From Clostridiales bacterium (GTDB lineage: Bacteria > Bacillota > Clostridia > Christensenellales > Borkfalkiaceae), in the NCBI GenBank assembly GCA_015069565.1, contig SVIJ01000002.1, forward strand, positions 1-64,000: a stretch of 64,000 nt of DNA. Direction: 5' to 3'. The position numbers were made by a program, and so were the translations under genes. Positions 1 to 64,000 of this stretch are shown in pieces. Below the pieces are notes generated by a model that was not told where the DNA came from, searched no databases, and saw only the letters and a program-made list of their open reading frames with translations. Within the stretch, counting starts at the first letter, position 1; each line of letters starts with the position of its first letter.

Positions 1-63
1 TATTCAGGATATCGGAGTTATCGCCCCAAGACGACTTCGGCGATAACTCCGATATCCTGAATA
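1..63. repeat. Perfect 25-bp inverted repeat with 13-nt loop at window start
   Basis: TATTCAGGATATCGGAGTTATCGCC (1-25) is the exact reverse complement of GGCGATAACTCCGATATCCTGAATA (39-63). Confidence 0.95.
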
Positions 64-1010
64 TGGACCTTGGCGAAATTCAGTTCGCGTACTGTACGGA
101 ATTTTTCGTTATCAACTTAAAAAAGAGCACCACGCTCTCCGACATCGACCGCTTAAAGGAACGCTTGATGCGCCTTGGCGACAGCGTTATCTGTATCGGG
201 GACTTGGAGCTGATCAAAGTGCACGTGCACACCAACCAGCCAGGCAAGGCGCTCACCTACGCGTTGGAGCTTGGTGAACTTGATAGACCGAAAATCGAGA
301 ATATGCTCGAACAAAACCGCGCGCTGAAAGCGAAGCTGGAAGCGGAAAAGAAGGAAATGGGCATGCTTGCCATCTGCGCAGGTACGGGCCTTGCGGATAT
401 GTTCAAGGATTTGGGCGTAGATCGCGTTTTGGAAGGCGGTCAGACGATGAACCCTTCTGCGGCGGATATCGCAAACGCGGCGCAAAAAATCAATGCGGAG
501 CACGTTTTCGTCTTCCCCAACAACAAAAACATCACCTTGGCGGCGGAACAGGCAAAGGCGCTGGTGGAAAACCGCATCTTGCATGTAATTCCCACCAAGA
601 ACGTACCGCAGGGCTTTGCGGCGGCGCTTGAATTTGATCCCGACGCAACGGCGGAAGAAAATATCACCAACATGATCCACGCTTTGGACAACGTTAAGGC
701 TGGTCAAATCACCCACGCGGTGAGAAACGCAACCATCGACGGCAGAGCGATTAAGGAAGGGGATATCATCGGCTTGGACGATAAGAAGATTTTAGCAAAG
801 GCCAAAGAAATTGACGACGCGGTGGTGAAGCTGATTGCGAAGATGAAGGAAGATTCTCACCAAGTGATCACCCTGTACTACGGCGAAGACGTCAAGGAAG
901 AAGACGCGGAAGCGCTCTGCGCGAAGATTGCCGATCTCTATCCCGATTGCGACGTCGATTTCCATAGCGGTGGACAGCCCGTGTACTACTATTTGATCTC
1001 GATGGAGTAA
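63..1010 (+). CDS. DAK2/FakA (YloV)-family protein, C-terminal DegV-like part; 5' truncated
   Basis: Translation resembles the C-terminal half of fatty-acid kinase FakA/DhaK-like proteins (IKVHVHTNQPGKAL, ICAGTGLADMFKDLGVD). The frame is open upstream of the ATG. Confidence 0.8.
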   Translation: MDLGEIQFAYCTEFFVINLKKSTTLSDIDRLKERLMRLGDSVICIGDLELIKVHVHTNQPGKALTYALELGELDRPKIENMLEQNRALKAKLEAEKKEMGMLAICAGTGLADMFKDLGVDRVLEGGQTMNPSAADIANAAQKINAEHVFVFPNNKNITLAAEQAKALVENRILHVIPTKNVPQGFAAALEFDPDATAEENITNMIHALDNVKAGQITHAVRNATIDGRAIKEGDIIGLDDKKILAKAKEIDDAVVKLIAKMKEDSHQVITLYYGEDVKEEDAEALCAKIADLYPDCDVDFHSGGQPVYYYLISME

Positions 1011-1171
1011 TGCAAAATTATTCATAAAAATAGATATTTATTCACAAAGGCAGGGTGGCGGTTTACGCGTTCCTGCCTTGCTTTTTCCAAAAAACAGGGC
1101 AAAAAACACTCAAAAAACAGGCAAATTTTACGCAAAAAACGGCAAAAAAACGGTAAAAAAAGGGGCAAGCT

Positions 1172-3181
1172 ATGCAGCTTTCGGCGCTTAAAAATATAGG
1201 CGAAAAACGGGAAAAAGAGTTTATGGCTCTTGGGGTAAAGAGCGCGGAAGATCTCGCGCGCTACTTTCCGCGCGCCTATTTGGATTTGACGAGCCGTTCG
1301 CTTTTGAAAGACGCTTACCACAACGACGTCGTGCTGATTGCGGCGCAGGTCAACCGCGTGCAGGGGAGTCCCAACCCCAAGGCTCGCTTGAAAATCGTGC
1401 GCGCGTTTTGCGAACAGGACGGGTATCCTTTTACCATTGTTTGGTTCAATCAGCCGTACGTTGCAAATAAGCTTAAAACAGGTGAATACCTGTTTTACGG
1501 GCGCGTGCGCAACGAGTTCGGGCAACGGACGCTTATCAACCCGACCTTCGAGCCGCTCGATAAAAACGAGCACTTAAAGGGCATCATACCCGTCTATTCC
1601 TTGAAGGGCAAGCTGACGCAAAAGGTGGTGCGAAAGGCGGTGCAGGAAGCCTTGCAAAAGGTGAACATCGACAGCTTGATCCCGTACCCCTTGCAAAAAA
1701 AGTACGGCTTGCCGTCGCTGGCGCGGGCGTACTACGAAATCCATTCCCCGTCGAGTAGCTACAACATCGACAAGGCGGCGGAGCGGATTGCGATTGAAGA
1801 ATATTTCCTGCTCATCTCCGCGTTCAAAATGATCAAGGGGGGCAAGGAAGACGCGCGGCTGAAAAAATATTCAGTCACCGCGCGGGAAGTGAAGGCGTTT
1901 TCCGAACGGTTTGGCTTTGAGTTTACCGACGGGCAAAAACGGGCGGTGAATGAAATTTACGAAAACCTGCATAGCCCCACGAAGATGAATCGGCTTATCC
2001 AAGGGGACGTTGGCAGTGGTAAGACGGCGGTGGCGCTGTGCGGTATCTTCATGGCGGTGAAGAGCGGATATACCGCGGCGTACCTTTCCCCGACCGAAGT
2101 GCTCGCCGAGCAAAACTACCGCATTTTGCAAAAGTATTTCCCCGATTATCGCATCGGCTATCTTGCAGGCGCGATGAGCGCCAAGGAAAAGCGGCTGATG
2201 AAGGAAGCGCTGAAAGCTGGCGAAGTGGATATTTTGTGCGGCACGCACGCCATTTTGCAGGGGGACGTGGAAATCCCCAGCCTTGCCTTCGTCGTTTGCG
2301 ACGAACAGCACCGCTTTGGGGTGGCGCAGAGAAACGCGCTCAGCGAAAAAGGGGAAGGCGCCGACGTGCTCGTTATGTCCGCAACCCCGATCCCGAGAAC
2401 CCTTTCCTTGATCGTCTACGGGGATTTGGACATTACCACCATCACCGACAAGCCCAAGGCGCGGCAGGAAATTTCCACGTCGATTATTCCTGAAAGCCGC
2501 TATGAAGATATGCTCGACTACGTAGAGAGAGAAGTGCGCTCGGGCAAGCAAGCGTATTTCGTTTGTTCGAAGATCGAAGACGACGAAGAAGGGGAGCTGA
2601 TGAGCGTAAAAGAGCTCTACGACGAGCTCTCGGGCAGACTGCCCACCGTCCGTTTCGGGCTTTTGCACGGCAAGATGAAGGAAAAGGAAAAGGCGGAAGT
2701 GATGGCGGCGTTCAAAAACCGCGAAACGGATTGTTTGGTTTCGACGACGGTTATCGAAGTCGGCGTGGACGTGCCGAACGCCACCATTATGATTATCTAC
2801 AACGCCGAGCGTTTCGGGCTTTCCCAGCTTCATCAGCTTCGTGGGCGCGTCGGGCGGGGTAGCGAAAAGAGCTATTGTTTCCTGCTCATGGGCGCGGAAA
2901 CGGAGAGCGCGAAGGAACGGCTTTTGACCTTAAAGGGAACGACCGACGGGTTCAAGATTGCGGAAAAGGACTTGGAAATGCGCGGAAGCGGCGATTTCTT
3001 CGGCACGCGGCAATCGGGCAAGATGCTGACGGACATCAAGAACTTGCGGTATTCGACGGAAGTGATTTTCCTTGCCAAGCGGCTGACCGACGAAGCGTTT
3101 GAAGGGCAGTTCGATTTGGACGAAGTGCGCGACGCGGCAATACGCAAGTATGATGCGTTGAAGGACGTTGTGCTCAATTAA
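1172..3181 (+). CDS. recG: ATP-dependent DNA helicase RecG
   Basis: 669 aa; LIQGDVGSGKTAVA, DEQHRFGVAQR, MSATPIPRTL, HQLRGRVGRG motifs. Confidence 0.95.
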   Translation: MQLSALKNIGEKREKEFMALGVKSAEDLARYFPRAYLDLTSRSLLKDAYHNDVVLIAAQVNRVQGSPNPKARLKIVRAFCEQDGYPFTIVWFNQPYVANKLKTGEYLFYGRVRNEFGQRTLINPTFEPLDKNEHLKGIIPVYSLKGKLTQKVVRKAVQEALQKVNIDSLIPYPLQKKYGLPSLARAYYEIHSPSSSYNIDKAAERIAIEEYFLLISAFKMIKGGKEDARLKKYSVTAREVKAFSERFGFEFTDGQKRAVNEIYENLHSPTKMNRLIQGDVGSGKTAVALCGIFMAVKSGYTAAYLSPTEVLAEQNYRILQKYFPDYRIGYLAGAMSAKEKRLMKEALKAGEVDILCGTHAILQGDVEIPSLAFVVCDEQHRFGVAQRNALSEKGEGADVLVMSATPIPRTLSLIVYGDLDITTITDKPKARQEISTSIIPESRYEDMLDYVEREVRSGKQAYFVCSKIEDDEEGELMSVKELYDELSGRLPTVRFGLLHGKMKEKEKAEVMAAFKNRETDCLVSTTVIEVGVDVPNATIMIIYNAERFGLSQLHQLRGRVGRGSEKSYCFLLMGAETESAKERLLTLKGTTDGFKIAEKDLEMRGSGDFFGTRQSGKMLTDIKNLRYSTEVIFLAKRLTDEAFEGQFDLDEVRDAAIRKYDALKDVVLN

Positions 3182-3219
3182 AAAAATATGATTTTTTTGT
3201 AAAAAATTTTTCTTGGCTA

Positions 3220-3248
3220 TTGACGAAAGGAAAAAAGTATTGTATAAT
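3220..3248 (+). promoter_or_regulatory. SigA-type promoter upstream of hisIE-like gene
   Basis: TTGACG-N17-TATAAT. Confidence 0.75.
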
Positions 3249-3302
3249 AATATCGACAGGGGCTTGATAAGTAGCCTTAATACGAAACAGGGGGACTAAC
3301 CT

Positions 3303-3938
3303 ATGGCAGTAAAAAAAGTAGAAATGAACGTAAACGTAAATGAATTCGTATTTGACGAAAACGGGTTGATCCCCGTAATCGCGCAGGAATATGAAAGCGG
3401 CGAAGTGCTGCTTCTTGGCTCGATGAATAAGGAAGCGGCGGAAAAGACCTTTGAAACGGGCTTTGCCCATTACGTAAAGGACGGCAAAGTGGTGAAGTTC
3501 GGCGGCAGCGTGAACTCGCAAAAGGTGATGGCGGCGTTTTTGACGGCAGGGAGCAATTCGCTGCTTTTGAAGGTGGCGCAAAAAGGGGTTGCTTGCCCTG
3601 AAAGCAAGTCCTTCTCGACCTATGAAAAGCAAATCGTCGGCGCGTATAACCATATCGGCGCGGAAATGCTCGGCAGATTGCAACGTATGATTGAAAGCTG
3701 CATCAAAGACCCCGAAGAAGGCTCGTACACGAACTATTTGCTCATTCGCGGTGTGGACAAGATTGCGAAGAAAGTGGGCGAAGAAGCGGTGGAGCTTGTG
3801 ATTGCGGCGAAGAACCCCGACAAGGAAGAAACGATCGACGAAGCGGGCGATTTCCTGTATCACATGATGGTATTGCTTGCGGCGAAGGGCGTAAAGCTTT
3901 CCGATATCGGCGCGGAGCTTTGCAAGCGCAACCGTTAA
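3303..3938 (+). CDS. HisI-like domain (degenerate) fused to HisE phosphoribosyl-ATP pyrophosphatase
   Basis: C-terminal YTNYLLIRGVDKIAKKVGEEAVELVIAAKN...DEAGDFLYHMMVLL is HisE-like. The N-terminus aligns to HisI but lacks the DCD and Cys ligands. Confidence 0.8.
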   Translation: MAVKKVEMNVNVNEFVFDENGLIPVIAQEYESGEVLLLGSMNKEAAEKTFETGFAHYVKDGKVVKFGGSVNSQKVMAAFLTAGSNSLLLKVAQKGVACPESKSFSTYEKQIVGAYNHIGAEMLGRLQRMIESCIKDPEEGSYTNYLLIRGVDKIAKKVGEEAVELVIAAKNPDKEETIDEAGDFLYHMMVLLAAKGVKLSDIGAELCKRNR

Positions 3939-3957
3939 TCACGGCGAAAAGAAAAAG

Positions 3958-3984
3958 AAAAGCAACCCGAAACGGTTGCTTTTT
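3958..3984 (+). terminator. Rho-independent terminator
   Basis: AAAAGCAACC-CGAAAC-GGTTGCTTTTTG. Confidence 0.75.
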
Positions 3985-4001
3985 GTTTTCTTCGGGCAGG
4001 C

Positions 4002-4682
4002 TTGGCGGTGTACACCTCATCCACCGCAAGCGGTCCAGTTTGGCTCCATAGTTTGGATGGTTATAGGTGGATTGTGATATATCAATTTATTAAAAAATTA
4101 CGATATTTCATAGCGGTGTTGCTGATGGTGGCGCTGTCGTTCTCGTTTTGCAGTTGCGGAGTGCGCGTCTATACAAAGGTGGAAGATTACGGTGTGTTTT
4201 TTCAAACTAAAAACTTGTATGAAGACGACCAGTTGTTAATCTTTCCTGAAACCTTGGAAAATGCAAGTGTTGTAAACGGTTATAAATATTTAGATGGGTA
4301 TTATGGCTTTTTTGCAGGTGCACAAATCTATTTGGACGTGACCTACGACGAAGAAACATTTGCGAAAGAAACGGAGTATTGGTCGAATTATAAATACGAC
4401 GATACCGTAGTGGATGACGTTCCGCCAAAGTTTGACGATGCTTATTTATTTAACTACCCAACTTTTGTATTTGAATATCAATCGGTGGAATATCAATATA
4501 TCAGCGTTATAGAGCAGGAATGTAGGATGATATATGTGTATATAGAGATTGGTTCTGATGAAGTTATCCCTGATGAGTTTTTGCCGAAGAATTATTATAA
4601 AAATACATACGGTGCAGATGATGAAGATGACGGGTATTTGTTTTCTATAAAAAGTGTGCACGACGAAAGTTGGTATGAGTAA
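4002..4682 (+). CDS. Putative lipoprotein (copy 1 of a duplicated family)
   Basis: Hydrophobic N-terminus ending in SFCSC; the actual start may be the GTG near 4074. The C-terminal ~100 aa are identical to the ORF ending at 6363. Confidence 0.6.
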   Translation: MAVYTSSTASGPVWLHSLDGYRWIVIYQFIKKLRYFIAVLLMVALSFSFCSCGVRVYTKVEDYGVFFQTKNLYEDDQLLIFPETLENASVVNGYKYLDGYYGFFAGAQIYLDVTYDEETFAKETEYWSNYKYDDTVVDDVPPKFDDAYLFNYPTFVFEYQSVEYQYISVIEQECRMIYVYIEIGSDEVIPDEFLPKNYYKNTYGADDEDDGYLFSIKSVHDESWYE

Positions 4683-4689
4683 AAAGGCG

Positions 4690-4716
4690 GGGCGTGGGGA
4701 CACGCCCTGTTTTTTG
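4690..4716 (+). terminator. Terminator hairpin (duplicated copy)
   Basis: GGGCGTG-GGGA-CACGCCC followed by a T run; same sequence near 6371-6397. Confidence 0.7.
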
Positions 4717-4719
4717 TTC

Positions 4720-4748
4720 TTGACAACCGTTCATGGTTGTGATACAAT
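4720..4748 (+). promoter_or_regulatory. Near-consensus SigA promoter
   Basis: TTGACA-N17-TACAAT with TG just upstream of the -10. Confidence 0.7.
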
Positions 4749-4954
4749 ACGTATACGACGCGTGGGGGAATCATAAGATTATTGATATTAACGCAAAATT
4801 AAAAAATGCAGGTTTTGGGAATTTGAAGATAGGAAGAGATGGTATAGAAAATATTATCGATACTATTTCTAATACTCCAGCCATAAGAATGGTAGAAAAG
4901 ATAACCAAAAGCGGTGCAGGTATCTTGGTTTCGCTCATTAGGGATATTATGTAA
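4733..4954 (+). pseudogene. Fragment of an Rhs/YD-repeat protein joined to a short C-terminal tip
   Basis: MVVIQYVYDAWGNHKIID matches the YD-repeat style found at the end of Rhs cores. The ATG lies inside the -35/-10 spacer of the promoter above. Confidence 0.5.
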
Positions 4955-4955
4955 G

Positions 4956-5621
4956 ATGGAAAAGAAAAGAAAACTTTTTATTATATTTATGTTGCTTGCG
5001 TTATGCAATGGTATATCGCTAATTATTCAAGCGGTATTGATATATAAACAACAAATACATTTGTCGATACCGATTTTTACATTCATTTTATTTTGTGTTT
5101 CTTTCTTAATGGCTTTTTGGACATTTTCAAGGTATACGAATTGCTATTTTCGTACGCCGTTGAGTTGTCGTTTTCGAGAAGTTTTTTCTAAAAAAGAAGA
5201 GTTGTCGGATGGGAATTATCAGATTATCCTTGTGCATAAAGGTAAAGGTATTTGGATGCTGGGGGATGAAATTGCCTTTGATTTAAGGGGTTATTTGTTT
5301 CCTAAAATGTATTTGTGCAGTTATTTTGTCCGTAATTTTCATTATCCTGTTATGAATAAAAAGAAGTTGCCGCTAAAATGTTTGTTTGAACCGTTGAAGA
5401 TTGAGAAAATCCGTAGCTTTAACATTGTTTTTGTTGACGGCAAAAAGAAGAAAACGGCGGCTATTATAAAAAAAGGGAAAACGGTCGTTCCGTTTTTTCG
5501 TGGGTTGACGATTCAAAGTAGGTTTTATGCTGAAACGCTGCTTTATACGGAAACTGTTTTTGGAAAGCATGTTTTTAGAAAATATATCTATATGGACGAA
5601 GATATATATAACCGTCGTTAA
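4956..5621 (+). CDS. Hypothetical membrane protein with two N-terminal TM segments
   Basis: MEKKRKLFIIFMLLALCNGISLIIQAVLIYK...IPIFTFILFCVSFLMAFWTF. Confidence 0.5.
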   Translation: MEKKRKLFIIFMLLALCNGISLIIQAVLIYKQQIHLSIPIFTFILFCVSFLMAFWTFSRYTNCYFRTPLSCRFREVFSKKEELSDGNYQIILVHKGKGIWMLGDEIAFDLRGYLFPKMYLCSYFVRNFHYPVMNKKKLPLKCLFEPLKIEKIRSFNIVFVDGKKKKTAAIIKKGKTVVPFFRGLTIQSRFYAETLLYTETVFGKHVFRKYIYMDEDIYNRR

Positions 5622-5757
5622 GATGTGGCAGGGCGTGGGGCTTGCTCTCGCCGAAGGTGGGGGAATAGTTGTCCTGACGGACAAGCGAGATTACGCCTGC
5701 GGCGTAGCGATATTTGCCCAAATGGGGAACGGTAGCTTTAATGATTATAGGTGCGTT

Positions 5758-6363
5758 ATGAAAAAACAAAGGTGTCAAAATATTTTTCGTTTTTTATTTG
5801 TGTGGATACTGGCGTTTATGGTGTATAGTTTCAGTGGGTGTTCTTTGGCTCGTGTGAGCAGAGATATTGAAAAATATGGACAATTTCGCAAAAATGATAT
5901 GTTGCATGAAAGCGAGATTTTGATTTTTCCCGAAGATTTAAGCGAAGCAAAACAGGTAAATGAGTATGTTTATCTATTCGATACTATTGCGTGGGGCGGA
6001 ACGCAAATTTATTTAGACGTGACCTACGACGAAGAAACGTTTGCGAAAGAAAGGGAGTATTGGTCGAATTATAAATACGACGATACCGTAGTGGATGACG
6101 TTCCGCCAAAGTTTGACGATGCTTATTTATTTAACTACCCAACTTTTGTATTTGAATATCAATCGGTGGAATATCAATATATCAGCGTTATAGAGCAGGA
6201 ATGTAGGATGATATATGTGTATATAGAGATTGGTTCTGATGAAGTTATCCCTGATGAGTTTTTGCCGAAGAATTATTATAAAAATACATACGGTGCAGAT
6301 GATGAAGATGACGGGTATTTGTTTTCTATAAAAAGTGTGCACGACGAAAGTTGGTATGAGTAA
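5758..6363 (+). CDS. Putative lipoprotein (copy 2 of a duplicated family)
   Basis: MKKQRCQNIFRFLFVWILAFMVYSFSGCSLA lipobox-like signal; C-terminus identical to the 4002-4682 ORF. Confidence 0.65.
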   Translation: MKKQRCQNIFRFLFVWILAFMVYSFSGCSLARVSRDIEKYGQFRKNDMLHESEILIFPEDLSEAKQVNEYVYLFDTIAWGGTQIYLDVTYDEETFAKEREYWSNYKYDDTVVDDVPPKFDDAYLFNYPTFVFEYQSVEYQYISVIEQECRMIYVYIEIGSDEVIPDEFLPKNYYKNTYGADDEDDGYLFSIKSVHDESWYE

Positions 6364-6477
6364 AAAGGCGGGGCGTGGGGACACGCCCTGTTTTTCTTTT
6401 GTTTTTCCTTTTTCGACAAAAAAGGTCGGTTTTTGACCTTGCGTCTTGGCTATACTATTCTCCGAAAGGAGAATGCT

Positions 6478-7242
6478 ATGGCTAGAAAAATCATCATCAC
6501 AAGCGGCAAAGGGGGGGTGGGTAAAACCACCATGACCGCCCTGTTGGGCGTTTGCCTTGCCAAAAAAGGGGAACGGGTTGCGCTCGTGGACGCGGACTTC
6601 GGGCTGAACAATTTAGACATCTGCGTGGGCGTGGAAGGGGAAACCGCCTACGGGCTTTGCGACGTTGCGGCAGGAAAATGCCGCGTTAAGCAGGCGCTTG
6701 CCCGTCACCCAAAATATCCAAACCTGTTTGTTTTGAGCGGCGGAAAAGGGGACGGCTCGATGGAGCGTGAACGCTTTCGTGCCGTTATCTCTGAGCTTGA
6801 TAAGGAGTTCGATTATATTCTCATCGACTGCCCTGCGGGCATTGACGGCGGCTTTGCGCTTGCCGCCTGCGTTGCCGACGAAGGGGTGGTGGTTGTCACC
6901 CCCCATCTCTCGTCCGTGCGCGACGCGGACAAAGCCATTCAGCGCTTGAAGGGGCAGGGGATAGAAACCCTTTCCCTGCTTATCAACCTTTGCCACGGGG
7001 ATTTGATTGTCACGGGCGAAGAGTTTTCCCCGATGGAGCTTGCGCGGCTTTTGAAGCTTCCTGTGCTCGGCGTCGTGCCCCATCAATACACCCTGCCTTG
7101 CGAAGAACACCCTACGCCGCATATTTCCGTGCGCTACGCCGCCGACATTTTGCGCGGCGGAAAACGGAAGGTGTTCGACCCCACAAAACGGTACTTGGGA
7201 TTTTTTGGAAGTCTGCGTAGAAAAATGAAAAGGAGTTTATAA
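6478..7242 (+). CDS. minD: MinD-family septum-site ATPase
   Basis: ITSGKGGVGKTT deviant Walker A, LVDADFGLNNLD, DYILIDCPAGID; basic C-terminal tail. Confidence 0.85.
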   Translation: MARKIIITSGKGGVGKTTMTALLGVCLAKKGERVALVDADFGLNNLDICVGVEGETAYGLCDVAAGKCRVKQALARHPKYPNLFVLSGGKGDGSMERERFRAVISELDKEFDYILIDCPAGIDGGFALAACVADEGVVVVTPHLSSVRDADKAIQRLKGQGIETLSLLINLCHGDLIVTGEEFSPMELARLLKLPVLGVVPHQYTLPCEEHPTPHISVRYAADILRGGKRKVFDPTKRYLGFFGSLRRKMKRSL

Positions 7243-7243
7243 C

Positions 7244-7468
7244 GTGAACAGGAAATTTGAACGCGCCTACGGGGTTTTGCAAGCGGACAAAACCGCCGTC
7301 AGCGAAGAATGTAAAACGCTGATTTTGCGAGAGCTGGAAGGGAAGCTGCGGGAATACTTCGAGCTTTCTTCCCCCCTTGCCTTGGACGTGGTGCAAACGC
7401 GCGGGGAGTACGAGATTAGCCTTTCCTTTACCGCCGAGCGCGTGAAGTGCTTTCAAGTGCTGAAATAG
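7244..7468 (+). CDS. minE: MinE-like cell division topological specificity factor
   Basis: 74 aa immediately downstream of minD, with MinE-like length and pattern. Confidence 0.6.
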   Translation: MNRKFERAYGVLQADKTAVSEECKTLILRELEGKLREYFELSSPLALDVVQTRGEYEISLSFTAERVKCFQVLK

Positions 7469-7473
7469 AGAAA

Positions 7474-7686
7474 GTGAATTGAAAACCGTCGGTTTTCGTG
7501 AATTGAAACTGCGGTTTCGTGAATTCTCGCTGACGCTCCGTGAATTGTTTGCCTATGGCAAACGTTGCGGAAAAATTTATAATAATTCGATAACGCAAGG
7601 CAACGCCTTGCAATTCACGACGGCAAAGCCGTCAATTCACGCGTTTGTAAAACGCAATTCACGATTGCATATGGCAAGCAATTCAC
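7474..7686. repeat. Family A modular hairpin repeat (GTGAATT/AATTCAC cassettes), copy 1
   Basis: Left GTGAATT-separated hairpins, a CAAGGCAACGCCTTGC core, then right AATTCAC-separated hairpins. Confidence 0.85.
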
Positions 7687-7812
7687 TTTACGCTTGCCGT
7701 CCGAGATCCTTCGGCTACGCTCAGGATGACAAACAGGGGAGCTGTGCTCAGGATGACAATAGGGGCGCAGAAATAACAAGAACGGCGAAGGGATAGAACC
7801 TAAAAATCAAAG

Positions 7813-7841
7813 AAAAAAATCCCCCATTTGGGGGATTTTTT
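7813..7841. terminator. Bidirectional terminator hairpin
   Basis: AAAAAATCCCCC-ATTT-GGGGGATTTTT. Confidence 0.75.
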
Positions 7842-7847
7842 AACGTA

Positions 7848-8495
7848 TTATTTTTCTTGGGTAAAGGCGAGTAGCTTTTCCGTCAGCCCAAACACCAGCA
7901 TATGGTCGCCTGCGGTAAACACGTAATTCGCTTCCGCAGGGGATACTGTACGATTCGTTTTTTCAATCGTCAAAACGTTCAAGCCAAGCGCGCGGGGGTT
8001 GGCTTCCGCTAAGGTCTTGCCGATCCATTTTTCGGGAACAACGCTTTCTATCACGGAGTACTCGTCGTTGAGAGCGAAGTACTCGAAAATCCGCGAAGAA
8101 TTGAGCGTGATCGCCAGCCGCTCCGCAACGTCTAAGTCGGGGTAGACGACGTGATCCGCGCCGTTCTTCAAAAGGAATTTTCTTTGGATTTCCGTTGCGG
8201 CTTTGGAAACGACGTATTTTGCGCCCAGCTCCTTTAAGAGCGAAGTGATTTGCAAGGACGCCTGAAAATCATCGCCGATTGCCACCACGCAGGCGTCGAA
8301 GGACGGAACGTCCAGCGCGCGAAGATTGTCTTCAAGCATACAGTTGGTAATCAATGCGTCCGTATACTTGGACGCGACCGCGTTGATGGAAGCTTCCTCT
8401 TTATCCACAGCCAAGACTTCGCAACCCAAGCCCATCAATTTTTGTCCGAGCGTATGCCCGAATTTCCCCATGCCGATCAAAAGTATATTTTTCAT
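7848..8495 (-). CDS. TrkA/KtrA-type K+ channel regulatory (RCK) subunit
   Basis: MKNILLIGMGKFGHTLGQKL Rossmann motif; TrkA-N/TrkA-C pattern. Confidence 0.88.
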   Translation of the reverse strand: MKNILLIGMGKFGHTLGQKLMGLGCEVLAVDKEEASINAVASKYTDALITNCMLEDNLRALDVPSFDACVVAIGDDFQASLQITSLLKELGAKYVVSKAATEIQRKFLLKNGADHVVYPDLDVAERLAITLNSSRIFEYFALNDEYSVIESVVPEKWIGKTLAEANPRALGLNVLTIEKTNRTVSPAEANYVFTAGDHMLVFGLTEKLLAFTQEK

Positions 8496-8544
8496 AAATC
8501 TCCTTATTTTCCGCTTAGCGGAGTTTTGCTGTTTTAGCGGCGTA

Positions 8545-9936
8545 TCAGCCGATCAAAATATTTTCTACGGGGCGTTTAATTTGCGCCGAGCTCTTTGCCT
8601 TCGCCACCGAAAGCCCTATGGTGAGAATGCCCACTCTGCCAACGTACATAAGTACGATGAGTATTAGCTTCGAGCCTGTTGTTAGCAGTGGCGTGCAGCC
8701 GAGCGTCAAACCGACCGTGCCGAGCGCGGAAAAGACTTCGAAAACAATCTGCTTCAAAAGCAGGTTTTGTGCGGCAAGCTCCTGCATTTTCGGGTTGCCG
8801 TTCTCCATGCACAGTAGGGCAAAAATCGCCGTGAATGCAATAAACAAAAATGCGACGAAAACGGTGAGCGCTTGCTTCAAAAGTCCGTTTTCCACGCGGC
8901 GTTTGCAAACGTGGATGTCTTCCTTGCCGCGGAAGACGGAGAGCATACCCATTACGATGATTGCAACCGTCGTAATTTTGATCCCGCCTGCCGTTGAGCC
9001 TGAGCTACCGCCCACGAACATCAAAACGACGGTGAGCAAATAACCCATAGGGGAAAGGGCGTTGAGATCGACGGTGTTGAAACCTGCCGTTCTCGGGGTC
9101 ACAGCGCTGAAAAAGGCGACGAGTAGACGCTCGAAGAAGCCGTACTGCGCCAAGGCAGGGGAATTCCACTCGAACAAAAGAAACAAAAGGGTGGGGATGA
9201 CGACGATGATCGCGCTCATCCAAAGCACTACTTTCGTATGTAGCGCCAGCTTTTTGTAGCGGAATTTCTTTTCCAACAGATCGTCCCAAACGCAAAAGCC
9301 TAAGCCGCCCGTCAAAATTAGTAGCGGAACGACTACGGATACGATAGGATCGGTGGCGTAGTGGGTGAGAGAAACAAAGCTCCCTTGTCCGAACGTGCCG
9401 CCCATCAAATCAAAGCCTGCGTTGCAAAAAGCGGACACGGCGTGAAAGACAGCGTAGTACAGCCCGCGACCCCAGCCAAAGTCGGGTACGAAGCTTATGG
9501 AAAGCAGGAGCGCGCCCACTCCTTCAAAGAGCAGCGTACCAAACAGAATACGGCGAAAAAGCCGTTTGAGCTCGCTGCGCCGTTCTTCGCCTGCGGAGAG
9601 CATAAGCACCTTCGTTTCGTACATGCCCATGCGTTTTCCCACAGCGCTCAATGCGATAGATACAAAAGTCATAAAGCCCAAGCCGCCCAACTGGATCAAA
9701 CATAGAATGACAACCTGACCGAACGTGCTCCAATGCAGGTTGGTGTCGTATTGTATCAGACCTGTCACGCAAGTGGCGGACGTGGACGTGAACAGCGCGC
9801 CGACAAAGGTGGTGCGCTCTCCGCTACGCGTCGCAAACGGCAGGCAAAGAAGCCCTGCGCCGATCAGGATCGTCAGTAAAAATCCAACGGCTAAGTATTG
9901 CCATGGGTTGAGTTTTCGTTGAGAAACGGTTTTCAT
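8545..9936 (-). CDS. TrkH/KtrB-type K+ transporter membrane subunit
   Basis: STSATCVTGL, GGLGFMTFV, TPRTAGFNTVD, GGSSGSTAGGIK selectivity-loop motifs. Confidence 0.9.
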   Translation of the reverse strand: MKTVSQRKLNPWQYLAVGFLLTILIGAGLLCLPFATRSGERTTFVGALFTSTSATCVTGLIQYDTNLHWSTFGQVVILCLIQLGGLGFMTFVSIALSAVGKRMGMYETKVLMLSAGEERRSELKRLFRRILFGTLLFEGVGALLLSISFVPDFGWGRGLYYAVFHAVSAFCNAGFDLMGGTFGQGSFVSLTHYATDPIVSVVVPLLILTGGLGFCVWDDLLEKKFRYKKLALHTKVVLWMSAIIVVIPTLLFLLFEWNSPALAQYGFFERLLVAFFSAVTPRTAGFNTVDLNALSPMGYLLTVVLMFVGGSSGSTAGGIKITTVAIIVMGMLSVFRGKEDIHVCKRRVENGLLKQALTVFVAFLFIAFTAIFALLCMENGNPKMQELAAQNLLLKQIVFEVFSALGTVGLTLGCTPLLTTGSKLILIVLMYVGRVGILTIGLSVAKAKSSAQIKRPVENILIG

Positions 9937-10042
9937 AACGATTTCATTATAGCATGCTTGCGGCAATTTGTCAAGACTTCCATCGGGTTGAAAAGGCTAA
10001 GCGCTCGGGGGAAAATCGGACGGTTTTTTTTCGCGCAGACCG

Positions 10043-10071
10043 TTGACAATTTTTCGCCTTTATAGTATACT
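10043..10071 (+). promoter_or_regulatory. SigA promoter with palindrome over the -10
   Basis: TTGACA-N17-TATACT; 22-bp perfect palindrome CCTTTATAGTATACTATAAAGG at 10057-10078. Confidence 0.75.
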
Positions 10072-10123
10072 ATAAAGGAATACGGTATTCATTTACTGCA
10101 AAAGATAAAATAGGAGCGCGGCT

Positions 10124-11587
10124 ATGATTTTGAAGGGCTTTGACAACAGAAAATATCTTTCTCTGCAATCGGAAAAGATCGAAGAACGTATCGCCGCGTT
10201 TGGCGATAAGCTGTATTTGGAGTTCGGCGGCAAGCTCTTCGACGATTACCACGCGTCCCGCGTCTTGCCTGGCTTCGAGCCTGACAGTAAAATCAAAATG
10301 CTGTTAAAGCTTAAAGACATTGCCGAAGTCTTGATTGTAATTTCCGCAAACGACATTGAGAAAAATAAGTACCGTAGCGACCTTGGTATCACCTACGACG
10401 CCGACGTTTTGCGCCTGCTGGAAGTGTTCAAAAAGAAGGGCTTGTACGTGGGCAGCGTCGTGATGACGATGTATCAATCCACTTCGCGCGTGGACGCTTT
10501 CATCAAACGCTTGGAAGGCTTGGGCGTGAAGGTGTACAAGCATTACGCAATCGAAGGCTATCCTTCCGACGTGCAAAAAATCGTGTCTGAAGAAGGGTAT
10601 GGCAAGAACGAGTTTGTGGCAACGTCCAGACGTTTGGTGGTGGTCACCGCGCCTGGCCCTGGAAGCGGAAAAATGGCAACCTGTATGTCCCAGCTCTACC
10701 ACGAAAACAAGCGTGGCGTCAAGGCTGGGTATGCGAAGTTTGAAACCTTCCCGATTTGGAATTTGCCCCTTTCCCATCCCGTCAACGTTGCTTACGAAGC
10801 GGCAACCGCCGATCTCAACGACGTGAATATGATCGACCCGTACCACTTGGAAGCGTACGGAAGCTTGGCGGTCAACTATAACCGCGACGTGGAAATTTTC
10901 CCCGTCGTGAACGCGATGCTGGAACGCATTTTGGGGAAATCGCCCTATCAGTCCCCGACGGACATGGGGGTAAATATGGCAGGCTTTTGCATCGTGGACG
11001 ACGAAGTTTGCCGCAAGGCGAGCCGCGACGAGATCATTCGCCGCTATTATAGCGCACAGGGGGACGCGAGAAAAGCCCGCGTTTCCAAGGAAGTCGTGGG
11101 GAAAATCGAGCTCTTGATGAGCAAGCTCGGCTTGTCCGTAGACGATAGAAAAACGGTGTCTTTGGCGCTCAAAAAAGCGGAAAAGACGGGCGCGCCTGCC
11201 GTGGCAATCGAGATTTCCGACGGCGTTGCCGTCACAGGCAAAACGAGTAGGCTTTTGGGCGCGTCTGCCGCGGCTCTTTTGAACGCGCTGAAAGTGGTGG
11301 CGGGCATCGACGATAAAATTAAGCTCATCGAGCCGACGGTGATCGAGCCGATGCAAAAGCTGAAAGTCAACCACATGGGCGCGGCAAATCCCCGTTTGCA
11401 CACCAACGAAGTGTTGATGGCGCTTGCCATCTGCGCGGCGCAGAGCGAAACGGCAAAACGAGCGCTTGAAGGGCTGGATAAGCTCAAAGGGAGCGAAGTC
11501 CATTCCACCGTTATTTTGTCCGACGTCGATATGAAGACGTTTAAGGCGCTCGGGATGCACGTCACCTGCGAGCCTGTCAAAAATTAA
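10124..11587 (+). CDS. DUF1846 family protein
   Basis: 487 aa, GFDNRKYLSLQSEKI...APGPGSGKMATCMSQLYHE typical of DUF1846. Confidence 0.85.
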   Translation: MILKGFDNRKYLSLQSEKIEERIAAFGDKLYLEFGGKLFDDYHASRVLPGFEPDSKIKMLLKLKDIAEVLIVISANDIEKNKYRSDLGITYDADVLRLLEVFKKKGLYVGSVVMTMYQSTSRVDAFIKRLEGLGVKVYKHYAIEGYPSDVQKIVSEEGYGKNEFVATSRRLVVVTAPGPGSGKMATCMSQLYHENKRGVKAGYAKFETFPIWNLPLSHPVNVAYEAATADLNDVNMIDPYHLEAYGSLAVNYNRDVEIFPVVNAMLERILGKSPYQSPTDMGVNMAGFCIVDDEVCRKASRDEIIRRYYSAQGDARKARVSKEVVGKIELLMSKLGLSVDDRKTVSLALKKAEKTGAPAVAIEISDGVAVTGKTSRLLGASAAALLNALKVVAGIDDKIKLIEPTVIEPMQKLKVNHMGAANPRLHTNEVLMALAICAAQSETAKRALEGLDKLKGSEVHSTVILSDVDMKTFKALGMHVTCEPVKN

Positions 11588-11602
11588 GAATATTCTACAA
11601 AC

Positions 11603-11632
11603 AAAAAAGCAAGCCGCTTGGCTTGCTTTCTT
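11603..11632 (+). terminator. Terminator hairpin (copy 1 of a near-identical pair)
   Basis: AAAAAGCAAGCC-GCTT-GGCTTGCTTTCTTT. Confidence 0.7.
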
Positions 11633-11645
11633 TATTGATAAAGAG

Positions 11646-11963
11646 TTAAAGTGCATTTGTAGGTAAGCTCATCAACGTGATTAAATTTGCAATTAGTAAG
11701 TAATCGCGTGCTTGCAACTGTTCGAGCTTTTTTGCTAAAGAGATAGCGCTTTCGCTTGGGGTTTCTTCCAAAAAACGACTGGGGGAGATGGAGAAGTATT
11801 CGCAAATGGATAAGAAACAAGACATTTTTAAGGGCGTTAATCCCCGTTCAATCGCAGATAATTGTTGCGCGGTCAATCCAATGTGGTTGGCTAAAACATA
11901 AAGCGAAATCTTTCGGGAAACGCGTTCTTCTCTTAATTTTTTCAATATTGCACAATATTCCAT
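11646..11963 (-). CDS. XRE-family HTH regulator
   Basis: LREERVSRKISLYVLANHIGLTAQQLSAIERGLTPLK helix-turn-helix. Confidence 0.75.
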   Translation of the reverse strand: MEYCAILKKLREERVSRKISLYVLANHIGLTAQQLSAIERGLTPLKMSCFLSICEYFSISPSRFLEETPSESAISLAKKLEQLQARDYLLIANLITLMSLPTNAL

Positions 11964-11982
11964 TTTTTTGCTCCTTGAAAGT

Positions 11983-12012
11983 ATTTTAATACATGTGTTG
12001 CATGTATGTCAA
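11983..12012 (-). promoter_or_regulatory. Promoter of the leftward XRE gene with operator filling the spacer
   Basis: On the minus strand TTGACA-N18-TAAAAT; the spacer contains TACATGCAACACATGTA. Confidence 0.6.
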
Positions 12013-12066
12013 GCATAATTACACGTATTCCATGTAAAATAGTTAAAAAGGGGTGGAATGCGAAAT

Positions 12067-12288
12067 ATGGTGACAACGGTGGATATATCCAAGCGCCTTG
12101 CGGAAGCTATTCGGCAAAGCGGTATGACGCAAAAGCAAATCGCCGAAGCAATCGGGGTGCGCCAGCAACAAATTTCTTGTTATTTGCAAGGAAAAACGTT
12201 GCCTGCGCTTGATACACTGTCTAGAATATGTACCGTTTTAGATTTGGATGCAAACGAGATTTTGTGTGTGGAAAGAGAAAAATATTAA
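12067..12288 (+). CDS. XRE-family HTH regulator
   Basis: IRQSGMTQKQIAEAIGVRQQQISCYLQGKTLPALDTLSRICTVLDLD. Confidence 0.8.
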   Translation: MVTTVDISKRLAEAIRQSGMTQKQIAEAIGVRQQQISCYLQGKTLPALDTLSRICTVLDLDANEILCVEREKY

Positions 12289-12295
12289 AAATAAA

Positions 12296-12325
12296 AAGCA
12301 AGCCGTTTGGCTTGCTTTCTTTTAT
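12296..12325 (+). terminator. Terminator hairpin (copy 2)
   Basis: AAAAAGCAAGCC-GTTT-GGCTTGCTTTCTTT. Confidence 0.7.
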
Positions 12326-12849
12326 TCTTCGGGGGAGTAAAAACAGTCCAGTTCCCAACGCAAAGGATTTTCCGCAACGTATTTTGCAATGTTTTCATAA
12401 TCGCTTGCGTTGCGAATGATATGGTCGTGGTAGCCCCGTTGCCATACGTGCGCTACTCCAAATTTTTGGCGGATTTGTTTTGACGCATTCATTTTCACAT
12501 AACCGATTGCTTTGGATATTTTAGAGCGCGTTTGCTCCCGTAGGGGCGATTCACGAATCGCCCGCGCATCTTCCGTTTCGGATATTATTAAAATAATGTG
12601 AATATGGTTGGGCATGATAACGTATCCGTCTACGGATAATGAAAAACGCGTAGATAGCTGTTCAATATAATATTGAACGATTTTTCCGTATTCGGTCAAC
12701 TCCGTTTCGGGCGATTCGTGAATCGCCCCTACGATGCGACTGAGCGTCTTTTGCTTTTGATGAGTGCAGACGGTGATAAAATACGCGCCTGGGGTGCTGT
12801 AATCATAATCTTGTAAGCGTAAACGCTTGCGTTTTAATAATTCTTTCAT
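12322..12849 (-). mobile_element. REP-associated tyrosine transposase (RAYT, IS200-like Y1)
   Basis: GAYFITVCTHQK, MPNHIHIILI (HUH), ARFGVAHVWQRGYHDHIIRN-like C-terminal region typical of the REP-associated Y1 transposases. Confidence 0.85.
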
Positions 12850-12856
12850 ATTCGTT

Positions 12857-13531
12857 TTATTCGACGGCGACGACGGTGAGCGTATCCCCGACAACGCGGA
12901 ATTTGACGTTTTGCGCGCCAAATGCCATGCCGTATATACGCTCTGGCTCGTCTTGGTAGGACGGGCGGGGGTCTTCCGCCAAACAATCTATCAGCCCTGC
13001 CAGCTTTTCGGCAGGGATTTTTTCTTTCGCGCCGTCTAAAAATTCAACGCTGAGCCGCTTATTTGCAACGCCGTCCGCATAGCCGCCAACCGCGCCTATA
13101 ATGCAATCCGCGTGGGGCAGGTATGGCTTGACGTCCAAAATCGGCGTTCCGCTGAGCAAATCCGCGCCCCCGACAAGCAGGCTGATCCCCTGCTCCGTTT
13201 TCTCAACCTTCAAGAGCTTGACAACGCTCAATCCGATGCCGTTCGGGCGGAAGGGGGAACGGCTTGCAAACACCCCTACGCGCGTGTTTCCGCCCAGCCT
13301 TGGCGGACGGACAGTGGCATGAAACTCCGTCGTTTTTGCCGCCGAAAAATCAAACAGCAGCCAAAGATGGGAAAAGCCGTCGATGGCTTTGAATGCGTCT
13401 TCCGTTTGATAGGGCGGATAGAAATGAATACGGCTTATTACCCCGTCCGCTTTGCCGCTCTGACGGGGAATGCCAAACTTTTCCGTGAAATCGTTTTCGA
13501 TATAGCCGATGGCTGATACTGTCTTTTCCAT
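12857..13531 (-). CDS. trmO: TrmO/TsaA-family tRNA methyltransferase
   Basis: IGYIENDFTEKFGIPRQS, RPPRLGGNTRVGVFASRSPFRPNGIGLS, DVKPYLPHAD. Confidence 0.88.
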   Translation of the reverse strand: MEKTVSAIGYIENDFTEKFGIPRQSGKADGVISRIHFYPPYQTEDAFKAIDGFSHLWLLFDFSAAKTTEFHATVRPPRLGGNTRVGVFASRSPFRPNGIGLSVVKLLKVEKTEQGISLLVGGADLLSGTPILDVKPYLPHADCIIGAVGGYADGVANKRLSVEFLDGAKEKIPAEKLAGLIDCLAEDPRPSYQDEPERIYGMAFGAQNVKFRVVGDTLTVVAVE

Positions 13532-13594
13532 ACGCACATTATACAGTAGCCAAAAAAAATTGTCAAGAAGGGTTGTAAATTTCTTGTAAAAACC

Positions 13595-13623
13595 TTGCAT
13601 TTCGGAAAAATGTGTGTTATAAT
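13595..13623 (+). promoter_or_regulatory. SigA promoter
   Basis: TTGCAT-N17-TATAAT. Confidence 0.65.
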
Positions 13624-13683
13624 ACCGCCTACATTCGTTTATAAAAGAGTGAAAAAATCATTCAAAAAGGGGGAAAATTACAT

Positions 13684-14592
13684 ATGATTTACGTGACAGG
13701 GGACACACACGGCTACACCGATTTTTACAAGCTTCGAATGTTTGCAAACGCGCACCCGTGGCTGACAAGGGACGATTACGTGATCGTCGCAGGGGACTTT
13801 GGGGGCGTGTTCGATCCGTTCACGCTCGACGAAGATTTGGTGCTCTATGAGCGCTTGCCCTTCACCGTTTTGTTCGTGGACGGCAATCACGAGAATTTCG
13901 ACCTGTTAGAGCGGCTCTTTCCCGTGATCGAGTGGAAGGGCGGCAAGGCGCAAAAGGTGCGTGAGAATATCTACCATTTGATGCGTGGGCAGGTGTATGA
14001 AATTCAGGGCAAGACCATCTTCACCTTCGGCGGCGGCACGTCCGTCGACCGCGCGCGGCGTGTGGAAGGGCTTTCGTGGTGGAGTCAAGAATTGCCTACC
14101 TACGAACAGCAGGAAGAAGGGATTAAAAACCTTGCCCGCTACGGCAACAAGGTGGACTACGTGATCACCCACTCAATCGACGAGCGTGCGCTATACTATC
14201 CCGTGCTTCGCAACGTGCTCAGCACGGCAAAGGCGAAGGTGTATTTCGACAACCAAATCCTGAACTGGTTTGAAGACAACGTCGATTACGGGCACTGGTA
14301 TTTTGGGCATTATCACGTGGACGGGAAAGTGACGGAAAAAAAGACCGCGCTCTATTCCGATATCCTGCCATTGACGAAACAGCCGCCCCAGGTATGCGTT
14401 TATTCACTGAAAATGGTGGATAAAGACGCTTCACTTATTGCGGCGAAGGAGTGGCTGAAAACCGCCGAAGGGGCAACGATGAAGGTGAGCGAAGACCGCC
14501 TTATCATCCTGACGGACGACGGCGTGGACGTATCCGCGCTCTTTTCCGCGCTTGTAGGAAAGGCAAAGCCTTGCTCGGTGACTGCGCTGTAA
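13684..14592 (+). CDS. Metallophosphoesterase
   Basis: GDTHG, AGDFGG, VDGNHENFD, FGHYHVD motifs. Confidence 0.8.
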   Translation: MIYVTGDTHGYTDFYKLRMFANAHPWLTRDDYVIVAGDFGGVFDPFTLDEDLVLYERLPFTVLFVDGNHENFDLLERLFPVIEWKGGKAQKVRENIYHLMRGQVYEIQGKTIFTFGGGTSVDRARRVEGLSWWSQELPTYEQQEEGIKNLARYGNKVDYVITHSIDERALYYPVLRNVLSTAKAKVYFDNQILNWFEDNVDYGHWYFGHYHVDGKVTEKKTALYSDILPLTKQPPQVCVYSLKMVDKDASLIAAKEWLKTAEGATMKVSEDRLIILTDDGVDVSALFSALVGKAKPCSVTAL

Positions 14593-14597
14593 AAAAG

Positions 14598-14628
14598 AAA
14601 ACTCTTGCGAGTATTCGCAAGAGTTTTT
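14598..14628 (+). terminator. Rho-independent terminator
   Basis: AAAACTCTTGCGA-GTAT-TCGCAAGAGTTTTTT. Confidence 0.8.
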
Positions 14629-14683
14629 TCTATGTCGGTAATGTAGGGTGTGGGCTTGCTTCCGCCGAGTGTAGGGAAGGGGG

Positions 14684-15145
14684 TTAGCCGTGTTTTTTGC
14701 GCATAACGTAGTCTTGGTTGACCATGCCGCCGCCCAAATCAATGTCGATTCTTTCATCGACGGTAAAGCCGTTCTTTTGATAGCACGCAAGCGCGCGGGC
14801 GTTGCTTTGGTTGACGTTGAGAACAACGTCCTTGCCACGCTTTAATAGCTCGTCAAAGACAAACTTCGGATACCCTTTTCCGCGCGCGGTAGGGATGAGA
14901 TAAAGCTTGTCCAAATAGGTATCTGCTCCCCGATCGACAATCACCAAAACACCGACGTCGTCCACCTTGTAGTATTCGTAGCCCTTTTTGCGGAACTCGC
15001 AAAGGTGCTCGGGTGTGAAATACTTCTCCAAAAGAAACAAGATTTGTTCCTTGGGCAAAAAGCCGCCGTACGTTTCCAGCCAAAGGGGGCGCATAAACTC
15101 GTATAAAGACAGGTAGTCGTTTTCTTCAAAAGGAATGAGCTGCAT
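14684..15145 (-). CDS. GNAT-family N-acetyltransferase
   Basis: LYLIPTARGKGYPKFVFDELLKRGKDVVLNVNQSNARALACYQKNGF. Confidence 0.75.
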   Translation of the reverse strand: MQLIPFEENDYLSLYEFMRPLWLETYGGFLPKEQILFLLEKYFTPEHLCEFRKKGYEYYKVDDVGVLVIVDRGADTYLDKLYLIPTARGKGYPKFVFDELLKRGKDVVLNVNQSNARALACYQKNGFTVDERIDIDLGGGMVNQDYVMRKKHG

Positions 15146-15200
15146 ACGTTTATTTTACACCCTTAGCGCGGAAAAGTCAACGGATTTTTTCCATCTACCA

Positions 15201-15229
15201 TTGACAAACGGACGGAAAAAAGCTATAAT
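15201..15229 (+). promoter_or_regulatory. Consensus SigA promoter, predicted +1 at or next to the ATG
   Basis: TTGACA-N17-TATAAT; ATG begins 7 nt after the -10. Confidence 0.75.
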
Positions 15230-15235
15230 GGGCGT

Positions 15236-18172
15236 ATGAGCTTTGTACCCAACGACGAACAACGGCAGGTGGTGGAAAACCTTGCCGAAAATATCCTGCT
15301 GTTTGCCAGCGCAGGCACGGGCAAAACCTTTACGGTGGCGCATCGGACGGCGCACATTCTTGCAAGCGGCGCGGCACGTCCCGAGCAAATTCTTTGCCTG
15401 ACCTTCACCATCAAGGCGGCAAACGAGATGCGGGACGATATTCGTCGTATCGTGGGCGAGCAGGGGGAGAAGGTTTGTGTGCAGACCATTCACGGCTTTT
15501 GCTATCGGCTCTTGAAGGAAGAAGAACGCTTGCGCTCGGAGCGGTATTCCGATCCGCAGGTGATCGACGAAGTGGACGAAGAAACCCTTCTCGAAAGCAT
15601 TTTCGCCGCGCGTGCGCCCGAGTGGAAAATCGCGGACACGATTCAAAAATACAACTTAAAAGAAGGTGTAGAAGACTTAAAAACCGCGCCGCTCGTTGCC
15701 TATCGCGGAGAGCTTGGTTGGGCGGTGGACGGCGGCTTTTTGAGCCGAAAAGGAGTGTTTGAACGCGTACCTGCCCCCCATAAATGGGAAAAACCGCAAG
15801 GGGAATGTCCCTATTGCAAGGGGAAATATAGCGAAGGGGAAGAAGTGTGCGCCGCGTGCGGAAAACAGCTTCCTGCGCTTGTCGGGTTTCTCGATGAGCC
15901 TACGCCGCCCCTGCTTTTGAAAAAGAAAAGCCCGTTGATGGGGATTGTCACGCTCATCAAGCACACCCGTCAAGAAATGGAGATTTATTCTGAAAGCGCC
16001 GCCGCCGATTATCAAGCGGCGTGGAAGCATTGCAAAAAGCAAAAGGCGGAAGAAACGCTCCGCGCGCTCTCTTATTTTCAGTTTGCCGTTGGCGGCAAGG
16101 ATGGGGGAGAGATGCTGGTGGATGAGCGAATGGAGCGCGCGCTCGATTTGCACGCAGGGGAGCTTGTTGCCGAGTACGAAAGCGTGCTTGCAAGAAGCAA
16201 TCAGCTGGACTTTGATGATTTGATTTTGCGCGCGAGCCGATACCTGCAAGACGACAAAACACGGAAAAAATACGCCGCGCGCTATCCCTTTATCACCGTG
16301 GATGAAATGCAGGATACTTCCTTGACGGAATATGCTCTTTTGAAGGGGATTTTCACGGGCAACAACGTGATGCTGTGCGGTGACTTTTTTCAGACCATCT
16401 ACGCTTGGCGCGGCTCTTGTCCCGATCAGGTATTATCCGACTTTCAATCGGAGTTTACCCCCACCGTGTACGCGTTCAAGGAAAATTACCGCGCCACGAA
16501 AACGCTGGCAAACGCTACGTTTGGGTATTTGAAAAACACCTATCCTGCTTTGATCGGGAAGTATGCGCCCGCCACCTTGGATACGCATAGTGAAAGGGAC
16601 GGGGATAAGATTGTCTGTTGCGGCTTTGACAACCTGCGCGAAGAAGCGGCGCAAATCTATGAATACGTCCGCACGCATCGTCCGCAAAGCCCTAGCGAGC
16701 TTTGCATTATGGCGCGCTCGAACGGCTATATCGCCAACCTTACCGCCGCTTTTGAACGGCTGAATAGCTTTCAAAAACGGGAAGAAGACAAGGTGCGCTT
16801 TTTTACCGTTGAAAAGGACCACGCCTTTTTCAAGCGCGCGTGCGTCAAGGATATTTTGTCTATCTTGAAGCTGCTTGTCAATCCTACCGATACGGTGAGC
16901 ATGGAGCGGATTGTAGGCAAGTACGTTCGCGGCGTGGGCGCAAAGAGCTTGCAGGCGCTTCGCGATCATTCTACGCTTGGGCTGTCCGTTTGTTCCTTCT
17001 TAAACGAAGGGGTTATTTTGGGGCAAGACCCATACCAGGTATTGATTGAAGCGGCAAAACAGGGAAAAATCGTCGTCTACGATACGGAAACGACGGGCTT
17101 AGATTTGTCGAAGGACGAGCTTGTTCAGCTCTCTGCCATTCGTTTGGATGAACAGGGGGAGATAGCGGATACCTTGGATATGCTGGTCGAGCCGACCGTG
17201 CCCATTTCGCAGGGCGCGTATGAAACGCACGGCTTTGACTTAGACTATATTCGCGCGCACGGCGGCGTGGATGGAAGGACAGCACTCGAAAAGTTTGCGG
17301 CGTTTGCGGACGGGTGTGTACTCGTCGGGCATAATAGCCTGCGGTTTGACGCCCCCTTTCTTCGTCGGCTTTTTAAGGAGCAGGGCTTGCCGCAAGCGGC
17401 AATCCTTGGGGAATACGACACCTTGCCGATGGCAAAGCTCTTTTTGCAGGGGCTTACCGACTATAAGTTATCCACACTTTGCGCGCGGTATGGGGTGGTG
17501 AACGAAGCGGCGCACAACGCGCTCGGGGACATCACCGCGACGGGAAAGGTGCTTTGGAGAATGCTGCAAGAAAACGTTTTGCCCACCGCATCGGAGCGGC
17601 TTTCGGCGGTGGAAAAGTATGCGCCGAAGTTCGAGAAGTTCTTTGCCTTTTATCGGGAGCTTTCCGAGCTTTTAGCGCAGGACCGCGTGGGCGAGCTTGT
17701 ACCGCGTATCATTCAGCGAATGGCTTTGGAAAGGTTCTATCCTGCCGTAGGGGATCGGGAAGCAATGCAGGACGTTGCGGATAGCTTGCGCGGCGCGGAA
17801 GGGCAGGGCGGCGAGCGGTTTCTTGCCGAATATCTTGCGGACGCGGCACTTTCGGGCAGTCAAATGGACGTGCTTTTGGAAAAGCTGCAAAAAATTCCTG
17901 TGATCACCGTCCATCAGGCAAAGGGCTGTGAGTTTTCCACCGTGATTTTAGCAGGGGTGAACGAGCGGTTTTTCCCGTCTTCGCTCTCGAAGGGCACGCC
18001 GCTGGAAGACGAAGAAAAGAAGGTGTTTTACGTGGCGATTACGCGCGCGAAGGAAAAGCTTATTCTCACGCGCGTCACCAAGGATTATAAGACAGGCAAG
18101 CACATTCCTGCAAGCCCGTACGTTGCCGCGATTCCGAGCGAGTACGTTTACACCGATCAGAATTGGTGGTAG
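15236..18172 (+). CDS. UvrD-like helicase with embedded zinc ribbon and DnaQ-like 3'-5' exonuclease domain
   Basis: ASAGTGKTFTVAHR, VDEMQDTS, CGDFFQTIYAWRGS; CPYC..CAAC; VVYDTETTGLD...GHNSLRFDAPFL...AHNALGDITAT; TVHQAKGCEFSTVIL, VAITRAKEKL. Confidence 0.9.
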   Translation: MSFVPNDEQRQVVENLAENILLFASAGTGKTFTVAHRTAHILASGAARPEQILCLTFTIKAANEMRDDIRRIVGEQGEKVCVQTIHGFCYRLLKEEERLRSERYSDPQVIDEVDEETLLESIFAARAPEWKIADTIQKYNLKEGVEDLKTAPLVAYRGELGWAVDGGFLSRKGVFERVPAPHKWEKPQGECPYCKGKYSEGEEVCAACGKQLPALVGFLDEPTPPLLLKKKSPLMGIVTLIKHTRQEMEIYSESAAADYQAAWKHCKKQKAEETLRALSYFQFAVGGKDGGEMLVDERMERALDLHAGELVAEYESVLARSNQLDFDDLILRASRYLQDDKTRKKYAARYPFITVDEMQDTSLTEYALLKGIFTGNNVMLCGDFFQTIYAWRGSCPDQVLSDFQSEFTPTVYAFKENYRATKTLANATFGYLKNTYPALIGKYAPATLDTHSERDGDKIVCCGFDNLREEAAQIYEYVRTHRPQSPSELCIMARSNGYIANLTAAFERLNSFQKREEDKVRFFTVEKDHAFFKRACVKDILSILKLLVNPTDTVSMERIVGKYVRGVGAKSLQALRDHSTLGLSVCSFLNEGVILGQDPYQVLIEAAKQGKIVVYDTETTGLDLSKDELVQLSAIRLDEQGEIADTLDMLVEPTVPISQGAYETHGFDLDYIRAHGGVDGRTALEKFAAFADGCVLVGHNSLRFDAPFLRRLFKEQGLPQAAILGEYDTLPMAKLFLQGLTDYKLSTLCARYGVVNEAAHNALGDITATGKVLWRMLQENVLPTASERLSAVEKYAPKFEKFFAFYRELSELLAQDRVGELVPRIIQRMALERFYPAVGDREAMQDVADSLRGAEGQGGERFLAEYLADAALSGSQMDVLLEKLQKIPVITVHQAKGCEFSTVILAGVNERFFPSSLSKGTPLEDEEKKVFYVAITRAKEKLILTRVTKDYKTGKHIPASPYVAAIPSEYVYTDQNWW

Positions 18173-18207
18173 GCAGGTATGGATTGAATGGTAAAAAGGG
18201 GGTAAAT

Positions 18208-19344
18208 ATGGCGGTTTTGACCGTATTGCAACTCAATGAGTACATCAAGGGGGTCTTTGAAGACGATCCCGCCCTTCAAACGGTGGCGGTAAAGGGGGAG
18301 ATTTCTAACTTTATCCACCATCGAAGCGGGCATATGTATTTTACACTCAAAGACGAAGAGAGCCAAATCAAGGCGGTGATGTTCAAGGGCGCGAATATGC
18401 GTCTTAGCTTCCGCCCTGAGAACGGGCAAAAGGTGGTGGCGATGGGGTCGATTTCCGTCTATTCGCCCGGCGGACAGTATCAGCTCTACGTCGGCGCAAT
18501 GAAGCCCGACGGCATCGGGGATTTGTACCAAGCCTATGAAAAGCTGAAAAATCAGCTTGCGGAAGAAGGGCTGTTTGACGCTCGGCATAAAAAGCCGTTG
18601 CCTGCGTTTCCGCAAAAAATCGGGGTGATCACTTCGGCAAACGGCGCGGCGGTTCGGGATATTATGAACGTCGCAGGCAGGCGTTGCCCGATAACGGAGC
18701 TTTTGCTATATCCTGCCATGGTGCAGGGGGCAGGTACGGATTCATCGCTGATTGCGGCGCTCGATTACTTTGAAAATCGCGGGGATATCGACGTCGTTAT
18801 CATCGGCAGGGGCGGCGGCTCGATTGAAGATCTTTGGGGCTTTAACAGCGAGAAGCTGGCAAGAAAAATCTTTTCGATGAATACCCCCGTGATCTCGGCG
18901 GTCGGGCACGAAACGGATTTCACGATTTGCGATTTTGTTGCCGATAAACGCGCTCCCACGCCGTCCGCGGCGGCGGAGATTGCCGTTCCCGATTTGAAGG
19001 TGGTGCGACAGCGTCTGGATTTGCTTGCCGAACGAGCGGTGAGCGGCGGCATAGGCTCTATCGAAGAAAAGCAAAAGTCGATTGCGGAGTTGCGGCTCTT
19101 TTATGGGGAAAAGAACGTCGAGAAGATTTTGGCGTTGCGTCGAGAACAGCTCAAAGGGATGGCAGGAAAAGCGCAGTCTTTAAGTCCGCTTGCGGTGCTT
19201 TCGCGCGGATACGCGGTGGTCAGCAAGGATGGCAGGGCGGTGAAAGACTCTGCGGAAGTTGGCGTTGGCGACAGCGTGGATATTCGCCTGCAACAGGGCG
19301 CGGTGACGGCGCAAATTACGAAAACGGAAAAGGAGAATGGATAA
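18208..19344 (+). CDS. xseA: Exodeoxyribonuclease VII large subunit
   Basis: LNEYIKGVFEDDPALQTVAVKGEISNF...HRSGHMYFTLKDE, GRGGGSIEDLWGFNSE. Confidence 0.93.
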   Translation: MAVLTVLQLNEYIKGVFEDDPALQTVAVKGEISNFIHHRSGHMYFTLKDEESQIKAVMFKGANMRLSFRPENGQKVVAMGSISVYSPGGQYQLYVGAMKPDGIGDLYQAYEKLKNQLAEEGLFDARHKKPLPAFPQKIGVITSANGAAVRDIMNVAGRRCPITELLLYPAMVQGAGTDSSLIAALDYFENRGDIDVVIIGRGGGSIEDLWGFNSEKLARKIFSMNTPVISAVGHETDFTICDFVADKRAPTPSAAAEIAVPDLKVVRQRLDLLAERAVSGGIGSIEEKQKSIAELRLFYGEKNVEKILALRREQLKGMAGKAQSLSPLAVLSRGYAVVSKDGRAVKDSAEVGVGDSVDIRLQQGAVTAQITKTEKENG

Positions 19345-19579
19345 GATGGATATGACTTACGAACAGGCGTACGAGAAACTGGAAGAATACACCGAGCAGC
19401 TCGAAAGCGGAGAGCTGACATTGGACGAGAGCTTGAAGGTGTTTGAAAAGGCAGTGGGGCTGATTCGCTATTGCGGCGAAAAGCTGGACGGCGCGAAAAA
19501 GCAAATGATGGTGCTCGTGGAAGGGCTGGACGGCGAGTTGGAAGAAACTCCCTTCAACCCCGAAGACTATCGCGGATAA
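19337..19579 (+). CDS. xseB: Exodeoxyribonuclease VII small subunit
   Basis: MTYEQAYEKLEEYTEQLESGELTLDESLKVFEKAVGLIRYC; overlaps xseA. Confidence 0.92.
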   Translation: MDKMDMTYEQAYEKLEEYTEQLESGELTLDESLKVFEKAVGLIRYCGEKLDGAKKQMMVLVEGLDGELEETPFNPEDYRG

Positions 19580-19608
19580 AACGGCTTGCATAGTGTTTTA
19601 AGCGAAGG

Positions 19609-19634
19609 CACACCCTATAAAGGGTGTGTTTTTT
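19609..19634 (+). terminator. Rho-independent terminator
   Basis: CACACCCT-ATAA-AGGGTGTGTTTTTT. Confidence 0.75.
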
Positions 19635-19728
19635 GCTAAAACGAGTGAAAAACTTGCCTACGACTATTGACAAATTAACGGAGAGTGTGGTAAAATAAAT
19701 GCAATCATTTTCAAAAAAGGAACAAGGA

Positions 19729-20124
19729 ATGTTGAATGACGCGGAAAAAGTAAAAGAATGGTTCTCGCATGATCTTTTCGTGCAGGGGATCGGCGCGCAA
19801 ATCGTGGAGCTTTCCCAAGAGAAAACGGTGGTGAAGGCGACGGTTTTGCCTGCTCATCAAAACGCCAACGGCTACGCGCAGGGTGGGATGCTCTATACCG
19901 TTGCCGATTACGCGTTTGCGCTCCATGCAAATTATTTGCACGGACCTACGGTCACGCAAGGGGGTAGAGTGCAATACTTGATCCCTGTTAAGGTCGGGGA
20001 AGAGCTGACCTTTACCGCCACCGAAACCGCGCACGCAGGGCATAATACGGTCAGCGAAGTGGCGGTGAAAAATAACGCAGGCGAAATCGTTTGCGTTTGT
20101 AATTTCAACGGTTTTGTCCGTTGA
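19729..20124 (+). CDS. PaaI-family hotdog thioesterase
   Basis: NANGYAQGGMLYTVADYAFALHAN...QYLIPVKVGEELTFTA. Confidence 0.85.
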   Translation: MLNDAEKVKEWFSHDLFVQGIGAQIVELSQEKTVVKATVLPAHQNANGYAQGGMLYTVADYAFALHANYLHGPTVTQGGRVQYLIPVKVGEELTFTATETAHAGHNTVSEVAVKNNAGEIVCVCNFNGFVR

Positions 20125-20193
20125 GCTAAAAGCGGCTATTTATTTCAACCCATACATGGGTGGCATAAAATACAAAAAAAGAGAGAAATACGC

Positions 20194-21903
20194 ATGAAAG
20201 AATTGATGTTGACGAACAAAGCGATTGCGCGCGGCGCGTGGGAAGCAGGCGTAGCCGTACTGTCGGCGTATCCCGGTACGCCGAGCACCGAGATTGCGGA
20301 AAGCTTTGCCGTGATGGACGGCGTGTACGCGGAATGGGCGCCGAATGAAAAGGTTGCCGTCGAAGTGGCAATCGGCGCGGCGGTGGGCGGCGCTCGGGCA
20401 ATGGCGTGTATGAAGCACGTCGGCTTGAACGTAGCCGCAGACCCCCTGTTCACCGTGGCTTATACGGGCGTGAATGCAGGGCTTGTGATCGTCGTTGCGG
20501 ACGACCCTGGAATGCACTCGTCGCAAAACGAACAGGATTCCCGCTACTACGCAAAGAGCGCGCATATCCCCATGCTCGAACCGTCGAATGCAAGCGAAGC
20601 AAAGGAATTTGTTAAGCTTGCCTACGAGCTTAGCGAGCAGTTCGATACCCCCGTGCTTCTTCGTGAAACGACGAGAGTGGCGCACTCCCACGGTGTGGTG
20701 GATCTTTGCGATCGGGACGAGAGAGAAATCAAGCCTTACGAAAAGGCGATCGGCAAATACGTGATGATGCCCGCGAACGCAATCAAGCGCCACGTCGTAG
20801 TGGAAAAGCGGGATAACGAGCTTGCAAGCTACGTTTGCTCGCTTCCCATCAACCGCGCGGAATATACAAGCGAAAACGAGATCGGTATCGTCTGCTCGGG
20901 TGTGGTTTACGAGTACGTAAAGGAAGCCCTTCCAAACGCCAACGTATTCAAGGTGGGAACGGTTCATCCCGTACCTGTCCCTGCCATTTTGGAATTTTCA
21001 AAGAAGGTAAACGGGCTGTACGTCGTGGAAGAATTAGAGCCGTTTATAGAAGAAACGCTCAAAGCCGCAGGCATTGATTGTAAGGGTAAGGAAATCTTTT
21101 CCCGTCAAGGGGAAATCTCTGTGCCTATACTCCTTGAAAAGCTTGTCGGCGCAAAGGTGGAAACGGCTACGCCTGCGAGCGTGCCTGCTCGTCCCCCTGT
21201 GATGTGCGCAGGCTGTCCGCATAGGGGCGTGTTCTACGTTTTGAACAAGCTCAAACTGACGGTGAACGGCGACATCGGCTGTTATACGCTCGGCGCAGTT
21301 CCCCCCTTGGCGGCGGTGGATACCTGCGTTTGTATGGGCGCGTCCGTCGGTATGGCGCACGGGTTCAAGAAGGCGACGAAGGGCGCAAGCAAAAACGTGG
21401 CGGTGATCGGGGATTCCACCTTCTTACATAGCGGTGTGACAGGGCTTATCAACGCGGTGTATAACCGTAGTGGAATCACCCTGCTCATTTTGGATAACTC
21501 GACGACAGGCATGACGGGGCATCAACAGCACCCTGCGACGGGAAAAGACCTTCAAGGCAACCCTGCCCCCATCGTTTTGCTCGATGAGCTGGTGAAAGCG
21601 TGCGGCGTAAAGGATTTACAAATCGTTGACGCGTACGACGTGAAGGCGGTGGAACAGGCGGTGAAGTCGGCAATCGCTTCGGATCAAGTGAGTGTAATCA
21701 TCGCGCAACGCCCCTGCGCTCTGCTCGATAAATCGAAGAAGCCGACGGCGGTTGTCACGAACTGCAAGAGCTGTGGGCTGTGTATGCGGCTCGGTTGCCC
21801 TGCCATTAGCATGGGGGAAAACGGCGTCGAAATCGACCCGAATCAATGCAACGGCTGCGGTGTGTGCGTGAAGGTTTGCCCCTTCCACGCTATCGAGATT
21901 TGA
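20194..21903 (+). CDS. iorA: Indolepyruvate ferredoxin oxidoreductase alpha subunit
   Basis: AYPGTPSTEIAE, GDIGCYTLGAVPPL, C-terminal CKSCGLCMRLGCP and CNGCGVCVKVCP clusters. Confidence 0.92.
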   Translation: MKELMLTNKAIARGAWEAGVAVLSAYPGTPSTEIAESFAVMDGVYAEWAPNEKVAVEVAIGAAVGGARAMACMKHVGLNVAADPLFTVAYTGVNAGLVIVVADDPGMHSSQNEQDSRYYAKSAHIPMLEPSNASEAKEFVKLAYELSEQFDTPVLLRETTRVAHSHGVVDLCDRDEREIKPYEKAIGKYVMMPANAIKRHVVVEKRDNELASYVCSLPINRAEYTSENEIGIVCSGVVYEYVKEALPNANVFKVGTVHPVPVPAILEFSKKVNGLYVVEELEPFIEETLKAAGIDCKGKEIFSRQGEISVPILLEKLVGAKVETATPASVPARPPVMCAGCPHRGVFYVLNKLKLTVNGDIGCYTLGAVPPLAAVDTCVCMGASVGMAHGFKKATKGASKNVAVIGDSTFLHSGVTGLINAVYNRSGITLLILDNSTTGMTGHQQHPATGKDLQGNPAPIVLLDELVKACGVKDLQIVDAYDVKAVEQAVKSAIASDQVSVIIAQRPCALLDKSKKPTAVVTNCKSCGLCMRLGCPAISMGENGVEIDPNQCNGCGVCVKVCPFHAIEI

Positions 21904-21919
21904 TAGGGGGTACGGCAAT

Positions 21920-22489
21920 ATGATGAATATATTGATTGCAGGCGTCGGCGGCCAAGGAACGCTTCTTGCTAGCCGTGTGCTTGGGAAATATGCGATGCTG
22001 TTAGACAAGGACTGTAAGCTCTCCGAAATCCACGGTATGAGTCAGCGCGGCGGGAGTGTAGTCACCCACGTGCGCATCGGGGAAAAGATCCATTCCCCCG
22101 TCGTTTGGGAAGGGAGCGCGGATATGATTATCGCCTTTGAAGGCTTGGAAGCTTTGCGCGTGAAGCATTATCTGCGCGACGGCGGTATCTTGCTTGTCAA
22201 CGATGAAAAAATCTTGCCTATGCCCTGTATCACGGGTGTGGCGAAATACCCCGACGACGTAAAAGCACAGCTTCTTTCGGCTGTGCCGAACGCAACGTTC
22301 GTCCCCGCGCAAGCGTGGGCGGCGGAAGCAGGCAGCGTAAAAGCAACCAACGTCGTGATGCTCGGCGCGCTTTGCCGTCTGTTTGGCTTCGATAAAGAAG
22401 TGATGAAAAAAGCGGTGGAAGAATGTGTGCCGCAAAAGTTCGTTGCGCTCAATTTAGCGGCGTTCGAGCTTGGCTACGAAAGAGTGTAA
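21920..22489 (+). CDS. iorB: Indolepyruvate ferredoxin oxidoreductase beta subunit
   Basis: ILIAGVGGQGTLLASRVLG...SEIHGMSQRGGSVVTHVR. Confidence 0.92.
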   Translation: MMNILIAGVGGQGTLLASRVLGKYAMLLDKDCKLSEIHGMSQRGGSVVTHVRIGEKIHSPVVWEGSADMIIAFEGLEALRVKHYLRDGGILLVNDEKILPMPCITGVAKYPDDVKAQLLSAVPNATFVPAQAWAAEAGSVKATNVVMLGALCRLFGFDKEVMKKAVEECVPQKFVALNLAAFELGYERV

Positions 22490-22555
22490 AAAATCATTTT
22501 CCGCGCGTGGACGCGGACATGGTCGCCCCAAAAGGCGACAAAGGAATACATACGT

Positions 22556-23860
22556 ATGCAGTATTTTCAAAAAGAACTGGAAACCATGACCCCCGACCAA
22601 AAGAAGGTGTTGCAATCCGAACGCCTTGTAAAAATGGTCAAGTACGTGTACGAAAACCAAAAACCGTACCGCGCGAAGATGGACGCAATCAAGTTGAAGC
22701 CGTCCGACATCAAGTCGATTGACGACATCTATAAATTGCCTTACACCGTCAAGCAAGACCTGCGCGACGCCTACCCCTTCGGGATGATGGCGCGCCCGAG
22801 AAAGGATCTTGTGCGCTTGCACGCATCGTCGGCAACGACGGGTAAGCTCACCGTGGCAGGCTATACGAAAAACGATATCGACATCTGGGCGGACTGCGCG
22901 GCGCGTTCGCTTGTGATGGCAGGCGCGGATGAAGATAGTATCGTCCACATTGCCTACGGCTACGGCTTGTTCACAGGCGGGCTGGGTATGCACTACGGCG
23001 CGGAAAGAATGGGCGCGTGCGTGACGCCTGCATCCGCAGGCAATACGCAAAAGCAAATTCAGCTCATCACCGACTTTGGCGCGGACATCATTTGCTGTAC
23101 CCCTTCGTACATCATCTACCTTGCCGAAGAAATTGAAAAGATGGGCTTAAAAATCGGCACGGACATCAAGCTCAAAGGGGGCGTGTTCGGCGCGGAAGCT
23201 TGGTCGGAAGGGATGCGTGAAGACATCGAAAAACGGCTTGGGCTTCGCGCTTGCGACATCTACGGTCTGAGCGAAATTGCAGGCCCTGGCGTTGCGTGTG
23301 ACTGCCAGTACAAGACGGGTATGCACTTCCAAGACGACCATTTCTATCCCGAAATCGTCGACGTGGATACGCTCGAACCCCTGCCTTACGGCGAAAGCGG
23401 CGAGCTTGTAATTACGACGCTCACCAAGGAAGGAATGCCCTTGCTTCGTTATAGAACGCGCGATATTGCCAGCCTGAACGCCGATCCTTGTCCTTGTGGC
23501 AGAACGACGATTAAGCTCAACAAGATTACGGGCAGAAGCGACGATATGCTGATTATTCGCGGCGTAAACGTGTTCCCTTCGCAGATTGAAAGCGTGCTTT
23601 TGAAGAACCCTGATATTCAACCCCATTACCACATCAACGTGGACCGTGTGAACAATCTCGACGTTATGGAAATCGTCGTAGAGCTTTCCCCGAATATCTC
23701 GATCGACGAAGTCAGCCACGTGGAAGAAATCCGCAGAAAGCTTTCCGCAGATATGACGTCGGCGCTTTCCGTCAGCGCGAAGATTACGCTCGTTTCTCCT
23801 GGTACGGTCGCTCGTAGTGAAGGGAAGGCTAAGCGTATTACCGACCGCCGTAAGTTATAA
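22556..23860 (+). CDS. paaK: Phenylacetate-CoA ligase family protein
   Basis: LHASSATTGKLTVAGYT, YGLSEIAGPGVACDC, GRSDDMLIIRGVNVFPSQIE. Confidence 0.92.
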   Translation: MQYFQKELETMTPDQKKVLQSERLVKMVKYVYENQKPYRAKMDAIKLKPSDIKSIDDIYKLPYTVKQDLRDAYPFGMMARPRKDLVRLHASSATTGKLTVAGYTKNDIDIWADCAARSLVMAGADEDSIVHIAYGYGLFTGGLGMHYGAERMGACVTPASAGNTQKQIQLITDFGADIICCTPSYIIYLAEEIEKMGLKIGTDIKLKGGVFGAEAWSEGMREDIEKRLGLRACDIYGLSEIAGPGVACDCQYKTGMHFQDDHFYPEIVDVDTLEPLPYGESGELVITTLTKEGMPLLRYRTRDIASLNADPCPCGRTTIKLNKITGRSDDMLIIRGVNVFPSQIESVLLKNPDIQPHYHINVDRVNNLDVMEIVVELSPNISIDEVSHVEEIRRKLSADMTSALSVSAKITLVSPGTVARSEGKAKRITDRRKL

Positions 23861-23870
23861 AACAAAGAAT

Positions 23871-24057
23871 ATGCGGCGCGTAGCGTCGTTGCGCTGCGGC
23901 AACCTTCGGTCGTTTACGCCAAGTAAACTCGCTCAGGTTATCCTCGCGCGTCTTGCTACGCTTGCATCTTGCATTGTTTTATGCGTTATTATGGAATATG
24001 TGGCGCGTAGCGTTCGTTGCGCTGTGGCAACCTTCGGTTGTTTATGCTAAGTAGACA
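23871..24057. repeat. Family B structured repeat: one complete and one truncated copy
   Basis: ATGCGGCGCGTAGCG...GTTTAC-GCCAA-GTAAAC...GCTTGCAT, then ATGTGGCGCGTAGCG...GTTTATGCTAAGTAGAC. Confidence 0.75.
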
Positions 24058-24087
24058 GCCATAGAAAATTTGATAAGGAGTAAAAAA

Positions 24088-24489
24088 ATGATTAAGCAAA
24101 TTGCAGTATTTTTGGAAAACAAAGAAGGCAAGGCAAGCGCTTGCTGTAAGCTTTTGAAGGAAGCAGGCGTCAACCTGTACGCAATCTCGATTGCGGATAC
24201 CACCGATTTTGGGATTTTGCGTTTGATTACGGCGGACAATGCTTTGGCTTTGTCCACCTTAAAGGGGGCGGGCTATATCGCGTCGGAAGTGGAGCTTGTC
24301 GGCATTGAAGTTCCCGATAAGGCAGGCGCGTTGGCGGACGTCTTGATTGCGCTTGGCGAAGCGCGCGTGAACGTGGAATATATGTATTCCTATGCGGAAG
24401 TGGACGGGCACGCAAAGATCGCGCTGAAAACCGCCGCGCCGCAAATGGCAATTTCCGTCTTGGAAGATTTGGGGGCGAAAATCCTGTAA
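24088..24489 (+). CDS. ACT domain protein
   Basis: MIKQIAVFLENKEGKASACCKLLKEAGVNLYAISIADTTDFGILRLI; tandem ACT repeats. Confidence 0.85.
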   Translation: MIKQIAVFLENKEGKASACCKLLKEAGVNLYAISIADTTDFGILRLITADNALALSTLKGAGYIASEVELVGIEVPDKAGALADVLIALGEARVNVEYMYSYAEVDGHAKIALKTAAPQMAISVLEDLGAKIL

Positions 24490-24529
24490 TACGCCAAAAA
24501 GTGGCATACAGGTACGAAATGAACGTAAA

Positions 24530-24557
24530 AAACACCGCTTTTTTGGCGGTGTTTTTT
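24530..24557 (+). terminator. Rho-independent terminator
   Basis: AAAACACCGC-TTTTTT-GGCGGTGTTTTTT. Confidence 0.75.
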
Positions 24558-24662
24558 GTTGTCTTTTGAGATCCTTCCCCTCAAGGGGAAGGCAAGCAGG
24601 GCGTGTGCATAAAATAACAGCCGACGGAAAATCCGTCGGCTGTCGTTATTGATTACAATAGA

Positions 24663-27128
24663 TTAGTTTGCATCAAAGTTCGTAGTATTCAAAATCTTCG
24701 TGCCGTCTTCCAAGCAGATTGCTAAAACGCACGCTTTATAGCCTTTTGCGTTCCAGTTGCAAAGTGCGATTTCCAAAGTGACCACCTGATCCTTAGCGTA
24801 ATTGCTCAACCAAGAGTAAGCTGAAACACCGCTTGCATACAGAGTAATGGTAGAGTTTTCACCTTGCAACACAACAGTGTTTTGACCTACCGAAACTTTA
24901 CAAGATACGATGTAGCCGTTGGTGGTATAGTCAGCAGTGACGTCTACAGATGCAAGCGAATCAATCGTTGATTCGGTGAACTTTGCGGTGCTGTAAGCGT
25001 GGTTGCCGTAGTTGTTTTGTAAAACGACTGCATTGTAAATATCTGATTGACCGAAGTCGGTTTTTGTTTCACTAAACTTTCTATTTCTAGTACCCTTGAT
25101 AATGATTTCATGCCCAATTTCAATATTTGCAACCATTGCTGCTTCCTGCAATCTAACGGCAATCATGCTGCCGTCTTCGCCAAAGAGGTAGAAGCCAGAT
25201 TTTTGGTTTACAACAGAGGGACCAACAATCCCCTTTACGGTGATTTCGGTGCCGAGAGCGGTGGTAATAGCTTCAGCAACGGTAATAGACGGAATTTCAG
25301 CAGCCTTTTCGTAAGTGATTGCAAGCACCTTGGTTGCACTAACGCCGTTTAAGGTAGCTGTAATCGTCACGTTTGCCGTGCCGCTATCGCTGCCTGTGTG
25401 CATTTTCAAAACACCTTCTTCTTCCGCAAAGTAGATTACGTCGGTGTTGTCGGAAGCGTAGCTAAGTGCAACCCCTTCAAAGCCCAAAAGGTCGGAAGAA
25501 ACGCTGGGAAGCACTTCCAAAGCGGGATCGGCGGTGTATTTGCTTTCGAACTGGTCTGCGGCGTAGTAGTCAATCGCAAACTGCGGAGCGTTCGCCTTAT
25601 CGAAGGTGAAGCCTTCGTCCAGTACTTTGAGTACCTTGAAACGCCAGTTGCAGCCCGAAGACGTGCTCTTTGCATTGATAACGGAAAGGTAAACGGTGCA
25701 AATCTTGCCGTCGAACGGTTCCAACCAAGCAAGGTCGTTGCCGTTTGCTTGCGTGTAAACGTAGCTGCCCGTCACGTTGTCCAAATCGTCAACGTAGTAG
25801 TTGATGAAACCGTTGCCGACCAACTTCTTCACAACCGCAGTCACCTTGAATACGGTGGTGGTGATGTCCGTCGTGAAAGGCGTGTTCATAACTGCCTTAA
25901 CAGTGGTTTCTTCCACCCAAGAATAATTGGGCTCCGTGTTGCCCTTATCGTTAGCCCAAAGCCAAGCGTTGGTGAGCTGGTTGCAGCCCTTGTAGCCGTA
26001 CTTTTCAGCGCTCGACTGTTCGGTATCCAAGATCCACCAGTCTTTTTCCGCAAGGATGGTGACGGTGTTGCCTTCCGCAACGTTTGCCGCGATATCGCCG
26101 TCGAAGACGTAGATAGAGTTGGTGTCGTCCACGAGATAGAAGCCGTTGGGGATCATGCCGCTTGCATACGTGATTTGCGCAACCACGCCGTCGACCTTGA
26201 TCTTCGTTCCCTTTTCCGCAAGACGAGCGTCCTGTACGCTCATTTCTTGGTAATCCGCGTCGCTTAAAGTGACGTTTTCAAAAGCGATCAATCTTGCGTT
26301 TTGTACTTCCGCGCTACCCTTGTAGTTGTTCAAGGTACAAGAGAGCAATACGTCCGCGCCCTTCAAAGGCTTGGTTTCCATAGCGGCATAGCCGATGCTG
26401 CCGTCTTCGCTGTACATGCCATATACCGAGATGGAGCCCGTTTCGTCCGAGATCCACATTGCGCCGTATTGCGGCTTGGTGACGGTGTCTACGGTTGCGT
26501 GAATGTAATATCTTTCCGTCGTTGCGCCGTCGGAAACTGCCGCGATCGCAAGCGCCTGTTCGATGGTGATAACTTGATAGCCTTCTGCAATCCCCGTACC
26601 CGCCGAAGGAGTCACGTCGATAGAAGGCGCAAGCTTGCCGTCTTCATACGCGAGAAGCGTAGGCTTATCAAACTCTACCGTTCCCTTGTAGTTCTTGATT
26701 GTACCTTGTACGGCGACGATATCGCCAATGCCGATTTTTGCGGTGTCCGCGCCCTTCAAATAGAAGCAATAGATGGGAGAATCTTCGTACCCTTCCACAG
26801 CGATGGTCACGCAGATATCTTCTTCGCCCGTATAGCCTTCGGACGAGATGATTTGACCCTTCAAGGTGTGCGTGCCTTCCAAGGTTGTACCCGTATCCAA
26901 AGCGAATGCCGCAGGGATAACGACGGACGCGTCACTAAACTCGATACCGTCGAATACGGACGGCGCGGGCGGCGTGTCGGGCGTGCTGTCGTCGGGCGTG
27001 CTATCGGGAGTGGAATCCGAGATAGTGCTGTCGGGAGTGGAACTGTCAGGGGTCTTATCACAAGCCGCAACGCCGCCGATTACGGACAGCGCAAGCAAGG
27101 ACAAGAGAAGCGCTTTGAGTTTCTTCAT
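24663..27128 (-). CDS. Secreted multidomain lipoprotein with repeated OB-fold-like domains
   Basis: Lipobox GGVAAC; STPDSTPDD linker; repeated GxxTLKGQIISSEGYTGEEDICVTIAVEGY..VQGTIKNYKGTVEF units. Confidence 0.7.
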   Translation of the reverse strand: MKKLKALLLSLLALSVIGGVAACDKTPDSSTPDSTISDSTPDSTPDDSTPDTPPAPSVFDGIEFSDASVVIPAAFALDTGTTLEGTHTLKGQIISSEGYTGEEDICVTIAVEGYEDSPIYCFYLKGADTAKIGIGDIVAVQGTIKNYKGTVEFDKPTLLAYEDGKLAPSIDVTPSAGTGIAEGYQVITIEQALAIAAVSDGATTERYYIHATVDTVTKPQYGAMWISDETGSISVYGMYSEDGSIGYAAMETKPLKGADVLLSCTLNNYKGSAEVQNARLIAFENVTLSDADYQEMSVQDARLAEKGTKIKVDGVVAQITYASGMIPNGFYLVDDTNSIYVFDGDIAANVAEGNTVTILAEKDWWILDTEQSSAEKYGYKGCNQLTNAWLWANDKGNTEPNYSWVEETTVKAVMNTPFTTDITTTVFKVTAVVKKLVGNGFINYYVDDLDNVTGSYVYTQANGNDLAWLEPFDGKICTVYLSVINAKSTSSGCNWRFKVLKVLDEGFTFDKANAPQFAIDYYAADQFESKYTADPALEVLPSVSSDLLGFEGVALSYASDNTDVIYFAEEEGVLKMHTGSDSGTANVTITATLNGVSATKVLAITYEKAAEIPSITVAEAITTALGTEITVKGIVGPSVVNQKSGFYLFGEDGSMIAVRLQEAAMVANIEIGHEIIIKGTRNRKFSETKTDFGQSDIYNAVVLQNNYGNHAYSTAKFTESTIDSLASVDVTADYTTNGYIVSCKVSVGQNTVVLQGENSTITLYASGVSAYSWLSNYAKDQVVTLEIALCNWNAKGYKACVLAICLEDGTKILNTTNFDAN

Positions 27129-27313
27129 GTTCTTTCCTTCCTTTGGTAATTTTTTAGGGGGCAACCAACCGTCGCTGGCTACCATTTTATTATAGTATAT
27201 TTTGACGAAAAAGTAAAATGAATAGCGTAATATTTTTTTATGATTTTGCGTGCGCGTGAGAAGCGGCTAAAAAACAACCGACGGATTTTTTTCCGTCGGT
27301 TGCAAAAACGCCG

Positions 27314-28429
27314 TTATTTAAGTTTCAAGATTTCTATGAGCTTGTTATACGCTTCGTCGTAGTAGTTAAAATTGATCACGTAATCGCAAAGGGAGCGGTT
27401 TCTCTCGCAAAAATCCAAGCCCATAATACGGTTTGCCTTGTCTTTAATGGACGAGTTTTTCTTCAAAATCGTTTCGATAATCGCCTTCTTTTGGCGGCTG
27501 ACGTAGATGGTCGTCACGTTGTTGAAGTGGGTCTTCAAGGACATCGCGCCGCAAATATCCATGGTCGTGATTACGTGCTTTCCGCTTTGCAAAATCTTCT
27601 CTACGTCCGATTTCACCGAGCCGTACCCATGTCCTGCGTACATCGTGGACTGGAACATTTCCCCGCTTTCCACCATTTCGCGGAACTTCTCTACGGAAAC
27701 GTAGTGATACCATTCGTTGTCTTCGGTGGCGGTGGGGTCTTTCGTCGTGTAGCTGATCGGCTTTTCAAACTGCGGATAGTTATTGAGAATCCGCGTTGCC
27801 AGCTTGGATTTACCGCAGCCCGACGGCCCGACCAAAACCACGATGCTCGGCTCGCTTAAAATGGGTGCGACGTCCTGCTTTGCGTAGCTTTGCGCGATTA
27901 CGTCAACCACCTTTAAGAACTCGTCGTAGGTATTGACGGCAAGCATCCCCGTCGATTCCTGATTCCACGGCCGACGCATCAAGATGGGGTACTGCGCGTT
28001 GGAGTTTAAGACGTTATGAAGCGCGTCGTCGAACAAAATATCCGTTGTGATCTTATCCTTGCGCGCGCCCATATAGATATGGTCGGCAGGGATCTGGGGA
28101 AATTCTTCGCGAATACGCTTTGCGCGGATGCCCATAAACTCGGGGGGGACGGCGGTGGAAATGAAAATTTCCGCCTTTTTAGAGAGCTTGCTGACAAACT
28201 CCTTTGCCCCTTCCAAAACGGGCATGGTTTCGTAGAATTCCGCTTTGCCGAAAAACTCGTGGACGATATCCACGCGCGTGCCAAGCTTCCCCCAGCCGCT
28301 TGCTTCGTAAATGGTGATGGGGGGATCGTAGTTGTATTTTTGGTTTGCGAGCTCAATGGCGTACTCGGTACAGGACATGAGCAGGTCGTCGACGTCGAGC
28401 GCGACGGAAAGTCTAAAATTTCTATTCAT
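27314..28429 (-). CDS. HAD-like 5' nucleotidase domain fused to guanylate kinase domain
   Basis: N-term SVALDVDDLLMSCTEYA and FDDALHNV; C-term VVLVGPSGCGKSKLATRIL, SYTTKDPTATEDNEWYHYVS. Confidence 0.78.
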   Translation of the reverse strand: MNRNFRLSVALDVDDLLMSCTEYAIELANQKYNYDPPITIYEASGWGKLGTRVDIVHEFFGKAEFYETMPVLEGAKEFVSKLSKKAEIFISTAVPPEFMGIRAKRIREEFPQIPADHIYMGARKDKITTDILFDDALHNVLNSNAQYPILMRRPWNQESTGMLAVNTYDEFLKVVDVIAQSYAKQDVAPILSEPSIVVLVGPSGCGKSKLATRILNNYPQFEKPISYTTKDPTATEDNEWYHYVSVEKFREMVESGEMFQSTMYAGHGYGSVKSDVEKILQSGKHVITTMDICGAMSLKTHFNNVTTIYVSRQKKAIIETILKKNSSIKDKANRIMGLDFCERNRSLCDYVINFNYYDEAYNKLIEILKLK

Positions 28430-28452
28430 AATTTCTCCTTTTTGCCTACAAA

Positions 28453-28551
28453 ATGCGGCGCAATACTTCGTCGCGCTTGCGTTTTCCCTTGCTCGTGTAC
28501 GTCTTGTACACTCCCGTCGGGGAAGCCGCGCGCTTCTTGTCTTGCTTGCAT
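28453..28551. repeat. Family B structured repeat copy
   Basis: ATGCGGCGCAATACTTCG...GTGTAC-GTCTT-GTACAC...CTTGTCTTGCTTGCAT; near identical to 50663-50761. Confidence 0.85.
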
Positions 28552-28774
28552 TTTCCAACGGCAAAATATCTAAAACACGGTGCTGATTTTCTCCGCGTGT
28601 CAATCTATTTTGTTTTTTTATTATACCGCATAATACGTAAAAAATCAATACTTTTTGAAAAATTTTTGCATTTGGGGTTGATTTCTTGAAAAATGTATGT
28701 TATAATAACTTGGACTTCGGGATAAATATTATCTGCGTTCCAACCAAGGAACGCTATTTTTATGGGGGTAAAGT

Positions 28775-30151
28775 ATGGATAAGCAATACGACGTAATCAT
28801 CATCGGCGCGGGCCCTGGGGGGATTTTTTCCGCGTACGAGCTGATGAAAAAAGCACCTTCTTTGAAGGTGGCGGTCTTTGAAACGGGGAACGAGCTGAAA
28901 AAACGCCGTTGTCCCATCGACGGTGACAAGGTCAAGAGCTGTATCGGCTGCAAGAGCTGTTCGATTATGAGCGGCTTTGGCGGCGCGGGCGCGTTCTCGG
29001 ACGGTAAGTACAACATCACCAACGATTTCGGCGGCACGCTCTATGAGTATATCGGCAAGAAAAAGGCGCTTGAACTCATGGGCTACGTCGACGATATCAA
29101 TATGCGCTACGGCGGCGAAGGCACGAAGATGTACACGACGGCAGGCAGCAAGTTCAAGAAAATCTGCATGCAAAACGGCTTACACCTTTTGGATGCGTCG
29201 GTACGCCACTTGGGTACGGACAAGAACTATATCGTACTCGAAAATATGTATGCCGAGCTTAAAAAGCACGTAGATTTCTTCTTCAACACCCCCGTTCTTT
29301 CGTTGGACGCGCAAGACGGCGGCTATAAAATCACGACGAAGAAAGGGGAGTTTGTTTGCGAAAAGTGTATCGTATCCGTAGGCCGTAGCGGCAGTAAATG
29401 GATGGAGCAGGTATGCAAGCATTTGGAAATTCCCACAAAATCCAACCGTGTGGACATCGGTGTGAGAGTGGAAATTCCTGCGGAAATTTTCTCTCATTTG
29501 ACGGACGACCTATACGAAAGCAAGATTGTCTATCGCACCCAGCAATATGGGGATAGAGTGCGTACCTTCTGTATGAACCCGAAGGGTGCGGTGGTCAGCG
29601 AAAACACAAACGGAATCATCACCGTCAACGGTCACAGCTACGAAGACCCTGCCAAGCAGACGGGCAACACGAACTTTGCTTTGCTCGTTTCCAAGCATTT
29701 TTCCGAGCCGTTCAAGGATTCCAACGGCTACGGCGAGAGCATCGCAAGGCTGAGCAATATGCTCGGCGGCGGCGTAATCGTACAGCGCTTTGGGGATTTG
29801 ATTCGCGGCAAGAGAAGTACCCCTTCGCGTATCGAAGAATCTTTCACCGTTCCCACCCTTTCGGCAACGCCAGGGGATTTGAGCTTGGTTTTGCCCAAGC
29901 GCATCTTGGACGGCATCATCGAGATGATTTACGCGCTCGATAAGATTGCGCCCGGTACGGCGAACGACGACACCCTTTTGTACGGCGTGGAAGTCAAGTT
30001 CTATAACATGGAAGTGGAAGTCAACGAGCGTTTGGAAAGCCGCTACGAAGGCTTGTACATCATCGGTGACGGCAGTGGTATCACCCATTCCCTTTCGCAC
30101 GCGTCGGCAAGCGGCGTTTTGGTGGCAAGAGAGATTGCGGAAAACGTGTAA
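28775..30151 (+). CDS. FAD-dependent NAD(P)-type dehydrogenase/oxidoreductase
   Basis: YDVIIIGAGPGGIFSAYELMKK, IIGDGSGITHSLSHASASGVLVAREI. Confidence 0.82.
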   Translation: MDKQYDVIIIGAGPGGIFSAYELMKKAPSLKVAVFETGNELKKRRCPIDGDKVKSCIGCKSCSIMSGFGGAGAFSDGKYNITNDFGGTLYEYIGKKKALELMGYVDDINMRYGGEGTKMYTTAGSKFKKICMQNGLHLLDASVRHLGTDKNYIVLENMYAELKKHVDFFFNTPVLSLDAQDGGYKITTKKGEFVCEKCIVSVGRSGSKWMEQVCKHLEIPTKSNRVDIGVRVEIPAEIFSHLTDDLYESKIVYRTQQYGDRVRTFCMNPKGAVVSENTNGIITVNGHSYEDPAKQTGNTNFALLVSKHFSEPFKDSNGYGESIARLSNMLGGGVIVQRFGDLIRGKRSTPSRIEESFTVPTLSATPGDLSLVLPKRILDGIIEMIYALDKIAPGTANDDTLLYGVEVKFYNMEVEVNERLESRYEGLYIIGDGSGITHSLSHASASGVLVAREIAENV

Positions 30152-30156
30152 AAAGA

Positions 30157-30218
30157 GTGAATGGAACGCTGTGCGTTTGCAAAACGCAATTCACGATTGC
30201 CGTAGGCAATCAATTCAC
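30157..30218. repeat. Family A repeat, short copy
   Basis: gtgaatg...GCGTTTGCAAAACGC-AATTCAC-GATTGCCGTAGGCAATC-AATTCAC. Confidence 0.8.
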
Positions 30219-30267
30219 ATATAAAAAAGGAAGGTCCAAAGACCTTCCTTTTTTGTTTTACTTTCGC

Positions 30268-31329
30268 TTATTGTCTGATGGTGAACTGATAAATCTTTTC
30301 CATCAAGCCGTCGGGAATTTCATCCCGCAGGCTGCCGAGCTTGACGAAGATTTGACGGAAGAACAGCTTGTTCTCACCGCCGATTTCGTATTCGGGGAGC
30401 TGAACGTCTAAATCCTTAGAGAGTAGCTGCAAGAACTGTTCTTTTTCTTGCTCGGAAAGAGTGGAAAGAAAGGCGTCTTCTTTGCCTTCGTCTTTCGTTG
30501 CGTTGTCTTCCGCTTCTGCGACGGCAACCGCCGCTACGGGCGTGCAGGTAGGCGCATCTTCCGCCTTTGCCGTTCTTTTCTTCTTGCCTGCAATCAAGCC
30601 GTAAATCGCGTAGAAGGCGAGTATATAGACGAAGAACAAGCCTACGACGATCAAGGGATAGAACACGGGATGACCGTTTACGAGATTGAAGAAAATGTCG
30701 TAAGGCGTGCCGTCGCCGCGCATCAGGAACATATAGTTATAATCCAGCGTGACGTTTGCAACGTACGCCAAGACGCAAAAGCTCGTCAAAATGCCCAAGC
30801 AAATAAGAATATTTCCCTTCTTCATGCTTGCCATACCCGAGAAAAGAATGTACAGGGATGCAAAGCCCGAGATGGAGTGGGTGATGCCCGAAACGATATT
30901 CGGCCACGAAAGAACGGGATAAGCGCTGTAATTTTGCGCCGCGCCGTAAGTTCCCATCACCGCGCCCAAAATCCCGAAAATGAGCACGAAATCTAAGGAT
31001 GCGTTTTTCAGCTTTCCTTTGGAGAATGCCGCAAGGGGAATGGCAATCAGTTGGATACTGCACAGGAACAAGGGGAGCATTCTACGCAAGGGCTCAATCG
31101 AGCCTTCCAAGCTGCATCCGATGATGATTTTTGCCAGCTCAAAGCCGTCGATGAGAATCGCCGCCCAAATCATCACGCGGTTTTTTGCCTTGTATTCTTG
31201 GTTTTTGTACCGTTTTCCAAGGAAGATTGCAGCCAAAACCATAATCACCATCAGGGTGGTGACAAACGTCAAATGTTGCCAGGAGTACGCGCCCTGCGCT
31301 TCGCCTGAGCCGCTTAAAAACTCTTTCAT
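30268..31329 (-). CDS. Polytopic membrane protein resembling TIGR02206/YwaF, with a C-terminal tail domain
   Basis: Multiple TM segments, C-term PEYEIGGENKLFFRQIFVKLGSLRDEIPDGLMEKIYQFTIRQ. Confidence 0.65.
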   Translation of the reverse strand: MKEFLSGSGEAQGAYSWQHLTFVTTLMVIMVLAAIFLGKRYKNQEYKAKNRVMIWAAILIDGFELAKIIIGCSLEGSIEPLRRMLPLFLCSIQLIAIPLAAFSKGKLKNASLDFVLIFGILGAVMGTYGAAQNYSAYPVLSWPNIVSGITHSISGFASLYILFSGMASMKKGNILICLGILTSFCVLAYVANVTLDYNYMFLMRGDGTPYDIFFNLVNGHPVFYPLIVVGLFFVYILAFYAIYGLIAGKKKRTAKAEDAPTCTPVAAVAVAEAEDNATKDEGKEDAFLSTLSEQEKEQFLQLLSKDLDVQLPEYEIGGENKLFFRQIFVKLGSLRDEIPDGLMEKIYQFTIRQ

Positions 31330-31461
31330 AACCAACCGCCTTTGTCGAAAATTGTCGAACCTTATTCCCATTGTAGCAAATCCCCACGGCTTTGTCAAGA
31401 GATAGGCATAACGTAGATGAGTGATTTCTCTTTCCGCAATACGAAAAGTCCGCGCCGCACC

Positions 31462-31681
31462 GTAGGGCGGGGGCTTGCTCCCGCCGTGAACGATAGTTGT
31501 CCTTACGGACAAGCGCGATTACGCTTATGGCGTAGCGATATGTTTGCTGTTGGCAAACGTTGTGGGGGAATTTATAATAATTCCATAACGCAAGGCAACG
31601 CCTTGCAATGCACGACGGCACAGCCGTCAATTCACGCGTTTGTAAAACGCAATTCACGATTGCCTACGGCAATCCATTCAC
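31462..31681. repeat. Composite repeat: GTAG-headed REP-like element followed by family A copy
   Basis: GTAGGGCGGGGGCTTGCTCCCGCC then TTGTCC-TTAC-GGACAA, then family A units to AATTCAC at 31681. Confidence 0.75.
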
Positions 31682-31730
31682 ATATAAAAAAGGAAGGTCC
31701 GAAGACCTTCCTTTTTTGTTTTACTTTCGC

Positions 31731-33119
31731 TTATTGTCTGATGGTGAACTGATAAATCTTTTCCATCAAGCCGTCGGGGATTCTTGCGCGCAAGCTACCG
31801 AGATTTACGAAAATCTTACGGAAGAATACCTTGTTGTCGCCGCCGATCTTGTATTCGGGGATTTCAGGCAGCTTGTTTTCCGAGCGGAGCAAGAAGATTT
31901 GCGTAAACTGCGTTCTTTCTTCTGCCGTAAGGGTTGCGATGAACGCGTCGAATTCGCTGCCGTAAGCGTCGCTGTCTACGGGAGCTTCTTCTGCTACGGG
32001 TTCTTCTGCAACAGCTTCTTCTACGGGAGCTTCTTCAACGACTTCTTCCACAGGCGCTTCTTCAACGACTTCTTCTACGGGAGCTTCTTCCACAGCTTCC
32101 GCTTCAGCCGCTTTCTTTGCTTTCTTCGCCTTCTTACGTCTTACGCTGACGATCGTGGATTCCAAAATGAGCATCAAAAGTGCAGCGCCAGCCGCGATGA
32201 TGCCGTAGATAAGGAAACCTGCAAGCGCTTCCACAAGGAAGGAAAGCACGATGATGCCTGCGCCAAGCAGGAGCATGATAACGCAACGGATAACGTCCGC
32301 GCCGTATACTTTCTTTGCGGAGATGCCAGCGAATGCGAGCATAACGAACAGAGCATAAGCGCAAACCACGCCAAGCGCAATCCACTTATAGAGAGCGTTT
32401 TCAGCGAACAAGCCTTGAACTGCCGTGTTTTCTACGGAAATAGCGTAGATAACGACGCCTGCGGATGCAACCGTAAGCAAGAAGATAAGCAAGCCTACGA
32501 AAGCACGAGCGCCCGACTTGATTGCGGACATGATTACGTAAAGCACCAAGGTGAACGCCGCGATGCCAAGGATTACGTAGTCAAGCGTAGCCATGATGTC
32601 CTGACCGTAGTATGCGTAGGGCAAAAGCAAGGACAGCGCGTAGCCAGTGTAAACGCCGAATTCAACGTAGATGATGAATCTTGCGATAGAAGGAGCAGCC
32701 TTACCGCAGAAGAGTGCGATAATGGATGCAAGCAAGCAAACCACCATGGAAACGGGCACGAGATAGAGCATTACGCTTGCCGAAATACCCAGGATACTGG
32801 TGTTGGTGGTCATCAAAGGAACTACGCCAAACAGCTTGGAAACTGCATAGCCGTCTTCGGTGAACATCTTGATGAACATATCAAGGAGCTTATTGTTTTC
32901 AACAATAAAAGCGCCTTCCTTGTACGCCAAGGTCTTCATTTCCAAGAAATAGAACACTGCGATCGGCGCGATTGCAAGGAGCAAAGCGAGCAAACGATAG
33001 AAGATGTTCTTTTTCTTCTTGGGAGCTGCGGGAGCTTCGGAAACTTCGGGAGCGGCGATGAATTCAGTCAATTCTTCGTTGGTCGCTTCGAGTTCTGCAA
33101 CGGGAGTTTTGGTACTCAT
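31731..33119 (-). CDS. Polytopic membrane protein with acidic EEAPVEE repeats and the same C-terminal tail
   Basis: Repeated EEAPVEEVVEEAPVEE followed by PEYKIGGDNKVFFRKIFVNLGSLRARIPDGLMEKIYQFTIRQ. Confidence 0.65.
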   Translation of the reverse strand: MSTKTPVAELEATNEELTEFIAAPEVSEAPAAPKKKKNIFYRLLALLLAIAPIAVFYFLEMKTLAYKEGAFIVENNKLLDMFIKMFTEDGYAVSKLFGVVPLMTTNTSILGISASVMLYLVPVSMVVCLLASIIALFCGKAAPSIARFIIYVEFGVYTGYALSLLLPYAYYGQDIMATLDYVILGIAAFTLVLYVIMSAIKSGARAFVGLLIFLLTVASAGVVIYAISVENTAVQGLFAENALYKWIALGVVCAYALFVMLAFAGISAKKVYGADVIRCVIMLLLGAGIIVLSFLVEALAGFLIYGIIAAGAALLMLILESTIVSVRRKKAKKAKKAAEAEAVEEAPVEEVVEEAPVEEVVEEAPVEEAVAEEPVAEEAPVDSDAYGSEFDAFIATLTAEERTQFTQIFLLRSENKLPEIPEYKIGGDNKVFFRKIFVNLGSLRARIPDGLMEKIYQFTIRQ

Positions 33120-33425
33120 AAATATACTCTCCTTTTTCAAATTACAAAATAGTTTTTCAAAATAGTAGGCGCATATTTTTTGTTGCGTATGGACGGGAAA
33201 ACCGCCAAGGCGCACGTATGTATAGGCGCAAAATACTATTAGTTAATTTATTATAACACTTTTATTTTATGATGTCAATAGACCATTTACTTTTTTTTCG
33301 AAAAAATCGCACAAAAAAAGCAAAAAAATCTTGATAAAATTGCACTTTTGCGTAAAACCCCTTGAAAAAAAAGAAAAAATGCGGTATAATGATGCAAAGA
33401 GATTTGAGAAAGGATTGTAGCAAGC

Positions 33426-34421
33426 ATGACGGAAAAAATCACGGCGGAAATAAAAGCCCGCTTTTACGTGGACGCGACGGTGGAAAAACGCGCGAAGGAG
33501 CACGCAAAAGCGGATGAAAAATGGTGGACGGAAGGGGATAGCGTATGCTTCCGCTTTCCCTATAAGGGAAGCGAGTATGTCGGCACGCTGGCAGGCGCGA
33601 CGGAAGGCAATCGCAGTATCGCGGCTTTGCTTGTCAGCTATTTTGAAACGGAAGACGACCGTCAATCCGAGCTTTCCAAAAACGACGGCTGGCGGAAGGT
33701 GTTGCTCGGGGAAGGTACGGTGCGGACGGTATTCCGCTTTTTAGCAAAGCATTCCATTAAGAATTGCCCCTGCTTCGTCTTGGCGATCCGCGTTCCTAAG
33801 CTTTTGGAAAGGGCTATGGAAACGCTGACGCAGTATTCGGACGTATCTTCGGATGCGGTGGTGCGGATGGACGAGCAGACGGTGGCGCTCGTGCGCTTTT
33901 CGCAGGTGGACGAGAGTGAAGAATACCAGTCTTCCTTTGAGTTTGGCGAATTCGTGGCGCAGTTTTTGAAAGAAGAGCTGGGGCTGGACGCAACCGTGGG
34001 CGTAGGCTCGACGGTGAAGGAAGTCAAGGACGCGTCTATCTCTTACGCGCAAGCGTATAACGCTTTGCGTTATGCCGACACCTTCGCGGCGCGCGGCAGG
34101 GTACATTCCTATCGCGAGTTCGTGCTCGTGAAGATGGTGGAAGAGCTGTCGGCAATCAAGCAGGAAGAATACCGTGGGGAGCTGATGGACGCTTCCGCGC
34201 AGGAAGTGTTTGAAGACGAAGAGCTGCTTGCCACGGCGGAAGAGTTTTTGCTCTCCGATTTGAACGTCAGCGAAACGTCCCGAAACCTGTATATGCACCG
34301 CAATACCCTTTCTTATCGGCTAGATAAAATCGAGAAGGCGACGGGGCTGAACATTCGGCATTTCTCGGACGCGGTTTCCTTCCGATTGCTGTCCGTCTTG
34401 TACAAGATTTTGTATAAATAA
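33426..34421 (+). CDS. PucR/CdaR-type regulator with C-terminal HTH
   Basis: C-term LLSDLNVSETSRNLYMHRNTLSYRLDKIEKATGLNIRHFSDAVSFRL. Confidence 0.75.
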   Translation: MTEKITAEIKARFYVDATVEKRAKEHAKADEKWWTEGDSVCFRFPYKGSEYVGTLAGATEGNRSIAALLVSYFETEDDRQSELSKNDGWRKVLLGEGTVRTVFRFLAKHSIKNCPCFVLAIRVPKLLERAMETLTQYSDVSSDAVVRMDEQTVALVRFSQVDESEEYQSSFEFGEFVAQFLKEELGLDATVGVGSTVKEVKDASISYAQAYNALRYADTFAARGRVHSYREFVLVKMVEELSAIKQEEYRGELMDASAQEVFEDEELLATAEEFLLSDLNVSETSRNLYMHRNTLSYRLDKIEKATGLNIRHFSDAVSFRLLSVLYKILYK

Positions 34422-34448
34422 GCCTAAAAAACAACCAAAAAAACGGCA

Positions 34449-34486
34449 AAAAACAGCGAAAAAAGTGCATTTTTTCGCTGTTTTTT
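34449..34486 (+). terminator. Strong rho-independent terminator
   Basis: AACAGCGAAAAAA-loop-TTTTTTCGCTGTTTTTT. Confidence 0.85.
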
Positions 34487-34533
34487 CACATAGTTTTCGC
34501 ATGATTATCACATTTTATGGCTATAATAAAACC

Positions 34534-34655
34534 GTCGATGAGAGATCGACAGCACATAATACAGCACGACCAACCTTTGGTTGAGATTTTCTCAACCTAA
34601 AGAACCTCCACCTAAAAGGAAAACGGATGCCGAAACGCATCCGTTTTCTTTTTAG
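34534..34655 (+). ncRNA. Candidate small RNA
   Basis: TATAAT at 34522-34527, hairpin GTCGAT-GAGAG-ATCGAC, hairpin GGTTGAG-ATTTT-CTCAACC, single-stranded CCTCCACC, terminator AAAACGGATGC-CGAAAC-GCATCCGTTTTCTTTTT. Confidence 0.4.
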
Positions 34656-34669
34656 CTATTTTTCAAGAA

Positions 34670-37600
34670 TTATTTTGCCGATTTTGCGATGGACGCCTTT
34701 GCCTTTTCCACAACGTTTTCTACTGTGAAGCCGAAGTGGGGGAACAAAACGCCTGCGGGTGCGGAAGCACCGAACGAACGCATCGCGATGATTTCGCCGT
34801 TGTCGCCTGCATACTTGTACCAGCTATACGGGCAAGCCGCTTCCACGCATACGCGCGCTTTCAAATTGGAAGGCAATACGCTTTCCTTGTATTCGTCGCT
34901 CTGCTTTTCGAACTCTTCAAAGCAAGGCATGGAAATCACTCTCGCCTTCACGCCTTCTTCCGCAAGCGCCGCCTTTGCCTTGACGCAAAGCTCTACTTCC
35001 GAGCCCGAAGCAATGAGCAGTACGTCGGGCGTGCCTTCGCAGTCTTCCAAAACGTAGCCCCCTTTGAGCGCATTCTTGCCGCTATTTTCGTACTGGGGCA
35101 GAGCCTGACGGGTGAGTACGAGCACGGTGGGCTCGCTGCCGCTCATCGCGGAAACCCAAGCCGCCGCCGTTTCTTTGCCGTCCGCAGGGCGGTAGACCTT
35201 CATACCAGGTACGGAACGAAGCATAATGAGCTGTTCTACGGGCTGGTGGGTAGGGCCGTCTTCGCCGACGCCGATACTATCGTGGGTCATGATATAGGTG
35301 ACAGGCAAGCCCATCAGCGCCGCAAGACGCATTGCAGGTTTGCAGTAATCGGAGAACACGAAGAAGGTTGCGCAGTACGCCTGCATACCGCCGTGCAGCT
35401 GCAAGCCGTTGCAAATCGCCGCCATCGCGTGTTCACGGATACCGAAGTGAATGTTTCTGCCTGCAAAATCGGTGGGCGCGAACGTGCCGAAGGTGACCGC
35501 GTCCGTATTCTTCATATCCGAAAGGTTGGAAGGTCCAAGGTCAGCCGAGCCGCCGATGAGAGCAGGAAGCTCTTGCGCGAGCACGTTGAGTACCTGTGCC
35601 GACGTTTGGCGGGTTGCCATAGGCTTTGCAAAATCGTACAGACCTTCGATTTCATCGAAGTTGGGCTTTTCGCCAGCCATCATCTTCTTATAGAGAGCCG
35701 CAAGCTCGGGATATTCCGCTTCGTACGCCGCGAACTTTTCCTTCCAAGCGTCCTGCTTCGCCGCGCCTGCCGCCGCTGCCTTTGCGCAGTGCTCGAAGAC
35801 TTCTTCGGGGCATTCGAAGGGAGCGTAATCCCAGCCGAGCTTTTCCTTCGTGAGCTGTAAATTTTCCTTGCCAAGGGGAGCGCCGTGCGATTTTGCGCTG
35901 TCCTGCAAGGGGGAATACTGACCGATGTGTGTCTTGCAGATGATGATGGAAGGCTTATCCGTTCTTGCCTTCGCTTCTTCGATCGCCGCCGAGAGCGCGT
36001 CTACGTCGTCGGGGCGGGTGGCAAGGTCAACGTGGAGCACCTGCCAGTTTTGCGCCGCAAAGCGCGCGCCTACGTGTTCCTTAAAGGTGATGTCCGTATC
36101 CCCTTCGATGGTGATGTCGTTGTCGTCGTAGATCAAAATGAGCTTGCCGAGCTGATGCGCGCCTGCAAACGAGCAAGCTTCGTAGGAGATACCTTCTTCC
36201 AAACAGCCGTCGCCGCAAAGAACGTAGGTATAGTGATTTACGATTTCAAAGCCAGGCTTGTTGAAGCGAGCCGCAAGGTTGGCTTCCGCCATCGCCATAC
36301 CGACCGCGTTTGCAATCCCTTGACCCAAGGGGCCCGTCGTCGTTTCCACACCTGTGGTGTGGCGGTATTCGGGGTGACCTGCCGTCTTCGCGCCGAGCTG
36401 ACGGAAGTTCATCAGGTCTTCCTTTTCCAGTCCAAAGCCGTAAAGATGCAACAGCGAGTAGTACATCGCCGAGCCGTGACCTGCTGAAAGCACGAAACGG
36501 TCTCTATCGTCCCATTGCACGTCCTTGGGGTTGAACTTCAAGAAGTGTTGGAACAGGGTGTAGGCAATCGGCGCACAGCCAAGGGGAAGCCCGGGATGCC
36601 CGGATTTTGCCTTTTCAATGGCTTCTGCGGAGAGCACGCGGATCGCGTTGATCGTGGTTTTTTGAACGTTCATAGAAATATCTCCTGTTAAAATATTATT
36701 TTTCGTGTTTTGGTTGCAGGGCGCTTGGGGTTGCGGCTTTTTGCCGAGCTTGGAAACGAAAGGGGTCAAGTCCAAGAACTCATAGCGCTTTAAGAAATTA
36801 TACAAATCCTGCAAAATGAGCTGTGTGCCGCCCACGCTTTCGCTTTCAGCGTTGATGGGAAGAATGGGGTCGTGCAGGCTCATACGCATCAGTGCCCAGC
36901 CGTCGCCCAAATCCTTCGCATAGTTTACCCGATAGCCTTCGTGGTTATCCGTTGCGGGCGTGAGCCCCTTTTTGCCGTTTGCGTACCCCTTGAAATCTTC
37001 AATCACCTGTCCGCCGAGCGTCTTGAAATCCACCCCTTGGCGGAATTTCACACGCACTTCCGTTTCTTCTTTTGGCAGGGGCATGTCCGCGATGAGCGCG
37101 GAAAGCTCCCTTCCTTGGCGGCTTTCCTGCGCAAGCGCGATGAGCAGCCTTGTGATAAGATACGCGCCGTCGTCCAAGAAGTAGTTTTCCTGCAAAGCGG
37201 CGTGGCCGCTCGTTTCAATGGCAAGGGGAGTGTATTCCCCTGCGGCGTTCAAACGAATCGCTTCGTCTATCACGTTTTTATATCCGCGCTTGAAGCGGTG
37301 GTGTCTGCCGCCGTTTGCCGTGATGAAGGCGGCAAGCCCGTCCGAAGTCACGCTATCGGTGACGATCGTACCTGCTTTTTCACGCAAAAGCACCGCCGAG
37401 ATGAGCGCAATCAAGCGGTTGCGGTTGAGCTCCTTTCCGCCCTTTTCCACCGCGCCAGCGCGGTCTACGTCCGTATCGAAGATGATGCCGAAATCGGCGT
37501 CTACGCGTCTTACCGCGTCGCAAACCGATTGCATCGCTTTCTTGTTTTCAGGGTTGGGGATGTGGTTGGGGAAAGAGCCGTCGGGCTCTAAGAACTGCGA

Positions 37601-38263
37601 GCCCGTAATATCCGCGCCGAGCGGAAGAAGCACCTCGGTGGCGAAAAAGCCGCCTGCGCCGTTGCCTGCGTCCACCAAAATCCTCTTGCCTTCCAAGGGG
37701 CGTTCTTCGCCTGTCTTTGCGCGAACGAGCGCCACCAAATTGCTTGCATAGTCGTGTAAGTAGGGGGCATGTACGGTTTCACCCTTGATTGTTTGGGAAA
37801 AATCTTCCGCGGCAAGGGTGAGAATTTCCTTCATTTCCTTGCCGTCCAAGCCGCCGCCCGTATGGAAAAATTTCATGCCGTTGCGGTTGAAGGGCAAATG
37901 GCTTGCCGTAATCATCACGCTGCCGTCGCAGGGGTACTTAGCCAAGCGGCGTTCGTCTTTTAAGAGCATGAACATCGAAGGGGTGGTGGAAAGCCCTGTG
38001 GAAACAGCGTTAGCGCCGACGGAAACGATACCGTCCAAGGTCGCCGCCGAAAGGGAAGGGGAAGAAAGCCGACTGTCGTAGCCGACTGCCACCGTCACCT
38101 TGTCTTTACCGAGCTTTCGTTGCAGCCATACGGCGAACGCCTTGGCAATCTGCTTGACCGTTGCGCTATCCAGCGTAATCGGTTCGCCGTCCACGCCGTC
38201 GATGGCAACGCCGCGCACGTCCGTGCCGTTTCTCAGTGATAAGTAATGCTCTGCTGCGTTCAT
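34670..38263 (-). CDS. Fused phosphohexomutase (PMM/PGM family) and transketolase in a single reading frame
   Basis: N-term GTDVRG...TASHLPFNRNGMKFFHTGGGL...DTDVDRAG; C-term transketolase from MNVQKTTINAIRVLSAEAIEKAKSGHPGLPLG (internal ATG at 36671-36673, preceded by AGGAG). Confidence 0.85.
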   Translation of the reverse strand: MNAAEHYLSLRNGTDVRGVAIDGVDGEPITLDSATVKQIAKAFAVWLQRKLGKDKVTVAVGYDSRLSSPSLSAATLDGIVSVGANAVSTGLSTTPSMFMLLKDERRLAKYPCDGSVMITASHLPFNRNGMKFFHTGGGLDGKEMKEILTLAAEDFSQTIKGETVHAPYLHDYASNLVALVRAKTGEERPLEGKRILVDAGNGAGGFFATEVLLPLGADITGSQFLEPDGSFPNHIPNPENKKAMQSVCDAVRRVDADFGIIFDTDVDRAGAVEKGGKELNRNRLIALISAVLLREKAGTIVTDSVTSDGLAAFITANGGRHHRFKRGYKNVIDEAIRLNAAGEYTPLAIETSGHAALQENYFLDDGAYLITRLLIALAQESRQGRELSALIADMPLPKEETEVRVKFRQGVDFKTLGGQVIEDFKGYANGKKGLTPATDNHEGYRVNYAKDLGDGWALMRMSLHDPILPINAESESVGGTQLILQDLYNFLKRYEFLDLTPFVSKLGKKPQPQAPCNQNTKNNILTGDISMNVQKTTINAIRVLSAEAIEKAKSGHPGLPLGCAPIAYTLFQHFLKFNPKDVQWDDRDRFVLSAGHGSAMYYSLLHLYGFGLEKEDLMNFRQLGAKTAGHPEYRHTTGVETTTGPLGQGIANAVGMAMAEANLAARFNKPGFEIVNHYTYVLCGDGCLEEGISYEACSFAGAHQLGKLILIYDDNDITIEGDTDITFKEHVGARFAAQNWQVLHVDLATRPDDVDALSAAIEEAKARTDKPSIIICKTHIGQYSPLQDSAKSHGAPLGKENLQLTKEKLGWDYAPFECPEEVFEHCAKAAAAGAAKQDAWKEKFAAYEAEYPELAALYKKMMAGEKPNFDEIEGLYDFAKPMATRQTSAQVLNVLAQELPALIGGSADLGPSNLSDMKNTDAVTFGTFAPTDFAGRNIHFGIREHAMAAICNGLQLHGGMQAYCATFFVFSDYCKPAMRLAALMGLPVTYIMTHDSIGVGEDGPTHQPVEQLIMLRSVPGMKVYRPADGKETAAAWVSAMSGSEPTVLVLTRQALPQYENSGKNALKGGYVLEDCEGTPDVLLIASGSEVELCVKAKAALAEEGVKARVISMPCFEEFEKQSDEYKESVLPSNLKARVCVEAACPYSWYKYAGDNGEIIAMRSFGASAPAGVLFPHFGFTVENVVEKAKASIAKSAK

Positions 38264-38439
38264 TTTCGTCCATCCTTTTTTGGGGATGATTTTTTTCAAA
38301 AATCCCACTAATAGCATTATAGCCTATTTTTTTCCTTTTTTCAAGTGTTTGGAAGCAAAAACTTTTTGGAAATTCTTCTTTTGCGCTACTGGCGGCAAAA
38401 AGCAGATAAAGAGAATGGGAAGAAAATGAAGAAAAACGC

Positions 38440-38468
38440 TTGCATTTTTTGGGCAGAGGGTATATACT
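38440..38468 (+). promoter_or_regulatory. SigA promoter of the cobalamin riboswitch transcript
   Basis: TTGCAT-N17-TATACT. Confidence 0.7.
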
Positions 38469-38476
38469 GTAATCAC

Positions 38477-38656
38477 AACTAAAAGATGCACGGTACGGCT
38501 GATAAGCGCAGCCGTTTAATAGGGAAACGAGTATTGCTCTGCTACCCCCGTAACCGTAGGAATGCTTTGCCCCTTTTCATTGTCGAAAGATGAGAAGAAA
38601 GGGGGCAGGTATGCGATGAACGCATACAAGGCGTTGTAAGCCGGGAGACCTGCCGA
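38477..38656 (+). promoter_or_regulatory. Cobalamin (B12) riboswitch
   Basis: AATAGGGAAACGAGTATTGCTCTGCTACCCCCGTAACCG core; B12 box AGCCGGGAGACCTGCC (38639-38654) pairing with GGCAGGT. Confidence 0.88.
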
Positions 38657-38748
38657 AGAAAAACAATAGTTTTTTGCGTCTTTACCACCCTTTTGCGGGG
38701 ATGCGAAAGAAGGTGCGCTAAGCCACGTTTTGCCGTGGCGGTTTTGCG

Positions 38749-38782
38749 TTGTCTTTTTTCGCTAGAAAAAAGACAATTTTTT
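38749..38782 (+). terminator. Attenuator/terminator between riboswitch and downstream CDS
   Basis: TTGTCTTTTTTC-GCTA-GAAAAAAGACAA-TTTTTT, perfect 12-bp stem. Confidence 0.8.
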
Positions 38783-38815
38783 GTTGCCCGACGAAGGTCG
38801 GGAAAGGAGTGAAAC

Positions 38816-39238
38816 ATGAAAAAACTTTTGGCGTGTCTATTTGCGGCGGTGGGGCTTTTCGTCTTTGCGGCGTGCGGAACATCGAACGGCGCGGGCAAAA
38901 CGGTCGCTAACGTGATCAAGGAAGAAAATATGGTGATTATCACCATCGAAGAAGTGGACGGCGAGCCCACGCTTTTGGACGTAATGAACGATTTGAAGGA
39001 CGGCGGAAAGCTTACTTTCACCGTTTTAGCGGACGGAATGGTTGCTTCCATCGAAGGGAAAGAGAATGCGGCGGACTGGTCGGCGGTTTGGATGCTGTAC
39101 ACGTCGGACAGCGAGATGGCGGACGCTTCTTTTAGTATCGAATGGCAAGGGGAAAGTTGCGGTTCGGCGGTGGTGGGCGCAAATGCGCTTGGCGTGCTCG
39201 CAGGCGAAAGGTATATTTGGTATTATCAAAGCTTCTAA
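38816..39238 (+). CDS. DUF4430 (transcobalamin-like) lipoprotein
   Basis: Lipobox FAACG; ...LLDVMNDLKDGGKLTFTVLADGMVASIEGKENAADWSAVWMLYTSD; downstream of a B12 riboswitch. Confidence 0.75.
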   Translation: MKKLLACLFAAVGLFVFAACGTSNGAGKTVANVIKEENMVIITIEEVDGEPTLLDVMNDLKDGGKLTFTVLADGMVASIEGKENAADWSAVWMLYTSDSEMADASFSIEWQGESCGSAVVGANALGVLAGERYIWYYQSF

Positions 39239-39242
39239 AACA

Positions 39243-39428
39243 GTGAATGGAACGCGTTGCGTTCGTGAATTGTCGTTGACGCGACGTGAATTGTTTGCCT
39301 GTGGCAAACGTTGCGGTAGAGTTTCAATGTTTCCATAACGCAAGGCAACGCCTTGCAATTCACGACGGCTGTGCCGTCAATTCACGCGTTTGAAAAACGC
39401 AATTCACGATTGCCTTGCAATCATTCAC
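39243..39428. repeat. Family A hairpin repeat inside the B12 operon
   Basis: 3 left hairpins, CAAGGCAACGCCTTGC core, 3 right hairpins. Confidence 0.85.
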
Positions 39429-39459
39429 TTTCTATTACTTTCCCTATGGCAGGTATGCG

Positions 39460-40011
39460 ATGAACGAAAAAATAGACGTAAAAAACAAAGTGGCGCGCTC
39501 CGCAAAGGAAGTGGCGAGAACGGCGGTCTTTTTGGCTGCCGTTATCGGCGTACAATATGCCTTTGCCGCCATTCCCTTCGTGGAAGTGGTCACTCTGCTG
39601 TTTGCCTGCTACGCCTATGTGTTCGGTGCAGGGCGCGGAGTGGTCGCGGCGGTGCTGTTCGCCCTGCTTCGGCAGCTCCTTTTCGGGGTTTATCCCGTCG
39701 TACTTATCCTGTACTGCGTGCATTTTTCCTTCCTTTCACTCGTCTTTGGCGGCTTGAAACGGTTTTGCCCGTGGAAGGGCTGGCGGCTAATTATCCTTGC
39801 CATCGCGGCGGCGGTTGTGTGTACGGTTGCCTTTACCCTTTTAGACGACCTGCTCACCCCCCTTTGGTATAGCTATTCCGCACGCGCGGCAAGAGCGTAC
39901 TTTGTGGCGTCGCTGCCGTTTATGCTCGGGCAATCGGTATGTGTGGCGGTCACGGTCGGCGGACTTTTTTTGCCCCTGACAAAAGCGTTATTTTTTGTAA
40001 AAAATACGTAA
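39460..40011 (+). CDS. ECF transporter S component (probably cobalamin/corrinoid)
   Basis: About 6 TM segments, ECF-S-like; downstream of the B12 riboswitch and DUF4430 gene. Confidence 0.7.
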   Translation: MNEKIDVKNKVARSAKEVARTAVFLAAVIGVQYAFAAIPFVEVVTLLFACYAYVFGAGRGVVAAVLFALLRQLLFGVYPVVLILYCVHFSFLSLVFGGLKRFCPWKGWRLIILAIAAAVVCTVAFTLLDDLLTPLWYSYSARAARAYFVASLPFMLGQSVCVAVTVGGLFLPLTKALFFVKNT

Positions 40012-40090
40012 GAATTTTCAAGCAAAGGTCTTGCTTTTTTCATTAGGTTTTGCTACAATAGAAAAAATTCGTTTTGAAGGAAGGTATCTT

Positions 40091-41320
40091 ATGACGTTTG
40101 AACAGGCAAAGGCGCTCTTGCAGGCGCACGGTCAAGAACATCTTTTGGCGTATTACGACGAGCTGTCCGCTGCGGAACAGGCAAGCTTGTTGCAGGTGAT
40201 TTCCGAGCTCGATTGGAGCTTTGAAGAAGAACTCAAAAACCCCGCCGATTTGACGGGCGCAGGGCGTGATATTCAGCCCATCAAGGGTATGGATTTGCCT
40301 GAAATCGAAGCGCGCAAAGCGGAGTTCGAAGCCATCGGCGTAGAAGCAATCAAGGCAGGCAAGGTGGCGGCGGTGCTTCTTGCAGGCGGTATGGGTACTC
40401 GTTTGGGCGTGGACGGGCCGAAGGGCGCGTACAATATCGGTATTACCAAGCCCTTGTACATCTTCGAACAGCAGATGAAAAATATTATGGACGTCGTAAA
40501 CAAGGTGGGCGTGTACGTTCCCCTGTACATTATGACGAGCGATAAAAACCACGACGCAACGACGGCGTTCTGGGCGGAGCACAAGTACTTCGGCTATCCG
40601 TCCGAGCTTGTGAAATTCTTTAAGCAGGATATGGCGCCTGCGGTGGATTATGACGGCAAAATCCTTCTCGAAACGAAGGGTATGCCTGCGATGTCCCCCA
40701 ACGGCAACGGCGGTTGGTTTGCGTCCATGAAGCGCGCAGGGCTCGTGGAAGACTTGCACCAAAAGGGCGTGGAATGGCTGAATATCTACGCAGTAGATAA
40801 CGTTTTGCAACGCATTGCCGATCCCGTATTCGTCGGCGCGACGATTGCGACGGGCGTGAACTGCGGTGCGAAGTCGATTTCCAAGACCAACCCCTACGAA
40901 AAGGTGGGCGTGCTTTGCCAAGACGGCGATAAGCCCGACATCATCGAATACTACGAGCTCACGGACGAAATGGCGAACCAAAAGGACGAAGACGGCAACC
41001 TTGCGTATCGCTTTGGCGTAATTATGAACTACCTGTTCCGTCTTTCCAGGCTCGAAGAAATCGTGGAACAGAAAATCCCCGTCCACATCGTGGAAAAGAA
41101 GATTGAATGTCTTTGCGAAGACGGCGTGACGAGAAAGCCCGAAAAGGAAAACGGGAAGAAGTTCGAGCTGTTGGCGGTGGACCTCATCAAGCTTATGGGC
41201 AGCGTTTTGCCGTACGTGGTCGTTCGTGAAAAGGAATTCGCACCCATCAAGAACAAGACGGGCGTTGACAGCGTCGAAAGCGCAAGAGAGCTTTTGAAGC
41301 TCAACGGAGTGGAACTCTAA
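40091..41320 (+). CDS. UDPGP-family UTP-sugar-1-phosphate uridylyltransferase
   Basis: VAAVLLAGGMGTRLGVDGPKGAYNIGITKPLYIFE; eukaryotic-type UDPGP/AGX pattern. Confidence 0.85.
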   Translation: MTFEQAKALLQAHGQEHLLAYYDELSAAEQASLLQVISELDWSFEEELKNPADLTGAGRDIQPIKGMDLPEIEARKAEFEAIGVEAIKAGKVAAVLLAGGMGTRLGVDGPKGAYNIGITKPLYIFEQQMKNIMDVVNKVGVYVPLYIMTSDKNHDATTAFWAEHKYFGYPSELVKFFKQDMAPAVDYDGKILLETKGMPAMSPNGNGGWFASMKRAGLVEDLHQKGVEWLNIYAVDNVLQRIADPVFVGATIATGVNCGAKSISKTNPYEKVGVLCQDGDKPDIIEYYELTDEMANQKDEDGNLAYRFGVIMNYLFRLSRLEEIVEQKIPVHIVEKKIECLCEDGVTRKPEKENGKKFELLAVDLIKLMGSVLPYVVVREKEFAPIKNKTGVDSVESARELLKLNGVEL

Positions 41321-41673
41321 TGGCGACGGATTTGGTCGGGAACGTAAAGCTGCAACGGTTTATCGAGTTGCTTGCCGAGCTTAACCACCTGACGGCGGAC
41401 GCGATCCGCTCGGGAGAGCTTGCTCTGATCACGAAAATGAACGGCGTGATCAAGGAAATGCACTCCATTCAAAGCGTTGGGGAAGAAGAAGCGTATACGG
41501 CAATCGAAGAAGACGCGCAGGTGATTTATAAGAATTTCGACGCGGCGGCGCAGATGCTCAAAAGCAACGAAAACGGTTCGATTGACGGCGCGACGAATGC
41601 GGCGGTAAAAATGTTCCTGAAGAACATTTTTCAGGCGACGGTGAATATCGTCCATGCTTACGGCTTGGCATAA
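41320..41673 (+). CDS. Hypothetical helical protein
   Basis: 117-aa ORF overlapping the upstream stop codon. Confidence 0.5.
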   Translation: MATDLVGNVKLQRFIELLAELNHLTADAIRSGELALITKMNGVIKEMHSIQSVGEEEAYTAIEEDAQVIYKNFDAAAQMLKSNENGSIDGATNAAVKMFLKNIFQATVNIVHAYGLA

Positions 41674-41705
41674 AAAAGAACGCTTTATACAAAAGTGGGG
41701 TAGAT

Positions 41706-42047
41706 ATGGGATTTTTTTTCAGTAGCAGAAGATTGAGCGAGTGGAGCAAAAAGATGAAGGAAGCGGTGGATGCCGCCAGTCAATTTCCACCGTTTGGCGG
41801 AAACGACGTATATTTTACGACGCACGAGCTGACGGACAGTATTAAAATACACGGCAAGGTGTATTACGATCCCGACGCGTACGTCGGTAGTGGTTGGTCG
41901 CAGCATAAATTGACACGTCAGGAAGCGCAGGATATGTTTTTGGACAGCGTGCAGACGTGGGTTTCGATGAAGTGTAGCGATCTTGAAGGACCCGTTCCTA
42001 CCATAAAAGGTACTTTTTACGTTGTAAAAAGCCATTGGAAATATTGA
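41706..42047 (+). CDS. Hypothetical protein
   Basis: Isolated 113-aa ORF between genes. Confidence 0.45.
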   Translation: MGFFFSSRRLSEWSKKMKEAVDAASQFPPFGGNDVYFTTHELTDSIKIHGKVYYDPDAYVGSGWSQHKLTRQEAQDMFLDSVQTWVSMKCSDLEGPVPTIKGTFYVVKSHWKY

Positions 42048-42075
42048 AAAAAGAGCCTTTTTAGGCTCTTTTTTT
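42048..42075 (+). terminator. Rho-independent terminator
   Basis: AAAAAAGAGCC-TTTTTA-GGCTCTTTTTTT. Confidence 0.75.
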
Positions 42076-42096
42076 GCAAAAATAAAGGAGAAAAAG

Positions 42097-42699
42097 ATGG
42101 AAAAGGTATTGTCTGCAAGAGAGCTGTTTCAAGCCTTGAAAGCGGAGCTTAAAAAGAACAAAAGTTTGCAAGAAACATATCATCATCATAAACCTTGGAC
42201 GGATTATATTAAAAAGCTTACGGAAACAATCATTGGCAAAGAAAAGGTCAGCAGAGAGTATTATCGGTTGGATAGCTTGAAATACGAGTACACCGATTTT
42301 TACAAGGAATACGGTGACGTAAAAAGAAAGTATTTTGACGGCGGAAAGTATTTGTCCGTACATAACTGGCGGAACGTATACACCATTGAATACGAAAACA
42401 GCGCAAAGGACTGGACGGATGAGCTTGTCAAACTTTCCCATTTGCGCAGTGAAATGAAGGTGATTATCACCTATTCCGAATGGGAAGGGGGCAAAGACGA
42501 GTATCTTGCTTTGATTGAAAAGAAGGTGGCGTTTGCCGTAGAGCTTTTGAAGAACTGCCAAGAGCTGGCGTTGCAGGATAAGTGGTTGCTTGTGTTTGGG
42601 CCGTGCGGAGCAAGCGGTCGGGACGTTTACGACAAGGATCTTGCCGAGCATTTTGTGGGCTATGAAATGCAAGGCGGAAGGTTTGTAAAAATAGATTGA
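42097..42699 (+). CDS. Hypothetical protein
   Basis: 200-aa ORF with SD AGGAG upstream. Confidence 0.5.
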   Translation: MEKVLSARELFQALKAELKKNKSLQETYHHHKPWTDYIKKLTETIIGKEKVSREYYRLDSLKYEYTDFYKEYGDVKRKYFDGGKYLSVHNWRNVYTIEYENSAKDWTDELVKLSHLRSEMKVIITYSEWEGGKDEYLALIEKKVAFAVELLKNCQELALQDKWLLVFGPCGASGRDVYDKDLAEHFVGYEMQGGRFVKID

Positions 42700-42878
42700 C
42701 GGCTACCATGTCCGCGTTGAACATGGATTTTTGGGTGGTTGAAAGCAAATATTTGGCGTCTGCAAGAGCGGAAAATATCCGCTCTTGTTTTTTTGCGGAA
42801 GGGCAAGGACACCTCATCCGAGCGGCTTCACCACCCACCTTCCCCTTAAAGGGGAAGGCAAGGTGGAAATCGTGTACA

Positions 42879-43088
42879 GTGAATGGAACGCGTTGCGTTC
42901 GTGAATTGAAATCTACGATTTCGTGAATTGTCGCTGGTGCGACGTGAATTGTTTGCCTATGGCAAACGTTGCGGAAGAATTGAAATTTTTCCATAACGCA
43001 AGGCAACGCCTTGCAATTCACGACGGCGTTGCCGTCAATTCACGCGTTTGCAAACGCAATTCACGATTGCTACAAGCAATCCATTCAC
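42879..43088. repeat. Family A hairpin repeat, most complete copy
   Basis: Four left hairpins separated by GTGAATT, central core, three right hairpins separated by AATTCAC, end CATTCAC. Confidence 0.88.
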
Positions 43089-43096
43089 TTTAATAT

Positions 43097-43135
43097 GTCA
43101 TTCTGAGCGGAGCGATAGCGCAGTCGAAGAATCTG
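43097..43135. repeat. TGTCATTCTGAGCG-type dispersed repeat
   Basis: TGTCATTCTGAGCGGAGCGATAGCGCAGTCGAAGAATCT; related to 7703-7765. Confidence 0.65.
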
Positions 43136-43247
43136 GCTGAATTAACGGCAAAAATTGTTGGGTTTTGGCGGGTAAATGCTCTTGACTTTTCGTTTGGCGG
43201 TGTGTTATAATCCTTTATGATTATAAACTTCTATCAAGGAGCAGCTT

Positions 43248-46200
43248 ATGAAATACCAAGAACTGTCTGCAAAACCTGATTTTTGCAACTTCCAACAGGA
43301 CATTATCGACTTTTGGAAGGATGAAAAGATTTTCGAGCGTTCGGTAGACCAAAGAACGGAAAAGGAAAACGTCTTCTACGACGGGCCCCCGTTCCCTACG
43401 GGCAAACCCCACCACGGTACGGTGCTTGTTTCCTTCATCAAGGACATGCTTGCCCGTTATTGGACGATGCGCGGCTATAAAGTACCCCGCGTTTGGGGCT
43501 GGGATTGCCACGGCTTGCCTATCGAAAACCAAGCGGAAACCTTGCTCGGCATCAACGACAAAAACGAAATCGAGCGCACGCTCGGCATCGGCGCGTTCAA
43601 CGATAAGTGCTTTGAAATCGTGTCTTCCAACAACGAAGCTTGGAAGGAATACGTAGAGCAAATGGCGCGCTGGGTGGACTACGACCACGCTTACAAGACC
43701 ATGACGCCTGACTTTATGGAGAGCGTTATGTGGGCGTTCAAGACCTGCCATGATAAGGGCTTGATCTACCGTGATTACCGCGTGACCCCGTATTGTACCC
43801 ACTGCGAAACGTCCCTTTCCATCTCGGATACGAGAGAATCGGATTCCACCCGTCCCCGTCAGGATAGATGGGTGATTGCGCAGTTTAAGTCCCCTTTGAG
43901 CGAAAACGGCAAGCCCGTGTACCTGCTCGCGTGGACGACCACCCCTTGGACGCTCCCTTCCAACCTTTGCTTGGCGGTAGGGGAAAAGCTCGATTACGCG
44001 TTCGTGGACGTCGGCGAAAAGATTTTGGTGGCTTGTAAAAACACCCTTTCCAAGTTCGAGAAGGTGTTCGGCAAGAAGCCCGAAATCGTCAAGGAATGCA
44101 AGGGCGCTGACCTTGTCGGCTTGACCTACGAGCCCCTGTTCCCGTACTTTGCGGACAAGAAGGCGGAAGGCGCGTTCCGCGTTGTGACGGCGGATTACGT
44201 CGGCGCGGAAGAAGGCGTGGGGATCGTACACACTGCGCCTGCGTTTGGTGAAGACGACTACTGGACGTGCAAAAAGCATTCCATTCCCCTTGTCAATCCT
44301 GTGGATAGCAAGGGTCAGTTCACCGAAGAGATTGCCGATTTCTATCCCATTCAGGAAGAAAAGACGGTTATCGAGATGAACCCGATCATCATTCGTTTCC
44401 TGTACGACAACGGCTTGGCGGTTGCCGACGGTACGATTGAGCATAACTATCCCCATTGTTGGCGCTGTAAGCGTCCGCTCATCTACAAGGCGATGGACGC
44501 GTACTATTTCAACGTCGGCAAGATCAAGGATCGCTTGATTGAGCTCAACGAAGGGATCAACTGGGTACCCGAAACGGTAAAACACGGACGTTTTGGCAAC
44601 TGGCTGGAAGGCGCTCGCGACTGGAATATTTCCCGTAACCGTTATTGGAGCACCCCCATCCCCATTTGGAAGTGCGAATGCTGCGGCGGCGAAAAGGTGC
44701 TTGGCAGTATCGACGAGATCGAACAGGCAAGCGGCGTTCGCCCGACCAACCTGCACAGACAATACTTGGACGAAATCACCTTCACGTGCGGCTGTGGCGG
44801 CACGATGAAGCGTGTGCCCGAAGTACTCGACTGCTGGTTTGAAAGCGGTAGCGTTCCCTTCGCGCAAAAGCATTATCCGTTCGAGAACAAGGAATGGTTC
44901 GAAAGCCATTTCCCTTGCGATTTCATCGTCGAATATACGGGGCAAATCCGTTGCTGGTTCTATTATTTGCACGTTTTGGCGGTGGCGCTCTTCGACAGAC
45001 CTGCCTTCCAAAACTGTATCGTACACGGTACGATTTTGGCAAAGGACGGCAAGAAGCTTTCCAAGTCTTCCAAGAACTACACCGACCCGATGGAGCTTAT
45101 GAAAAAGTACGGCACGGACGCGTTCCGTCTGTACCTGTACCAGACGAAGGCGATGCTCATCGGCGATTTGCTGTTTGACGATTCGGGCATTCAGGACGCG
45201 TATCAGCAGTTCATTTTGCCCTACTGGAATGCTTGCAATTTCTTCATTTCCTATGCAAATATCGACGGCTTCCATCCCGAAAAGGCGGTTGCGCCCAACA
45301 GCGACAACCTGCTCGATCAATGGATTTTGGCAAAGCTCTACGACACCGAAAAGACCATCCGCGCGAGCATGGACAACTACCAAGTGGACGAATACGTCGG
45401 CCCGATCGAATCGCTCTTGGACGGCTTGACCAACTGGTATATTCGCCGTTCGCGTAGACGTTTCTGGGGTTCGGAGTTCACGCAGGATAAGAAGAACGCT
45501 TACGAAACGCTCTATTACGTTTTGGTGAACGTGACCAAGCTCCTTGCGCCCGTTGCGCCCATCGTTTCCGAAAAGATTTACAAGATGCTGACGGGCGAGC
45601 TTTCCGTGCATCTTACCGACTGGGAAGAAATCCCCGAAGCGTACAAGAACGAAGAGCTGCTTGCGAAGATCGAAACGGTGCAAAGCGTTATCGCTTTGGC
45701 GCGTAATATCCGCAATAAGAACAAGGTGAAGAACCGTCAGCCTTTGAGCCTGCTCCGCGTGGCGTCCACCGACCCCGTGAAGGTGAAGGTTATCAAAGAG
45801 TTTGAAGATATCTTGAAGGAAGAGCTCAATATCAAGAGCATCGAAATCCTGTCTAGCGTCAGCGACATCGCAACGATGAAGCGTGACCCCAACTTCAACG
45901 CAATCCGCGAAAAATATCCCACCGAGATCGGCCAGATCATCAAGGCGGTGAAGAGCGGCAAGTACGAAATCAATGGGGACGTGGTTGAATGCAACGTCGA
46001 CGGCGAAATCAAGACGTACGATAAAGAGATCATTTTGGTCACCTATATCGCAAAGGACGGCTTGTTCGTGGCGAGCGACTTCGATTTGGTGGTATCGCTC
46101 GATTTGACGATCACGCAGGAGCTGAAAGCGGAAGGGCTTGCGCGTGAGATGATCCGTGGGATTCAGGACGCGAGAAAGCAAATCGGCTGTGAAATCACCG

Positions 46201-46361
46201 ATAAGATTGTGATTGCAGTGACGGGGGATTATCCTGCGGCATGGCTCGATTACGTCTGCGGCGAAACCCTTTCTTCCGTTGCGGCGGTGGAAAACCCTGC
46301 TACGGTGGTAGAAGTGCAGGAAGGGGATGCGAATATCCAAATCGCAATCGCGAAGCTGTAA
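43248..46361 (+). CDS. ileS: Isoleucyl-tRNA synthetase, long (eukaryotic-like/IleS2) type
   Basis: YDGPPFPTGKPHHGTVLVSFIKDMLARYWTMRGYKVPRVWGWDCHGLPIE; KLSKSSKNY. Confidence 0.95.
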   Translation: MKYQELSAKPDFCNFQQDIIDFWKDEKIFERSVDQRTEKENVFYDGPPFPTGKPHHGTVLVSFIKDMLARYWTMRGYKVPRVWGWDCHGLPIENQAETLLGINDKNEIERTLGIGAFNDKCFEIVSSNNEAWKEYVEQMARWVDYDHAYKTMTPDFMESVMWAFKTCHDKGLIYRDYRVTPYCTHCETSLSISDTRESDSTRPRQDRWVIAQFKSPLSENGKPVYLLAWTTTPWTLPSNLCLAVGEKLDYAFVDVGEKILVACKNTLSKFEKVFGKKPEIVKECKGADLVGLTYEPLFPYFADKKAEGAFRVVTADYVGAEEGVGIVHTAPAFGEDDYWTCKKHSIPLVNPVDSKGQFTEEIADFYPIQEEKTVIEMNPIIIRFLYDNGLAVADGTIEHNYPHCWRCKRPLIYKAMDAYYFNVGKIKDRLIELNEGINWVPETVKHGRFGNWLEGARDWNISRNRYWSTPIPIWKCECCGGEKVLGSIDEIEQASGVRPTNLHRQYLDEITFTCGCGGTMKRVPEVLDCWFESGSVPFAQKHYPFENKEWFESHFPCDFIVEYTGQIRCWFYYLHVLAVALFDRPAFQNCIVHGTILAKDGKKLSKSSKNYTDPMELMKKYGTDAFRLYLYQTKAMLIGDLLFDDSGIQDAYQQFILPYWNACNFFISYANIDGFHPEKAVAPNSDNLLDQWILAKLYDTEKTIRASMDNYQVDEYVGPIESLLDGLTNWYIRRSRRRFWGSEFTQDKKNAYETLYYVLVNVTKLLAPVAPIVSEKIYKMLTGELSVHLTDWEEIPEAYKNEELLAKIETVQSVIALARNIRNKNKVKNRQPLSLLRVASTDPVKVKVIKEFEDILKEELNIKSIEILSSVSDIATMKRDPNFNAIREKYPTEIGQIIKAVKSGKYEINGDVVECNVDGEIKTYDKEIILVTYIAKDGLFVASDFDLVVSLDLTITQELKAEGLAREMIRGIQDARKQIGCEITDKIVIAVTGDYPAAWLDYVCGETLSSVAAVENPATVVEVQEGDANIQIAIAKL

Positions 46362-46423
46362 GAAAAAAATGTAATAGAAAACGACGGTGTAAAAGCCGTC
46401 GTTTTTATCTATGATAAAAAGTA

Positions 46424-46975
46424 TTACAATTTTTGTTTGTGGAAAGGATTGCCTGTGGATAAGTCGATCCATTCGATATTCTCTTCCGAAAGGAGCATAC
46501 AGCTGTGCGGAGAGCCGTCCTTCGGCAAGCCCACAGAGCCGCAGTTCGCGTACAAAATGCCGTCTTCCAACCGCTTGAACGTCGGGACGTGAAAATGTCC
46601 GTTTACCTGCAAATCCCCTGCCTGTAAGGGGGTGAGCGGCTTGTCCTGTTCGTGCAAGTGTCCGTGCGTCAAATACAGCGTTCTATCCCCTAAGGAAAGC
46701 GTTTTATAATCGTCCATCATAGGGAAGTCGAGCACCATTTGATCCACTTCGCTGTCGCAGTTGCCGCGTACGCAAAGCAGGTCGTCTTTTCTGGTGTTGA
46801 GCATTTCATACACCTTTTGCGTGTCGTATCCTTCGGGGAAGGGGTTTCTCGGGCCGTGGTAGAGAAGGTCGCCGATTAAAAGGATTTTATCCACCTCTGC
46901 CTTTGCCGCGTAGTCGAGCAGCTTTTTGCACCAAAATGCCGAGCCGTGTATATCCGATGCGATGATATATTTCAT
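46424..46975 (-). CDS. YfcE/MJ0936-family phosphodiesterase
   Basis: MKYIIASDIHGSAFWCKKLL, LLIGDLLYHGPRN, VRGNCDSEVD, LTHGHLH. Confidence 0.88.
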   Translation of the reverse strand: MKYIIASDIHGSAFWCKKLLDYAAKAEVDKILLIGDLLYHGPRNPFPEGYDTQKVYEMLNTRKDDLLCVRGNCDSEVDQMVLDFPMMDDYKTLSLGDRTLYLTHGHLHEQDKPLTPLQAGDLQVNGHFHVPTFKRLEDGILYANCGSVGLPKDGSPHSCMLLSEENIEWIDLSTGNPFHKQKL

Positions 46976-47084
46976 ACTGCTTTTACTCCTTTTTTACTTA
47001 AATAACCCACCCATGTACGCGTTGAACGGCGTTTAGGGTAGAAAAAAAGTGCCATTTTCCGCAAAGAGAAGATGGCACGAAACG

Positions 47085-48083
47085 TTAGAATACGAACTTG
47101 AAAATATCCATCTTTTCGGGAAGGTTGCCGCCTGCGGAAAGAACGTCCGCATATTCTTGAAGCTTTTTGGGCAGGTCTTCTTCCGAGAAGGATTGATAGG
47201 GGAACTCGCTAAACGTGACCGCTTTGTTTGCCAAGATGTTGATTGCCGAAGAAACGTATTCTCTGCATTCGGTCACCCCTTTGACCGTCACGTTGTTTTT
47301 CAAAGCGTTTTCCAAGTTGACCGTAAGCGGTTTTTCCATCAGCGAACAGAACGCCACGGTGGTGTCGCGCGCCAAGAAATTGAACACGGCGGAAGGCTCG
47401 ATACGGTTGTTGAACGCAAGATAGATGGCACCGTCCGCCATTTTACCGCCCGTCACCTTTGCGATACTCGTTTTCAGGGTTTCGTCGAAGGGCAGGGTGT
47501 AGTAAATACCGCTCTTTTTCGCGCGCAAAAGACGTTCGGGGTTGTTATCCACAAGGATGGGAACGGCACGGTGATAGATCAAAATTTGGCAAAGTACGTT
47601 TCCGTACAGACCGCCGCCAAGCACCAAAATGTGCTGACCTGCGGTGACGTCCATTTCTTCCACGATCCGTTCCGCAAGCGCGACCGCGTCGATCAAAAAC
47701 GCCGCTTCGTCAGAGACGGAAGGGGGCAAAACGTACGCTTGGTTTTCGTCTACGAGCACGAAATCACGGTAAAAGCCGTCCACCGTTTGACCTGCCGTTT
47801 GCAAGCCGCTGGGGGCGAGCTCGTCTTCCAGCGTGTGCGCAAGGTAGACCCGTTCGCCTTTCTTCATGAAGGAATTTTCCCCTGCTTCGGTGACGACGCC
47901 GATGGCAAAACGACCGGGCACTAAGGGATACTGCACCTTGATTGCGCCGGTGTACGTCGCAACGTCCGCTTCGGAAAGCAACGCCTTGGTCACCTTTACC
48001 TTCGCCGTCGTGTCGCTGATTTTCAAATCGGGCGCGGTGCTCCTTTGTATTCTATTTTGTGCTGCAAGTTGCCAAATCTTCAT
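47085..48083 (-). CDS. Medium-chain dehydrogenase/reductase family protein
   Basis: ILVLGGGLYGNVLCQIL, MDR-like layout. Confidence 0.7.
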   Translation of the reverse strand: MKIWQLAAQNRIQRSTAPDLKISDTTAKVKVTKALLSEADVATYTGAIKVQYPLVPGRFAIGVVTEAGENSFMKKGERVYLAHTLEDELAPSGLQTAGQTVDGFYRDFVLVDENQAYVLPPSVSDEAAFLIDAVALAERIVEEMDVTAGQHILVLGGGLYGNVLCQILIYHRAVPILVDNNPERLLRAKKSGIYYTLPFDETLKTSIAKVTGGKMADGAIYLAFNNRIEPSAVFNFLARDTTVAFCSLMEKPLTVNLENALKNNVTVKGVTECREYVSSAINILANKAVTFSEFPYQSFSEEDLPKKLQEYADVLSAGGNLPEKMDIFKFVF

Positions 48084-48239
48084 AAAAAGTCTGCCTTGTT
48101 TTATTCTTCATATAGTATATCGTATTTTTGGAAAATTTGCAACTATTTTTTGTAAATAACCCAAAAACAGTTGACGAAGAGATAAAATCGGGGTATAATG
48201 ATAAAGCATTTGATAGAAAATAACAGCGAGGTGAAAAGA

Positions 48240-48443
48240 ATGAAGGCTGATATTCATCCCAAATATCACGAAGTGACTGTGACTTGCGCGTGCGGCGCTA
48301 CGTTCAAAACGGGTACGACGAAAGACGGCGACGTTATGAAGGTAGATATTTGCAGCAACTGCCACCCTTTCTTCACGGGCAAGCAGAAGTTAGTTGATAC
48401 CGGTGGACGTATCGATAAGTTCAAGAAGAGATACGGAATGTAA
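48240..48443 (+). CDS. rpmE: 50S ribosomal protein L31 (zinc-binding form)
   Basis: [27 protein letters not shown]...[31 protein letters not shown]. Confidence 0.97.
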
Positions 48444-48505
48444 TGGTTTCGACTGGTCGGGATTTGAGGGTCTCCCTCGAATCCCTTTATTTTTTTTCGT
48501 CTTAT

Positions 48506-48670
48506 ATGCGGCGCAATACGGCGTTGAACTTGCGCGCCCCTTGGTCACGTACAGCTAGTACGCTCCCTGCGGGGTGCTCAGTTCGCCTTGTCTTGCTTGC
48601 ATCTAAAACGAAAAATGCACTTTCAGTGAGTGGCGCAATAGGGCGTTGAACTTGCGCGCCCCTTGGTCAC
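48506..48670. repeat. Family B structured repeat: full copy plus truncated tandem copy
   Basis: ATGCGGCGCAATACGGCG...CGTAC-AGCTA-GTACG...CTTGTCTTGCTTGCAT, then GTGGCGCAATAGGGCG...TTGGTCAC. Confidence 0.8.
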
Positions 48671-48695
48671 AAATAAGCAAAATCATAATATTTCC

Positions 48696-48730
48696 ATATA
48701 AATTGCAAGGCAACGCCTTGCAATTTATAT
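48696..48730. repeat. Family A core-only hairpin (16-bp perfect stem)
   Basis: ATATAAATTGCAAGGC-AAC-GCCTTGCAATTTATAT. Confidence 0.85.
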
Positions 48731-48809
48731 GCGCGCGCGTGATTAAATACGCGCGTGAGCGTGTATAATAAAAGTAAACGTTTAATTTTTCTAAAAAAAG
48801 AGTGAAAAT

Positions 48810-50648
48810 ATGAAAAAAGAGAAACTCCAAAGAACTTACATCGGCGGGCAAGCCGTTATGGAAGGGGTAATGCTCAAAGGGAAAACCGCCTATGCGACGG
48901 CGGTGCGCGATCCCGACGGCAATATCCAAATTGAATCCAAACGCATCACTCCCCCTGAAAAACAAAGCCGCTTCTTGCGCTTTCCCATTGTGCGCGGCGT
49001 CGTCAACTTTATCCAAGCCTTGGTGCTCGGCAATAAAGTACTCATGCGAAGCGCCGACGTTGCCATTGAAGAAGACGAGCAACCGTCCAAGGCGGAAAAA
49101 TGGCTGGAAGAAAAAAAGGTGGATACCAACGGCGTGATGAACTTTTTCACTACCCTGATTGCAATCCTGCTTGCGGTGGCAATCTTCATCTTCGTGCCTC
49201 AAAAGCTGACGGGCTGGATCAGCCGTTGGGTCGGCTGGGGGGAAACGCCCAAGGGACAGGAGCTGTTGTGGTTCAACCTGATTGAAGGTGGTATTCGCTT
49301 AATCGTCTTTGTGGCGTACATGCTACTAATGACCGTTTCCAAGACCCTGCGCCGCGTCTATATGTATCACGGCGCGGAGCACAAGACCATCACCTGCGTA
49401 GAACGGGGCATGGACTTGACGGTGGACAACGTGCGCACCTGCCGCAGAGTGCACGATAGATGCGGTACGACCTTCCTGTTCATCGTAATGTTCATTTCCA
49501 TCATCGTCTTTTCCTTTGCAAACTACGGCGTGGCGGAATGGCTGTACGTCGAGAACGTGACGGTGAATAATATCATTCGGATTGCGCTCAAACTTTTGAT
49601 GCTGCCCTTTGTGGCGGGCATTTCCTACGAAGTTTTGCGCCTGCTGGCAAAATCGGAAGCGAAGATTTTGAACGTTTTCAAGTGGCCTGGGCTGCTTTTG
49701 CAACGCATCACCACGCAAGAGCCGACGGACGATATGATCGAATGCGCTATCGCCGCTTTCCGCACTGTGGAAGCGATGGACGCGGATGAAAACATTCCTG
49801 AAAAGATGTTCGCAATCGGCGGCAAGCTGACGGAAATCTTGAAGAACACCAAGGATCGGCTGGCAAAGCTCGGCATCGACGGCGAGGAAGCGGAATGGAT
49901 TTTCGCTTTGAAGCTGGGCATGGCAAAGAGCGCGGTGGCGGGCGGCGAAGAACGCATCTTAAAGCGCGCGCAGGTACAGGAAATTTTTGCGGTCGTAGAC
50001 GAGCGCATGACGGGCAGACCCCTTTGGTACGTCATCGGGGATACCGATTTTTACGGCTATAAAATCAAAGTGGACGAACGGGTGCTCATTCCCCGCAGGG
50101 AAACGGAAGAGCTTGCCCTGCAAGTGGTAATGTCGGCGAGCGAAGGCTGTGATATTCTCGATCTTTGCACGGGTAGCGGCGCGATCGCGATTGCCGTTTG
50201 CAAGGAGCTTGAAAAGAACGGTGTGGAAGCGACGGTCACCGCCAGCGATATTTCGGACGACGCGCTTTCTTTGGCAAAAGAAAATGCGGCGGCAAACGAC
50301 GCGAACATTAAATTTATCAAATCCGACCTGTTTTCGCGCATCCGCAGCCGCTATCACATCATCGTATCCAATCCCCCGTACATTCCTACGGCGGACATTG
50401 AAGGCTTGGATCGCGAAGTGAAGGATTACGAACCCCATTTGGCGCTCGACGGCGGCGCGGACGGGCTCGATTATTACCGCAGAATTGCCACCGAAGCGCC
50501 CAAGTGCTTGACGCGCGGCGGTATGGTGATTTTAGAAGTGGGCGACGGTCAAGCATCGGACGTTGCAAAGCTTTTCAAGAACGCCGAATACACCATGATT
50601 ATCAAGGATTTGGCTGGGAAAGACCGTTTTGTTAAGGCGATTTTTTAG
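48810..50648 (+). CDS. prmC: DUF1385 membrane protein fused to PrmC (release-factor glutamine methyltransferase)
   Basis: N-term GGQAVMEGVMLKG...YHGAEHKTITCVE; C-term VLIPRRETEELALQV, DLCTGSGAIAIAV, IIVSNPPYIPTADIEGL. Confidence 0.9.
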   Translation: MKKEKLQRTYIGGQAVMEGVMLKGKTAYATAVRDPDGNIQIESKRITPPEKQSRFLRFPIVRGVVNFIQALVLGNKVLMRSADVAIEEDEQPSKAEKWLEEKKVDTNGVMNFFTTLIAILLAVAIFIFVPQKLTGWISRWVGWGETPKGQELLWFNLIEGGIRLIVFVAYMLLMTVSKTLRRVYMYHGAEHKTITCVERGMDLTVDNVRTCRRVHDRCGTTFLFIVMFISIIVFSFANYGVAEWLYVENVTVNNIIRIALKLLMLPFVAGISYEVLRLLAKSEAKILNVFKWPGLLLQRITTQEPTDDMIECAIAAFRTVEAMDADENIPEKMFAIGGKLTEILKNTKDRLAKLGIDGEEAEWIFALKLGMAKSAVAGGEERILKRAQVQEIFAVVDERMTGRPLWYVIGDTDFYGYKIKVDERVLIPRRETEELALQVVMSASEGCDILDLCTGSGAIAIAVCKELEKNGVEATVTASDISDDALSLAKENAAANDANIKFIKSDLFSRIRSRYHIIVSNPPYIPTADIEGLDREVKDYEPHLALDGGADGLDYYRRIATEAPKCLTRGGMVILEVGDGQASDVAKLFKNAEYTMIIKDLAGKDRFVKAIF

Positions 50649-50662
50649 TTTTTTCGTCTTAT

Positions 50663-50761
50663 ATGCGGCGCAATACTTCGTCGCGCTTGCGTTTTCCCTT
50701 GCTCGTGTACGTCTTGTACACTCCCGTCGGGAAAGCCGCGCGCTCCTTGTCTTGCTTGCAT
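50663..50761. repeat. Family B structured repeat copy with imperfect terminal inverted repeats
   Basis: Near identical to 28453-28551; flanks TTTTTCGTCTTATATGC / GCATCTAAAACGAAAAA. Confidence 0.85.
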
Positions 50762-50850
50762 CTAAAACGAAAAATGCGCTTTCAGTGGGGCAAAACACAG
50801 CAAAAACATACAACATTTACACGAAAAAACCATAAAGGAGAAACCCTTCC

Positions 50851-51921
50851 GTGCTGAAAAAGTTGGACGACATCTTAAAAAGGGAAGAATTCTTATCTCA
50901 GCAGCTTCAAAGCCCCGACGTAATCGCGGATATGAGCATTTGGCAAAAGTATTCCAAGGAGCATTCCGATCTTTCCGAAACGGCGGAAAAGTATCGCGAA
51001 TACTTGGAATGTGAACGGCAAATGCAGGACGCGTTTGCCTTGGCGGAAGAAGAATCGGACGTCGAGATGAGAAAAATGCTTCTCGACGAAGGGTATCTTT
51101 GCAAGGAAAAGCTTGCTGGGCTGTTGGGAGAGCTGAAAATTTTGCTCTTGCCCAAGGACAAAAACGACGAAAAGAACTGCATTTTGGAAATCCGCGCAGG
51201 TACGGGCGGGGAAGAAGCGGCGCTGTTTGCCGCCGAGCTTTGCCGTATGTATCTGAACTTTTGCGCATCTAGGCGTTTGAAGGTGGAAGAGATTGAAGTC
51301 AGTCCCACCGAGCTTGGCGGAATGAAGGAAGCGATCTACTCCGTTTCTGGCGCGGGCGCGTATAAGCTTTTGAAGTACGAAAGCGGCGTTCATCGTGTTC
51401 AACGCGTACCTGCTACCGAGACACAGGGCAGAATTCATACTTCCGCGGCTACCGTTGCCGTCCTTCCCGAAGCGGAAGAAGTGGAAGTGGAGATCTCCGA
51501 TAAGGACATTCGTATCGACATTTTCCATTCGGGCGGCGCAGGCGGTCAAAATGTCAACAAGGTGGCGTCGGCGGTGCGTATCACCCATTTCCCGACGGGG
51601 ATAGTCGTCACCTGCCAAGACGAGCGTTCACAGCTTAAAAACAAGGAACGCGCCTTTAAGGTGCTTCGTTCCCGTATCTATGATTTTTACAACGGTCAAA
51701 GCGCGAAGGCGCGCGAGGAAAACCGTCGCAGCATGGTCGGCAGTGGGGATAGAAGCGAGCGAATTCGCACCTACAACTTCCCCCAAAGCCGCGTCACCGA
51801 TCACCGTATCGGGCTGAGCCAGTACAACTTAGACGCCTTCATTATGGGGGACATCGGCTCGATGGTGGAAGCGCTGTCGATTGCGGATAGAGAAGCGTTG
51901 CTTGCATCGCAAGGAGAATAA
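50851..51921 (+). CDS. prfA: Peptide chain release factor 1
   Basis: GTG start; HSGGAGGQNVNKVASAVRITHFPTGI. Confidence 0.95.
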   Translation: MLKKLDDILKREEFLSQQLQSPDVIADMSIWQKYSKEHSDLSETAEKYREYLECERQMQDAFALAEEESDVEMRKMLLDEGYLCKEKLAGLLGELKILLLPKDKNDEKNCILEIRAGTGGEEAALFAAELCRMYLNFCASRRLKVEEIEVSPTELGGMKEAIYSVSGAGAYKLLKYESGVHRVQRVPATETQGRIHTSAATVAVLPEAEEVEVEISDKDIRIDIFHSGGAGGQNVNKVASAVRITHFPTGIVVTCQDERSQLKNKERAFKVLRSRIYDFYNGQSAKAREENRRSMVGSGDRSERIRTYNFPQSRVTDHRIGLSQYNLDAFIMGDIGSMVEALSIADREALLASQGE

Positions 51922-51922
51922 T

Positions 51923-52726
51923 ATGGTCAGTTTTGTGGCAACTCCCATCGGGAACTTAAAGGACATCACCCTGCGCGCGCTTGAAACTCTAAAAGACGCG
52001 GACGTGATCTTTTGCGAAGATACCCGACATACCTTGAAGCTTTTGAACGCGTACGAAATTAAGAAGCCCTTGCAGGCTTGCCATAAGTTCAACGAAACGG
52101 AAGCGGCGGAGAAGATTTTGGCGGCGTCGAGAGAAGGAAAGAAGGTGGCGGTAGTGTCCGATGCAGGCACGCCCGTCGTATCCGATCCTGGCAACGTCGT
52201 GTGTAAAATTTTGCGAGAAGCAGGTGAGAAATATACGCTCATTCCTGGTGCTTGCGCGTTCGTCGCGGCGCTCGTGCTTTCAGCATTACCTGCGGACAGG
52301 TTTGCGTTCATCGGCTTTTTGCCCGATAAAAAGGGTGAAAAAATCAAGACGCTGGAAGGATATAAGGATTTGACGATGACCCTTGCCTTCCACAGCGCGC
52401 CGCAGGACGTAGACAAGGACGTGGCGGCGATGTACGAAGTGTTTGGCGAACGCAAAGCGGTGGCGGTGCGTGAGATCACCAAGATCCACGAAGAGAGCGT
52501 TTCCTTTATGCTTTCCAAAGGCTTGGAAGGGGAAAAGCGCGGGGAATACGTCCTGCTTGTTGAAGGAGCGAAGGCAGGGGAAAATCCCTTAAACGCGCTC
52601 TCTGAAACGGAGCATATCCGCCATTATATGGCGGCAGGCTTGCCTAAAAAGGAAGCCTTGAAGAAGGCGGCGAAGGATCGCGGCGTTTCCAAGTCCGAGC
52701 TCTATCCCTTCGCAGTCGAGCTTTAA
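51923..52726 (+). CDS. rsmI: 16S rRNA (cytidine-2'-O)-methyltransferase RsmI
   Basis: VATPIGNLKDITLRALETLKDADVIFCEDTRHT. Confidence 0.95.
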   Translation: MVSFVATPIGNLKDITLRALETLKDADVIFCEDTRHTLKLLNAYEIKKPLQACHKFNETEAAEKILAASREGKKVAVVSDAGTPVVSDPGNVVCKILREAGEKYTLIPGACAFVAALVLSALPADRFAFIGFLPDKKGEKIKTLEGYKDLTMTLAFHSAPQDVDKDVAAMYEVFGERKAVAVREITKIHEESVSFMLSKGLEGEKRGEYVLLVEGAKAGENPLNALSETEHIRHYMAAGLPKKEALKKAAKDRGVSKSELYPFAVEL

Positions 52727-52785
52727 CCTTCCCCACCTATTCACTTTTCACTATTACTTATTACTTAAACTTCGGGGGTAAAAGT

Positions 52786-53520
52786 ATGACTTTACAAGAA
52801 TATATGTATTTTATTTTGGCGCTGATTGTGTGCGCGTTATTTTCGGCGTATGCGAGCCATAAGGTGACAAGCACCTTCCGCGCCTTCAACGGTACGCCTT
52901 GCCAAAGCAGAATGACGGGCTACGACGCGGCAACGCGGCTCTTGCGTGTAAACGGCGTTCACGATATTTCCGTCGGCAGAGTGCGCGGCTCGCTGACCGA
53001 TCACTATCATCCGACGAAGAAGATCGTCAATTTGTCCGATAGCACCTACGGCAGCCCTTCGGTGGGCGCGGTGGCGGTTGCGGCGCACGAAATCGGGCAC
53101 GTGATGCAAAAGAAAAAAGGCTACCTGCCCTATAAAATCCGCACGGCGCTTGTGCCCGTGGTGAATATCGGCTCTCGGCTGGCAATGCCCCTTGTGCTTG
53201 TGGGGATGCTGCTCGATTTGTTCGTGTATGCGGCAGGGGAATCTACCCTTGGTTTTACGCTTGCGATGGTGGGCGTGGCGTTGTACGGCTCGGCGTTTGT
53301 GTTCCAGCTTGTCACCTTGCCCGTAGAGTTCAATGCGTCTAAAAGAGCGAAAAGGATGCTCCGCGAAGAAGGGATTTTGACGGACGAAGAAATTTACGGC
53401 GCGGATAAGGTGCTTGACGCGGCGGCGCTGACCTACGTTGCAGGCATGGCAACGTCGCTGTTATATTTCTTGCGGTTTTTATTGTGGGTGTTGGCGATTT
53501 TCGGCCGCAGAAGAAGGTAA
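52786..53520 (+). CDS. YugP-type membrane zinc metallopeptidase
   Basis: VAVAAHEIGHVMQKKKGYLPYKIRTALVPVVNIG. Confidence 0.9.
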   Translation: MTLQEYMYFILALIVCALFSAYASHKVTSTFRAFNGTPCQSRMTGYDAATRLLRVNGVHDISVGRVRGSLTDHYHPTKKIVNLSDSTYGSPSVGAVAVAAHEIGHVMQKKKGYLPYKIRTALVPVVNIGSRLAMPLVLVGMLLDLFVYAAGESTLGFTLAMVGVALYGSAFVFQLVTLPVEFNASKRAKRMLREEGILTDEEIYGADKVLDAAALTYVAGMATSLLYFLRFLLWVLAIFGRRRR

Positions 53521-53618
53521 ACCCCACCCAGGTACGGATTGAATACAAAAAAACGGAGTTTTTACAAACTCCGTTTTTTTTGTATAATGAATAGTGTGGG
53601 ATTGTCGCAAGAAGCCAC

Positions 53619-53642
53619 GTAGGGCGGGGTTTGATCCCGCCG
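53619..53642. repeat. GTAG-headed REP-like palindrome
   Basis: GTAGGGCGGGGTTTGATCCCGCCG. Confidence 0.6.
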
Positions 53643-53652
53643 CTTGGAGTGG

Positions 53653-55968
53653 TTAGCTATTGATGCTAAACGTGATGGTGGCTTGGTCGCCGATGAAAGA
53701 GTTGACGATAAAGAAGTAGGCAAGCTTTTCGCCGTTGTCCGTGTAGGTGTCCGTCGAAAGATAGTCGTACAGCCCAAAGACGTAGCCGCCGTTCGCACAT
53801 TCTACCAGCTCAATCAAATTGTTTTCCGTTCCGTAGCCATCGGGGTCGTCGGGGTTGGTATTGTTGTTGTAGACGTCGTAGTACGTTTCGCCGTCTTGCG
53901 TATCTACGTAGAGAGAAGCGTTCACGTGGTAGACAACGATGCCTTCGTCGTAAAAATACCCAAAGTCGTCCCCATTCAAGCCGTCGTGCGTGTAGTACAT
54001 CAGTACGAAATATTCTTGGTACGCGCCGAGCGTTTCATCCCAGTTGTTGGCAATAATTAGCGTATCCCCCGTTTTCGTAAAGGAATCCAAGGTCAAAAGT
54101 ACGTCTTCTTCCGCAACTACGAGCCGAGAAGAAGTCAGCCAACCATAGTTGAACTTCGTATACGGGTTGTGGTCGCCGATCATGCTGTCCATGATGTCGT
54201 AGCCGCTCATCGGGGAATATTCCCCTTCGTAGCTCGTGTCGTAGTAATCGTCCGCGCCCAAAACGTGCCCAAACTCGTGAATGAACGTGTACGTGTTGCA
54301 GGCGTTTTTGTTGGTAAAGTCCCCGTTATCGTCTTCGAACAGGAACTCATACGACGCCCACAAATAATCGTTGGCGGAAACACCGTCGTATTCGTAATAG
54401 TAGTCGTCACTATCCGTGTAGATATTCCAGTAGCGGTACGCCCATTGCATCGTCACGTCGTAGTCGATTGCCAGCGTGTTGATAAGAACGATGGCGTCGA
54501 TCATGCCGTTTTCGTCCGAGTCGTACTCGGAGAAATCCATTGTAGAATTGTACGCGCGCAGGAACTCATCAATGATCATTTGATCCCCACATTCCACTTC
54601 GTCGCCGTAGTAATCCATCGTTGCGTTTAAGTAGTGGCTGCTCTTGTTTGCGGGAGTGAACCATTCGTCCATAATGTCGAAGGTCAGGTTGAGCTTGCCG
54701 TAGCTGGACTCCTTATAGAACGCCGCAACGGACGGAAAGGATGTACCCGTGTCCGCGTTGAACGCGGTTTCTAAGCGGTCTAAGTCGTAGCCCAGCGTTG
54801 CCGCCTTTCGATCGGAAAACTGTACGGGAACGACCAAAACCTTGACGTCGCCCGTCGTGGGGCAACCGCCGAGATAGTAGCCCTGATCCTGAACGGTTTT
54901 GACGTTCGTAGCCTTGGTAAAGTCGACGTTATACACGCCGTCTACGCCCGTGGGCAAACCCTTGCCGTCGTTGGTGAGTACGTTTTCAGGCGTTTGAGAA
55001 GAGCCGCCTTGTCCCCCTTGATCGCCGCCAGTATTGCCACCTTGACCGCCTTGGTTGCCCGTATTGCCACCTTGACCGCCTTGGTTGCCTGCGCCGCCTT
55101 CATCGTCCTCGCCACCTGAGCCGCCCGAGCCAAACTCGTAGTCGAGAAGGTCGGGGTGGTCGAACTCAATCAAGCCGCCGAATCTCTTGATTGTGCCATA
55201 GACGGTGATGGTATCCCCAACTTCCAAGAAATAGCCGTCTTGCAACCAGTAGCAATACATCGGGTAGTCGGTGTAATCGCCGACAACGAAGGTCAGGCAA
55301 ATATCATCACCGCCCACCTTCTCGACGTCGGTAATCACGCCCGTCAGCATATATTCGCCGTCGAGATATTCGCCGCTTGCAAGGCTGTGCGCCGCTTGCA
55401 AGATGGAAAGATCGTCTTGCGGATAATCTTCACCGCCGCCGTTGTTAGAGATATACGCATACAGGTCGATATAGGTTTCGCCTTCGTATTCGTAATAAGT
55501 TAGGTCGACGTAATAGTCGGTGCTTTTATAAGAGTGCCAAAGCTCGCCTGCATCGTTGAAGGTGCCCAAGTAGGTATAGCGAGAGAACATACCCAGGTAT
55601 GCGTTGAACTCTTCTTGGGTGTTGCCTTCCGTGTAGAAGGCAATTCCCGTTTCTTCGGAGCTTGCATAGAATTCGAACTCGTAATAGTCGTTGGGAATAA
55701 ACGGAATCGTTTCGCCAAACAGCTCTGTCTGCGTCGACTTTTCACTGGGCGTGAAATCGTTAAAAAGATAGGTTTTTTCCGTTGGGGTATCGTCGGGCGT
55801 GCTATCATTCGGCGTAGTATCGTCAGGTGTACTGATAATCGGCGAGCTATCGTCAGGAACACTACCGATGGGGGTGGAAAGCCCATTTGGCGCGACGCAC
55901 CCGCCCAAGGTTGCCACCGCAAACAGCAGGGCGAACAAACCGCACAGTTTTCGTTTCATAGTTTTCAT
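53653..55968 (-). CDS. Secreted M6-family (immune inhibitor A-like) metalloprotease lipoprotein with OB-fold-like domain
   Basis: Lipobox LGGC; FIHEFGHVLGADDYYD zinc site, MSGYDIM turn; Gly/Gln/Asn-rich repeat. Confidence 0.82.
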   Translation of the reverse strand: MKTMKRKLCGLFALLFAVATLGGCVAPNGLSTPIGSVPDDSSPIISTPDDTTPNDSTPDDTPTEKTYLFNDFTPSEKSTQTELFGETIPFIPNDYYEFEFYASSEETGIAFYTEGNTQEEFNAYLGMFSRYTYLGTFNDAGELWHSYKSTDYYVDLTYYEYEGETYIDLYAYISNNGGGEDYPQDDLSILQAAHSLASGEYLDGEYMLTGVITDVEKVGGDDICLTFVVGDYTDYPMYCYWLQDGYFLEVGDTITVYGTIKRFGGLIEFDHPDLLDYEFGSGGSGGEDDEGGAGNQGGQGGNTGNQGGQGGNTGGDQGGQGGSSQTPENVLTNDGKGLPTGVDGVYNVDFTKATNVKTVQDQGYYLGGCPTTGDVKVLVVPVQFSDRKAATLGYDLDRLETAFNADTGTSFPSVAAFYKESSYGKLNLTFDIMDEWFTPANKSSHYLNATMDYYGDEVECGDQMIIDEFLRAYNSTMDFSEYDSDENGMIDAIVLINTLAIDYDVTMQWAYRYWNIYTDSDDYYYEYDGVSANDYLWASYEFLFEDDNGDFTNKNACNTYTFIHEFGHVLGADDYYDTSYEGEYSPMSGYDIMDSMIGDHNPYTKFNYGWLTSSRLVVAEEDVLLTLDSFTKTGDTLIIANNWDETLGAYQEYFVLMYYTHDGLNGDDFGYFYDEGIVVYHVNASLYVDTQDGETYYDVYNNNTNPDDPDGYGTENNLIELVECANGGYVFGLYDYLSTDTYTDNGEKLAYFFIVNSFIGDQATITFSINS

Positions 55969-56109
55969 AGGTGTTTCCCCTTGTTGGAGTTTGTGATACT
56001 ATTGTATCACACGCTTAGAAAAAATGCAATAGGGGAAAGAAAAAATCCGTTAGGCATTTTTCGGCTGAAAATAAAAATACCTTCCCAAAGGGAAGGTAAG
56101 TTTGTTTTA

Positions 56110-56466
56110 TCAGTATTTAATCACCACTTTAATTTCGCCGTCGGGGGTGACGGTGCGGGAAATGCTGACGCTGTCCACCAAGAACAAGCCCCGTCCGCTT
56201 TCGGCGGTGGGAGAAGAGCAGACGCTCTTTTCAGGCGGGAAAAACGCATGGGTCGAGCGAACGTAAATTTCCACGCAACCGTTTGCAATCACGCTGTTCA
56301 TCGTCGCGTAGCCGTCCGAATGGCGCAACACGTTGCCGACGAGCTCGTTGACGACCAAACGGCAGTCGAACACCTTTTCGTTGGGTACGGCGTGCGCTTC
56401 CAAATGCTTGCAAAGCGTTTGGGTGGCGTTTTTCAGGTCGGTGGTGGTTCTCACTTCAAACCGCAT
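56110..56466 (-). CDS. HATPase (RsbW/SpoIIAB-like) with intact N- and G-box
   Basis: VVNELVGNVLRHSDG and GRGLFLVDSV. Confidence 0.75.
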   Translation of the reverse strand: MRFEVRTTTDLKNATQTLCKHLEAHAVPNEKVFDCRLVVNELVGNVLRHSDGYATMNSVIANGCVEIYVRSTHAFFPPEKSVCSSPTAESGRGLFLVDSVSISRTVTPDGEIKVVIKY

Positions 56467-56499
56467 CGTTTTCTCTCCTTTGTTCTTATTTTTATGCGT

Positions 56500-57228
56500 T
56501 TACAATAGATTTTTTAACCGTTCTTTGAGCTTTGCAAGCGCCTTGCGCTCCATACGCGAAACGGTCATCTGGGAAACGTTCAGGCGCGACGCCGTTTCCG
56601 TTTGCGAAAGGTTTTCGATAAACCGAAGCTGTAAGATTTTTCGTTCGAGCTCGGGGAAATCATCCATTGCCGCCGCGAGCGTTTCTCTAAGTTCCAACCG
56701 TTCAAAGCCGCTATCCTGCGCGGGGAGCAAATCCCCCAGCGTCCTGCCGTCTTCATCGCCGCCGACCTGCTGATCGAGCGATACCGTGCCGCCGACTTCG
56801 AGCGCTTCGATCACTTCTTCTTCGGATAAATTGAGCGCCGCCGCGATGGTGCGGACTTCGGGCACGGAGCCGTTTTCTGCAAGATACCGTTCGGCAAAGC
56901 GGCGGATATCCAAGTTAAGCTCGCTCAATTTTCTCGGCACTTTCACCATTCTTGCGTGGTCGCGGAAGTAGTTTTTCAGCTTGCCCGTAATCGTGGGAGT
57001 GGCGAACGTCGAGAACTGCAATCCGCGCGCTTCGTCAAAGCTGTCGATCGCTTCCAAAAGATACATGGTGGCTTCCTGCACCAAATCTTCATACGCAACG
57101 CCGCGGCCTACGAACTTCTTGGCGAGAATCTCGGCTATGTACAGGTATTTTTCAGCGATTTGGTTGCGAATGGCAACGTCCTTCGTCTGCCTGTATTTTG
57201 TAAAAAGTTCGTGAATATTCTCGGACAT
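56500..57228 (-). CDS. Sigma-B/F/G-type RNA polymerase sigma factor
   Basis: VGRGVAYEDLVQEATMYLLEAIDSFDEARGLQFSTFATPTITGKLKNYFRDH; SQTETASRLNVSQMTVSRMERKAL. Confidence 0.9.
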   Translation of the reverse strand: MSENIHELFTKYRQTKDVAIRNQIAEKYLYIAEILAKKFVGRGVAYEDLVQEATMYLLEAIDSFDEARGLQFSTFATPTITGKLKNYFRDHARMVKVPRKLSELNLDIRRFAERYLAENGSVPEVRTIAAALNLSEEEVIEALEVGGTVSLDQQVGGDEDGRTLGDLLPAQDSGFERLELRETLAAAMDDFPELERKILQLRFIENLSQTETASRLNVSQMTVSRMERKALAKLKERLKNLL

Positions 57229-57231
57229 GGG

Positions 57232-57585
57232 TTAACCTTCAAATGCAATCGCGAGCACTTTGCCCGTTTCATCCTTTTCGTATTCTACGTTTCCGATGAG
57301 CGCGGAAAGCAGGGCGTAGGAAATCTCATCCGTTTCGTCCATCGAAGGCGCGCCAGCGTCTTCACCGACGAGCTTGCAGGCAAGCGTTTCGCCTACGCGG
57401 AAGGTCAGGCTTGCGCTCGAAAAGCCGTTGCGCTGTAAAATGAGCAGGGCTTCCGTCACGCACACCTTGTAGTCTTCGGCAGAGTCTACGTCAAAGCCAG
57501 CCACCGAGCAAAGTCCGCCGACGGTGAGTCTTACCGTGGTCATATATTCCCCGTTGAGGGGCATTTTGATCGAAAAAACGTTCAT
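57232..57585 (-). CDS. Degenerate RsbW/SpoIIAB-like anti-sigma protein
   Basis: Position between STAS and sigma genes; N-box replaced by CVTEALLILQRN; no G-box visible. Confidence 0.55.
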   Translation of the reverse strand: MNVFSIKMPLNGEYMTTVRLTVGGLCSVAGFDVDSAEDYKVCVTEALLILQRNGFSSASLTFRVGETLACKLVGEDAGAPSMDETDEISYALLSALIGNVEYEKDETGKVLAIAFEG

Positions 57586-57586
57586 A

Positions 57587-57895
57587 TTACACAATCTCCA
57601 TACGGCTACCGAGCGCGCAGATCGCGAACAGTTTTTTGATGCGCGCCTGCAACCCGAGCAGGCGTACGCGGTTGCCGTCCTTTTCCGTAAGCTTGGAAAT
57701 TTTTACAAACACGCCGAGCGTGGTGCTGTCGATGAAGGCAAGATCGGTGCAATCAAAAGCGATCGTGCGCTTGTTTTCGTTGTACGCGCTTTCCACAACG
57801 GCGAAAAAATCGTCCGCGTTGCCCACGTCGATGTCCCCCGAAAGGGCAATTTTCAGCTCGTCGTTTTCCACGCCGAGTACGGTGATTTCTTTCAT
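57587..57895 (-). CDS. STAS anti-anti-sigma factor
   Basis: LKIALSGDIDVGNADDF...IAFDCTDLAFIDSTTLGVFVKI. Confidence 0.85.
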   Translation of the reverse strand: MKEITVLGVENDELKIALSGDIDVGNADDFFAVVESAYNENKRTIAFDCTDLAFIDSTTLGVFVKISKLTEKDGNRVRLLGLQARIKKLFAICALGSRMEIV

Positions 57896-57969
57896 TTAAG
57901 TATACCCCCTGTTAGGTTAGATCTTACTAATTTGTTTATAAACAAAAAACGCGTTTTTTCAAACGCATT

Positions 57970-58977
57970 TTATAGAATTCCTGCAAAAATCAGGTTGCAA
58001 AGCAGCCCAACCACCACGGCAACGGCATACAGCACGCCGATCAAAATCAAGTTGCGCTTCCATCTTCGCGTGTTGCGAAGGAGCACCACAAAGCCGAGCC
58101 CTGCGTTCGCGCAAAGCCCTGCGACGCAGCTGCCGAAGGCAATCGTTCCGTCCAAAAACGCGGTGGTGATAAAGACGGACGACGCGCAGTTGGGGATCAG
58201 CCCGACCAAGGACACGAGCAGGGGCTGTAAAAGCAGGTGTTTACTCATGAACGCGGTGAAGTTGGCTTCCCCCACAAAGTGGATAATTGCGCCGAGTACG
58301 AAATTGAAAGCGAACATCAACGCGGCAATTTTCAAGGCGTGCAAAATCGGGCCTACCACGTAGGTCATAAAGGGGCGGTTGTCGTCGTGCGGCCTTCCGC
58401 AGGAGCAGCCTTCTTCCACGCCCATGTCTTCAAAGTACCGAACCATGAAAATTTCGTGGACGGTTTCGGGGGCTCTTGCGCCCGTCACGGCGTCGATAGA
58501 ACGGGCTTCAAGGCGTACCTGCCCCCGTCCTATGAGTTTTAACAGCCCATCTGCGGCATAGCCAACGCCGATGCCGACGACGATTTTTATCGCCACCATA
58601 CTCAGCACGGAAATGGCGGCGTTTGCGTTCCCCGACGAGAGCATAATGATAAACGCTTCGTCGCTTGTGGATAAGAAAATGGCAAGCAAAGTGCCCACCG
58701 TGATGTATTTTTGTTCGTAGAGCTTTGCCGCCAAAACGGAAAATCCGCATTGCGGAATCAAACCCGTTGCCGAGCCGATCACAGGCCCTAATTTGCCCCC
58801 TAATTTTCCCGAAGTGGCAAGGCTCGTCTTGTTTTCCAGTAGCTGTAAAACAACGTAAATCAGAAGCAGCCAAGGGAGCAGGGGAAGGGTGTCTAAAAAG
58901 GCGTGGGAAGTATTTTCCCACAGGAATTCCCAAAAGGTGTGCGTTTCGTGCGCGGCGTGCAAAAAAAGGTGGCTCAT
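57970..58977 (-). CDS. ArsP_2-like putative heavy-metal exporter
   Basis: GSATGLIPQCGFSVLAAKLYEQKYITVGTLLAIFLSTSDEAF; repeat GLIPNCASSVFIT. Confidence 0.75.
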   Translation of the reverse strand: MSHLFLHAAHETHTFWEFLWENTSHAFLDTLPLLPWLLLIYVVLQLLENKTSLATSGKLGGKLGPVIGSATGLIPQCGFSVLAAKLYEQKYITVGTLLAIFLSTSDEAFIIMLSSGNANAAISVLSMVAIKIVVGIGVGYAADGLLKLIGRGQVRLEARSIDAVTGARAPETVHEIFMVRYFEDMGVEEGCSCGRPHDDNRPFMTYVVGPILHALKIAALMFAFNFVLGAIIHFVGEANFTAFMSKHLLLQPLLVSLVGLIPNCASSVFITTAFLDGTIAFGSCVAGLCANAGLGFVVLLRNTRRWKRNLILIGVLYAVAVVVGLLCNLIFAGIL

Positions 58978-60035
58978 ACTTTGTCCCCCGTTTTCCAAGT
59001 CGCGGAAAGGGGAATGGACGCTTTCGCGTTCAAGTCCATCTTCGCAAAGTTCCCCAAACGGTATTGCACCAAGCCTTCGGAAGCGATCATTGCCGCGTTG
59101 TCCGTGCAGTAGCGTTTTTCAGGCAGGACAAGCTTCAAGCCTTCCTTTTGGCAAGCGGCGTACAGGGTTAGGCGCAGATAATCGTTCGCCGCGACGCCGC
59201 CGCCGACGGTGACGGTGTCCACCCCCGTTTCCTTTGCCGCCATAATCGTCTTTTCCACGAGCACGTCGATTGCGGCGCATTGAAAGGAGCAAGCCACGTC
59301 CGCTTTGGAGAAGTCTTCCCCCTTTTGTTTTTTGGTGTTGCAGTAGTTGATTACCGCCGTCTTTAAGCCGCTATACGAGAAGTTGTATCCGCCGCCACCT
59401 TTGAGCATCTTGGGCATGGGAATACAGGGCGAGCCGTCCATCGCGCACCGTTGTACGTTCGGGCCGCCAGGGTATTTGAGCCCCAAAACGCGCGCCACCT
59501 TGTCGAAGGCTTCGCCTGCGGCGTCGTCGAGCGTCGCGCCTAAGATTTCAAACTCCGCTTCCGTCTTTGCGTACAGGATTGCGGTGTGACCGCCACTTGC
59601 AAGCAGGGTGACGAAGGGTGGCTTTAACGCTTTTTCCACAAGATACGCCGCCGCGATATGTCCACGAATATGGTTGACGGCGATGAGCGGTTTGTTTAAG
59701 GCGTATGCAAATGCTTTCGCAAAGGAAACGCCGACGAGCAACGCTCCCAACAGCCCTGCGCCGTAGGTGACGGCAACCGCGTCGATTTGGTCGTAGGTAA
59801 TCCCAGCCTTCTTGACGGCGCGCGAAACGACGTCCGCAACGGCATCGGTATGCGCGCGGGACGCGATTTCGGGCACTACGCCCCCGAACAGCGCCTGCGT
59901 AGACGCGGAAGACGCGATCTCATCGGACAGGATTTCCCTGCCGCGAATCACCGCCGCCGCCGTTTCGTCACAGGACGATTCAATCCCCAAAATAACGGGA
60001 TCTTTTTTTGTTGGGTCAAAAGTAGGATTATACAT
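58974..60035 (-). CDS. tsaD: tRNA threonylcarbamoyladenosine biosynthesis protein TsaD
   Basis: ILGIESSCDETAAAV, VNHIRGHIAAAYL, TVGGGVAANDYLR; stop overlaps next start (ATGA). Confidence 0.95.
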   Translation of the reverse strand: MYNPTFDPTKKDPVILGIESSCDETAAAVIRGREILSDEIASSASTQALFGGVVPEIASRAHTDAVADVVSRAVKKAGITYDQIDAVAVTYGAGLLGALLVGVSFAKAFAYALNKPLIAVNHIRGHIAAAYLVEKALKPPFVTLLASGGHTAILYAKTEAEFEILGATLDDAAGEAFDKVARVLGLKYPGGPNVQRCAMDGSPCIPMPKMLKGGGGYNFSYSGLKTAVINYCNTKKQKGEDFSKADVACSFQCAAIDVLVEKTIMAAKETGVDTVTVGGGVAANDYLRLTLYAACQKEGLKLVLPEKRYCTDNAAMIASEGLVQYRLGNFAKMDLNAKASIPLSATWKTGDKV

Positions 60036-60051
60036 AAAAACCTTGTTTTTA

Positions 60052-60150
60052 GTGAATTGATTTGCCTTGCAAATCGTGAATTGCCGCACAAGCGGCGTGA
60101 ATTGTTTTCCTTTGGAAAACGTGAATTGTAAGGCAACGCCTTACGTTATG
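60052..60150. repeat. Family A hairpin repeat copy
   Basis: GTGAATT-GATTTGCCTTGCAAATC-GTGAATT-GCCGCACAAGCGGC-GTGAATT-GTTTTCCTTTGGAAAAC-GTGAATT-GTAAGGCAACGCCTTAC. Confidence 0.85.
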
Positions 60151-60200
60151 GAAAGGGGCAGTAATTGCATACCTGCCCCCTTCATTTTCATGTTTTGCTC

Positions 60201-61298
60201 TTAAAATTTCTTCAAGTAGTCGATTATGAAGCCGTGGATTTCGCCGTCCATAACCGCTTGAATGTCGCCTTTTTCGTAGCCCGTTCTATGGTCCTTTGCC
60301 AAGGTGTAGGGGCAGAAGACGTAGGAGCGGATTTGCGCGCCCCATTCAATCTTTTTCACGTCACCCTTCATTGCTTGCGCTTCTTCTTGACGTTGCTTGA
60401 TTTTCAGTTCCAAGAGCTTGGAGCGGAGCATATTAAAGCACATCGCCTTGTTTTGGAGTTGCGAGCGTTCGTTTTGGCACTGTACCACGATCCCCGTAGG
60501 GAAGTGGGTGATACGAACGGCGGACGCAACCTTATTGACGTTTTGACCGCCTGCGCCGCCCGAATGGTAAATGTCGATACGAATATCGTCGTCGTTGATT
60601 TCCACTTCGTTGTCGTCTTCGACTTCGGGCATAACTTCGAGGGACGAGAAGGACGTTTGACGGCGCTTGTTGGCGTCGAACGGGGAGATACGCACCAAAC
60701 GGTGTACGCCCATTTCCGCCTTCAAATAGCCGTAAGCGTTTTCCCCTTCGACGCGGAACGCAACGCTTTTCAAGCCTGCGCCGTCGCCCGCTTCGCGGTC
60801 AAGTTCAAACACCTTAAAGCCCATCTTTTCGCAGTAGCGGGTGTACATTCTGTACAGCATTTGACACCAGTCACAGGCTTCCGTACCGCCTGCGCCTGCG
60901 TGCAGGGCAAGCATGGCGTTATGGCTATCGTACGGGCCCTTCAAGATAGCGCGGATGCGCATATCTTCGATGTCCTTTTCCGCAACGGCGAGCATTTCGT
61001 CAAGCTCGGCAATCAAGCTTTCGTCTTCCGTTTCTTCAATGAGATCGACGACGTCTTCCGCGTCCGAGAGCGCGGTTTCGCCCGCTTCGTAAGCGTTGAT
61101 TTTCGCGCGCACCTGCGCGATTTCTCTGCCGATCTTCGTCGACTTTTCCAAATCCTGCCAAACGTCGGGGTTTTCCTGTTCCTTTTCCAGTTCCGCAAGA
61201 CGGGGTTTCAAATGCTCGATGTCCAGCGCGTAGCCCGCTTCGTCCAAGACGGTGCGCATGGCTTGTATTTTCAATCTATAATCGTCAGCCTTAAACAT
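60201..61298 (-). CDS. prfB: Peptide chain release factor 2
   Basis: YHSGGAGGQNVNKVASAVRITHFPTGIVVQCQNERSQLQNK; uninterrupted frame. Confidence 0.95.
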   Translation of the reverse strand: MFKADDYRLKIQAMRTVLDEAGYALDIEHLKPRLAELEKEQENPDVWQDLEKSTKIGREIAQVRAKINAYEAGETALSDAEDVVDLIEETEDESLIAELDEMLAVAEKDIEDMRIRAILKGPYDSHNAMLALHAGAGGTEACDWCQMLYRMYTRYCEKMGFKVFELDREAGDGAGLKSVAFRVEGENAYGYLKAEMGVHRLVRISPFDANKRRQTSFSSLEVMPEVEDDNEVEINDDDIRIDIYHSGGAGGQNVNKVASAVRITHFPTGIVVQCQNERSQLQNKAMCFNMLRSKLLELKIKQRQEEAQAMKGDVKKIEWGAQIRSYVFCPYTLAKDHRTGYEKGDIQAVMDGEIHGFIIDYLKKF

Positions 61299-61306
61299 AT
61301 TCGTCC

Positions 61307-64000
<2,694 letters not shown>

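Follow-up and report, generated by a model that had tools for sequence, protein, structure and literature searches.

Proteins of the S23/IVP family (23S rRNA intervening-sequence proteins, PF05635) have been known since the 1990s and, to our knowledge, have neither an assigned function nor a ligand. In Leptospira and Coxiella, genes of this family lie between inverted repeats within 23S rRNA intervening sequences (IVS) proposed to be mobile, and the G661 IVS likewise carries degenerate heptads at both ends. The S23 protein of X. campestris (2gsc) is a homopentameric torus (PMC4990558). Avd, the accessory protein of diversity-generating retroelements, has the same four-helix-bundle fold, and its homology to IVP has been stated (PMC10053308). 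In addition, 23S rRNA IVP is listed among CRISPR-associated genes (PMC10910872).

Here we analyzed Family A, a hairpin repeat found in a 64,000-nt stretch of Clostridiales DNA (the window). Like the REP/BIME repeats associated with RAYT transposases, Family A is modular, reaches a high copy number, and has intergenic hairpins with a conserved short motif on the 5′ side, but it lacks their GTAG/GGAG foot tetranucleotide, uses GTGAATT and related separators with four units per half, and shows no correlation with RAYT. Compared with the 23S rRNA IVS, its separators alternate with hairpins and many copies are gene-less; all examined copies are intergenic, between protein genes, whereas a classical IVS interrupts a 23S rRNA gene and is cut out by RNase III. 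Unlike in Avd systems, no reverse transcriptase, template, or variable repeat was seen at the IVP loci read. The 7-nt tandem units beside four-helix-bundle genes on Nostoc plasmids may correspond to the cyanobacterial heptanucleotide repeats (STRR); these plain heptads have no hairpins, unlike Family A. In the open-licence literature, we found no report linking heptad arrays to S23/IVP.

Results

Two half-units make up the dyad of a Family A element. In each half-unit, the 7-nt separator GTGAATT occurs four times, every copy preceding a hairpin, and a fifth heptad, GTTRYGG, closes the half towards a short centre. In the complete element at 7474–7686, direct reading places the left half-unit at 7474–7570 (+), with GTGAATT at 7474, 7498, 7519, and 7540, hairpins at 7481–7497, 7505–7518, 7526–7539 (an imperfect CTCGCTGACGCTCC unit), and 7547–7563, and the terminal heptad GTTGCGG at 7564–7570. 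The mirrored right half-unit, at 7588–7686 (−), has the terminal heptad CGATAAC at 7588–7594, hairpins at 7595–7611, 7619–7633, 7641–7655, and 7663–7679, and AATTCAC at 7612, 7634, 7656, and 7680. The copies most similar to this element are 84–94% identical across most of its length. A second complete element, at 42879–43088, has an intrinsic terminator-like hairpin on one side and the upstream region of the next gene on the other. At 39243–39428, three left and four right separators remain, one left unit being absent, and at 30157–30218 an internal deletion has fused hairpin 1 into hairpin 7 and retained the last two right units. The copy at 60052–60150 (+) is a lone half-unit with four GTGAATT separators, four hairpins, and the terminal heptad GTTATGG. 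The copy originally delimited as 31542–31681 was extended by reading to an approximate start at 31501; at 31501–31681, it is a hybrid of GCGATAT-type left units and a GTGAATT-type right half, joined via GTTTGC..GGCAAAC-GTTGTGG. A probable partial GCGATAT-type array with the heptads GCGAGAT and GCGATAT lies at 5660–5740 (+), with approximate limits.

The original prediction had listed six multi-unit copies and a core-only stretch, and their sequences and coordinates agree with ours, as does its description of one modular architecture with stems fixed by position and free loops. It had not recognized the half-unit, the fifth heptad, the other separator types, or the association with a four-helix-bundle gene. 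The membership of the core-only stretch (48696–48730) is unproven: it has one stem in common with the family and no separators, and the related genome G051 has a complete element at the corresponding position between genes. Several other features accompany the copies. The stretches at 30219–30250 and 31682–31713 are a common downstream sequence, ATATAAAAAAGGAAGGTCC(A/G)AAGACCTTCC, with a terminator-like hairpin; because both copies carry it, the elements at 30157–30218 and 31501–31681 were probably duplicated jointly with that terminator. Other dispersed repeats, GATCCTTCGGCTACGCTCAGGATGACA and GCGGGGGCTTGCTCCCGC, adjoin elements (window 7705–7731; L211 flanks). The sole Rfam match within the window is a Cobalamin riboswitch (RF00174, 63.4 bits) at 38474–38671 (+).

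Exactly four separators were present in 186 of 256 halves, which come from loci mostly selected via the GTGAATT pattern, so that separator-type frequencies in this set are biased. It had been proposed that unit number differs between copies through gain or loss of cassettes; the near-invariant 4 + 4 count argues against this, and departures from four look like decay, with the exception of some arrays in other genomes. The fifth heptad occurs as GTTATGG, GTTGTGG, GTTGCGG, or GTTAAGG, and the terminal heptad matches R-Y-D-R in 150 of the 186 halves against a background of 9.5%. Half-units usually face each other (52 pairs, 16–126 bp apart); a back-to-back arrangement occurs in 5 pairs and a tandem one in 11, and many halves are single. 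In one MAG (Tb.RUG.108), the right half precedes the left at four loci (L053, L091, L113, L121), with an AT-rich centre of ~42 bp between them. An imperfect unit (CTCGCTGACGCTCC, TTCGCTnnGCTCA) recurs at many loci in several genomes and replaces a hairpin at varied positions. When sequences were scanned without bias for hairpins that alternate with a repeated 7-mer, GTGAAGT, GTGAAAT, GTGATTT, GCGATAT, ACGATAT, and TCGATAT separators also emerged, and shuffled sequence had no such arrays. The left and right halves of one element can differ in separator (L067, L009).

Whole-stem swaps with pairing kept, as originally noted, were borne out by a statistical covariation test: among 17 own-genome copies, both sides of the stem had changed in 36 of 48 hairpin pairs, compared with 13.2 in shuffles, and sliding the hairpin columns by 1–3 gave at most 20 compensatory pairs; 93% of cells pair. 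The copies fold well, with z-scores of −6.3 as RNA (7474–7686) and −7.8 as DNA (42879–43088). The long duplex proposed earlier, in which left separators pair with right ones, folds well but lacks covariation support, because separators hardly vary, and single half-units exist. This near-invariance is as expected for sequence recognition. No Rfam 15 family matched the elements at gathering score, consistent with the earlier view that the repeat belongs to no named family.

The own-genome assembly (1.27 Mb, 83% complete) contains 165 matches to the pattern GTGAATT-N9..24-GTGAATT and none to its reversed control. Three exact separators in a row occur in 17 of 57 genus genomes, and the wider GTGAWNT form in 34 of 57 (control 0); across 396 genomes of the order, the strict form was found in 4 of 142 genera. 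The named carriers are Clostridia MAGs, mostly with ruminant-gut isolate names. Strict-pattern matches in Bacteroidota, Rossellomorea, Tychonema, and Stieleria were set aside, as they have no hairpins; some of them are plain heptads and may be distantly linked to Family A, but no IVP gene was found at these loci. A viral origin was also rejected, both pattern matches in the viral contigs scanned being unrelated direct repeats. Separately, two unannotated phage-labelled records encode an IVP homologue, and in L393, one of the two, GTGATAT-type arrays lie upstream.

Elements are never inside genes, occur in both orientations, and are patchy among species. They avoid divergent intergenic regions and lie at a median of 75 bp from gene 3′ ends and 136 bp from starts, by gene calls from our own hexamer model. 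As in MITEs, the copies are short, gene-less, dispersed inverted repeats with exact ends. In the best pair (L205, 975–1186 and 12491–12702), the copies are 95% identical exactly from GTGAATT to AATTCAC, their flanks are unrelated, and no direct repeat or target-site duplication is visible at the ends. Such exact ends and unrelated flanks of dispersed copies indicate that Family A is mobile. The search for empty sites and target duplications gave no clean case, and no recombinase was found with the elements. Two element sites are common to the window genome and G051, with aligned flanking genes ~83% identical; at one of them, most stems differ while separators and flanks agree, and both in-place change and repeated insertion would fit.

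In relatives, elements with longer centres enclose a four-helix-bundle, Avd-like gene of PF05635. The G051 element at L257 (15252–15833), with four left and four right units, encloses an ORF of 117–131 aa of this family, and at both L257 and L296 the GTGAATT arrays that flank the IVP gene on both sides are the same inverted arrays as in Family A. The G051 protein matches 2rld (1.2e-30), and its model (mean pLDDT 74.7, no alignment) has a fold matching 2rld, 2gsc, and, more weakly, Avd (4dwl). The family is common across the class and has 28 matches, 27 above cut-off, in 21 of the 57 genus genomes. Reading of the flanks by eye finds arrays on one or both sides of most of the 28; many of these loci fail strict detectors, which find arrays at 11 of 24 by one and 8 of 24 by another. 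In other families, a strict detector found arrays at 16 of 40 deliberately picked multi-copy IVP loci, compared with 0 of 27 control genes, 0 of 13 transposase loci (Y1/RAYT), and none in shuffles; in a separate subset, the best-scoring PF05635 matches, arrays occurred at 0 of 23. Searches for an IVP gene found none in the window copies, the own genome, or G050 (93% complete), and these two genomes are array-rich. MAG gaps or later loss may account for this. As no IVP gene was found there, the own-genome copies may be relics or may depend on a gene absent from the 83% complete assembly.

At L357, L362, L363, L367, L374, L376, and L379, in other Clostridia families, arrays start directly after a terminator-like T-tract (TTTTTTCAA followed by TGAAAT). 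A four-helix-bundle gene lies between hsdS and hsdR on a Monoglobus plasmid (L390) and between cas2 and cas1 on an Anabaena cylindrica plasmid (L403). The latter may bear on the listing of IVP as CRISPR-associated.

Protein clades pair with different separators, including GTGAATT, GTGAAGT, GTGAAAT, GTGATAT, GCGATAT, GCTAAAT, and ATGATGT. On a 48-protein tree, with types assigned by hand and near-copies among the loci increasing the clustering, separator type requires 9 changes (minimum possible 8) against a shuffled mean of 32.6, with 0 of 200 shuffles as low; host family requires 24. Separator types recur in different host families in step with the protein clade. Because the motif changes together with the protein, these comparisons suggest that the separator is what the IVP protein reads.

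In cyanobacteria, spirochaetes, and Bacteroidota, plain tandem heptads in inverted orientation border the IVP genes on both sides, and plasmid homologues of Nostoc, Anabaena, Dolichospermum, Euhalothece, Treponema, and Bernardetia are so placed. Among 17 plasmid homologues, period-7 repeats occur in either flank of 15 and in both flanks of 11; periods 4–6 and 8–12 were found in none, nor were repeats found in shuffles. Of 105 IVP loci, 13 exceed the threshold at period 7 and none at any other period. The most frequent run length is five heptads, seen in 16 of 60 flanks, and longer runs reach 28. A universal heptad consensus for the plain arrays was dropped, as a free reading phase makes a chance fit expected.

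Discussion

We consider it likely that Family A is a non-autonomous (MITE-like) derivative of a four-helix-bundle/heptad-array element, with separators that are sites of the cognate IVP and hairpins set between the heptads. It is presented as a presumed derivative rather than a full member because the window copies and their genome have no IVP gene. The gene-bearing form would consist of an array, an S23/IVP gene, and an inverted array. The 7-nt separators would be putative sites at which the cognate IVP recognizes single-stranded RNA or DNA in a sequence-specific manner, and the hairpins would loop out between IVP subunits, leaving stems free to change provided that pairing persists. Four separators plus GTTRYGG would provide five heptads per half, one for each subunit of a pentameric IVP ring. 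Gene-less copies could be mobilized in trans by IVP, with a moving form that is presumably single-stranded.

The window itself contains a RAYT-like gene at 12322–12921 (−; REP_Tyr_transpos, NF047646, E 1.2e-21, slightly below cut-off), and hairpin repeats are typical RAYT substrates. Nevertheless, a REP/BIME-like repeat mobilized by this transposase is very improbable. At a score above 50 bits, only 3 of 57 genus genomes have a RAYT-like match, and the array-rich G047, G050, G051, G022, and G006 are not among them; the gene's own coding sequence holds two GTAG-led palindromes of another type (GATTCACGAATCGCC and GATTCGTGAATCGCC); and arrays are absent near the 13 Y1/RAYT loci scanned. A RAYT/IS200 mover is thus strongly disfavoured, as the presence of arrays does not follow that of RAYT genes. 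An ordinary MITE of a DDE or tyrosine recombinase, merely often beside IVP genes, would have the exact ends and dispersed copies observed, and no recombinase has been identified; this is unlikely, as no target duplication was seen and arrays vary together with IVP from family to family and between phyla.

The strong fold, the covariation, and the extragenic placement closer to gene 3′ ends than to starts could also point to a host structured RNA or transcript-end element (stabilizer, attenuator, or terminator). We give this little credence, because copies are mobile, lie in both orientations, are patchy between species and absent from genes, and fold alike on both strands by symmetry, while an Rfam match is absent and the copy at 42879–43088 comes after a terminator-like hairpin. 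Free loops, wholesale stem change, chimeras, and replaced stems at orthologous sites are what one would see if the repeat were a neutral quasi-palindrome, its pairing maintained by template-switch repair in hairpins and neither structure nor protein recognition under selection. Such repair may be a route of stem change, but as a full explanation it is highly unlikely, since it accounts neither for the near-fixed four units and invariant separators nor for the tracking of IVP clade by separator type.

Extending the derivation of Family A from an IVP element, we tentatively propose, at somewhat less than even probability, that S23/IVP rings represent a widespread class of recombinase-less elements. 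A pentamer would read five single-stranded 7-nt motifs per end, each clade would have its own heptad code, hairpins would be insertable between the heptads, and the plain heptads of cyanobacteria and other phyla would belong to the same system.

Finally, a clade-specific heptad code beside the gene offers a concrete candidate ligand for S23/IVP. Such a link would bring together two kinds of repeat, intergenic hairpins and plain heptads, with rRNA intervening sequences and the retroelement Avd proteins.
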